Assembly (NCBI GenBank): GCA_017962275.1
Contig: JAGCVQ010000001.1
Span: 1-37,852, forward strand
Reading direction: 5' to 3'
DNA from: Bacteroidales bacterium
Lineage (GTDB): Bacteria; Bacteroidota; Bacteroidia; Bacteroidales; WCHB1-69
Length of the DNA: 37,852 bases
The position numbers were made by a program, and so were the translations under genes. Positions 1 through 37,852 of the stretch are shown piece by piece (position 1 is the stretch's first letter; every line of letters begins with the position of its first letter). The notes beneath the pieces were generated by a model. The model made no database searches. It saw nothing but the letters and a program-made list of their open reading frames with translations, and had not been told where the DNA came from.

Positions 1-719
1 AAATCGGCTATCTTCCCGAAGAGCGCGGACTTTACAAGAAGATGAAAGCCGGCGAACAGGCCCTCTATCTGGCCCGCCTCAAGGGCCTTGACCGCGACAC
101 GGCCTACAAGCGTCTGCGCGAAAAGTTCCAGCAATACGGCATTCTCAACTGGTGGAACCGCCCCGTGGAGGAACTCTCCAAGGGTATGCAGCAGAAACTG
201 CAGTTCATCACCACCATCCTGCACAAGCCCGCCTTCCTCATCCTCGACGAGCCCTTCAGCGGCTTCGACCCCATCAACACCAACCTCCTCAAGGAAGAAA
301 TCCTCAAACTGAAGAAAGAGGGTGCCACCATCATCCTCTCCACCCACAATATGGCCTCCGTGGAGGAAATCTGCGACGAAATCGCCCTGATCAACCAGTC
401 GCGCAAAATCCTCGAGGGCAATCTATACGATGTCAAGAACCAATTCAATAAGAACATCTTCTCCTTGGAAATCCAGGAAGAGGACCCCGCCGTGGAGGCT
501 ATGCTCGGCGAGCAGTTCTCCGTTTTGGGGAAAGAACCGCTCCCCCACTCCGTGCAATACAGACTCCAGATTCCGGAAGGCAAACGTTCCAACGACCTGC
601 TTTCCGCCGTTATGCAACATACCGACATTCTCTCTTTCAGCGAGATACTCCCCACGATGAATGAGATTTTCATTGAACAAGTAGAAAACTTCAACAAAGC
701 GCACCACGATGAAAAATAA
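1..719 (+). CDS. ABC transporter ATP-binding protein, 5' end cut by window
   Basis: This is the nucleotide-binding subunit of an ABC-2 type exporter and is open at the left edge. The frame is already open from base 3, reading IGYLPEERGLYKKM, a Q-loop region, so the first ATG at 42 is internal and Walker A lies outside the window. Visible motifs are a signature helix (ELSKGMQQKL), Walker B (FLILDEPFSGFDP) and the H-loop (ILSTHNM). The C-terminal ~80 residues, ending in an ILPTMNEIFIEQV stretch, resemble the DUF4162 tail of NatA-like ATPases. It overlaps the permease gene by 11 nt, so the two are surely co-translated. Substrate unknown; Na+ or drug export is possible by family. Confidence 0.93.
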   Translation, partial: IGYLPEERGLYKKMKAGEQALYLARLKGLDRDTAYKRLREKFQQYGILNWWNRPVEELSKGMQQKLQFITTILHKPAFLILDEPFSGFDPINTNLLKEEILKLKKEGATIILSTHNMASVEEICDEIALINQSRKILEGNLYDVKNQFNKNIFSLEIQEEDPAVEAMLGEQFSVLGKEPLPHSVQYRLQIPEGKRSNDLLSAVMQHTDILSFSEILPTMNEIFIEQVENFNKAHHDEK

Positions 720-2028
720 CAAGACCTTTCTCATCATCGCCCGCGAATACATCACCCGCGTGCGCAAAAAATCGTTCATCCTCATCACCATCCTGATGCC
801 CATCCTGATGGCGCTGCTGATTGCCCTGCCGGCCCTGCTGGTCATCAAGAGCGAACAATCACAGCACACCCACGTGCTCGTGGTCGATGACACGGAAATC
901 TTCATCAACGGCTTCCAGCCCAACGACAACATCAGCTTCAGCTACGCCTCCGGCAACGTGGAAGCGCTCAAGCAGGACGCCTTCAACAACGAGAAATACG
1001 ACTGTGTGTTCCATATCCTCGACAATTCCGTCGGGTTGAAATCGAACCTCTATTACCGGAAGCACATCCCCAGCCATCTCCAATCCACACTGGAGAGCCA
1101 GATGAACGACATCTTCTTTGACAAGATGCTGGTGGACTCATTGCACATACAGCCCGACCGTTTTGCCAAGCTGCAGGAGCTGACCAAAGCGGACATCACC
1201 ACCATACAGGTGGATGACAAGGGAAACGAAAAGGAGAACATCGCCGAAATCAACGAGATTGTCGGAATGTTCTGTGGCTTCTTCATCTATTTTGTCATCA
1301 TCATCTTCGCCAGCCAAGTGCTGCGCGGGGTGCTGGAGGAGAAGAGCAATCGCATTGTCGAGGTGCTCATCTCGTCTGTCAAACCGATGCAATTGCTGGT
1401 AGGCAAGATTGTGGGCATCGCGCTGGTGGGCATCACGCAATTTGTCATCTGGGTAGTGCTCACCTTCGGCATTGTCTCCGTGGTCGGTTTGTTTGCCAAC
1501 ACCGGGTCCATTTCGCCCGAAATTACGGAGATGGTGGCCAATGGTGACGCTGCGGACGCCGCGGCCGGACTGAGCATCTTCAAGACCATCGGCGACCACT
1601 TCACGTTCTCGTTTACCACGTTGATTCTCAGTTTCTTCTTTTTCTTCATCGTGGGATACCTCATCTACGCCACCCTGTATGCGGCAACGGGCTCGGTGGT
1701 GGACAACGAGAGCGACTCGCAGCAATACACGATGCCGGTGACCATTCCGCTCCTTTTGGCCATCATCCTCATCCCCACTATAGCCACGAACCCGTCGGGG
1801 CAGCTGGCGTTTTGGTTCTCGATGATACCGCTCACCTCGCCCATCACGATGTTGGTGCGCCTGCCGGCGGGCGTGCCCCTCTGGCAACTGCTCTCCTCCA
1901 TGGGCGTGGCGCTGCTCTTCCTGGTGTTCTGCATCTGGTTCGCCGCCAAGGTCTATCGTATGGGCATCCTGATGTATGGCAAGAAAAGCAGTTGGAAAGA
2001 GATTTTCCGCTGGTTGAGAAAAGCGTGA
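709..2028 (+). CDS. ABC-2 type transporter permease (NatB-like)
   Basis: Inner-membrane partner of the preceding ATPase, 439 aa. A single N-terminal membrane helix (about residues 20-45) is followed by a large extracytoplasmic domain (about 50-180). A block of about five helices then starts near residue 185. The motif LRGVLEEKSNRIVEVLISSVKP after the second helix is typical of the COG1668/NatB permease family. The start ATG at 709 lies inside the end of the ATPase gene, a tight overlap implying one exporter operon. The substrate cannot be read from sequence. Length is normal for the family. Confidence 0.92.
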   Translation: MKNNKTFLIIAREYITRVRKKSFILITILMPILMALLIALPALLVIKSEQSQHTHVLVVDDTEIFINGFQPNDNISFSYASGNVEALKQDAFNNEKYDCVFHILDNSVGLKSNLYYRKHIPSHLQSTLESQMNDIFFDKMLVDSLHIQPDRFAKLQELTKADITTIQVDDKGNEKENIAEINEIVGMFCGFFIYFVIIIFASQVLRGVLEEKSNRIVEVLISSVKPMQLLVGKIVGIALVGITQFVIWVVLTFGIVSVVGLFANTGSISPEITEMVANGDAADAAAGLSIFKTIGDHFTFSFTTLILSFFFFFIVGYLIYATLYAATGSVVDNESDSQQYTMPVTIPLLLAIILIPTIATNPSGQLAFWFSMIPLTSPITMLVRLPAGVPLWQLLSSMGVALLFLVFCIWFAAKVYRMGILMYGKKSSWKEIFRWLRKA

Positions 2029-2043
2029 TTTTTATTATTTTTG
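2014..2043 (+). promoter_or_regulatory. Bacteroidota-type promoter for the multidomain oxidoreductase
   Basis: TTG at 2014-2016 and TATTTTTG at 2036-2043 are separated by 19 nt, matching the -33/-7 arrangement of the Bacteroidota primary sigma factor. The predicted leader to the ATG at 2130 is about 80 nt. The -33 box lies inside the end of the permease gene. Confidence 0.5.
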
Positions 2044-2129
2044 TCCCCGCTTTTTCCAAAACCGACAAAAGCGCAAAAACCGGAATATTTTTACTACAAC
2101 ATAATCTAAATCAACCAAAACTTCCCACT

Positions 2130-5100
2130 ATGTATAAGATTCAGAGTCACCCGATCCTCTCCATCCCTACGGGCGATGAAGTGACCTTTGAATTTAAAGG
2201 CCAAATCGTAAAGGCGCAAAAGGGCTACACCATTGCCGCGGCGTTGCACCAAGCCGGTTTCCCCATCCACAGCCACAGTCTCACCGGGCGCGAGCGCAGT
2301 ATGGACTGCGGCATCGGCAAGTGCGGGGCCTGCGAGATGCTCGTGGACGGTGAAGTGAAGCGCATCTGCATCACCAAGGTCGATGGCGTGCACAAAGTGG
2401 AGGAGATTGCCCACAACCACCTCCCCGCCAGCACCCCGAACGCCACCAGCGACAAGGGCGTCAAGGTCTATAAGACCGAAGTCGCCATCATCGGCGCCGG
2501 CCCTGCCGGCCTCGCCTGCCGCGAACAACTCAACAAACTGAACATCCCCAACATCGTCATAGACAACAACGACCGCATCGGCGGCCAGTTCACGATGCAG
2601 ACCCACCAGTTCTTCTTCTTCGAGAAGGAGCAGAAATACGGCGGTATGCGCGGTTTCGACATCGCCAAGACACTCGCCGGCGATGACCATTCGGGTATTT
2701 TGCTCAACAGCACCGTGTGGGACATCCTCGAAGGTAAACGCGTGGCTGCCAAGAACATGGCCGACAACAGCATCTTCTTCGTGGATGCCAATTTTCTGGT
2801 GGTAGCTACGGGTGCGTTCCCGTTCATGCCCACTTTCGAGAACGACGACCTCCCGGGCGTTTATACGGCCGCTGTGGTGCAAAAGATGATGAACCTGCAG
2901 CACACGCTGCTCGGCAAACGCATCCTTACTATCGGAGCGGGTAATATCGGTTATCTTACTTCGTATCAGGCCGTTCAAGCTGGTGCACAGGTGGTGGCCA
3001 TCGTGGAGGCGATGGACCATGAAGGTGGTTTCCCGGTGCAGGCTAACCGCGTGCGCCGTCTCGGCATCCCGATTATCACCTCCCACACGCTGTTGAAAGC
3101 TATTCCCAATGAGGACCATACCGGCGTGATTGGTGCGGTGATTGCCGAATGCAAAAACTTCCAGCCCGTTCCCGGTACGGAACAGGTTATCAAGGATATC
3201 GACCTTATCAATATCTGCACGGGCTTGAAGCCTGACAATCTGATACTTGAGAAAGGTAAAGTGACCTTCGGACTCAATACTTTCGGCATCGGTGATGCCA
3301 CCCGCGTGGGTGAGGGCACTTGCGCCGTTCTGCGCGGCAAACAGGCTGCCATGGAAATCGCTCAGGCAATGAACGTGCGCTTCAACTACGACGATTATCT
3401 CGCTGTGACCAAGGATTATGCGGATTCCCAGCAACATCCCATCCGCGTGCTGGAGAAACCCAACCGTCCCGCCGGCGACCGTCTGCAGAAGCCGTTCGTC
3501 ATGGCCGACTGTCTCTACGGTTTCGCCTGCAACCCGTGTACGTTCGCGTGCCCGCAAGGCGCGATCACCAAAATCGCCACCAACCACGTGCCGCAGATCG
3601 ACTACGACAAGTGCATCGGTTGCATGAAGTGCGTGAACCATTGTCCCGGATTGGCTTTGTTCGGCTACAACATCCCGAAAAACTGGCTCTTCCTGCCGTT
3701 TGAGTACGAGGCGGAGGAGAATGCTGAGGTCTTCTTGGTCGATGACAACGGCAAGAAGGTTGGCGAGGGTGTTATCGAGAAGATTACGAAGGGCGCGAAC
3801 AAGACCCACGTGGCTCGCGTCAAAGCATTGGATATCAGCGGTGAAGCGTTGATGAATGTCACCGGCTTCATCTTGAAAGAGAAATATCCAAAACCGCTGA
3901 ACTGGCAGAAGTTGGATGGTGAGATGGATGATCCAGCTTACGTTTGCCACTGCGACGACGTGAACATCGAGACGATTCTTGCGGCGGTGAAAGGCAAGAA
4001 GATCATCTCCGTGGATGAACTGAAGCACATCACCCGCATCGGCATGGGTCCGTGCCGTGGCAAACGCTGCATCCCGCGTGTGAAACTGCTGTTGGCCGGT
4101 CACGGTGTGGAGGTGGTCGGTGATGCCACCCCGCGCGGCCCGCTCTCCTCACAGCTCAACATCGGCGAGCTCTGCCCGAACGACAAACCCGAAGTTTTCG
4201 TGACCAATGTCAATGGACAGCCCACCAAGAAAGTTGAGTGCGACGTCTTCGTGGCGGGCGGCGGTATCACGGGCAGCGGACTTTTCCGTTACTTTGCCGA
4301 AGCGGGCAAGAAGGTGGTGCTCTGCAATGCCGAACGCGGTTCTTCGTGGCGTTGCATCGGCGGCGGCCGTCCCAGCTTCTCCGTGCCGGAAATCGCTGAC
4401 ATTGCGGAACATAACCGTGCCATCTTCGAGGAAATCCAGAAGGTGACGAACATCAACTATAAGCCGACTCGCTATGTCGGTTTTGCCCACGATGAGGCCA
4501 ATTACAAGGCATTGGAGAAATCCCTCGAATGGAGCGACGGCTACATGGTCGATAAGAAGGACTTCCTGAAGGAGGTTTCGCCCTATTTCAACCCGAACCT
4601 CAACACCTATCAGGCCGCTTGCATCACCAATGCATGTTGGCAGGCTACGCCCGGTCCCACCATCCACTACATCCGCAACATTGCCATCGAAAAGGGTGGC
4701 GTGTTGTTGGAGGACACCCGTCTGTTGGAGGTGCGCAAGACCGACAAAGGCTTCATGGCGTTGGTGAAGACTCACGACAAACAGTACGTGGAGTACCATT
4801 GCGAGCATTTCGTGAACGCTTTGGGACCGAGCGCCAACAAGTTCGCGGAACAATTAGGCATGTATCTCGGTCTGTATCCCATTAAGCACCAGGCTTTTAT
4901 CACGCATCGTCTGCCGATGTTGGGTAAGAATGGTGACTCGCTGGACATGCTCATCGACCGTCGGAAGTACAAAGGCTTCTCCGCCGTCTATGGTCAGCAG
5001 TTTGCTGAAACAGGTCAGATTATCGGCTGTGCATCGCCCGCGACGGAGCAGTTGCAAGCCGGTAAGGAGCTGAAGTACAACACGCAGGACTTCCTGCAGG

Positions 5101-5363
5101 TCTGCGCGGAGATGTTCATCGACTGGATTCCGCAGTTGAAGAACGTCAGCTTCCAGGCCACGTGGGCAGGCTACTACACCGAGCCTCGCTACATCGTGGA
5201 TCCGGAGCACGGCCTCTTGGTCGGTATGCGCGGTCACGGCTTTATGTTGGGCCAGTACCTCGCCAAGATCTACGTCGATAAGTACCTCGGCAAGGAAGCC
5301 CCGTCCTACATGTCGCGCCTCGCCATCAGTGGCGACGGCCTGAGCGAGAACGCCTTCCAGTAG
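2130..5363 (+). CDS. Multi-cofactor FAD/Fe-S oxidoreductase, HcnABC-like fusion
   Basis: Predicted 1077-aa cytoplasmic redox enzyme. The frame is open upstream, but the ATG at 2130 starts exactly at a ferredoxin-like domain and follows a promoter. In order: a [2Fe-2S] domain with C60, C65, C68, C80; a pyridine nucleotide-disulfide oxidoreductase part with GAGPAG near 121-127 and a second nucleotide site GAGNIG near 267; two Fe4S4-type cysteine sets (C461/467/470/474 and C495/498/501/505); a BFD-like [2Fe-2S] site (C606, C608, C642, C647); and a DAO/GlpA-type FAD domain from about 700 to the end, starting VAGGGITGSG. The set resembles HcnA, HcnB and HcnC joined together, with an inserted ferredoxin. 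By family it should oxidise an amino acid, imino acid or polyol; the substrate is unknown. The stop codon lies in a repeat element. Confidence 0.85.
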   Translation: MYKIQSHPILSIPTGDEVTFEFKGQIVKAQKGYTIAAALHQAGFPIHSHSLTGRERSMDCGIGKCGACEMLVDGEVKRICITKVDGVHKVEEIAHNHLPASTPNATSDKGVKVYKTEVAIIGAGPAGLACREQLNKLNIPNIVIDNNDRIGGQFTMQTHQFFFFEKEQKYGGMRGFDIAKTLAGDDHSGILLNSTVWDILEGKRVAAKNMADNSIFFVDANFLVVATGAFPFMPTFENDDLPGVYTAAVVQKMMNLQHTLLGKRILTIGAGNIGYLTSYQAVQAGAQVVAIVEAMDHEGGFPVQANRVRRLGIPIITSHTLLKAIPNEDHTGVIGAVIAECKNFQPVPGTEQVIKDIDLINICTGLKPDNLILEKGKVTFGLNTFGIGDATRVGEGTCAVLRGKQAAMEIAQAMNVRFNYDDYLAVTKDYADSQQHPIRVLEKPNRPAGDRLQKPFVMADCLYGFACNPCTFACPQGAITKIATNHVPQIDYDKCIGCMKCVNHCPGLALFGYNIPKNWLFLPFEYEAEENAEVFLVDDNGKKVGEGVIEKITKGANKTHVARVKALDISGEALMNVTGFILKEKYPKPLNWQKLDGEMDDPAYVCHCDDVNIETILAAVKGKKIISVDELKHITRIGMGPCRGKRCIPRVKLLLAGHGVEVVGDATPRGPLSSQLNIGELCPNDKPEVFVTNVNGQPTKKVECDVFVAGGGITGSGLFRYFAEAGKKVVLCNAERGSSWRCIGGGRPSFSVPEIADIAEHNRAIFEEIQKVTNINYKPTRYVGFAHDEANYKALEKSLEWSDGYMVDKKDFLKEVSPYFNPNLNTYQAACITNACWQATPGPTIHYIRNIAIEKGGVLLEDTRLLEVRKTDKGFMALVKTHDKQYVEYHCEHFVNALGPSANKFAEQLGMYLGLYPIKHQAFITHRLPMLGKNGDSLDMLIDRRKYKGFSAVYGQQFAETGQIIGCASPATEQLQAGKELKYNTQDFLQVCAEMFIDWIPQLKNVSFQATWAGYYTEPRYIVDPEHGLLVGMRGHGFMLGQYLAKIYVDKYLGKEAPSYMSRLAISGDGLSENAFQ

Positions 5364-5419
5364 GGGCGAATAATCATTCGCCCTGCGAATAACATTCGCC
5401 CCGCGAAACATTCGCCCTG
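5360..5419. repeat. GTAG-type palindromic repeat with degenerate extra arms
   Basis: It begins GTAGGGGCGAATAATCATTC and continues as three ATTCGCCC(T/C)GC arms at 5376, 5394 and 5410. It is related to the elements at 13016, 14770 and 29662. The TAG stop of the oxidoreductase gene is bases 2-4 of the element. Confidence 0.7.
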
Positions 5420-5445
5420 CATATCGCATTTGTGTGCATACAAAC

Positions 5446-5486
5446 AAAACACCGCGTGTATCTTGTTGGATATACGCGGTGTTTTT
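5446..5486. terminator. Bidirectional intrinsic terminator
   Basis: A near-perfect stem (ACACCGCGTGTATC, 5449-5462, pairing with 5469-5482, one G-T pair) has a 6-nt loop at 5463-5468. It is flanked by A-rich sequence on the left and a T run on the right, so it can end transcription from both the oxidoreductase gene (+) and the convergent AraC-type gene (-). Confidence 0.85.
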
Positions 5487-5507
5487 ACAATCGTTCCAAA
5501 GGACGAT

Positions 5508-6356
5508 TTATGATTTCAATCCAACCTCTCGCAGCCGGAACTCCGTGGGAGACATGCCCGTCATTTTCTTGAAATGGCGAGTGAACGAGGCTTGGTCTTC
5601 GTAACCGAGCATATCGCTGATTTGCTTGATGTTAAGGTCTTTACGATTGCTTAGCAGAAGTTTGGCTTCTTTGGCCAAATGGTTTGCAATCCAATATTTT
5701 GCGCTGTATCCGGTTTCTTTTTTGATAAGATCGCTGAAATATTTGGGCGACAGGCAGAACAAGCCGGCGTAGTAATTGACTGAATGATGCTCGCTGAGAT
5801 GTTCTACCACGGCTTCGTAAAAACGGGAACTGAGCCGCTGCGGGGCAAGGTCTTTCAAACTCTCATTCTGATGTCGGAAGAAATCCGTCAAATCCAACAG
5901 TACATCCAAAAGGGACACCATTAGTGAAATGCGCGAAGGAATGTTGCTGACATCAATAGTGCGCATAGCTCTGATGACGCTCATGATGTCTGCGTATTGG
6001 TTGTCGGTCAAATGGAACGACGGGCTATTCTCGTAATGAAATCGGTTGCGGAAGACGAGTCTCCTGCTAAGGTTTTTGTAGGTTTTTTCGGAGACCACCA
6101 CAAATGTTGAATGGTAGTCCTCGGAAGTTTTTTTTATCCGTATCGCATGATTCGGATAGAGGGTGGAAATGTCGTGCGATTTGATTTGGATAGAGGTTGT
6201 GTTGTATTCTACTTCGACATTCCCGTTGTGGTTGATGCCATAGACATAGTTTTTCGCAACATACAGTTGATCATAGATAGGTAGCTCTGTTATGTTGTCG
6301 ATTATGATAATGCCATTTGACTTGAGGCGGTCTATGTTATGGTCTAAGTAATTCAT
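5508..6356 (-). CDS. AraC family transcriptional regulator
   Basis: A 282-aa cytoplasmic DNA-binding regulator. The C-terminal ~100 residues form the AraC/XylS double helix-turn-helix: first HTH around YYAGLFCLSPKYFSDLIKK, second around IKQISDMLGYEDQASFTRHF, closing with KKMTGMSPTEFR. The N-terminal ~180 residues resemble the cupin-like sensing half of AraC proteins, but no ligand can be inferred. It is last in a minus-strand run, 36 nt after the AMP nucleosidase gene, and could be co-transcribed with it. The terminator at 5446-5486 lies just downstream. The target genes are unknown. Confidence 0.9.
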   Translation of the reverse strand: MNYLDHNIDRLKSNGIIIIDNITELPIYDQLYVAKNYVYGINHNGNVEVEYNTTSIQIKSHDISTLYPNHAIRIKKTSEDYHSTFVVVSEKTYKNLSRRLVFRNRFHYENSPSFHLTDNQYADIMSVIRAMRTIDVSNIPSRISLMVSLLDVLLDLTDFFRHQNESLKDLAPQRLSSRFYEAVVEHLSEHHSVNYYAGLFCLSPKYFSDLIKKETGYSAKYWIANHLAKEAKLLLSNRKDLNIKQISDMLGYEDQASFTRHFKKMTGMSPTEFRLREVGLKS

Positions 6357-6392
6357 AATTATTATGATATCTTGCAGATTTACGACAATTTC

Positions 6393-7178
6393 CTATTCGT
6401 AGTAGTCGAAGCGCAGATGTTTCACTGAAATGCCCTTGTTCTGCAGCTCCTGCAACGACTGGATGCCGATTTTCAGGTGCGTGAGCGCGAAATTCTCGGT
6501 CACTTTCTTGTCCGACTGTTCTGTTTTGATGCCGTCGGGGAGCATGGGTTGGTCGGAGACCATCAGCAGGGCGCCCGTGGGGATGCGGTTGTAGAACCCG
6601 ACCGAGAAAAGCGTGGCGGTTTCCATATCCACGGCCGTGGCGCGGATGCTGCGGAGGTAGTTCTTGAACTTTTCGTCGTGCTCCCACACGCGGCGGTTGG
6701 TGGTATAGACCGTGCCTGTCCAATACTCTAATCCATAGCTACTTATAGTAGCCGAAATGGCTTTTTCGAGGTTGAAGGCGGGCAGCGCGGGCACCTCTTC
6801 GGGGAAGTAGTCGCGTGAGGTACCTTCACCTCGGATGCCGGCGATGGGCAGCAGCAACGCCCCGAGCCCGATGTACGACTTCAAACTGCCGCATTTTCCG
6901 AGAAATAACGCAGCCTTGGGCTTCACCGCCGTCAGCAAATCCATGATGGTGGCTGCGTTCGGACTGCCCATGGTGAAGTTGATGATGGTGATGTTGTCGC
7001 TCGTGGCACATTGCATCGCCTTCTGCGTGCCGTAGATGGTCGCGCCCGTCAGATCGGCGAAATTGCGCACATAATCTTGGAAGTTCGTCAGCAAAATGTA
7101 TTGCCCGAACTCTTCGAGCGGCATTCCCGTGTAGCGCGGGAGCCAGTTTCTTACGATATCGTCTTTGGATTTGAGCAT
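6393..7178 (-). CDS. amn: AMP nucleosidase
   Basis: A 261-aa enzyme of the nucleoside phosphorylase fold, close to the short Bacteroidota AMP nucleosidase form, which lacks the long N-terminal regulatory domain of the E. coli enzyme. Expected reaction: AMP + H2O to adenine + ribose 5-phosphate, in purine salvage. Supporting sequence is the glycine-rich GKCGSLKSYIGLGALLLP phosphate/ribose region and the VDMETATLFSVGFYNRIPTGALLMVSD segment, whose MET/E residues bind ribose in the PNP/UDP family. It sits between aroB and the AraC gene; the gap to aroB is filled by heptamer repeats. An ordinary purine or uridine phosphorylase is the alternative. Confidence 0.85.
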   Translation of the reverse strand: MLKSKDDIVRNWLPRYTGMPLEEFGQYILLTNFQDYVRNFADLTGATIYGTQKAMQCATSDNITIINFTMGSPNAATIMDLLTAVKPKAALFLGKCGSLKSYIGLGALLLPIAGIRGEGTSRDYFPEEVPALPAFNLEKAISATISSYGLEYWTGTVYTTNRRVWEHDEKFKNYLRSIRATAVDMETATLFSVGFYNRIPTGALLMVSDQPMLPDGIKTEQSDKKVTENFALTHLKIGIQSLQELQNKGISVKHLRFDYYE

Positions 7179-7245
7179 TTTAATGGTTATTGGTTAGAGG
7201 TTGTTGGTTATTGAAGCTTAAGGTTAAAGGGTTATAGGGTTAGGA
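7179..7245. repeat. Heptamer tandem array between aroB and amn
   Basis: Imperfect 7-nt units of the form GGTTATT/GGTTAGA/GGTTGTT (NNNAACC on the minus strand) fill the 61-nt gap and touch the 3' end of aroB. One of about a dozen such arrays in the window. Confidence 0.65.
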
Positions 7246-8253
7246 CATATACGTTTGTAGTTCGGATGCGGGAATTTGGAAATCCGGGATCGCATGGCCG
7301 ATATGATTCAACAACGTGAAATTGATCATATTGTTGTGGTTTTTCTTGTCATTCAGCATGTAGTACAGCAGTTCTTCACGAATATCATCGGTGATGGGCA
7401 TGATTTGGAAGTGTTTGGTCAGGAGGGCAGCGATTAGCTGCCATTCTTCTTGTGGAAGATGACCTAATCTTGTGGATAGAAGGCTTTCGTAGTAAAGCCC
7501 TTGCGCCACCGCGAGCCCGTGCGCGATGGGCTTGCCGGTTTTCGCACAGTAGCTTTCAATCGCGTGACCGAAGGTGTGCCCGAAGTTCAGAATGTGCCGT
7601 ATCCCCTTGTCGTAAGGGTCTTTGCGGACGATTTTCATCTTGAAATCGATGCAGAAGTCCACATCTTCGGTTGTCAACGATGGAAATCTCCTTCTTTTTC
7701 GGAGCGAGTGGAACAGCTCGTTAGAACCGATAAGGGCATATTTCAACAATTCCCCGAGACCGCTGAAGATTTCATTGATGTGGAGAGTGTTCAGAAAAGA
7801 TAAATCCACAGGAAGCTGAATGTCAGGGAAATAGATTGTCCCAACCCCGTTTTTCATACTCGGCAGGTTGACTCCGGTCTTTCCCCCGACAGCCGCGTCA
7901 ATCATAGCGAGCAAAGTCGTGGGAACGTTGGCGAATCGGATGCCGCGTTTGTAGGTAGAGGCTACAAAACCTCCGAGGTCGGTAATCACGCCGCCGCCGA
8001 AATTCAGCAGAAAGGTGTCTTTATCGTATTGTTTTTCAGCAAGATAATTCCATACTTGCGCAGCGGTCTGGATGGATTTTGTTTTCTCGCCCGGACGCAA
8101 TACCAGCTTGTCCACCGCGACCTGTTCCGACAGTTCGGAAAAGTAGTCGCCATAGAGATGATCTACATTCTTGTCCGTGAGAATCACCACATTGCGGATG
8201 TTCTCCCGACGAAAATGGTCGTCAAGCTGCCGTATGGTGTCCGATTTTGCCAT
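7240..8253 (-). CDS. aroB: 3-dehydroquinate synthase
   Basis: Second step of the shikimate pathway: DAHP to 3-dehydroquinate, NAD+ and Zn/Co dependent, cytoplasmic. The 337-aa product carries the family hallmarks NFGGGVITDLGGFVA, YKRGIRFANVPTTLLAMIDA, the GGKTGVN loop, a GLGELLKYA segment and the metal-binding HILNFGHTFGHAIE. The frame extends upstream to 8316, but the ATG at 8253 is preferred: it shares one base with the folB stop codon (TAATG) and gives a normal N-terminus. This overlap couples aroB to folB. Length is slightly below the usual ~350 residues. Confidence 0.95.
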   Translation of the reverse strand: MAKSDTIRQLDDHFRRENIRNVVILTDKNVDHLYGDYFSELSEQVAVDKLVLRPGEKTKSIQTAAQVWNYLAEKQYDKDTFLLNFGGGVITDLGGFVASTYKRGIRFANVPTTLLAMIDAAVGGKTGVNLPSMKNGVGTIYFPDIQLPVDLSFLNTLHINEIFSGLGELLKYALIGSNELFHSLRKRRRFPSLTTEDVDFCIDFKMKIVRKDPYDKGIRHILNFGHTFGHAIESYCAKTGKPIAHGLAVAQGLYYESLLSTRLGHLPQEEWQLIAALLTKHFQIMPITDDIREELLYYMLNDKKNHNNMINFTLLNHIGHAIPDFQIPASELQTYMS

Positions 8254-8609
8254 TATCCTTCCATTTCTACCGCCACGTATTCGGTTTTGCCGTCCAATGG
8301 CGGATTCAACTTGCACAGTTTCACCGTGACTTTCTCCACCTGCGGGAAATCCCGTTTGATTTCGCGGACGATATGGTCGGCCACGGTCTCGATGAGGTGC
8401 CGAGGTTCGTCCATCACCCGCTGTATCGTCTTGTAAACCAGCTGGTAATTCACGGATTTTTCCACATTGTCATCTGCCACCGCCGCCTCCGCGTCATACG
8501 TGAGGGTCGCATCCACCATGAAATGCGTGCCGATTTTCTGCTCCTCTTCGAAGCACCCGTGATATGCGTAAAACCGCATGCCGGTTAATTGTATCGTTGT
8601 TTGTTTCAT
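8253..8609 (-). CDS. folB: Dihydroneopterin aldolase
   Basis: A 118-aa folate biosynthesis enzyme that cleaves 7,8-dihydroneopterin to 6-hydroxymethyl-dihydropterin and glycolaldehyde. Recognisable features are the N-terminal IQLTGMRFYAYHGCFEEEQ (Y-HG, E active-site region), VNYQLVYKTIQRVM, and the C-terminal KVTVKLCKLNPPL strand. Length is typical for this octameric family. It overlaps aroB by one base, so pterin and chorismate branches are co-expressed. Upstream, between it and lptF, lies a GTCCC-ttc-GGGAC hairpin (8636-8648). Confidence 0.95.
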   Translation of the reverse strand: MKQTTIQLTGMRFYAYHGCFEEEQKIGTHFMVDATLTYDAEAAVADDNVEKSVNYQLVYKTIQRVMDEPRHLIETVADHIVREIKRDFPQVEKVTVKLCKLNPPLDGKTEYVAVEMEG

Positions 8610-8687
8610 ATTCTATTTTCTCTACCAAGCTTTTGTCCCTTCGGGACTGCTTAATGAATTATATTTCAATATATTAAGATTCGTTCG

Positions 8688-8714
8688 TAACTGCTAACTG
8701 CTAACTGCTCACTA
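8688..8714. repeat. Heptamer tandem array at the 3' end of the LptF/G gene
   Basis: Three units of TAACTGC plus a degenerate fourth. The stop codon of the permease gene (8712-8714) lies inside the array edge. Confidence 0.65.
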
Positions 8715-9845
8715 CTTCGGGGTCATCCGCAGCATTACAATCGTGATAATGGCGAAGATGATGTTCGGGATCCAGGTACCGAGCACGGGCGGGAGGCCGC
8801 CGGAGACCGAGAACACCGTGGAAATCTGCTGCAGGAAGATGAACGAGAATGCTAACCCCATGCCGACGAAGACATGGACCCCGACTCCGCGTGTGCTTTT
8901 CCGGCATGACACGCTCACCCCTAACAGCGTCATAATCAGGATGCCAACCGGATTGGCCAACCGTTTGTGCTGCTCAATCTGGTAGTTGGCTAACAGCGAC
9001 GAGCCTCGCAGTTTCTCCTCCCGGATGAACTGCCGCAGCTCCCGGTACGACATCGTCTCGCTGACCGAAATGTCCTGATATAGATTCAGCGGCGAAATGT
9101 TGAACGTGGTGTCATACACATCTCCTCTGAAAATGCGCTCCTCGTTGTCGGGCGTAATCACCCGCTTCATATAACGATGCAAGTGCCAGGTCTTGCTATC
9201 TTCGTCATAATCAATAGTTTGCGCCGATATTTTTAGTCGCAAGGCATTGCTGTCAAATTCCTCGTAGGTGAAGTTGTAACCCATGGAATCCATCTTGTCC
9301 CATCGCTCCACGAAAATATAGCTGTTTTTGGAGTTTTTGATGTGCAGATAGCTTGATGCGGCAACCCTCCTTCCGAAATACTGGAACTTGAAATCATTGA
9401 GCTTTCGGTTGGTGTTCGGTACGATGAAGTTGGACATGATCAGTGAGATGATCATGATGATGACGGCCCCCGTCACGTATGGCACCAGCATCCGGTTAAA
9501 GCTGATGCCGTTGTCGAATATCGAGATGATTTCGTTGCGCGAGGAGAGTTTCGAGGTGAACCAGATGACGCTGATGAAGGTGAACAACGGGATGAAAAGG
9601 TTGATGAAGTAAGGGATGAAGTTGAGATAATACCCCGTGACGACCTCCTTCCAAGGCACGTTGTGGTTCAGGAACCGCTGGATGTTCTCTGACATGTCGA
9701 ACACCACCACGATGGTCATCAACAGTGAAATGGCGAACACCACCGTGCCTAACATCTTCCGGAGCAGATAGCCGTCCAAAATCTTCCAGCCGATCTTCTC
9801 CCGAATCCGCCCGTTGAACTCCTTTATGCGGTTTATCAGGTTCAT
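8712..9845 (-). CDS. LptF/LptG family lipopolysaccharide export permease
   Basis: A 377-aa inner-membrane protein of the YjgP/YjgQ family, the permease half of the LptB2FG machine that extracts LPS from the inner membrane. Three helices in the N-terminal 145 residues (about 33-52, 76-99, 119-142) precede a periplasmic beta-jellyroll-like part (about 150-285). Three more helices close the protein, with the conserved KRLANPVGILIMTLLGVSV at the start of the last block. The longer frame begins with TTG at 9857; ATG at 9845 gives a cleaner start. LptF and LptG cannot be told apart here. It follows the peptidase gene by 36 nt, a gap made of heptamer repeats. Confidence 0.9.
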   Translation of the reverse strand: MNLINRIKEFNGRIREKIGWKILDGYLLRKMLGTVVFAISLLMTIVVVFDMSENIQRFLNHNVPWKEVVTGYYLNFIPYFINLFIPLFTFISVIWFTSKLSSRNEIISIFDNGISFNRMLVPYVTGAVIIMIISLIMSNFIVPNTNRKLNDFKFQYFGRRVAASSYLHIKNSKNSYIFVERWDKMDSMGYNFTYEEFDSNALRLKISAQTIDYDEDSKTWHLHRYMKRVITPDNEERIFRGDVYDTTFNISPLNLYQDISVSETMSYRELRQFIREEKLRGSSLLANYQIEQHKRLANPVGILIMTLLGVSVSCRKSTRGVGVHVFVGMGLAFSFIFLQQISTVFSVSGGLPPVLGTWIPNIIFAIITIVMLRMTPK

Positions 9846-9851
9846 TCGTAT

Positions 9852-9890
9852 TACCAACTACTAACTACTAACTGCTAACTACTAACTATT
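9852..9890. repeat. Heptamer tandem array between the S9 peptidase and LptF/G genes
   Basis: About five units of AACTRCT. The array contains the stop codon of the S9 peptidase gene (9882-9884) and reaches to within a few bases of the permease start. Confidence 0.7.
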
Positions 9891-11969
9891 TTTCAGCCAC
9901 TGATCCAGCCAACGGAAGAATTCCCGTTGCCAAAGCATGGAGTTCTGCGGTTTCGAGACAAAGTGGCACTCTTCGGGGAAGTAAAGGAAACGGCTCGGGA
10001 TGCCTTGCATCTGCGCAGCATCGAAGGCCTGCATGCCCTCGGTGTAAGGGATGCGGAAGTCCTTGCCGCCATGAATCACCAAAATGGGAGTGTCCCAATT
10101 GCCGACGAACTTATGCGGCGAGAAGCTGTAACTCTTCGGCACGGGCGTCTTCCAGTACGGACCCTCGATGTCGTGGTTGGCGAAGAAGAGCTCTTCGGTG
10201 GTGCCGTACCAGCTTTCGAGGTTGAACATGCCGCAGTGTGCGATGAAGGCTTTGAACCGTTTCTGATGGTGACCGGCGAGCCAATAGACGGAGAAACCGC
10301 CGTAACTGGCGCCAACACAGCCTAATCGGTTCTCATCCACGTATGGTTCTTTCGCCACATCGTCAATAGCGGCGAGGTAGTCCTTCATGTTTTGTCCGCC
10401 ATAGTCCCCGCTGATTTCATCGTTCCATTCATGACCGAAACCGGGTAGTCCTCTCCGGTTCGGGGCCACGATGATGTAGTCGTGCGCCGCCATCATCTGG
10501 AAGTTCCAACGGTAGGAGAAGAACTGGCTCACAGACGATTGCGGACCTCCCTGACAGTAGAGCAAGGCCGGATACTTCTTCGTGGAGTCGAAGTTCGGGG
10601 GCAGGATCACCCACACCAACATCTGCTTGCCGTCGGTGGTCTTCACCCAACGCTTTACCGATTTGGCCGGCGTGATCTTGTCCAAAATGTCCTTGTTGAT
10701 GAAACTGAGTTGCTTCACCGACTTGTCTTTCAGCTGAACGGCATAGATTTCGGACGGTTCCGCGTGCGTGGTGCGCGTGACAATCAGCTGATTGCCATCT
10801 ACTTGCACGGTGTTGTAGTCGTAATCACCTTCCGTGATTTGCTCGATGATGCGCGTCTCCACATCCATCTTATAGACATGGTGAGTGGCCTCGATGCAGC
10901 TGATGAAATAGACGGTCTTGCTGTCCTCGCTCCATGCAAATCCGGTTGCATCCTGGTCGAAGTCGAGGCTGTAATCTTCCGCCGTGCCCGACTGGAAATC
11001 GAATAGCATCAGACTGTGCTTTTCTGACTCGAAACCGTCGGTTTTCATGTTCCACCAGACCATTTTCTTGCCGTCGGGAGAGATTACCGGGTCCATGTCG
11101 TAACCCTTGTTGGTCTCGGTCAGGTTCACGGTGGCTTTCGTGTTGAGGTCGTAGAGGTAGATGTCGGTGTTGGTACTTTCCGCAAACGCCTTGCCTGTCA
11201 GTTTCTTACAGCAATAGACGAGTTTGTTCCCGTCGGGGTGCCAGGAGACCTCCTCCATGCCTCCGAAGGGCGGGTTCGGGCAGTGGAACTTCCGGCCCTC
11301 AAGCAAATCCACCTCGTTGTCCAAAGACGGATAGTCGGCCACGAAAAGATGACTGTAGGAACCGTCGGCCCAGTAATTCCAATGGCGGTACATCAAGTCG
11401 TCGTAGATCATGGCGTCGGCATCGGGCAGGTCAGGGTAGCGCTCTTCGATGGTCGGTTCCAACTGTACGTTCTTGAAGTAGCAAATATGCTTTAAGTCAG
11501 GGGAATAGCCAAACCCATTGATGTCGCCATCCACGTTGCTGATGGCCTTGGCGTTCTTACCGTCGGGGTCGGCCTCCCAGATCTGCATTCCCCTGTCGTT
11601 GGCGCAGAGATAGGCGATTTTCTTGCCGTCGGGCCGCCATATCGGTTGCATCTCGTTCTCTTCGGACACGGTGATGCGGGTGGGCTCACCTCCGGTCATC
11701 GGCATGGTGTAAAGTTCTGTGTTTCCTTTGTTTACGCGATAGTCGTAGTAGGTCACCGCGTAAAGCAGGGTCTTGCCGTCGGGCGACACCTGCACATCGC
11801 CCAGCCGCCCGAGATACCAGAGGATTTTCTCGTCCATCACGCCCTTCGAGAAGTCGGGCGTCTCGCGGTTTTCCTTGTCAATCACCGCCGCAGTTTTCTC
11901 GTTCTTCGCTTGTTTACAACCACTTACCATTATCATAACCAGGGTTAAACAGAAAAGTGTTCTCTTCAT
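9882..11969 (-). CDS. S9 family prolyl oligopeptidase-type lipoprotein
   Basis: A 695-aa serine peptidase of the DPP-IV/acylaminoacyl-peptidase group, predicted to be lipid-anchored in the envelope. The signal peptide ends in a lipobox (MVSGC, C18). Residues about 45-430 carry repeated propeller signatures (SPDGKTLLYAVT, RPDGKKIAYLC, HPDGNKLVYC, SPDGKKMVWWN). The C-terminal alpha/beta-hydrolase domain has the nucleophile in GASYGG (S555), aspartate in IHGGKDFRIP (D637) and histidine in EECHFV (H669), so the triad is complete. It should cut short peptides, often after proline or alanine, in the periplasm. It heads the minus-strand run and faces the radical SAM gene across a divergent promoter region. 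Confidence 0.93.
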   Translation of the reverse strand: MKRTLFCLTLVMIMVSGCKQAKNEKTAAVIDKENRETPDFSKGVMDEKILWYLGRLGDVQVSPDGKTLLYAVTYYDYRVNKGNTELYTMPMTGGEPTRITVSEENEMQPIWRPDGKKIAYLCANDRGMQIWEADPDGKNAKAISNVDGDINGFGYSPDLKHICYFKNVQLEPTIEERYPDLPDADAMIYDDLMYRHWNYWADGSYSHLFVADYPSLDNEVDLLEGRKFHCPNPPFGGMEEVSWHPDGNKLVYCCKKLTGKAFAESTNTDIYLYDLNTKATVNLTETNKGYDMDPVISPDGKKMVWWNMKTDGFESEKHSLMLFDFQSGTAEDYSLDFDQDATGFAWSEDSKTVYFISCIEATHHVYKMDVETRIIEQITEGDYDYNTVQVDGNQLIVTRTTHAEPSEIYAVQLKDKSVKQLSFINKDILDKITPAKSVKRWVKTTDGKQMLVWVILPPNFDSTKKYPALLYCQGGPQSSVSQFFSYRWNFQMMAAHDYIIVAPNRRGLPGFGHEWNDEISGDYGGQNMKDYLAAIDDVAKEPYVDENRLGCVGASYGGFSVYWLAGHHQKRFKAFIAHCGMFNLESWYGTTEELFFANHDIEGPYWKTPVPKSYSFSPHKFVGNWDTPILVIHGGKDFRIPYTEGMQAFDAAQMQGIPSRFLYFPEECHFVSKPQNSMLWQREFFRWLDQWLKNS

Positions 11970-12026
11970 TTTTTGTTATTGATGTTCGTTATATTCTCTT
12001 TGTAGATATTTGCATTTTTCAACCCG

Positions 12027-12034
12027 CAAAAGTA
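12027..12034 (-). promoter_or_regulatory. -7 box TACTTTTG for the S9 peptidase gene
   Basis: The reverse complement of CAAAAGTA reads TACTTTTG, matching TAnnTTTG, about 58 nt before the peptidase start. The nearest TTG is 15 nt upstream, shorter than ideal. Confidence 0.5.
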
Positions 12035-12048
12035 CACTTTTTCCCCGT

Positions 12049-12084
12049 ACAACTGCTAACTACTAATCACGAACTACTAACTGC
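12049..12084. repeat. Heptamer repeats in the divergent promoter region
   Basis: Units such as AACTGCT and AACTACT, broken by AATCACG, lie between the two divergent -7 boxes. Confidence 0.6.
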
Positions 12085-12092
12085 AAAAATGC

Positions 12093-12100
12093 TATCTTTG
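12093..12100 (+). promoter_or_regulatory. -7 box TATCTTTG for the radical SAM gene
   Basis: TATCTTTG followed by GC lies 22 nt before the ATG at 12123, so the leader is very short. No clear TTG -33 box is visible; heptamer repeats occupy that position. Confidence 0.55.
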
Positions 12101-12122
12101 CCGCTCGAAAATTTTGAGAAAA

Positions 12123-13019
12123 ATGATGCTTTTCTACTTAGGAGGCTGGTATTTCCAGACAAAATTCCTGAAACGGCGCAAACCGCTGCAAACGGTGCTG
12201 TTCATCACCAACCAGTGCAACTTGTCTTGCTCGCACTGCAGCGTTTACGACCACGAGCACCCGACGGTGAAATCCTACGACCAAATCAAGGAGGAGCTGC
12301 TCTACTCCTATAAGTTGGGTTCCCGCTTCGTGGATTTCGAGGGCGGCGAACCGACCTTGTGGCGCGACGGTGACAAACGTCTCAACGATCTTATCGATCT
12401 CGCGCACGAAATCGGCTTCTTCACCACCACCGTGACCACCAACGCGCAGCAGCCCTTCGCCGGACTCAAGGCCAACTCGATTTGGGTCAGCATGGACGGC
12501 ATCCACGAATATCACGATGCCGTGCGCGGTGCGGGCACCTTCGACAAATTGGTGAAAAACGTCGATAGCTGCGGCCATAAAGCCCTGAGTGCCAATATGG
12601 TCATCGATTCCAACAACTACGTCAACGTGATGGAGACGCTGCAGTTCGTGAAAGAGCATCCCACCTTCAAGAGCATCGCCTTCAACTTCTACACGCCCGC
12701 CTTCTTCAAGGACGAAGACCCGCTGATTTTGGATTGGGATAAGCGTATCGAACTGATTGATAAGCTGATAGAACAAAAGAAGAAACGGATGCCCATCATG
12801 AATTCCGTCTCCGGGCTGAAGCGGATGAAAGACCTCTCGTTCGAGAAGGTCTGCTGGATGTGCAACTACATTCTCCCCGACGGCACGCGCCTGCCCGAAT
12901 GCGTGGGCAAGAGCGCGGGCGTCTGCGCCCAGTGCGGTTTCTGCATGGCGGGGGAGATGCGCTCCGTCATGGATTTCCGGCCGGACACTCTACTCGCAGG
13001 ATTATCTCTTCGCGGGTAG
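12123..13019 (+). CDS. Radical SAM protein with cysteine-rich C-terminal tail
   Basis: A 298-aa predicted radical S-adenosylmethionine enzyme. The [4Fe-4S] SAM motif is C32-x3-C36-x2-C39 (CNLSCSHC), followed by the GGEPT motif of the SAM-binding strand. The tail holds six more cysteines (C244, C247, C260, C268, C271, C274), enough for auxiliary Fe-S clusters as in SPASM/Twitch proteins, though spacing is not classical. The substrate is unknown. An in-frame TTG lies upstream at 12114, but ATG 12123 fits the promoter at 12093-12100. The stop codon is supplied by a palindromic repeat, so the natural C-terminus may have been trimmed. lplA follows 62 nt later. HpnH-like or MoaA-like roles are not supported beyond the SAM motif. 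Confidence 0.85.
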   Translation: MMLFYLGGWYFQTKFLKRRKPLQTVLFITNQCNLSCSHCSVYDHEHPTVKSYDQIKEELLYSYKLGSRFVDFEGGEPTLWRDGDKRLNDLIDLAHEIGFFTTTVTTNAQQPFAGLKANSIWVSMDGIHEYHDAVRGAGTFDKLVKNVDSCGHKALSANMVIDSNNYVNVMETLQFVKEHPTFKSIAFNFYTPAFFKDEDPLILDWDKRIELIDKLIEQKKKRMPIMNSVSGLKRMKDLSFEKVCWMCNYILPDGTRLPECVGKSAGVCAQCGFCMAGEMRSVMDFRPDTLLAGLSLRG

Positions 13020-13043
13020 AGACGCAAAATTTTGCGTCTCTAC
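13016..13043. repeat. Perfect 28-bp GTAG-type palindrome
   Basis: GTAGAGACGCAAAA is followed directly by its exact reverse complement. The TAG at 13017-13019 is the stop codon of the radical SAM gene. It can form a long hairpin and may act as a transcription attenuator. Confidence 0.85.
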
Positions 13044-13059
13044 ATTCCGGACATCATAC

Positions 13060-13080
13060 GTCACACGTCTAACGTCAAAT
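13060..13080. repeat. Short heptamer array before lplA
   Basis: Three units of NNACGTC (ATACGTC, ACACGTC, TAACGTC) sit just upstream of the lplA start at 13082. Confidence 0.5.
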
Positions 13081-13081
13081 T

Positions 13082-14077
13082 ATGGAAAAAATCCGATACA
13101 TATCCCTAAATACCACCTCCCCCTACCACAATCTCGCGGCGGAGGAGTACTTGCTGCAACAAACGAAGGACAACGTCTTCATGCTGTGGCAGAATGACAA
13201 CACCATTGTCATCGGCAGGCACCAGAACACGGCCGCCGAAATCAACCAGGAATACGTTGACAGTCACCATGTTAACGTAGTGCGAAGACAGACTGGCGGC
13301 GGGGCGGTCTTCCACGACATCGGGAATCTCAACTTCTCATTCATCCAGAACATCGAACCCGGCAGCAAGGAAATTGACTTCCTGAAGTATCTGCAGCCGA
13401 TTGTGGATGCGCTGCGGTCGTTAGGAGTACCGGCGGAGTTTTCCGGACGCAACGATTTGGTGATTGACGGCAAGAAGATCTCCGGCAACGCCATGATGTT
13501 CTACGAAAACCGCGTCTTGGAGCATGGTACGCTGCTATTCTCATCCCAAATGTCGGACGTGGCGAACGCCCTCAAGGTGGATCCGAGCAAATTCGACGAC
13601 AAGGCGGTGAAGTCCGTGCGCAGCCGCGTGACGAACATCTCCGAACACCTTCCCGAACCGATGACCGTCCTGCAGTTCCGGGACTATCTGATGGACTTCA
13701 TCATGAAGCAGAACCAGATGACTGAACTGCAGAATCTTACGAACGAGGAAGAGACAATGGTGGAGGAACTTATGACGAAAAAGTACCAAACGTGGGAATG
13801 GAACTACGGCAACTCCCCCAACTACTCCATGAACAAGAAAATCCGCACCAAAGGCGGCACCGTGCAGGTCATCGCCGACATCCAAAAAGGCGTCATCCGC
13901 GACCTCCGCTTCTACGGCGACTTCTTCTCCGAAGACGATGTCCAAAATCTTGTCAACCAACTGATTGGAACTGCATTCAACAAACAAGATTTACAACAGA
14001 AACTCTCTACGATTGATGTAAATCGCTATTTCAATAATACTACTTCCGAGGACCTCCTTAACCTTCTAACCTTCTAA
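13082..14077 (+). CDS. lplA: Lipoate--protein ligase A
   Basis: A 331-aa cytoplasmic ligase that activates lipoate with ATP and attaches it to lysines of E2 and GcvH lipoyl domains. Hallmarks: NLAAEEYLL near the N-terminus, WQNDNTIVIGRHQN, the RRQTGGGAVFHD motif of the lipoate/lipoyl-AMP pocket, GRNDLVIDGKKISGNA with the catalytic lysine, and HGTLLFSS. A C-terminal accessory domain (about residues 240-331) is present, as in full-length bacterial LplA. The last residues (NLLTF) and the stop codon are encoded by the octamer repeat array that follows. It sits between the radical SAM gene and the HAD gene, probably in one transcript. Confidence 0.96.
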   Translation: MEKIRYISLNTTSPYHNLAAEEYLLQQTKDNVFMLWQNDNTIVIGRHQNTAAEINQEYVDSHHVNVVRRQTGGGAVFHDIGNLNFSFIQNIEPGSKEIDFLKYLQPIVDALRSLGVPAEFSGRNDLVIDGKKISGNAMMFYENRVLEHGTLLFSSQMSDVANALKVDPSKFDDKAVKSVRSRVTNISEHLPEPMTVLQFRDYLMDFIMKQNQMTELQNLTNEEETMVEELMTKKYQTWEWNYGNSPNYSMNKKIRTKGGTVQVIADIQKGVIRDLRFYGDFFSEDDVQNLVNQLIGTAFNKQDLQQKLSTIDVNRYFNNTTSEDLLNLLTF

Positions 14078-14115
14078 CCTCCTAACCTTCTAACATTCTA
14101 AACTTCTAACCTTTT
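14054..14115. repeat. Octamer/heptamer tandem array overlapping the end of lplA
   Basis: Units of ACCTTCTA and variants, about seven copies, run from inside the last codons of lplA to the start codon of the next gene. The array encodes the lplA stop. Confidence 0.8.
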
Positions 14116-14805
14116 ATGAAGAAATTAATCGTTTTCGACCTCGACGGCACCCTCATCAATTCGCTGGAAGATCTGGCGGATTCAGCCAACCACGTCCTCA
14201 TCCAGCACGGATTCCTGATCCATCCCGTGGATGCCTACCGCTACTTCGTGGGCGACGGCGTGCGCAAGCTCATCGAACGGATTCTGCCGGAAGAGGAGCG
14301 GACCGACACGCGGATTGAGCAGTGCAAAGCGGAGTTTGTGGCCTACTACAAAATCCACATGGAGGACAAAACGGAGGTCTATCCCGGCATCACGAAACTC
14401 CTGAAAGAGTTGAAAAACAGAGGGCTGAAGATTGCCGTGGCCACGAACAAGGTGCATGTCGCCGTGGAACCGCTGATGGCCAAGTACTTTCCCGGCATCC
14501 ATTTCGACTCGTTGATCGGACAACGCGAGGGCATTCCTGTGAAGCCCGCCCCGCAAATCATGTTCGACATCTTGAAAGAAACCAGCTGCCAACCCTCTGA
14601 GGCATTGCACGTTGGCGACACCGCCACGGACATGCAGCTCGCGCATAACGCAGGCGTGGAGAGCGTCGGAGTGCTGTGGGGCTATCGTCCGTTGGAAGAA
14701 TTACAGGAGGCGGGGGCGGAGCACATTATTCGTGAGCCGAAGGAATTGCTGGAGCTGTTGAAATCTTCCGTAGGGGCGAATAATTATTCGCCTTCAGATC
14801 ACTAA
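14116..14805 (+). CDS. HAD family phosphatase, phosphoglycolate phosphatase-like
   Basis: A 229-aa haloacid dehalogenase-type hydrolase. Motif I is VFDLDGTLINS (nucleophile D8, acid D10), motif II is VATNK, motif III is the lysine in PVKPAP, and motif IV is HVGDTATDMQLA. The cap inserted after motif I is helical (type C1), as in Gph phosphatases that remove 2-phosphoglycolate; 5'-nucleotidase or PPi hydrolysis are alternatives within the subfamily. The last ~11 residues (SVGANNYSPSDH) are translated from a GTAG-type repeat at 14770, so the normal C-terminus has been replaced or extended. It is 38 nt after lplA. Confidence 0.9.
   Translation: MKKLIVFDLDGTLINSLEDLADSANHVLIQHGFLIHPVDAYRYFVGDGVRKLIERILPEEERTDTRIEQCKAEFVAYYKIHMEDKTEVYPGITKLLKELKNRGLKIAVATNKVHVAVEPLMAKYFPGIHFDSLIGQREGIPVKPAPQIMFDILKETSCQPSEALHVGDTATDMQLAHNAGVESVGVLWGYRPLEELQEAGAEHIIREPKELLELLKSSVGANNYSPSDH
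14770..14792. repeat. GTAG-type palindrome, right arm truncated, inside a coding end
   Basis: It starts GTAGGGGCGAATAATTATTC; the core GGCGAATAATTATTCGCC is a perfect palindrome, but the final CCTAC arm is missing. It is translated in frame at the end of the HAD phosphatase gene. Confidence 0.75.
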
Positions 14806-14829
14806 CGCACGCCATTAAGTGTGCAGGCC

Positions 14830-15888
14830 CTATTCCGTCAACTCCGCCGCGGCGGCATACGGCGAAATCCGCTTCGACTGGATCATCGGAATCAGCTCGT
14901 CGATGCGGGCTTGCGTGGCCTCGTTGTTGTAGAAACGATTGTGCAAGGTGTATTCTATCCAGTGGTAGAAGATGTTGATTAACTGGTCGTTACGGGTTCT
15001 TTCGAAACTACCGTTCCCTTTGGTCAGCGTGACGAAATCCTGGATGATCTGCCATACTTTGTCAAGGGCGAAGTTTTCCAATGCGGAGCAGACCTCCACG
15101 GGCACGTCCCAGCCGTTGTCGTTCTTGGGGAAGAGCTTCAACGCGGCACGATATTGCGATGCGGCGCCCTTGGCTTTGGGCAGATTGTCGCCGTCAGCCT
15201 TATTAATGACCAGTGCGTCAGCCATTTCCATGATGCCGCGCTTGATGCCCTGCAGCTCGTCGCCGGCACCGGCCAACATCAGCAGCAGAAAGAAATCGAC
15301 CATGGATTTGACCACGGTTTCGGATTGCCCAACCCCGACGGTTTCGACGATAATGACATCAAAACCAGCGGCCTCGCACAGGATAATGGATTCCCGGGTC
15401 TTGCGGGCCACACCACCTAATGCGGAGCCGGAGGGCGAAGGCCGGATGAAGGCGTTCGGATCCACGGAAAGCGTCTCCATGCGGGTTTTGTCGCCCAAAA
15501 TGCTGCCTTTCGTGCGCTCGCTCGACGGGTCAATAGCCAAAACCGCTAATTTGTGCCCTTGCGCGGTCAACATTCCTCCAAACGACTCGATGAAGGTGCT
15601 CTTTCCCACGCCCGGCACGCCCGTGATGCCGATACGCAAGGAATTGCCGGAATGCGGCAGACAACGCTCGATAATCGTCTGCGCCATCGCGATATGCGTG
15701 GGATTCTCGCTCTCAATCATGGTGATGGCACGGCTCAGGATAGTGCGGTTCCCCTCCAAAATCCCCTTCACGTAGTCATCCACGGTGAGTTCTGCCTTTC
15801 TGTGCCGTTTGAAATTCGGATTCACTTGCATGGGCTGTTCCACGCCCGCGCGCTCTGTCAAAGCCGACTCGTAATAGGGATTCGCCAT
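14830..15888 (-). CDS. meaB: Methylmalonyl-CoA mutase-associated GTPase MeaB (ArgK family)
   Basis: A 352-aa G3E-type P-loop GTPase that guards adenosylcobalamin loading and stability of methylmalonyl-CoA mutase in the cytoplasm. Walker A is [12 protein letters not shown] (residues 88-98). The segment [41 protein letters not shown] is diagnostic for MeaB/ArgK, and the NKADGD guanine motif follows. The C-terminal dimerisation arm is present. It starts 2 nt after the lon stop codon, so it is translated from the lon transcript. The mutase genes are not in the window. Confidence 0.93.
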
Positions 15889-15890
15889 AA

Positions 15891-18314
15891 CTATTTCCAG
15901 TTAAAATTGAACATCACGGCCTCTTTCATCGACTCAAAATAGTGGAAATGCATTCCGTCGATGAAATTCTCCTTGATGTCGTCAATGTCTTTCTTATTTT
16001 CCTTGGACATCACAATGTCGAAGATGCCGCTGCGTTTGGCCGCGAGAATCTTCTCCTTGATGCCGCCCACGGGCAGGAGTTTGCCGCGCAGGGTGATCTC
16101 GCCGGTCATCGCAATCTTCTCTCTCACAGGGATTTTCGTGAATGCGGAAACCAGTGCGGTGAGGATGGTGATGCCAGCGGACGGACCGTCTTTCGGGGTC
16201 GCGCCTTCAGGCACATGGATATGGACTTTCTTGTTGTTAAACTCTTCAGGATCAATATGATAGTCGGCGGCGTTCGCCTTCAGGAATTCGTAGGCAATGG
16301 TGGCTGATTCTTTCATCACGTCGCCGAGGTTGCCGGTCATGGTGAGTTCACCCTTGCCCGCGCTGGTGATCGCCTCCACGAAGAGGATTTCGCCGCCCAC
16401 GGCCGTCCAAGCCAGCCCGGTGGCCACGCCCGGCACACTGCCGTCGAGCGCCTTTTCCGGTTGGAAGATCGGGGAACCGAGAATCTCTTTCAACTCTTTG
16501 GCTTTCACCGTCTTGGACATCTTGCCGTCCTGCACCAGCTGCGCGGCGCGTTTGCGGATGATCTTCGCGAGAGTGCGTTCCAGAGAACGGACGCCTGCCT
16601 CCCGGGTGTAGTCGCTGATGACAGTCTTCACCGTCTCCTCGGGAATCGATAACTGTTCGGGTGTCAAACCATTGTCTTTCAGCTGTTTCGGGATAAGATG
16701 CTTCGTCGCGATGGCTAACTTTTCCTCCGCCAGATAACCCGGAATGTCGATAATTTCCATACGGTCGAGCAGGGCGGGGTGGATGCTGTTGAGGTTGTTG
16801 GCGGTGGCGATGAAAAGCACTTTGGAGAGGTCGAACGGGGTCTCCAAGTAGTTGTCGTTGAAGGAACTGTTCTGCTCGGGGTCCATCACCTCCAGCAACG
16901 CCGCCGACGGGTCGCCATTGACGGTCATGCCCGACACTTTGTCGATTTCGTCGAGTACGAACACGGGGTTGGCATACCCGACCTTGCGCATATTCTGGAT
17001 AATGCGGCCGGGCATTGCGCCGATGTAGGTTTTGCGGTGACCGCGGATTTCCGATTCATCATGCACGCCACCGAGGGAGATGCGGACGTACTTGCGTCCG
17101 ATGGCTTCTGCTATGGAGCGCCCGAGGGAGGTTTTACCCACGCCGGGAGGGCCTGCCAGACATAAAATAGGCGATTTCATGTCGCCTTTCAGTTTCAGCA
17201 CGGCCAAATATTCGAGGATGCGCTCCTTCACCTTCTCCAAACCGTAGTGGTCCTTGTCGAGAATCTCGCGGGTCTTCTTCAGGTCGAAGTTGTCCTCGCT
17301 GTATTCGTTCCACGGCAGGTCGAGCAGCAATTCCAAGTAGTTGAGCTGCACGGAGTAGTCGGGCGACATGAAGTTGGTGCGCTGCAGCTTCTTGAACTCC
17401 TTTTCGAAGAGATCAGCGGTCTCCTGGTTCCATTTTTTCTTGGCTGCGCGTTCGCGAAGCTCGTCGAAATCCTTTTCGGTCGAAGGTCCGCCGAGTTCCT
17501 CCTGGATGGTCTTCATCTGCTGGTTGAGGATGTACTCGCGCTGCTGCTTCTCCATCTCCTGATGGGATTTGGTGTGGATCTGGTGTTTGATTTCCATCAC
17601 CTGGAGTTCGTGCGACAGCAGCGAAATGACCTTGTCGCAGCGTTCCATAATATCTTGTGTCTCAAGAACTTCCTGTTTCTCGTTAACCTCAATGCCGAGG
17701 TTGGAGACGATGAAGTTGATGAGGAAGGTGTTGCTCTCGATGTTGTTGATGGCGGTCATGGCATCGCGGGGCACGCCGGGGGTGAGCTGCAGGATGTTGC
17801 CCATGGTCTCGCGGATCATCAGCATTTTGGCCTGGAACTCTTCGCTTTCCGTGATTTTCGGGTTGAGGTCGTTGGTGAGATAGGGTTGGACGGTGCAGCG
17901 GTAGTAGGGGCGCGACTGCGTGACGCGGCCGATTTCGAAGAGCTTAACGCCCTGCACGACCATCATCACGTTGCCGTCGGGGATGTTGAGGGTTTTGAGG
18001 ATGCGGGCCACGGTGCCCACGCGGTAGAGGTCCTTGATAGTGGGGTCTTCCACGCTGTTGTCTCTCTGTGCCACCACGCCGATGGGCTCATCCGAGTTGG
18101 AGCATTCGCGGGCAAGGCGCAGCGACTTTTCGCGCCCCACGGTGATGGGGATGACCATGCCCGGGAAGAGCACGGTGTTGCGCATGGGCAGCAACGGCAC
18201 CACCAAGGGCAGTTCCTCCTGGCTGAGCTTGAGCTCATCCTCCGCCGAGAGTATGGGAATCACGTTCGACTCGGCGTTCAAAAATCCTCCAGCGGCAAAT
18301 ATATCTTTAATCAT
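15891..18314 (-). CDS. lon: ATP-dependent protease La (Lon)
   Basis: An 807-aa cytoplasmic AAA+ serine protease that degrades misfolded and regulatory proteins. The N-terminal substrate domain (about residues 35-235, starting [19 protein letters not shown]) is followed by a coiled-coil linker, the AAA module with Walker [10 protein letters not shown] near residue 390 and Walker [10 protein letters not shown], and the LonC domain. The catalytic dyad is S712 (KDGPSAG) and K755 (GGIKEK), 43 residues apart as in E. coli Lon. Full length for the family. A TACTTTTG -7 box lies at 18369-18376. It forms an operon with meaB. Confidence 0.97.
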
Positions 18315-18337
18315 TTCAAGAGGTTACAATACAAAAA

Positions 18338-18368
18338 CTGACCTTTTTCGGGCTACAAAAAAGGTCAG
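18338..18368 (-). terminator. Intrinsic terminator of rpmE2 overlapping the lon start region
   Basis: CTGACCTTTTT (18338-18348) pairs with the complementary strand segment at 18358-18368 around a 9-nt loop; on the minus strand the hairpin is followed by a TTTTTG tract. It lies 22 nt after the rpmE2 stop. Confidence 0.7.
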
Positions 18369-18376
18369 CAAAAGTA
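18369..18376 (-). promoter_or_regulatory. -7 box TACTTTTG for lon
   Basis: TAnnTTTG match on the minus strand directly preceding the rpmE2 terminator hairpin. The expected transcription start would fall within the hairpin, leaving only part of it in the lon leader. No well-spaced -33 TTG was found. Confidence 0.45.
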
Positions 18377-18389
18377 CAAAATAAATGGA

Positions 18390-18659
18390 TTATTTGGATT
18401 TGCCAGCTTCAAAATGGCGGGCATATTTGTTGCGGAATTTATCCACACGACCAGCGGTGTCCACCAACTTCATCTTACCGGTGAAGAAGGGGTGAGAGGT
18501 GCTGGAAATCTCTAATTTCACGAGCGGATATTCATTTCCGTCTTCCCAAACAATCGTATCTTTCGTGTTAACCGTTGACTTGGTCAGGAACGCGTAATCG
18601 TTCGACATGTCCTTGAAAACCACGGTTCTGTACTCCTTCGGATGGATGTCTTTTTTCAT
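18390..18659 (-). CDS. rpmE2: 50S ribosomal protein L31 type B
   Basis: An 89-aa ribosomal protein. It begins [19 protein letters not shown] and contains [29 protein letters not shown], both characteristic of L31. It lacks the CxxC zinc motif of the A form, so it is the zinc-independent type B paralogue; this is the standard L31 in many Bacteroidota. Its own -7 box lies upstream at 18698-18705 and a terminator downstream, so it is monocistronic. Confidence 0.97.
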
Positions 18660-18697
18660 AATATCTTCTATTTTTTTCAGTCGTTAAAATTGGACGG

Positions 18698-18705
18698 CAA
18701 AAATA
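18698..18705 (-). promoter_or_regulatory. -7 box TATTTTTG for rpmE2
   Basis: CAAAAATA on the plus strand reads TATTTTTG on the minus strand, 38 nt before the rpmE2 start. A TTG is present 15 nt further upstream. Confidence 0.5.
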
Positions 18706-18762
18706 CACTTTTTTTAATATCAACCATATTGGGGTTGGGAATTTTTTTTCAACACCCATTTA

Positions 18763-18806
18763 TGGCTCAAAGTTCAAGGTTCAAGGTTCAAAGTTCAAGG
18801 TGTTTG
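18763..18806. repeat. Heptamer array at the 3' end of the four-helix-bundle gene
   Basis: Tandem TTCAAGG/TTCAAAG units. The stop codon (18788-18790) and the last Leu-Glu-Leu codons of the four-helix-bundle gene are part of the array. Confidence 0.75.
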
Positions 18807-19183
18807 GAACCGCGATAGTTACTTGATTTGATACTTTTAATAAAAGATGAAATTGCCTTGCTAAGCGTCATACAGTCATTGTAAAGGCATTTTGCAGTTT
18901 CGTTATCTATGAAACCCACGTCAGATGCACGGATTATTTGGCTTCGGACTTCTCCACAGGAACCTTTGGCAATATACAAGAAATTGACGAACTCTTTGTT
19001 ACCATCACGCTCAAACCCTTCTGCTATATTGTCCATCACGGAACCTGCTGAAGCATGTATCTGTTGCACAAATCTCGTATCTTTATGGAATTCCCCTTCT
19101 TTGGTGATACGATATACTTCTTTGCACAAGTCTCGCGCCATCTGAAAAATGGTTAAATCTTCAAACTTTTGCGCTTTCGACAT
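18788..19183 (-). CDS. Four-helix bundle protein (23S rRNA-intervening-sequence/S23 family)
   Basis: A 131-aa protein of the TIGR02436 four-helix bundle family. It has the characteristic openings KFEDLTIFQMARDLCKEVY and QIHASAGSVMDNIAEGFER, then NFLYIAKGSCGEVRSQ. Members form pentamers and were first noticed in intervening sequences of 23S rRNA genes; the function is unknown. Here the gene is not in an rRNA operon but between ruvB and rpmE2, wrapped on both sides by the same heptamer repeat type. The 3' array even encodes its last residues. That makes it look like an independently inserted unit. No -7 box of its own was found. Confidence 0.88.
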   Translation of the reverse strand: MSKAQKFEDLTIFQMARDLCKEVYRITKEGEFHKDTRFVQQIHASAGSVMDNIAEGFERDGNKEFVNFLYIAKGSCGEVRSQIIRASDVGFIDNETAKCLYNDCMTLSKAISSFIKSIKSSNYRGSKHLEL

Positions 19184-19258
19184 ACTTTGAACCTGGAACC
19201 TGGAACTTTGAACTTTGAACTTGGAACTTGGAACCTGGAACTTTGAACCTGGAACTCA
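19184..19258. repeat. Heptamer array between ruvB and the four-helix-bundle gene
   Basis: About ten tandem 7-nt units of the form TKGAACY (TTGAACC, TGGAACC, TGGAACT, TTGAACT). The ruvB stop codon (19256-19258) sits at its edge. The longest and most regular heptamer array in the window. Confidence 0.85.
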
Positions 19259-20281
19259 GAACAGCTCCCCTTGTCCCGACACATACCTCGACTTCCCCAA
19301 ATGCTTGAACGCCAAATCCGTGGCTTCGCGGCCGCGGGGGGTGCGCATGAGGTAGCCCTCCTGGATCAGGAACGGCTCATAAACCTCTTCGATGGTGCCG
19401 GGGTCTTCGCCCACCGCCGTGGCGATGGTGCTCAAACCCACCGGACCGCCCTTGAACTTCTCGATGATGGTGTTCAGGATGCGGTTGTCCATTTCGTCCA
19501 AGCCGTGCTGATCGACGTTCAGCGCGGTGAGGGCGACCTGCGTGATGGGCAGCGTGATGGTGCCGTCGCCTTTGATCTGCGCGAAATCACGGACACGTCG
19601 CAGGAGCAGGTTGGCAATACGCGGCGTGCCACGACTGCGGCTGGCAATCTCGTAGGCGGCATCCTCGTCAATCGGGATGTCCAAAATGGAGGCCGACCGT
19701 TTGATGATGTTGCCAAGAGTCTGGGTGTCATAGTATTGCAGACGCAGGTTGATGCCGAAACGCGACCGCAGCGGTGCCGTCAGCAGACCCGACCGGGTGG
19801 TTGCGCCCACCAACGTGAACGGGTTGATGGTAATCTGCACGCTTCGCGCACTCGGACCGCTGTCGATCATGATGTCGATTTTGTAATCCTCCATCGCGGA
19901 GTAAAGGTACTCCTCCACCACGGGCGAAAGTCGGTGAATCTCGTCGATGAAGAGCACGTCGTGAGGCTCCAAATTGGTGAGCAGTCCTGCCAAATCGCCA
20001 GGCTTGTCGATGACCGGCCCTGAGGTGACGCGCACGTTCACGCCCATCTCGTTGCCGATGATGTGCGATAGGGTGGTCTTGCCTAATCCCGGAGGGCCGT
20101 GTAACAATACATGGTCCAACGCCTCCCCACGCCCTTTCGCGGCATGAACGAAGACCATCAGATTTTCCAAAACCTGCTGTTGTCCCTGAAATTCAGTGAA
20201 TTGCGCAGGGCGTATCGCACGTTCGAACTCTTTGTCCGAGGCCGACAGATGCTGTTTGGTGGGATCTAAATTCTCGTTCAT
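19256..20281 (-). CDS. ruvB: Holliday junction branch migration helicase RuvB
   Basis: The 341-aa AAA+ motor of the RuvABC resolvasome, driving branch migration with RuvA. It contains [18 protein letters not shown], Walker [15 protein letters not shown], Walker [14 protein letters not shown], sensor 1 [11 protein letters not shown], and [13 protein letters not shown], followed by a C-terminal winged helix ([28 protein letters not shown]). Full length. It is third in the run recA - TPR lipoprotein - ruvB, 5 nt after the TPR gene, and probably depends on the recA promoter. Confidence 0.97.
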
Positions 20282-20286
20282 GGCGG

Positions 20287-21288
20287 TTAACGTTGCAGTT
20301 TGTCCAAACGGTTCAACCCCTTGATAGCCGGCTCGAAGTTGGTGGAGAGCTTCAACGCCTCTTCGTAGTCCTTGCGGGCGGCGACGTAATTGCCCAAATA
20401 CTCGTAGGCTACGCCCCGGTTGCAGACGGCGTACACGAACTTCGGGTTGATCTGCAGCACCTGCGTAAATAGATCCACTGCCTCGTTGTATTTGCGAAGA
20501 CTGTCATCTAAATACAAGTAACCCAAATTGTTAAGTGATGGAATATGGGTGGAGTCAATACCGATTGCCGTCTTGTACTCCTGTTCCGCCTCTTCCAACT
20601 TGTCCATATCTTGGAACATCTTGCCGAGATTGTAGTGAAGCTCCACATTGTTGGGATCGACTTTCAGACCGTTCTGGTAATAGGAAATGGCGATGGGGTC
20701 GTTTTTCTGCTGGTAGAAGTAACCAAGCTCGCTGTAGGCCTTGACCTCGCGGGGATCTTGGTCGATAACTAACTGAAGCATACGCAGATAGCCGACCGTA
20801 TCCTGCATATCTTTGAGCATGAAGGCTTTGATGAGATACGCTTTCGGATTGTGGGGATGCCGTTGCACCGCCTCGTCAAGGGTTTTGCCGCAATCCTCGT
20901 ACTGACGTGTATAGTATTGCAGTTCAGCGAGTTTCAATCGTGCTTCGTTGTTTTCCTCATCCTTGGAGATGGCCTTCAGCAGCATCTCCTCCGTCAAGTC
21001 GGTTTCGTGCTGCGCGAAGTAGAGGTCGGAGAGCATCACGTAATACTTGCTGCTGTCGGGCTGCAGCTGGATGGCCGTCTGCATGTCGGCGATACCCTTG
21101 TCTATCTCCTTGTTGAGGTAGTAGTAGTTCGCCCGCTTGTAATAATTTTCGGACTTTTTGGGATGCTTGTCGATGTTCATGCACAGTTCGGCCAGCTCCG
21201 GCGGCAGGTCGGCATACTTGTTCTTGTTATGGCAGCCGTAACCGAGGAGTAACAACAGTATTAGCAGGCAGGAGATAATTCTTTTCAT
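20287..21288 (-). CDS. Tetratricopeptide repeat lipoprotein
   Basis: A 333-aa envelope protein with unknown role. The signal peptide ends in a lipobox-like LGYGC (C19), predicting lipid anchoring. From about residue 45 onward it is built of tandem 34-residue TPR units, for example [59 protein letters not shown] and [25 protein letters not shown], so it is a protein-binding scaffold. Its ATG shares a base with the recA stop (TAATG), tying its expression to recA; ruvB follows 5 nt later. A lipoprotein within a recombination operon is odd. Confidence 0.88.
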
Positions 21289-22310
21289 TATTTCATGTTT
21301 TCCTTAATCGCCTCGCGGATCTTGGCCTCGATCTCGTCGGAAAGCTCGGGGTTGTCGTTGAGGAGCTGTTTCACGCTGTCGCGGCCCTGTGCGAGCTTGG
21401 AGTCGCCGTATGAGAACCACGAGCCGGCTTTCTTAATAATATTGTATTCGACACCCAAGTCCACGATTTCGCCCGATTTGGAAATGCCCTCGCCGAACAT
21501 GATGTCGAACTCGGCGGTGCGGAACGGAGGCGCGACTTTGTTCTTCACCACCTTGACTTTCACGTGGTTACCGATGGCCGTGTCGCCGTCCTTGATCTGG
21601 GTCTGGCGGCGGATGTCGAGGCGCACGGAGGCGTAGAACTTCAGCGCGTTACCGCCGGTGGTCGTCTCGGGATTGCCGAACATGATGCCGATCTTCTCAC
21701 GCAACTGGTTGATGAAGATACAGCAACAGCCTGTTTTATTGATGGTTGCGGTCAGCTTGCGCAACGCTTGCGACATCAAACGTGCCTGCAAACCGACTTT
21801 CGAGTCACCCATGTCGCCCTCGATTTCGCTCTTGGGGGTAAGGGCGGCCACGGAGTCAATGACGATGATGTCGATGGCGCCGGAGCGGATGAGATTGTCG
21901 GCGATTTCAAGGGCCTGCTCGCCGTTGTCGGGCTGCGAAATCAGCAGTTCGGCGGTGTTGACACCCAGTTTCTCGGCGTAGAAGCGGTCGAAGGCGTGTT
22001 CCGCGTCGATGAAGGCTGCGATACCGCCCTGCTTCTGCGCCTCCGCGATGGCGTGGATGGCTAACGTGGTCTTACCGGAGGATTCGGGTCCGTAAATCTC
22101 TACGATTCTGCCTTTTGGGAATCCGCCGACACCTAATGCCGTGTCGAGGCCGATCGAGCCGGTGGAGATGACATCCATCTCCTCGATGTGCGTCTCGCCC
22201 ATACGCATGATGGAGCCCTTTCCGAACGTTTTTTCGAGTTTTTCGAGCGTGGAGTTGAGCACTTTCAGTTTCTCCGCATTCACATTGTTTTTAATTTCTT
22301 CTTTTTCCAT
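21288..22310 (-). CDS. recA: Recombinase RecA
   Basis: The 340-aa DNA strand-exchange protein and SOS coprotease. Walker A is GPESSGKTT; also present are [55 protein letters not shown], the Q194-type [31 protein letters not shown], and [11 protein letters not shown]. There is no intein and the length is normal. A well-formed promoter precedes it. It is followed without a gap by a TPR lipoprotein gene and ruvB. Confidence 0.98.
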
Positions 22311-22338
22311 TCTTGTCAGGTTTAATGATTTCAGGGGG

Positions 22339-22368
22339 CAAAGGTACGCTTTTTTTCAATCGTTCCAA
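22339..22368 (-). promoter_or_regulatory. recA promoter
   Basis: On the minus strand TTG (22368-22366) is followed after 19 nt by TACCTTTG (22346-22339). This is the best -33/-7 spacing seen on this strand. The leader to the recA ATG is about 20-25 nt. Confidence 0.65.
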
Positions 22369-22418
22369 GCCCAAAATCAGAAAAATATTTCCTTGGAAAC
22401 TAACTGTTTACCACAAAT

Positions 22419-22436
22419 TTAACTATTAATAGTTAA
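22419..22436. promoter_or_regulatory. 18-bp perfect palindrome TTAACTATTAATAGTTAA
   Basis: A perfect inverted repeat centred between 22427 and 22428, about 50 nt upstream of the recA -33 box. The same half-site TTAACTATT recurs in an inverted repeat at 31748-31773. A dimeric regulator site is possible. Confidence 0.4.
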
Positions 22437-22485
22437 TTTAAAATGACGGATTTCGGAGGATTCGTCATCGATTGCCCCGATATGC

Positions 22486-22586
22486 GTCAAAAGTTTGAAA
22501 CCTGAAACTTGAAACCTGAAACACAGAGTACATCAAACCCCACTTTGAACCTTGATCCTTGAACCTTGAACTTGGAACTTGGAACC
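22486..22586. repeat. Degenerate heptamer array upstream of purA
   Basis: Units such as TTGAAAC, CTTGAAC and TTGGAAC in loose 7-nt register, interrupted around 22520-22545, end just before the purA -7 box. Each unit carries a TTG. Confidence 0.65.
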
Positions 22587-22596
22587 AAAAAAATCG

Positions 22597-22604
22597 TATC
22601 TTTG
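22597..22604 (+). promoter_or_regulatory. -7 box TATCTTTG for purA
   Basis: Clear TAnnTTTG followed by CC, 24 nt before the ATG at 22629. Candidate TTG boxes come from the heptamer repeats, at spacings of 15 and 22 nt. Confidence 0.6.
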
Positions 22605-22628
22605 CCCCGTTTTTCAAACAACGGAAAT

Positions 22629-23897
22629 ATGAAAATGGACATTCTGCTCGGCCTGCAATGGGGCGACGAAGGCAAAGGCAAAATCGTGGATGTGCTCACA
22701 CCCAAATATGACGTGATCGCGCGCTTCCAGGGCGGTCCCAACGCGGGCCACTCGCTGGAATTCAACGGACACCGGCATGTGCTGCACATCATCCCCTCCG
22801 GCATCTTCCACAAAAGCAAAGTCAACATCATCGGCAACGGCGTGGTGATCGACCCGATTATTTTCGAAGAAGAGATCAACGCGCTGATTGACATGGGTTT
22901 AACCCCCACCGACAACCTCTATATCTCCCGCAAGGCGCATCTGATTCTGCCCACGCACAAACTGCTGGACGCCGCGCAGGAGGCCCGCAAAGGCAACCAG
23001 AAAATCGGATCCACGCTCAAGGGCATCGGACCGACCTACACCGACAAAACCGCCCGTTCGGGGCTGCGCGTGTGCGACCTCGAATCGCCTGATTTCGAGG
23101 CCAAATACCGCCAGAAAATCGATGAGCACATCGAGATGCTCAAGAATCTCCATTTCGATTATGAGACTATGCTCGCCGATTTGGATGCGAAATGGCGCAA
23201 GTCGTTAGAGACTATTCGCAAATTCACGTTTATTGATAGTGAATACGTTGTACACCAGTATCTTACAGACGAAAAATCCGTCTTGGCAGAAGGTGCCCAG
23301 GGCACACTGTTGGATGTGGAATTCGGCGCCTACCCGTTCGTGACATCCTCCAACACCATCGCCGCCGGAGCGTTCACAGGTCTCGGTTTGGCCCCGCACT
23401 ACGCCGGCCGCGTTTTCGGCATCGTGAAGGCCTACTGCACCCGCGTGGGCAGCGGTCCCTTCCCGACGGAACTCTTCGACGAGATGGGCGAGTTCCTCCG
23501 CAAGGAAGGTAACGAATACGGCGCAACCACCGGAAGACCAAGACGTTGCGGCTGGCTCGACCTCGTCGCGCTCCAGTACGCCCTAATGATCAACGGCGTC
23601 ACCGACATCGCGCTCACCAAAGCCGATGTCCTCGACAAACTCGACGAAATCAAAGTCTGCACCGCCTATCGCGTGAACGGCGAGCTTACCGACCGGATGC
23701 CCTCCGCCACCGACGTGGAGATCGAACCCGTCTATACCACCCTGCCCGGCTGGAAAGAGGACATCTCCGACTGCAAAACTTACGAATCCCTGCCGCAAAC
23801 CTTCAAGGATTACATCAAATTCATTGAGGATAAGACGAATACGAAGGTTTCTATCGTTTCGGTAAGTCCGGATCGCGAAGGCACAATCTTCAGATAA
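22629..23897 (+). CDS. purA: Adenylosuccinate synthetase
   Basis: A 422-aa GTP-dependent ligase of purine biosynthesis that joins IMP and aspartate into adenylosuccinate. Diagnostic features: the N-terminal GLQWGDEGKGKIVD P-loop with catalytic Asp, NAGHSLEFNGHRHVLHIIPSG, GSTLKGIGPTYTDK, LAEGAQGTLLDVEFGAYPFVTSSNT, and the TTGRPRRCGWLD and ALTKADVLD stretches. The frame runs back to 22566, but ATG 22629 fits both the promoter and the protein family; ATG 22635 is also possible. Monocistronic by appearance. It belongs to the same adenine nucleotide branch as the amn gene at 6393. Confidence 0.97.
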   Translation: MKMDILLGLQWGDEGKGKIVDVLTPKYDVIARFQGGPNAGHSLEFNGHRHVLHIIPSGIFHKSKVNIIGNGVVIDPIIFEEEINALIDMGLTPTDNLYISRKAHLILPTHKLLDAAQEARKGNQKIGSTLKGIGPTYTDKTARSGLRVCDLESPDFEAKYRQKIDEHIEMLKNLHFDYETMLADLDAKWRKSLETIRKFTFIDSEYVVHQYLTDEKSVLAEGAQGTLLDVEFGAYPFVTSSNTIAAGAFTGLGLAPHYAGRVFGIVKAYCTRVGSGPFPTELFDEMGEFLRKEGNEYGATTGRPRRCGWLDLVALQYALMINGVTDIALTKADVLDKLDEIKVCTAYRVNGELTDRMPSATDVEIEPVYTTLPGWKEDISDCKTYESLPQTFKDYIKFIEDKTNTKVSIVSVSPDREGTIFR

Positions 23898-23931
23898 GGT
23901 CCCAAGTTTCAAATTTCAGGTTCAAATCACG

Positions 23932-23978
23932 CTAAACTATTAACTCTTAACTATTAACTCTTAACTCTTAACTGTTCC
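23932..23978. repeat. Heptamer array TAACTMT before the TldD-like gene
   Basis: Six near-perfect 7-nt units (TAACTAT, TAACTCT, TAACTGT) end 2-3 nt before the start codon at 23980. Confidence 0.8.
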
Positions 23979-23979
23979 C

Positions 23980-26900
23980 ATGTCCTCCTGCCCAAAAGTC
24001 TGGTTATTGCGGTTTCTTTGTTACGCGCTGCTTTGGGTAGGCGGCACGGCTGTTTTTGCGCAAAGTACGCCGGAAGAGGACGAGTTCTTGCAGCTTTTGC
24101 GCTCCGAACTGCAACAGCAGTACGATTCGCTGCAGCAGACAAACGTTCGTCCCTATTTCATGGCTTACCGGGTCAACGAGACCACGGAGCATTCCATTTC
24201 GGCCAATTTCGGGAAGATTTATGACAATTCCACCTCGAAATCGGTTGTTTTGACCATCGAGATGCGAGTGGGAAAACCTGAAACGGACAATTACCACTAT
24301 CTCACCTACAAAACCCCTTACGTCAAGCAGATACCGCTGCCTTTAGATGAGAATCCCGCTTTGGTCCGGAAGATTCTTCGGAAGGAGACCCGAGAGGCGT
24401 ACCAAGAGGCTGTGGATCGATACACTGATAATATAGTCGCGGAAAGGTTTCTCGTTGGAGATGAGGATGTTGAAAAGTTTCTCTATATGTCCAATGATCG
24501 AGATGGATACTATGCAACGCCCGTTGACAGGGAGTCGCACTGGAATGAGACGCTTTGGATACGGAATCTTGAACACAGCACGGCTTCTACAGAATTGGAT
24601 TTAAGGGAAAAATCCGCTAACATTCGTTATCAGTCAATTCGCAAGTATCTGGTTAACAGCGAGAAAAGTTACTTTGTAAAAAACGATGAAAACACCTTGC
24701 TGACCTTACGGGTAGGAGGCTTGACCCTGGATGGTGTTCCCGAACATATTGAGCGACAACATTATACATTTTTTCCCGACCAGCTTCCGGATGGGGATGT
24801 GCTTCGTACCGAAATGGAGGAGATGGAAATGCTGTTCTCTCATCTGGTTCGAGCTGAAAAATGCGGTTCGTCAAGCTGTCCTGTCTTACTCTCTCCGCAA
24901 GCTTCTTCGGTATTGATTCACAATCTGTTAGGACATGATTTGGAGAATCCCAACGACAATTATTTACGCAACAGAATCGGGCAACAGATACTGCCGGAAT
25001 CCTTTTCCGTATATACTAATCCTATCACATTGGCATCCTACTACAAGAATTATCATGGCGGTTCCTATTTATACGATGACGAAGGGACTATGGGACAATC
25101 CGTTGACCACATTGATCACGGTGAGCTTCGGCCGCTAATGCTTTCTTCGCGTACGCAGCAACCCGATGCCTACGAATCCTACGGCAATGCCCGGGGTAAC
25201 AGTCGGTTGCCCTCTCCGCGGCAGTCCAATCTTTTCCTTAGATCCGACAAGCCTCTGAATGACAATCAGTTGTTGGAGGCCTTGTCTCGCGAAACAAAAA
25301 TGCAGTCGCTGGAATATGCCTTGTATGTGAAGGAGGTGGAGGTACGTTGCGATACCGATGATGTGATAACACTCTATCCAACAGTCTGTTATAAAATCTA
25401 TCCAAACCATAGCAAGCCGGATGAAATGGTGCGCGATGTGCTGTTGACCGGCAGCAAACAACAATGGCTTAGCAACGTATTGGTGGCTGGGGAAGATGCT
25501 GATTATGTGGCTATTACGTGTCATAGTCAGCAAGACGACTTGATGACCTGCGGTTCCGCACCGGCACTGCTTTTTGGCAATGTTGAAGTAAGACCGCAAC
25601 ATAAAACGCTCCACCCCCAAAGAATCGTTCGGTACCCTACGATAACGGCATCCAATACGCCCATGTCCACGATGGAAGTCTTCACAAAATCGGCACAACA
25701 AGAATGGGAAACGGACGTGGAACACCTGAAAATCGGAGATGAAACCGCACCCTATTACGAGGAATTTTTGATGACGGATGCACGAATTTTCACGGTCGAA
25801 GCTTCCGAAGGCAGCGTGTTCTATGTCAACGAAAAGCCTGTCCGACAGTTTGTTCCGAGATTGCTGCTGGGCGACGACCGTTTCAATAATGAGAATGTGG
25901 CGGAAACCGTAACCCCGCCTGAAAGCTATCCGCTGCCCTTCAACAACTATAGTACTTTTGCTGAAGAATTCCGGGATGCGGCGGACGCTGAATACCCAAA
26001 AGCGCTCAAACAATGGAAGACCAAGCAGGCCTTGTTGCCCACACCGGAATCCCGCACCTTGCCCGACCGTTCGTATGCACCCGCCACGCAGACAGATGAC
26101 GAGTGCACGTTTGATTATCCCACGATGAACAATTTGCAGCACCTCGCCTGCGATGCCTCCGCCGCACTTGCCAAGCACGATGGCCTGAGCCGCTCCGGTG
26201 TCAATATATATATAATGTTGGGCAACGCTTACTTCTGGAACAGCGAAAAGACGACCTACAGCCGCCCGGTTTCGGTTATCGGGGTGCAGATTTACGGGGC
26301 GTTGGAGCTTGGTCAGCCTGCATCGGAGTTTGACAAGGTTGTGGAATACAGCGATGCCAAAACCCTGTTCTTTCCCTCCGTGGATTCGCTTTTCTCATCT
26401 CAACGTATTCACAATGAGATTGATATCTTCGCCAAACATCTGCAAGAAGTGCGAGACAAGCGGTATCAATCCCACGTCCTTTACGTCGGGCCCATATTGA
26501 TTGAAGGCGAGGCGGTCGGGCAAATCTTGGCTTCCACTTTGTTAGAGGGAACGCCTAATTTGATGGCGCACCGTGAATCGCTCATGTCTGTCAAAACCGA
26601 CGGTCAATCCTTTGAAAACCAGCTGGATAAGATTATCACTTCGAAGAAGATTTCCGTGACGGCGAACAAAAGCGGCGATCAATTCGACAAATCCGCTTTC
26701 GTCCGTCATGAAAAGACGGATGCCGAGGGAGTGGAGGCTCAGGAGACCGAAATCATCCGAAACGGCGAGCTGATTTCGCTGATGGGTAACCGAAACGTCA
26801 CGAAATCAACGCCTTACAGCAACGGATTCCAGCAATTGGCAATCCATAACGAAGGATGTTTCGCCACACGCGGCGCCTCCCGCATCGACTTTACGCACAA

Positions 26901-27294
26901 AGCCACCGTTTCGCACAAAAAGCTCAAACAGCAGCTCTTCAAGGAGGCCAAAAATCAGGGCTATAGCTATGCATACATCATCCGACAAGTCTATAATGCT
27001 GACATGCGGAATGTTATAAAAGGTAAGTCCGCACCGTATATGCAGCTGATGCAGTGTTATCTTGTGAACGTCCATACTGGCGAAGAGATTCCGATTGTGG
27101 ATGCCCGGATGTTGAGTCCCAACTTCGATTTATTGCAAAATATCCTGTATGTTTCTGATAAACAGGAAGCTTTTCCCATCATGATGCGGGTTCCCGGCGC
27201 AACCGGCACCCGCGATTTCCCCTTTGCCGGCGTGCCCACGTGCATCGTCGCGCCTAATGTAATATTATTGAAACAAGGGATGGTGGTAAATTAG
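23980..27294 (+). CDS. Secreted tandem TldD/PmbA-like protein
   Basis: A 1104-aa predicted periplasmic protein with a signal peptide ending AVFAQ (about residue 28). Two TldD/PmbA-like halves follow. The first (about 30-600) has the counterpart of the HExxxH motif as HNLLGH (H314, H319, with N315 where the catalytic Glu is expected), then YLYDDEGTMGQSV, a PSPRQSNLFL stretch, and LMTCGSAP carrying C524, which aligns with the third zinc ligand of TldD. The second half (about 620-1104) has VLYVGPILIEGEAVGQIL in the equivalent place, without metal ligands. TldD and its partner PmbA/TldE act as a heterodimeric protease, so this looks like a secreted, fused version. The Glu-to-Asn change puts catalysis in doubt. 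No -7 box was recognised. Confidence 0.82.
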   Translation: MSSCPKVWLLRFLCYALLWVGGTAVFAQSTPEEDEFLQLLRSELQQQYDSLQQTNVRPYFMAYRVNETTEHSISANFGKIYDNSTSKSVVLTIEMRVGKPETDNYHYLTYKTPYVKQIPLPLDENPALVRKILRKETREAYQEAVDRYTDNIVAERFLVGDEDVEKFLYMSNDRDGYYATPVDRESHWNETLWIRNLEHSTASTELDLREKSANIRYQSIRKYLVNSEKSYFVKNDENTLLTLRVGGLTLDGVPEHIERQHYTFFPDQLPDGDVLRTEMEEMEMLFSHLVRAEKCGSSSCPVLLSPQASSVLIHNLLGHDLENPNDNYLRNRIGQQILPESFSVYTNPITLASYYKNYHGGSYLYDDEGTMGQSVDHIDHGELRPLMLSSRTQQPDAYESYGNARGNSRLPSPRQSNLFLRSDKPLNDNQLLEALSRETKMQSLEYALYVKEVEVRCDTDDVITLYPTVCYKIYPNHSKPDEMVRDVLLTGSKQQWLSNVLVAGEDADYVAITCHSQQDDLMTCGSAPALLFGNVEVRPQHKTLHPQRIVRYPTITASNTPMSTMEVFTKSAQQEWETDVEHLKIGDETAPYYEEFLMTDARIFTVEASEGSVFYVNEKPVRQFVPRLLLGDDRFNNENVAETVTPPESYPLPFNNYSTFAEEFRDAADAEYPKALKQWKTKQALLPTPESRTLPDRSYAPATQTDDECTFDYPTMNNLQHLACDASAALAKHDGLSRSGVNIYIMLGNAYFWNSEKTTYSRPVSVIGVQIYGALELGQPASEFDKVVEYSDAKTLFFPSVDSLFSSQRIHNEIDIFAKHLQEVRDKRYQSHVLYVGPILIEGEAVGQILASTLLEGTPNLMAHRESLMSVKTDGQSFENQLDKIITSKKISVTANKSGDQFDKSAFVRHEKTDAEGVEAQETEIIRNGELISLMGNRNVTKSTPYSNGFQQLAIHNEGCFATRGASRIDFTHKATVSHKKLKQQLFKEAKNQGYSYAYIIRQVYNADMRNVIKGKSAPYMQLMQCYLVNVHTGEEIPIVDARMLSPNFDLLQNILYVSDKQEAFPIMMRVPGATGTRDFPFAGVPTCIVAPNVILLKQGMVVN

Positions 27295-27335
27295 TCATCG
27301 GCACACGAGTATATAATCATCGGTTCATGACAATA

Positions 27336-27450
27336 GTGAGATAATGTGTCTCATATACGTGAGACGGTGTGTCTCATATATGTGAGACGGTGTGTCTCAT
27401 ATATGTGAGACAGTGTGTCTCACATAGGTGAGACAGTGTGACTCATTACT
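27336..27450. repeat. Five tandem 23-nt hairpin repeats
   Basis: Five contiguous units start at 27336, 27359, 27382, 27405 and 27428. Units 2 and 3 are identical (GTGAGACGGTGTGTCTC plus ATATAT); the others differ by a few bases. Each unit contains GAGAC-ggtgt-GTCTC, and with neighbouring bases forms a ~10-bp stem with one G-T pair. Related flanks (TCATCGGCA... GTATATA.TCAT) occur on both sides (27296-27320, 27451-27475). Not CRISPR: there are no spacers. Confidence 0.9.
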
Positions 27451-27488
27451 CATCGGCATGTACGTATATACTCATTGCAAAAAAATCG

Positions 27489-27496
27489 TACCTTTG
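27489..27496 (+). promoter_or_regulatory. -7 box TACCTTTG for sufC
   Basis: TAnnTTTG followed by CG, 17 nt before the ATG at 27514, leaving a very short leader. It lies 38 nt after the hairpin array. No well-spaced TTG was found. Confidence 0.55.
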
Positions 27497-27513
27497 CGCC
27501 CTAATTTTTGAAT

Positions 27514-28275
27514 ATGCTTAAGATTGAAGATTTACACGTATCCATCAAGGATAGAGAGATATTGAAAGGCGTGAATTTGGAGGTGAAAGCGGGGGAAGTA
27601 CACGCCATTATGGGCCCGAACGGCACGGGCAAGAGCACGCTGGCGTCGGCGATTGCCGGCAAGAGCGGCTACGAAGTGACGCAGGGAAATGTCTGGTTCA
27701 AGGGCAAAAACCTGCTCGACCTCTCCATTGAGGACCGCGCCCGCGAAGGCGTTTTCATCGGTTTCCAATACCCGGTGGAAATCCCCGGTGTGAGCATCGC
27801 CAACTTCATGCGCACCGCCCTCAACGAGGTGCGCAAATACCGCGGCCTCGACCCGCTCAACGGCGCCCAGTTCCTTAAACTGATGGCCGAGAAGCAGAAG
27901 GTGGTGGAGCTCACCGACAAACTCAGCAACCGCTCCGTGAATGAAGGCTTCTCCGGCGGCGAGAAGAAGCGCAACGAAATCTTCCAGATGGCGCTCCTCG
28001 ATCCCTATCTCGCCATCCTCGACGAGACCGACTCCGGCCTCGACATCGATGCGCTCCGGGTGGTGGCCAACGGCATCAACCACCTGCGCGGCGAAGACAA
28101 GGCCATCATCGTCATCACTCACTATCAGAGACTTTTGGACTACATCGTTCCCGACGTGGTACACGTGCTTTTCGATGGCAAAATCGTGAAATCGGGTCCG
28201 AAAGAGCTCGCCCTCGAACTGGAGGAGCGCGGTTACGATTGGATTAAGGAAGAATACGAACAGGGCAAGTTATGA
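27514..28275 (+). CDS. sufC: Fe-S cluster assembly ATPase SufC
   Basis: The 253-aa ABC-type ATPase of the SUF scaffold (SufBCD), cytoplasmic. Walker A is GPNGTGKST; the signature is GFSGGEKKRNEIFQ and Walker B is YLAILDETDSGLDIDAL, exactly the SufC pattern. An in-frame TTG at 27508 lies upstream, but ATG 27514 is the normal start. It overlaps sufD by the ATGA tetranucleotide. It has its own -7 box, and its usual upstream partner sufB is absent. Confidence 0.97.
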   Translation: MLKIEDLHVSIKDREILKGVNLEVKAGEVHAIMGPNGTGKSTLASAIAGKSGYEVTQGNVWFKGKNLLDLSIEDRAREGVFIGFQYPVEIPGVSIANFMRTALNEVRKYRGLDPLNGAQFLKLMAEKQKVVELTDKLSNRSVNEGFSGGEKKRNEIFQMALLDPYLAILDETDSGLDIDALRVVANGINHLRGEDKAIIVITHYQRLLDYIVPDVVHVLFDGKIVKSGPKELALELEERGYDWIKEEYEQGKL

Positions 28276-29645
28276 GAGCGTTCACACAATTCATCCAGCG
28301 GCTTTTCGAGCAGAATGCTGCGCAATATCCCGACGGTGGGCAGGCGGCCATCCGCGACCTCCGTCAGAAAGCGATGTCTCTTTTTTTGCAGAAAGAGCTG
28401 CCCGACAAGCGTTTACAAGGTTGGCAGCAGTCGGTGCTGAACAAGAAAGCTCGCACCGATTACATCCAGAAGCTGCAACCCGATCCCTATCGTCCGTTGG
28501 CGGAGTATTTCCAATGTCGCGTGCAGGATCTTCACCCGACCGTGTTGCCTGTTAGCAATGGTTGGTTTATCTCTGATAATCAAACAGTTAATATTGACGA
28601 ACTGGGCGTGATTACAGGCAGTCTGCTGGCCGCTATCCGTCAATATCCCGACTTGGTGCTGCCGTTGTTGGCACATCCCGACTTGGAGAAAGAGAACGGT
28701 TTGGTGGCGCTTAACGAAGCCCTTTTCAACGACGGTGTTTTTGTGTATATTCCTGACAATGTGAAGGTTGAGAAACCGATGCAGATTGTCTCGTTGATGA
28801 ATACCATCGACCCGCTGTTGGTCAACAACCGTCATCTAATCGTGTTGGGTAACAATGCGGAACTCTCTGTCATTCAATGCGATGACTCCATCCAAAAGGA
28901 AAACACCTTCTCCAATATCGTGTCCGAGATTTACTTGGGAGAGAACGCGCATCTGCACTACTATAAGACCGAGAACAAGGATGCGGATTCCATGCTGCTG
29001 AACCACGTTTTTGTGCATCAGAAGAGCTACTCGACGTTCACCTCCACGGCCATCACGTTCAACGCGGGCTACATCTGCAACACTTTCCACGTGAACTTGA
29101 ACGAGACGATGGCGGAAGCGAAGTTGTACGGCCTGTATCTCGTTGACAAAGAGCAGGTTTGCGACAACCACATCTTCATCAACCACGCCGCTTCCGACTG
29201 CAAAAGTTACCAAATGTACAAGGGCATTATGGACGATGAGGCGATGGCGAACTTCCACGGACACATCCTGGTCGCGCCTGATTCGCAGCGCACGGCGGCC
29301 TTCCAGACCAACCGCAACCTTTTGTTGACCGACAAGGCGCACGTCACCACGAAGCCGTTCCTGGAGATCTACGCCGACGACGTGCAGTGCAGTCACGGCG
29401 CCACCGTGGGACAATTGGACGAGGAGGCTCTCTACTATCTGCGCACCCGCGGTATCGGCGAAGCAGCCGCCAACCGGCTGTTGATGTTCGCGTTCGCCAA
29501 CGAAATTGTGCAGAACGTGGCCATCGAAGCCCTCCGTGACCGCCTCAGCAACATGGTGCAGCACCGTCTGCACGGCGAATTGAACGTCTGCGCGCAGTGT
29601 ATGCTGAACAATAACATCATTTTCCCGATTTCATTAGAGGAATAA
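28272..29645 (+). CDS. sufD: Fe-S cluster assembly protein SufD
   Basis: A 457-aa scaffold subunit that pairs with SufB and binds SufC. The C-terminal half shows the SufD beta-helix signatures VTTKPFLEIYADDVQCSHGATVGQLDEEALYYLRTRGI and the following AANRLLMFAFANEIV. The central NDGVFVYIPDNVKVEKPMQIV strand is also conserved. SufB-only cysteine features were not seen, favouring SufD over SufB. Translationally coupled to sufC. A perfect GTAG-type palindrome lies 16 nt after the stop and could end the transcript. Confidence 0.93.
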   Translation: MRAFTQFIQRLFEQNAAQYPDGGQAAIRDLRQKAMSLFLQKELPDKRLQGWQQSVLNKKARTDYIQKLQPDPYRPLAEYFQCRVQDLHPTVLPVSNGWFISDNQTVNIDELGVITGSLLAAIRQYPDLVLPLLAHPDLEKENGLVALNEALFNDGVFVYIPDNVKVEKPMQIVSLMNTIDPLLVNNRHLIVLGNNAELSVIQCDDSIQKENTFSNIVSEIYLGENAHLHYYKTENKDADSMLLNHVFVHQKSYSTFTSTAITFNAGYICNTFHVNLNETMAEAKLYGLYLVDKEQVCDNHIFINHAASDCKSYQMYKGIMDDEAMANFHGHILVAPDSQRTAAFQTNRNLLLTDKAHVTTKPFLEIYADDVQCSHGATVGQLDEEALYYLRTRGIGEAAANRLLMFAFANEIVQNVAIEALRDRLSNMVQHRLHGELNVCAQCMLNNNIIFPISLEE

Positions 29646-29661
29646 TCCGACATAGACCGTT

Positions 29662-29689
29662 GTAGAGACGGGGCGCGCCCCGTCTCTAC
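29662..29689. repeat. Perfect 28-bp GTAG-type palindrome after sufD
   Basis: GTAGAGACGGGGCG is followed by its exact reverse complement. It has the same outer arms as the element at 13016 (GTAGAGACG) but a GC-rich core. It may serve as a transcript end for sufCD. Confidence 0.85.
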
Positions 29690-29705
29690 CATTCCCTTTT
29701 GCCTT

Positions 29706-29745
29706 GAATCATTAACCCCAACCTCTAACGTCCCACCTCTTATAT
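29706..29745. repeat. Degenerate heptamer stretch before rlmH
   Basis: Loose 7-nt units AACCCCA, ACCTCTA, ACGTCCC, ACCTCTT. Weaker than the other arrays. Confidence 0.4.
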
Positions 29746-29757
29746 TCGAAAAAAACA

Positions 29758-30228
29758 ATGAAAGTGAAATTGATTTGGATCGGCAAACCCGATGGCGACA
29801 TTTTCGATGAGGCCATCCGGTACTATGCGGGCAGAATTTCCGCCTATTTTCCTTACGAGATGGTGGCGATTCCCTATTTGAAGAATGCCAAATCCATGCC
29901 GGTGGAGGAACAGAAGAAGCGTGAGGGGGAACTGATTCTCAAGAAGATAGAGTCGGACGAATACGTAGTCTTGTGGGATGAGCGCGGCAAAGAAAAGACT
30001 TCGATGCAGTTCGCGGAGTTCATCCAGCAGCGTGCCAACTCGGGGTTGAAGACGCTCACGTTCGTCATCGGCGGCGCGTATGGCTTCTCCGACGCGGTCT
30101 ATGCCCGCCAAAATGTACAGTTAGCCCTCTCCAAGTTCACCTTCCCGCACATCATGGTGCGCCTGATCTTCGCCGAGCAGCTCTACCGGGCGTGCACGAT
30201 ACTGAAGGGGGAGCCGTATCATCATTGA
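29758..30228 (+). CDS. rlmH: 23S rRNA (pseudouridine1915-N3)-methyltransferase RlmH
   Basis: A 156-aa SPOUT-class methyltransferase that modifies pseudouridine 1915 in helix 69 of 23S rRNA on the assembled ribosome. It shows MKVKLIWIGK at the N-terminus, the YVVLWDERGKEKTSMQFAE segment, the knot region FVIGGAYGFSD, and the ending FPHIMVRLIFAEQLYRACTILKGEPYHH, all diagnostic. Length is as expected. It is the last core gene before a ~6-kb accessory region. No promoter box was recognised upstream. Confidence 0.97.
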   Translation: MKVKLIWIGKPDGDIFDEAIRYYAGRISAYFPYEMVAIPYLKNAKSMPVEEQKKREGELILKKIESDEYVVLWDERGKEKTSMQFAEFIQQRANSGLKTLTFVIGGAYGFSDAVYARQNVQLALSKFTFPHIMVRLIFAEQLYRACTILKGEPYHH

Positions 30229-30253
30229 TTTTTAGGCAAAAGGGAATAGACAA

Positions 30254-30292
30254 TAGTGATCAGTGAACAGTGAACAGTGATCAGGCGACAGA
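30254..30292. repeat. Heptamer array AGTGAAC
   Basis: Units AGTGATC, AGTGAAC, AGTGAAC, AGTGATC and AGGCGAC in perfect 7-nt register. Confidence 0.75.
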
Positions 30293-30311
30293 GATAATTG
30301 TTAATGCTTGA

Positions 30312-30350
30312 AATCCAAGACAAAGGCTCGTTTTGGGTGTATATTTGCGA
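30312..30350 (+). promoter_or_regulatory. Decayed copy of the ORF6N-gene promoter
   Basis: This segment matches 31829-31860, sharing GACAAAGGCT, the T-rich spacer and TGTATATTTGCG, with the -7 box TATATTTG at 30340-30347. Where the intact copy has CTTGAC at -33, this copy has CAAGAC, so the -33 TTG is lost. It leads straight into the empty REP block. Confidence 0.65.
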
Positions 30351-30360
30351 ATGGACGTTG

Positions 30361-30592
30361 GCGTGCTGAAGGCACGCTATCCTAATAACCCCACATCAGC
30401 GGAACGAAGTGGAGCGCAGTGTGGGGTTGCGGCGACACCCGCGTAATCAGCGTGCTGGAAGCACGCAACAAAAACCAACGAAAGTAGTAGCGTGCTTTCA
30501 GCACGCCGCCGTGCGCCGTACATCGCTAACCCCACACTGCGCGACTTCGTCGCTTAGTATGGGGTTATTAGGATTTCGTGCTTTCAGCACGG
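30361..30592. mobile_element. Transposase-less REP/BIME-like element (deletion derivative of the RAYT element)
   Basis: A 232-nt block of hairpins. GCGTGCTGAAGGCACGC (30361-30377) is followed by a long AACCCCACA/TGTGGGGTT stem (30387-30428), GCGTGCTGGAAGCACGC (30450-30466), GCGTGCTTTCAGCACGC (30490-30506), a second AACCCCACACT stem (30528-30566) and CGTGCTTTCAGCACG (30577-30591). Order and spacing match the two flanks of the transposase element at 32873-33660. The left and right flanks are joined after the shared AACAAAAACCAACGAAA, with the ~470-nt transposase segment missing. Confidence 0.85.
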
Positions 30593-30614
30593 TGAATTCT
30601 GAATGGTACTGACC

Positions 30615-30704
30615 TCAAATGTTTTCATAATCAGAACGAATCAAGGAGATCAATTCATCAAAAAACTCATCAACGGAAATCGTATTCTCTATTGTTTTTG
30701 ACAT
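30615..30704 (-). CDS. Tiny hypothetical ORF, 29 aa, possibly a truncated gene
   Basis: An ATG at 30704 opens a 29-residue frame (MSKTIENTISVDEFFDELIS, then nine more residues) ending at TGA 30615, just outside the REP block. A minus-strand TATTTTTG box lies at 30737-30730, 25 nt upstream, in the Bacteroidota position. The acidic, helix-prone sequence resembles the start of a larger protein, so the REP insertion may have cut the original gene. No function can be given. Confidence 0.3.
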   Translation of the reverse strand: MSKTIENTISVDEFFDELISLIRSDYENI

Positions 30705-30768
30705 GCTGCTTACATTTCTTTTCCTGCAGCAAAAATAATATTTTTCTTTCTACAATTCCCATTTTTTT

Positions 30769-30776
30769 TATTTTTG
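30769..30776 (+). promoter_or_regulatory. -7 box TATTTTTG of the secreted 281-aa protein
   Basis: It is followed by GCACT, and the ATG at 30826 comes 49 nt after the box. The box, the 49-nt leader and the start of the coding sequence are closely similar to 33707-33812. Confidence 0.65.
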
Positions 30777-30825
30777 CACTTGAAATCAGGCTTCTACAAC
30801 TGAAGCCCTTGAATCTTATACCAAA

Positions 30826-31671
30826 ATGAAAAAACTCATCGCATTTCTGGCTTTCGCGTTGCTGTTGTCCGCGGTGTTGTCTCCTAGGATGGCTATCGCG
30901 CAAGGGGTGGGGCAGGCGGATTTGTTGGAAAGGGCTTACAGCACAGACTCATACGAGCTGCTGAGCCAGTTCTTTGACAACTGGAATCAAGAGTTGGCAC
31001 CTAATGAAGCGGAGGCCTCCGACCCTTGGTTGAAGGAGGCGTACAAGGTGTATGCCGCTGTGTGTCAGCCAGAAATACTGAAGCGATGGCACGTTTCGTT
31101 GTCTGAAACCCCGTTTCTCGTCGTGCAGAGCCAAATCGAGAAAGTCGGCTATTTACAGCAAAGCAATCGTTTTTTCAGAGATAGCGTCATCCCCTACGAT
31201 TTGAGTTTCACGGTGGTGGACTCCGCTGTGGCATTCCGACCGAATCTATTGCTGGATGGCGTTACAACCGTTTATTTGACAGACGGTTACGAACAATTAG
31301 TGAACGATTTTTTTACCACATTTCACTTGTCCCCGCTGAAAACCGATCTCCCCGACATCACAGATGAGGATATCGACGAGGGGGATTTACAATCCTTCGA
31401 GCTCCCGGCTGAATATAAAGAATCGTCGAATCGCGGGCATTTCCTTCGGAAATATGTAAGCGATATCAATCCTTGTTATTTTTCAGGTTGGCGTATCCGT
31501 CCTTTTTTTACCATAGATAAGATTATTTTCTCCCCTTCGCGAAAGTTCGCCATCGTGGAATACACATGTCATGGTGAAAATAGAGGAGGAACTATCTTGA
31601 TGGAAAAAAAGCGCGGCAATTGGGTGTTTGTAAAGGAACAGTACGTAATCGTGTGGTCACATGGTTGTTGA
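30826..31671 (+). CDS. Secreted protein of unknown function
   Basis: I do not recognise this 281-aa protein. It has a clear signal peptide (MKKLIAFLAFALLLSAVLS, cleavage probably near AIAQ at residue 26) and a soluble mature part with no further membrane helices or lipobox. The mature region is acidic in the middle (DITDEDIDEGDLQSFELP). It ends in strands that look like a small beta-rich domain (KFAIVEYTCHGENRGGTILM, NWVFVKEQYVIVW), reminiscent of hypothetical Bacteroidota secreted proteins. Its promoter, leader and signal peptide match those of the lipoprotein gene at 33764, although the mature proteins are unrelated. Other hits cannot be judged from sequence alone. Confidence 0.7.
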   Translation: MKKLIAFLAFALLLSAVLSPRMAIAQGVGQADLLERAYSTDSYELLSQFFDNWNQELAPNEAEASDPWLKEAYKVYAAVCQPEILKRWHVSLSETPFLVVQSQIEKVGYLQQSNRFFRDSVIPYDLSFTVVDSAVAFRPNLLLDGVTTVYLTDGYEQLVNDFFTTFHLSPLKTDLPDITDEDIDEGDLQSFELPAEYKESSNRGHFLRKYVSDINPCYFSGWRIRPFFTIDKIIFSPSRKFAIVEYTCHGENRGGTILMEKKRGNWVFVKEQYVIVWSHGC

Positions 31672-31747
31672 CAGGTGACGAAATCACAACATTTTGCAAC
31701 ATTCTCGCGTCGGGTCCCCCAAATCCTGCGAAATCCGACCCTAAAAA

Positions 31748-31773
31748 TTAACTATTCAAGGCTGAATAGTTAA
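31748..31773. terminator. Inverted repeat TTAACTATTCA with 4-nt loop
   Basis: A perfect 11-bp stem with loop AGGC, followed by TATATATTTTATAA. It could terminate the upstream gene, though the stem is AT-rich. Its half-site matches the palindrome at 22419-22436, so an operator is an alternative. Confidence 0.4.
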
Positions 31774-31826
31774 TATATATTTTATAACAGGCTGATTGTC
31801 AAGAACAAAAAAATATCACAAAACTC

Positions 31827-31857
31827 TTGACAAAGGCTTTTTTTCGTTGTATATTTG
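31827..31857 (+). promoter_or_regulatory. Promoter of the ORF6N gene pair
   Basis: TTG (31827-31829), 20-nt spacer, TATATTTG (31850-31857). The intact counterpart of the decayed copy at 30312-30350. Confidence 0.65.
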
Positions 31858-31899
31858 CGGATGGAAATTTAATTAATTCAATCATCAAAATAAAGTGTT

Positions 31900-32496
31900 A
31901 TGACGAACATCTTAGAAGTTGAAAACAGAATCATCACCCTTAGAAATCAGCAGGTGATATTGGATTCCGATGTGGCGGAACTGTACGGCGTGCAGACCAA
32001 AGAAATCAACCAAGCGGTAAGGAACAATCCAGAGAAGTTTCCCGAAGGATACATTTTCGAATTGAGCGAAGTGGAGAAATCAGAACTGGTCAAAATTTTT
32101 GACCGGTTCAACAGACAGAAACACTCAACCACGTCTCCGAAAGCCTTCACCGAAAAGGGCCTCTATATGCTGGCGACCATTCTGAAAAGTCCGCAGGCAG
32201 TGGAGACTACTATCGCCATCGTGGAGGCGTATGCGAAACTGAAGGAGCTGTCGAGAGTTATCATACAGGTTCCGCAGCAAGAGGAGAACTCCGTGGAGCA
32301 GAAAACGTTGCTGCAGCGCGGCGGTCAGTTGGTGGAGGATCTTCTGACGGACGTGTTACCGGTCCAGAGCAGCGAGACCTCCTTTGAGCTGAACTTGGCG
32401 ATGTTCAAGTTCAAGCACTCGGTGAAACGGGAGAATGACGATGAAATCCGCGCGTTGAAGGAACGGGTTGAGAAACTGGAACGGGGAGAAAACTGA
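31900..32496 (+). CDS. ORF6N domain-containing protein
   Basis: A 198-aa protein with an N-terminal ORF6N domain (about residues 8-100: RIITLRNQQVILDSDVAELYGVQ, then EINQAVRNNPEKFPEGYIFEL and KAFTEKGLYMLATILKSPQA). It is a DNA-binding-type domain found in phage antirepressors and many Bacteroidota chromosomal genes. The C-terminal part (100-198) ends in a predicted coiled coil (EIRALKERVEKLERGEN). The biological role is unknown; it is likely a regulator or an accessory of the mobile cassette. A truncated paralogue follows 25 nt later with a copied leader (AATCATCAAAATAA). It has its own promoter. Confidence 0.85.
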   Translation: MTNILEVENRIITLRNQQVILDSDVAELYGVQTKEINQAVRNNPEKFPEGYIFELSEVEKSELVKIFDRFNRQKHSTTSPKAFTEKGLYMLATILKSPQAVETTIAIVEAYAKLKELSRVIIQVPQQEENSVEQKTLLQRGGQLVEDLLTDVLPVQSSETSFELNLAMFKFKHSVKRENDDEIRALKERVEKLERGEN

Positions 32497-32521
32497 AATA
32501 TAATCATCAAAATAAGGTATT

Positions 32522-32866
32522 ATGACAAACATTGTAGAGGTTGAAAACAAGATCATCACCCTCAGAAATCAGCAGGTGATATTGGCAAATCATGTGACAG
32601 AGCTTTATGGCGTGGAAACGCGAGAAGTGAACCAGGCAATAAAGAACAATCCAGAGAAGTTCCCCGAAGGGTACGTCTTTGAACTCGTCCAGTCCGAAAG
32701 AGATGAGGTTGTCAAAATTTTTGATAACCTCGGAAACATCCGCTATTCACCCTCAAAGCCCAAAGCTTTCACAGAAAAAGGTCTCTATATGTTAGCGACC
32801 ATTCTGAAAAGTCCGCAGGCAGTGGAGACAACCATTGCGATAGTGGAGGCGTATGCGAAACAGTGA
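32522..32866 (+). pseudogene. Truncated ORF6N-domain paralogue, cut at the REP block
   Basis: A 114-aa frame, close in sequence to the first 113 residues of the preceding gene (ITLRNQQVILANHVTELYGVE, NNPEKFPEGYVFEL, KAFTEKGLYMLATILKSP). It ends at EAYAKQ, where the first copy continues EAYAKLKELSR. The divergence point lies 6 nt before the REP left block at 32873, so the C-terminal half was lost when REP DNA arrived or recombined. The ORF6N domain itself is complete, so a functional short protein remains possible. The -20 to start segment duplicates that of the first gene, pointing to tandem duplication of leader plus gene. Confidence 0.75.
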
Positions 32867-33008
32867 ACCTCGGCGTGCTGGAAGCACGCTATCCTAATAA
32901 CCCCACACTAAGCGATGAAGTCGCGCAGTGTGGGGTTGAAGCGGAACCCGCGTCGTCGGCGTGCTGGAAGCACGCAACAAAAACCAACGAAAACCAAATA
33001 ATCAACTT
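32867..33008. repeat. Left REP hairpin block of the RAYT element
   Basis: GCGTGCTGGAAGCACGC hairpins at 32873-32889 and 32959-32975 flank a long stem, AACCCCACACT (32899-32909) with its complement at 32927-32937; the inner loop holds a GCGA/TCGC stem. The block ends with AACAAAAACCAACGAAA, identical to the empty element at 30467-30483. Confidence 0.85.
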
Positions 33009-33660
33009 ATGAGTTATACACAATCTTTTTACCACATCGTTTTCCGCACTTACCGTAGCAAACCGACAATCCCCATAGAGCACGATCGCGAACTATATGC
33101 CTATATCTATGGCATAGCAAGAAATCTCAACTGCCAGACCTATCGCATTGGGGGTATGCCTGACCATGTTCATATTTTTGTGTCATTGCCGCCAACGCTG
33201 ACGGTGGCTTCCTTTGTGCAACGAGTGAAGACGGATAGCGGTAAATGGCTGAAAGCGAACGCGAACTTCCCTGATTTCGATGGTTGGGCGAGAGAATATG
33301 CCGGTTTTAGCAAAAGTGCAAGTGAAAAGGATACGATAATCAGTTATATCATGCGACAGAAAGAGCATCACAAACGGATTACATTCGCAGAGGAGTACCG
33401 GGCGTTTCTTGTAGAAAATGGAATTGTGATTGACGAGCGTTATTTTTTGAAGGACGATTAGTTGCGTGCTTTCAGCACGCCGCCTTCTCCCCGAGCATCG
33501 CCACCCCACACTGCGCCCCACTTCGTTACGCTTATGTGGGGTTATTAGGATTTCGTGCCTCTGGCACGCTATCCCACACCGCGCGTTGCATGCTTCACAC
33601 TGCGCTCAGCTTCGTTACGCTTATGTAGAGACTATTAAGATTTCGCGTTTTCCAGCACGG
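32873..33660 (+). mobile_element. REP-associated Y1 transposase element
   Basis: The complete unit is left REP block, single transposase gene and right REP block. All hairpins share the GCGTGCT...AGCACGC arms and AACCCCACA-type stems. It follows a truncated ORF6N gene and precedes the promoter of a lipoprotein gene. There are no target-site duplications, as expected for Y1 single-strand transposition. An empty derivative lies at 30361-30592. Confidence 0.82.
33009..33461 (+). CDS. REP-associated tyrosine transposase (IS200/IS605 TnpA-like, RAYT)
   Basis: A 150-aa single-strand HUH endonuclease. The HUH motif is DHVHIF (H53, H55). The nucleophile is predicted to be Y113 in YIMRQ, with Q117 four residues later as in the IS608 TnpA active site. 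The EHHKRITFAEEY segment after it is typical of Bacteroidota members. No TnpB-type partner is present. The frame extends to 32961, but ATG 33009 gives MSYTQSFYHIVFRTY, the normal TnpA opening. The gene stands alone between REP hairpins, and all catalytic residues are intact. RAYTs are domesticated relatives of IS200 that act on REP sequences; a plain IS200-type transposase is the alternative. Confidence 0.9.
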   Translation: MSYTQSFYHIVFRTYRSKPTIPIEHDRELYAYIYGIARNLNCQTYRIGGMPDHVHIFVSLPPTLTVASFVQRVKTDSGKWLKANANFPDFDGWAREYAGFSKSASEKDTIISYIMRQKEHHKRITFAEEYRAFLVENGIVIDERYFLKDD

Positions 33661-33763
33661 TGCATTCTGACAGATTCTTTTTTTCTGTGTGCTATTACAT
33701 TTTTTCTATTTTTGCACTCAAAATCAGACCCCGATAACCGAAATCCGCGTATCTTACACCAAA
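33462..33763. repeat. Right REP block and promoter region of the lipoprotein gene
   Basis: A GCGTGCTTTCAGCACGC hairpin (33464-33480) is followed by a CCCCACA/TGTGGGG stem region and a CGTGCCTCTGGCACG hairpin (33555-33570). A second degenerate copy of the same unit runs to 33660 (both contain TTCGTTACGCTTATGT and ATT(A)AGATTTCG). The promoter of the next gene starts after it. No gene in this 302-nt stretch. Confidence 0.8.
33707..33714 (+). promoter_or_regulatory. -7 box TATTTTTG of the FISUMP lipoprotein gene
   Basis: It lies 49 nt before the ATG at 33764, exactly the spacing seen at 30769-30826, with a matching GCACT and ACCAAA leader. Confidence 0.65.
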
Positions 33764-35575
33764 ATGAAGAACCTCCTCGCATTCCTGACTTTCGCGTTGC
33801 TCTTTTCCGCGTGTGCGACCGTGCGCGACTGTGACGGGAATCGCTACCGCACGGTGAAGATCAACGGCATGCACTGGATGGCGGAGAACCTGCGGACGAC
33901 GCATTACGCCGATGGGAGTCCGATTCCGAAGGGCGATGCGACCACCCGAGATACGATTGGGGCTTACTATTTCGACTACGGGAACAGCAAGGATTCCGTG
34001 CGGAAATACGGGCTGCTCTACACTTGGGAGGCGACGGTGCGCGAGACCGACACTGCCTCAGCCCACGTACAAGGTGTCTGTCCCGACGGCTGGCACCTGC
34101 CGGACGATGCGGAATGGACGGCCATGACCCAGGGCTGCACCTCCGAAAGATACCTTAACAGAATCCCCGTTTCATCCCAAAACATGCGGATAATCAAGCG
34201 GTTTGTGCGTCCGCCACGGAGCGGCTACTTCTACAGGGGTGCCTACGCCAAAGTGGGCGAAGAGTCCTTTTGGTGGAGCTCATCGCTCTCCGATGATGGT
34301 ATCGCCTTGGGTCGTTACATAGACGGCATCAGCTACCCGTGCCCGTATGTCTGCTTTGGGCAGGTGTGCAACGGTTACAGTGTGCGCTGCGTGAAGGACG
34401 GAGCGAAGATCACCACTCCGAAAACCAAGCTCAAGAAACGAGGAAAAGGGAATCCGCAGCAACTGTCGCAATTGGACATCATCACCATCCCGCACGACAT
34501 GGACATGGTTCGATCTTTTTACTCTTTCTCGGAGGGCACGCAGGTGAACACGTGGTTTCATTCTGAAAAGGACGGGCGCATTGCACTGAACTACTGTGTG
34601 GCCGGACTAAAGCCAATTACCACATTCTATACCCCGAACTATCTTCAACATTATATCCTGATTGACCATGACAATATGATTTTTCATCGGGCGCAGGATT
34701 CCACCATCTATCTTATTAACAGTCATTCAGATGTAAAAGAAACCATACAGATGAATCTATGGGACGAAAATGGGTACGACGTGGATGCTTTCACCTCGAG
34801 CTGGCATCAATATGTGCCTGTTTCAGCGGACTCGGGTTTGTTGATTACCTGTACCGGACTGGTGAACCTTCCCAGTTACCACAGGTACGATATGCGTTTG
34901 AGACTTTACTCCCGCCCTATGTTCCACGTTTTTTCGTTCAAGGACGGTCAATTCAATCCGATTCAGGGCTTGGGCGTATATCCAGCTGTTCACCGCAGCA
35001 AGAAGATTATGCACGACAATTACAACTACATCTCTACTATGAACCGGGACACAGATGTGGTAGCGATTTATAACTTCATAGATTCCATCTATGTCATTCA
35101 CCGTGACGGCACGCAGGAACAGCACTATTTCCACAGCAAATACCAGAAGCATGCCCACGAAAACTATGACACGCTGAACACTTACAACTATGCGGAATTA
35201 AGTCGGACGAGAATTGCACGAACAAATTACATTGGTGTGGTTTATGATGCCTTTCGGAATCTGTACTATATAATCGTGGCCAAACCGATTCCATACGAGA
35301 ACAAAGACGGCACCCGCAACAGTTCTGACGACCAGCCGTGGTCGATGATAGTGCTCAATTCCGATTTCCAGCAGATCGCGGAAATTGACATGCCGGACTG
35401 CTTGAGCAAATACCAAATGATGGTGGTGCCGAAAGGTATCGCGCTGATGGACAAGCGGTTGTCGGATGACGAAAAAACCTGTTATGTGATTTTGAAATAC
35501 AATGAAAAAGACCTGTATAATACTGACATTGCTGCTGTTCGGAGGAGTTCTCGTCGCGCAGCCGGTCGCCAATGA
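33764..35575 (+). CDS. FISUMP-domain lipoprotein fused to a propeller-like (DUF4221-like) domain
   Basis: A 603-aa predicted envelope lipoprotein with a signal peptide and lipobox FSAC (C17). Residues about 20-225 form a Fibrobacter succinogenes major paralogous (TIGR02145) domain: DCDGNRYRTVKINGMHWMAENLRTT, CPDGWHLPDDAEW, closing NGYSVRCVKD. After a basic linker (KTKLKKRGKGN) residues about 240-590 look like a beta-propeller of the DUF4221 sort (repeated strands, ending CYVILKYNE); this part is less certain. The start is ATG 33764, not the longer frame from 33689. The frame overlaps the next gene by 74 nt, and its last ~20 residues look like read-through into that gene. The first residues duplicate those of the gene at 30826. 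Confidence 0.75.
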   Translation: MKNLLAFLTFALLFSACATVRDCDGNRYRTVKINGMHWMAENLRTTHYADGSPIPKGDATTRDTIGAYYFDYGNSKDSVRKYGLLYTWEATVRETDTASAHVQGVCPDGWHLPDDAEWTAMTQGCTSERYLNRIPVSSQNMRIIKRFVRPPRSGYFYRGAYAKVGEESFWWSSSLSDDGIALGRYIDGISYPCPYVCFGQVCNGYSVRCVKDGAKITTPKTKLKKRGKGNPQQLSQLDIITIPHDMDMVRSFYSFSEGTQVNTWFHSEKDGRIALNYCVAGLKPITTFYTPNYLQHYILIDHDNMIFHRAQDSTIYLINSHSDVKETIQMNLWDENGYDVDAFTSSWHQYVPVSADSGLLITCTGLVNLPSYHRYDMRLRLYSRPMFHVFSFKDGQFNPIQGLGVYPAVHRSKKIMHDNYNYISTMNRDTDVVAIYNFIDSIYVIHRDGTQEQHYFHSKYQKHAHENYDTLNTYNYAELSRTRIARTNYIGVVYDAFRNLYYIIVAKPIPYENKDGTRNSSDDQPWSMIVLNSDFQQIAEIDMPDCLSKYQMMVVPKGIALMDKRLSDDEKTCYVILKYNEKDLYNTDIAAVRRSSRRAAGRQ

Positions 35576-35969
35576 TTTGAAAAAGCACTCCCGTTTTTTC
35601 AAAGCATACATGCGCGAGACGTTCCCGGATTTCGAGATCCGCGACGGGGAATATCTGTTCATCCTGCCGACGGGCTGCCGGAACTGCGTCGAGCAGGCCA
35701 CCGACTACCTGAGTGCGCATCTGGACCTCATCACGGATAAGTACCAAGCGACGCTTGTCTCCGCTTCAACTTTGAAGAGGCTGCCTTCCAACATTCGGGA
35801 GAAGGTGCCGAATCTGCTGTGCGATGCCACCAACAAGCTGGACCGCATGTCGTTCGGCATCGACGGCGTCTCCGTGCTGAAAATCAAAAACGGACGGATC
35901 GTGGCCTGCAAGAGTATGACCGTGGAGGATCTGAAGAACCCGGCAGACTTCTTCGTACCTATACCGTAA
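35502..35969 (+). CDS. Secreted thioredoxin-like/CxxC protein of unknown function
   Basis: 155 aa with a signal peptide (MKKTCIILTLLLFGGVLVAQ). The mature part has a single CxxC-like site, PTGCRNCVEQA, after a strand YLFILPTG. It ends with a strand-helix pattern, GVSVLKIKNGRIVACK, resembling the tail of a thioredoxin fold. It may be a periplasmic redox or thiol-binding protein, but the family is not recognised with certainty. It starts inside the 3' end of the FISUMP/propeller gene and is very likely translationally coupled to it. Confidence 0.65.
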   Translation: MKKTCIILTLLLFGGVLVAQPVANDLKKHSRFFKAYMRETFPDFEIRDGEYLFILPTGCRNCVEQATDYLSAHLDLITDKYQATLVSASTLKRLPSNIREKVPNLLCDATNKLDRMSFGIDGVSVLKIKNGRIVACKSMTVEDLKNPADFFVPIP

Positions 35970-36006
35970 GATTAAAAAAAATTTCCCCACTAGTGTAACC
36001 TTTTGC

Positions 36007-36014
36007 TATTTTTG
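36007..36014 (+). promoter_or_regulatory. -7 box TATTTTTG for the sigma factor gene
   Basis: Followed by CGTC, 27 nt before the ATG at 36042. No clear -33 TTG at standard spacing. Confidence 0.55.
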
Positions 36015-36041
36015 CGTCATCATCATGAACAAGGCGAAAAA

Positions 36042-37076
36042 ATGGAGAATGCGGCATTTTGGGAGCGGATGTATGCGGCCAACATCGGACGGATGATCGG
36101 GCTTTGCCACCGCTATGTCAATGACTTGGCGTTGGCGGAGGACCTGGCGCACGAGGCGTTCCTCAAGGCGATGGAACGTTCCGACACCTACCGCGCCACT
36201 GGCAATTTCGAAGCTTGGCTGATGCGCATCACCGTGAACCACGCCATTCAGCACCTGCGGGAAAGCATCAATACCGTGACGATTGTGGAGGAGGAAACGC
36301 CGGATGTCACAGCGGAGGAAGCCCCGATTTGGGAGATGGACTTCACCCAAGAGGAACTGCTCGCGGCGGTGCAACAGCTGCCGATCCGACTGCGCACCGT
36401 CTTCAACCTCTATGTCATTGACAACCAATCACATGCCTACATCGCCGACCTGCTGAACATCTCCATCGCCAACTCCAAAGAGCTGCTGTTCCGCGCCCGC
36501 AAACGGCTGCGGCAACTGCTCACCCAAATGGCCGAAGAGAAAGAAAAACGAAAAAAGGGAGTTTTTGTCATGATACTACTATTCTTATTGCAACATTCCG
36601 AGGCCGCCCGCACCGACCGGATGTTCCGAAGCGGGCTCTCCTCGCTGACTTACGCGCCTGCGAAGCCGCTTTCTTCCACACAGATACGACAGGCGGCGGC
36701 AGAGGCACCGTCCAGTGCTGGAATCTTCGTGGCGGCCCACCGCGTGGCCCTGACTACCGCCACTATCGCGGGCGTGGCCGGCGGCGTGTGTGCGTGGCAG
36801 GTTGCCCGTACCGCCCTGAACCACAGCCCGTTGCCCGAACCGACATCGCATGTCGAGTCACCAGTTGAGTCGCCCGTCACTGTTCTCACGGACAGCACTG
36901 GGGTGACCGACAAAAAGGCAGAGGAGCTCGGAACGACCACTCCATCGGAACGTCCCGAAGCGAAAAGCAAACCCGAAATCATCGTCGTCACCAAAGAGAT
37001 TGTGGTGAACGATACGGTTGTGGTCCGTGACACCGCAATAGTGAAAGACACGGTCTATTTAATGCAAAAGCCATGA
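36042..37076 (+). CDS. ECF-type RNA polymerase sigma factor with membrane-anchored C-terminal tail
   Basis: 344 aa. Residues 1-75 are sigma region 2 (HRYVNDLALAEDLAHEAFLKAM, then FEAWLMRITVNHAIQHLR) and 105-160 are region 4 (LLAAVQQLPIRLRTVFNLYV, then YIADLLNISIANSKELLFRARKRLRQLL). Unlike ordinary ECF factors of ~180 aa, the chain goes on: a short hydrophobic stretch (173-184), a soluble segment with DRMFRSGLSSL (192-201) as in membrane-bound anti-sigma-type proteins, a likely transmembrane helix (about 236-257), a Pro/Ser/Glu-rich linker, and a tail with D-T repeats at D324, D330 and D336. If the helix spans the inner membrane, the tail is periplasmic. The start is ATG 36042; upstream frame extension uses TTG and overlaps the promoter. 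It overlaps the barrel gene by 4 nt. Confidence 0.85.
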   Translation: MENAAFWERMYAANIGRMIGLCHRYVNDLALAEDLAHEAFLKAMERSDTYRATGNFEAWLMRITVNHAIQHLRESINTVTIVEEETPDVTAEEAPIWEMDFTQEELLAAVQQLPIRLRTVFNLYVIDNQSHAYIADLLNISIANSKELLFRARKRLRQLLTQMAEEKEKRKKGVFVMILLFLLQHSEAARTDRMFRSGLSSLTYAPAKPLSSTQIRQAAAEAPSSAGIFVAAHRVALTTATIAGVAGGVCAWQVARTALNHSPLPEPTSHVESPVESPVTVLTDSTGVTDKKAEELGTTTPSERPEAKSKPEIIVVTKEIVVNDTVVVRDTAIVKDTVYLMQKP

Positions 37077-37852
37077 AAAAACAGATTATCGTAACACTTA
37101 TCGTATTCGTATTCAGTGCCATAGGAGGTCTCTCCGCACAGAACACAGACACCATGTACGTGGTGAAACGACACGTGGTACACGACACGGTTTACGTGCG
37201 CGACACGTTGCGCGTGCAGGACACCGTCATCATTGCCGATTACATTCACAGTGAGGAATTCAAGCAGCTTTTTTACGAGCTGAACGGCGCCGATGCGCAG
37301 ACGCCGCCCGATTCGTTGCAAAAAATGTGGGCCCAGACTGTAACCTTTTTGGAAAATCGCGTCATCCAGTATGAACAGCAAAACATTTCCACTATGGACA
37401 GCATCAAAAAATACGGATTGGCGGGCCTCCTGCTTTTGGGGTTGAACTCCTTCGCGCCCGCACAGACAGAGGCACCAAAGCCCGTAAGTTCGCCTCACAT
37501 CAAGTCAGAGTCGGTTTTGCACGACAGCCCCTTCAACGGTTTCCATTTCGGATATACGCTGGAGGCGGATTTCGTGCATCCTGATCATTTACAGTTTTTC
37601 GAAGACGGAAAACTTACGTCAGACACTTATGATAAGCTCCGTTACGGATTTCGTGCGGGGTTGGAGTGTTCCTATCACTTTGCAGATTTCTTTGGAGTTT
37701 CGGCTGCTTTGAATTACGGAATAACAAGCCGCTCCGCAGATAATGCATGGAGATACCAAGGATTCTCAATGCCATTGAAGTTTGAATTTCATTACCCAAT
37801 TACAGATAAAATATGGCTAACAGCAAACCTTGGGACGCAAATAAGGATGCCT
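37073..37852 (+). CDS. Outer-membrane beta-barrel protein, 3' end beyond window
   Basis: 260 residues are visible, with no stop before the window edge. The signal peptide ends GLSAQ (residue 23). A linker follows with D38, D44 and D50 in a six-residue DT pattern (HDTVYVRDTLRVQDTV), then a helical segment (about 55-100) and a second hydrophobic stretch, KKYGLAGLLLLGL, ending SFAPAQ. From about residue 155 alternating strands begin (FHFGYTLEADFVH, YGFRAGLECSYHFADFFGVSAALNYGI, FEFHYPITDKIWLTANLG), typical of OmpA-like or PorT-like outer-membrane barrels. ATGA overlap with the sigma gene implies joint expression. Possible role: sensor or client of the sigma factor. Confidence 0.8.
   Translation, partial: MKKQIIVTLIVFVFSAIGGLSAQNTDTMYVVKRHVVHDTVYVRDTLRVQDTVIIADYIHSEEFKQLFYELNGADAQTPPDSLQKMWAQTVTFLENRVIQYEQQNISTMDSIKKYGLAGLLLLGLNSFAPAQTEAPKPVSSPHIKSESVLHDSPFNGFHFGYTLEADFVHPDHLQFFEDGKLTSDTYDKLRYGFRAGLECSYHFADFFGVSAALNYGITSRSADNAWRYQGFSMPLKFEFHYPITDKIWLTANLGTQIRMP

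Follow-up and report, generated by a model that had tools for sequence, protein, structure and literature searches.

The described systems closest to the locus considered here are the REPtron or REPIN with its RAYT transposase (TnpAREP, class 2), the IS200/IS605 elements (subclass 1.1), the TnpAY1 subclass 1.2, and the GTAG-tagged REPs. For subclass 1.2, the accessible part of PMC6006769 gives a median length of 148 aa, the motifs DHVH and Y...Q..HH, and an occurrence in Bacteroidetes; the same part enters REP as "no" for this subclass and describes it as generally without terminal structures. GTAG repeats are listed, in the accessible portion of PMC3733652, for Proteobacteria, Cyanobacteria, Chloroflexi, and the PVC group, and not for Bacteroidetes. 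No paper on REPs with subclass 1.2, or on the promoter module described below (PROM), was found by title or abstract opening in a literature search largely without subscription journals and preprints.

The window, the whole 37,852-nt stretch of DNA that was analyzed, comes from a rumen bacterium and holds two arrays of similar build. An earlier note on this DNA had claimed that one order of modules occurs twice and that two ORF6N genes and a transposase of the Y1 type accompany its second occurrence; both observations are borne out. Copy 1 (30319-30873) runs from a promoter core through a left and a right REP block to a leader with signal peptide. Copy 2 (31829-33811) repeats this order and adds the two ORF6N genes and the transposase, which match the Pfam families ORF6N and Y1_Tnp (Table 1). 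From sequence comparison, we consider it likely that both arrays are mosaics, three kinds of piece having met in the slot that rlmH and a sigma-factor gene enclose.

Two arrays in a variable slot

BLASTN of copy 1 against copy 2 returns matches over the promoter (30319-30355 and 31829-31865; 86% over 37 nt, E 3e-7), the left REP block (30352-30483 and 32864-32992; 85%, E 2e-36), the right REP block (30485-30581 and 33459-33558; 84%, E 6e-23), and the leader with signal peptide (30741-30873 and 33680-33811; 79%, E 3e-27). The likeness of the REPs and leaders greatly exceeds chance.

Table 1. Features of the two arrays and their neighbors in the window
Feature	Position	Strand	Description
rlmH	29758..30228	+	left border of variable slot; PF02590 E 2.8e-51
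Promoter core, copy 1	30319..30355	+	member or remnant of dispersed PROM family
REP unit, copy 1	30360..30592	+	both REP blocks with 17 nt between them; transposase ORF absent
Two-small-ORF remnant	30599..30706	-	108 nt, after right REP and before leader of copy 1
Leader of secreted-protein gene, copy 1	30741..30825	+	leader and signal peptide 89% to G017
Secreted protein P2, 281 aa	30826..31671	+	no Pfam match
PROM block	31724..31858	+	135-nt promoter module; inverted repeat TTAACTATTC-n6-GAATAGTTAA at 31748-31773
ORF6N gene a	31900..32496	+	PF10543 E 5e-30; relatives adjoin rlmH
ORF6N gene b, 114 aa	32522..32866	+	PF10543 E 1.9e-25; shortened, ends about where left REP begins
Full transposase unit	32872..33582	+	transposase with a REP block on each side
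Y1 transposase, 149 aa	33012..33461	+	PF01797 E 4.7e-20; motifs DHVH, YIMRQKEHH
Degraded extra right REP arm	33596..33659	+	84% to 33507-33555, 77% to copy 1
Leader and lipoprotein-type signal peptide, copy 2	33666..33811	+	80% to each of copy 1 and G017
FIB, FISUMP and DUF4221 lipoprotein	33764..35575	+	PF09603 E 4.2e-25, PF13970 E 1.7e-5, TIGR02145
Sigma-factor gene	36003..37076	+	right border of slot; PF04542, PF08281; synteny

Both arrays occupy one variable slot between rlmH, whose DNA is 90-91% identical in seven relatives, and the sigma gene, which is followed by an outer-membrane-like gene that matches the one following sigma in G003 at 72%. The contents of this slot were compared in rlmH-side stretches from 14 relatives, the sigma gene being reached in 8. 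PROM or its core, with ORF6N, follows rlmH in 8/14. Elsewhere the slot holds a pair of small ORFs (G029) or that pair plus P2 (G017), and in G009 sigma comes directly after rlmH; G032, G036, and G022 contain none of the modules in sense. Neither REP nor transposase occurs in any of the 14 stretches, and in G017 no REP stands at the leader's place.

The pieces of copy 1 have relatives in several genomes. Its 36-nt promoter core is 83% identical to the rlmH-side PROM of G006, G038, and G027 and 78% to copy 2. The 17 nt between its REP blocks match the 5' UTR of the transposase, and a TAG is kept at the opposite edge; copy 1 looks like a transposase unit minus its gene. The two-ORF remnant, absent from copy 2, corresponds, at 78% and 81% DNA identity, to a pair of 102 and 66 aa whose frames are open in G017 and G029. 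The idea that this pair is a toxin-antitoxin system was dropped: no Pfam match at E 0.01 was obtained for the four ORFs, and the likeness is by eye only.

In copy 2, the homologue of ORF6N gene b in G031 is 94% identical over 113 aa and lies within a 451-aa open frame. The full transposase unit shares 91% of its DNA with G003:C180 over 711 nt. Just outside the unit, G003 has a PROM block on the left and a sigma-like piece on the right, and copy 2 has ORF6N on the left and a REP relic on the right. FIB is a lipoprotein gene unrelated to P2, yet it carries a second version of the leader and signal peptide of P2.

The presence, borders, and relatedness of each piece can be read off directly, as can the REP-free state of the 14 stretches in relatives. 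Pieces that are separately inherited or mobile, rather than one copied block, probably explain the two look-alike arrays. The first piece would be PROM with ORF6N, as seen after rlmH in relatives. The second would be a Y1 transposase unit of some 710 bp with REPs at its ends, whole in copy 2 and present in copy 1 as two REP blocks only. The third would be the leader and signal peptide of P2, with the second version on FIB. It is possible that the transposase unit inserted into ORF6N gene b of copy 2, and that the gene of copy 1 was lost by deletion between short TAG repeats. The transposase would cut single-stranded REP hairpins at their GT[AGT]G foot and move both the full unit and gene-less derivatives. 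The PROM block, 13 nt before the left REP in G003:C180, may drive the transposase; if it does, the transcript would start just after TATATTTGC, before the REP.

A shared promoter and the origin of the arrays

The 135-nt operator-promoter is itself a dispersed family, with matches in 34/40 genomes and 19 in this one; it is also found 5' of comEC. Its inverted repeat occurs once in the window and in none of 100 shuffles, and the exact operator is found in 2 viral contigs. Among 77 promoter cores, re-anchored from 90 PROM rows, 48% of all pairs match at least as well as copies 1 and 2, whose promoter likeness is thus ordinary for the family. The leader with signal peptide stands differently, copies 1 and 2 being the sole pair at E < 1e-3 in their own genome. 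The earlier note would have given up its reading had these likenesses been no closer than usual, which holds for the promoter and not for the leader with signal peptide. A genus-wide operator-promoter module is exposed by this comparison, and its regulator can now be sought.

A larger composite cassette, PROM-REP-...-REP-leader-signal peptide, traveling as one piece among species of this genus, appears rather unlikely to account for the arrays. The idea is based on several lines of evidence. In G015:C53, beside sigma, the order of the window arrays recurs from the promoter through the left REP and a truncated right REP to the leader with signal peptide, with no transposase and no ORF6N. There identity is 90% for the left REP, 76% for the leader (81% within the part aligned by BLAST), and 87% for the opening 677 nt of FIB', against 73% for rlmH. 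The leaders of copy 2 and G015 pair with a bootstrap of 90. This joining of the modules in G015 implies that the pieces are not wholly independent. A promoter block also lies upstream of all five REP units compared in the clade, and just before the left REP in copy 1 (12 nt), G003:C180 (13 nt), G015 (13 nt), and G003:C173 (68 nt); in copy 2 it lies about 1 kb before the left REP, behind the two ORF6N genes.

Against such a cassette, the promoter is missing from three dispersed, nearly complete REP doublets, the leader has no match in G003 and none elsewhere in this genome at E < 1e-3, and a REP lies within 120 nt in 4/90 PROM rows, three of these four having been sampled outside the census. 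A strict promoter stands upstream of 12/76 related transposases, versus 6/76 antisense and 21/380 controls; the promoter was therefore rejected as a constant component of such units at large and retained for those of the clade comprising copy 1, G003, and G015. The leader with signal peptide is ruled out as part of the REP unit by its occurrence in G017 and G012 without adjoining REP. The earlier proposal of a composite unit in place of scattered REPs draws support from the recurrence of the set in G015:C53, an empty copy, but the promoterless doublets and the lack of ORF6N at 80 related transposase loci (flanks up to 4 kb) speak against it.

Segmental duplication of promoter-REP-transposase-REP-leader-signal peptide within this genome, with the transposase later lost from copy 1 and ORF6N gained by copy 2, was the earlier note's explanation and seems quite unlikely. 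The repeated order and the unique leader pair favor it, as does an 11-nt sequence, GTGMATTCTGA (10/11 matching), that flanks the outer REP on the right in both copies and was absent from all other loci compared at that stage; this flank fits a shared junction or gene conversion and counts against the mosaic reading. The modules of copy 1, however, have nearer relatives in other genomes than in copy 2. Its left REP is 95% identical to G003:C180, 90% to G015, and 87% to copy 2, and its leader is 89% identical to the G017 orthologue and 80% to copy 2. Each of these comparisons covers roughly 36 to 133 nt. On column resampling the order held in 1000/1000 cases for the left REP and 992/1000 for the leader, copy 2 being closest to copy 1 in 0/1000 and 8/1000, respectively. 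In unrooted five-sequence trees, the bootstrap values joining copy 1 to G003:C180 (63) and to G017 (46) are weak.

Furthermore, the two promoters are no more alike than is usual in their family, and an ORF6N gene, not the promoter, lies directly left of the copy 2 REP. Since PROM with ORF6N follows rlmH in eight relatives, ORF6N is hardly a late gain. One joint duplication of the whole array is mostly not supported by these sequences. On the mosaic reading, a repeated module order can arise without joint duplication when several small repeat families meet in one unstable slot.

A working partnership of the ORF6N genes with the transposase unit, or a role for them as its cargo, is very improbable: they adjoin it in G000 and G018:C33, with REPs on both sides of each gene in the latter, but ORF6N occurs in 36/40 genomes, mostly elsewhere than at the transposase, and near 0/80 related transposase loci (flanks up to 4 kb), which excludes a general partnership and leaves a link possible in those two species only.

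The transposase, its hairpins, and known systems

The transposase is flanked by hairpins left and right in 53/76 related loci, and any hairpin occurs in 11% of 380 control windows. The tag GT[AGT]G is present on the right in 36/58 loci (25 GTAG, 8 GTGG, 3 GTTG), compared with 0/580 controls, and on the left in 19/58; it is absent from the right in 22/58 and from the left in 39/58. In the window, the foot tags are GTTG on both sides of copy 2 and GTAG on the right of copy 1. Near-complete gene-less doublets occur elsewhere in the genome at C39, C82, and C28, with partial ones at other places. All three begin after the promoter and show CTAC-n-GTAG between their inner hairpins, a pattern that C8 did not fit. 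With regard to the unit as possible viral cargo, viral contigs gave 9 weak matches (27-41% identity).

Like a RAYT, the window transposase is a low-copy Y1 enzyme with gene-less doublets elsewhere in the genome. The inverted REP hairpins around it resemble those of RAYTs in part: where RAYTs have a GT[AG]G foot, many of the related loci show GTAG or a variant of it. Unlike a RAYT, it scores as IS200 (NCBIfam transpos_IS200, 58.1 bits, cut-off 55) and falls short of the RAYT model (REP_Tyr_transpos, 23.7 bits, cut-off 80), Y..NP is found in 0/80 relatives, and copy 2 is tagged GTTG. With the IS200/IS605 elements it shares a small HuH Y1 transposase, whose closest solved structure is 2f4f (E 5.5e-6); it differs in its multi-hairpin, REP-like ends, its gene-less doublets, and the 3 Y1 genes of the draft genome. 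The GTAG-tagged REPs of PMC3733652, as characterized in the accessible part of that source, are likewise hairpins with a 5' GTAG that form inverted dimers.

The window transposase resembles subclass 1.2, as far as that subclass is set out in the accessible part of PMC6006769: it is similar in length, comes from Bacteroidetes, and has both DHVH and Y...Q..HH, the latter shared by 75/80 relatives. It departs from the subclass in its flanking hairpins and in its W motif, WA in place of WQ; among the 80 relatives this motif reads WG in 39, WA in 9, WS in 5, WQ in 5, and WT in 2, and was not matched in 20.

We tentatively suggest that an IS200-like Y1 lineage near subclass 1.2 may have settled in rumen Bacteroidales as their resident REP transposase. 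It would have doublets of its own, often tagged GTAG, and in a single clade it would have come under the conserved operator-promoter common to comEC, ORF6N, PDDEXK, and other accessory genes. If the transposase does share this promoter with comEC, DNA uptake and REP mobility would obey one regulator. Independently of this suggestion, the locus adds REP-like, partly GTAG-tagged doublets with a transposase of IS200 type to a group in which the accessible parts of PMC6006769 and PMC3733652 report none.

Two similar arrays and their nearest relatives

The earlier note described one cassette present twice through segmental duplication. The named modules indeed occur in the claimed order in both arrays, and the likeness of REPs and leader between copy 1 (promoter core, left and right REP, leader and signal peptide) and copy 2 (with two ORF6N genes and the Y1 transposase as well) lies far beyond chance expectation. 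The nearest relatives of copy 1 are nevertheless found in other genomes. When alignment columns were resampled (1000 replicates, left REP and leader), all 1000 replicates placed the left REP of copy 1 nearer to that of contig G003:C180 than to copy 2, and 992 placed its leader nearer to that of G017 than to copy 2; copy 2 was nearest of all to copy 1 in 0 and 8, respectively. Maximum-likelihood trees, unrooted and built from five sequences each with 100 bootstraps, gave values of 63 for the split holding copy 1 and G003:C180 and 46 for that holding copy 1 and G017, while copy 2 grouped with G003:C173 in left REP (64) and with G015 in leader (90).

It is possible that the right part was duplicated at an earlier time and later underwent gene conversion. 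One joint duplication would accord with an 11-nt flank common to both copies, right of the outer REPs, and with the order of PROM (a 135-nt operator-promoter family), REP and leader in G015; because of the resampling orders and bootstrap values, identities speak clearly and trees weakly against it. The compared genomes are drafts, 51 to 100% complete, and repeats of the REP kind favor assembly errors in such drafts; despite this risk, comparisons with G017 and G015 support the view that the parts are separate.

Coordinates of features in the window
Feature	Position
rlmH	29758-30228
Copy 1 array	30319-30873
Two-ORF pair remnant (copy 1)	30599-30706
Secreted protein P2	30826-31671
PROM block, 135 nt	31724-31858
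Copy 2 array	31829-33811
Full transposase unit	32872-33582
Y1 transposase	33012-33461
Degraded extra REP arm	33596-33659
FISUMP/DUF4221 lipoprotein FIB	33764-35575
Sigma factor	36003-37076

REP units and the PROM family

Near-complete REP doublets of about 230-240 bp are found at C39, C82 and C28 of the 2.77-Mb draft genome G000, of which the window is contig C72, with partial matches at C8, C103, C74 and C25. Because the doublet matches start downstream of the promoter, and the leader has no further match in G000 at E < 1e-3, promoter and leader are not part of the dispersed REP unit. Many of the 85 own-genome REP matches span only a common CCCCACA hairpin. The eight such loci inspected (L017, L018, L020, L023, L024, L025, L028, L030) form a second REP-like family, which has the CCCCACA...TGTGGGG hairpin in common and differs in its side hairpins, variants of CAGTCCCGAAGGGACAAGACGC.

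The full transposase unit is 91% identical to a unit in G003. The G003 unit is directly bordered by a PROM block and a sigma-like piece, the copy 2 unit by ORF6N and a REP relic. The left REP of copy 2 starts about where the second ORF6N gene ends, and the unit abuts this cut-short gene. Copy 1 has no transposase gene between its two REP blocks. It retains these blocks, a 17-nt match to the transposase 5' UTR and, at the opposite edge, a TAG, and may be read as a transposase unit minus its lost gene.

Matches to PROM, whose sequence includes TTGACA / TATATTTGC and an inverted repeat of 10 bp, occur in 34 of 40 genomes, from 1 to at least 21 per genome and at least 19 in G000, partial matches included. 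The 90 rows collected are a non-random sample (some loci came in via transposase or leader, and site C95 was entered twice). TTAAC-n16-18-GTTAA occurs in 75 of them, and a REP lies within 120 nt in four: copy 1, G003:C180, G003:C173 and G015. Seven rows lack an ORF. Of the other 83 ORF references, each chosen mechanically, 71 were scanned, 12 being excluded as partial or far ORFs, duplicates or, once, an antisense pick. Among others, PROM precedes ORF6N (10), PDDEXK_2 (7), 4-helix 23S_rRNA_IVP (7), DUF2851 (5) and comEC (Competence, 3) genes, and three Y1_Tnp genes at loci fetched as such. The family looks like a regulon or dispersed promoter. The promoter cores of copies 1 and 2 are 78% identical, and 48% of the pairs formed by 77 cores are at least this similar (13 rows had no comparable core). 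Copy 1 has its closest cores beside rlmH in G006, G038 and G027, at 83%; this exceeds its match to copy 2 by two bases in 36.

The slot beside rlmH, leader and lipoprotein

Stretches around rlmH from 14 relatives were compared, eight of them including the sigma-factor gene (G027, G030, G038, G039, G006, G009, G029, G017); the other six end early or show no sigma. PROM or its core accompanies ORF6N in eight (G027, G030, G028, G038, G039, G037, G006, G031). In G009 sigma follows rlmH directly; in G029 a two-ORF pair intervenes; in G017 this pair, the leader and P2 intervene. In both G017 and G029 the reading frames of the pair are open. By eye it resembles a toxin-antitoxin pair, but Pfam matches none of the four ORFs. 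None of the modules occurs in sense orientation in G032, G036 or G022 (G036 has a single weak antisense promoter match), and no REP or transposase in any of the 14 stretches. On G031:C31 (L237), three PROM blocks and three ORF6N genes or pieces stand in a row beside rlmH, a tandem growth of the PROM-ORF6N pair.

In the window, an outer-membrane-like gene follows sigma. The same two genes precede PROM, REP, transposase, REP and a piece resembling the sigma C-terminus in G003, and leader and FIB' (the FIB counterpart) in G012. The G015 order is PROM, REP, leader, secreted gene, FIB', sigma.

The leader with signal peptide has matches at E <= 1e-3 in 16 of 40 genomes, strong (E < 1e-9) in G000 (2), G015 (2), G017 and G012, and only short and weak in the other 12. 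Leader identities are 0.89 for copy 1 and G017, 0.80 for copy 1 and copy 2, 0.80 for copy 2 and G017, and 0.76 for copy 2 and G015. This kind of leader, found on FIB, is also on P2 in G000 and G017. Signal peptides and leaders differ in the FIB relatives located elsewhere (L271-L286). The full-length ones (L271-L280) lack such a leader and differ in signal peptide, which makes an exchange of the FIB 5' end probable in the group of G000, G015 and G012. In G015, FIB' shows 87% identity over its first 677 nt, as against 73% for rlmH, which suggests horizontal transfer.

The transposase and its flanking hairpins

Named genomes supplied 80 related loci, of which four with flanks below 200 nt were excluded. 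Hairpins flank the transposase on both sides in 53 of the remaining 76, with an arm sequence common to both sides in 37; 11% of 380 control windows contain any hairpin. Among 58 loci of at least 60% identity, the tag test found the right tag in 36 (absent in 22), the left in 19 (absent in 39) and both in 13, as against 0 of 580 controls.

Borders, hairpins and gene-less doublets, with tags at part of the loci, are the observed elements of a possible mechanism. HuH Y1 enzymes act on single-stranded DNA, which they cut and join at hairpins (PMC6006769). The window transposase would act likewise, PROM would transcribe it, and copy 1 would have lost its gene via deletion between short repeats.

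The closest transposases among named records come from rumen Bacteroidales assemblies (best 95%). Another Y1 transposase in G000, L268 (G000:C2:13540-13977), has WQ and Y...Q..HH (YIDNQEEHH), and other repeated GC-rich sequences (AAGGGCCGTAGGCCTGA) adjoin it. Among 80 related transposases, Y...Q..HH occurs in 75, Y..NP in none, WQ in five and a stop within the reading frame in three. By NCBIfam, the window transposase scores above the IS200 cut-off and below that for RAYT. Its DHVH and YIMRQKEHH motifs fit TnpAY1 subclass 1.2, listed with REP 'no' in PMC6006769, but it departs from the W motif of that subclass in having WA rather than WQ.
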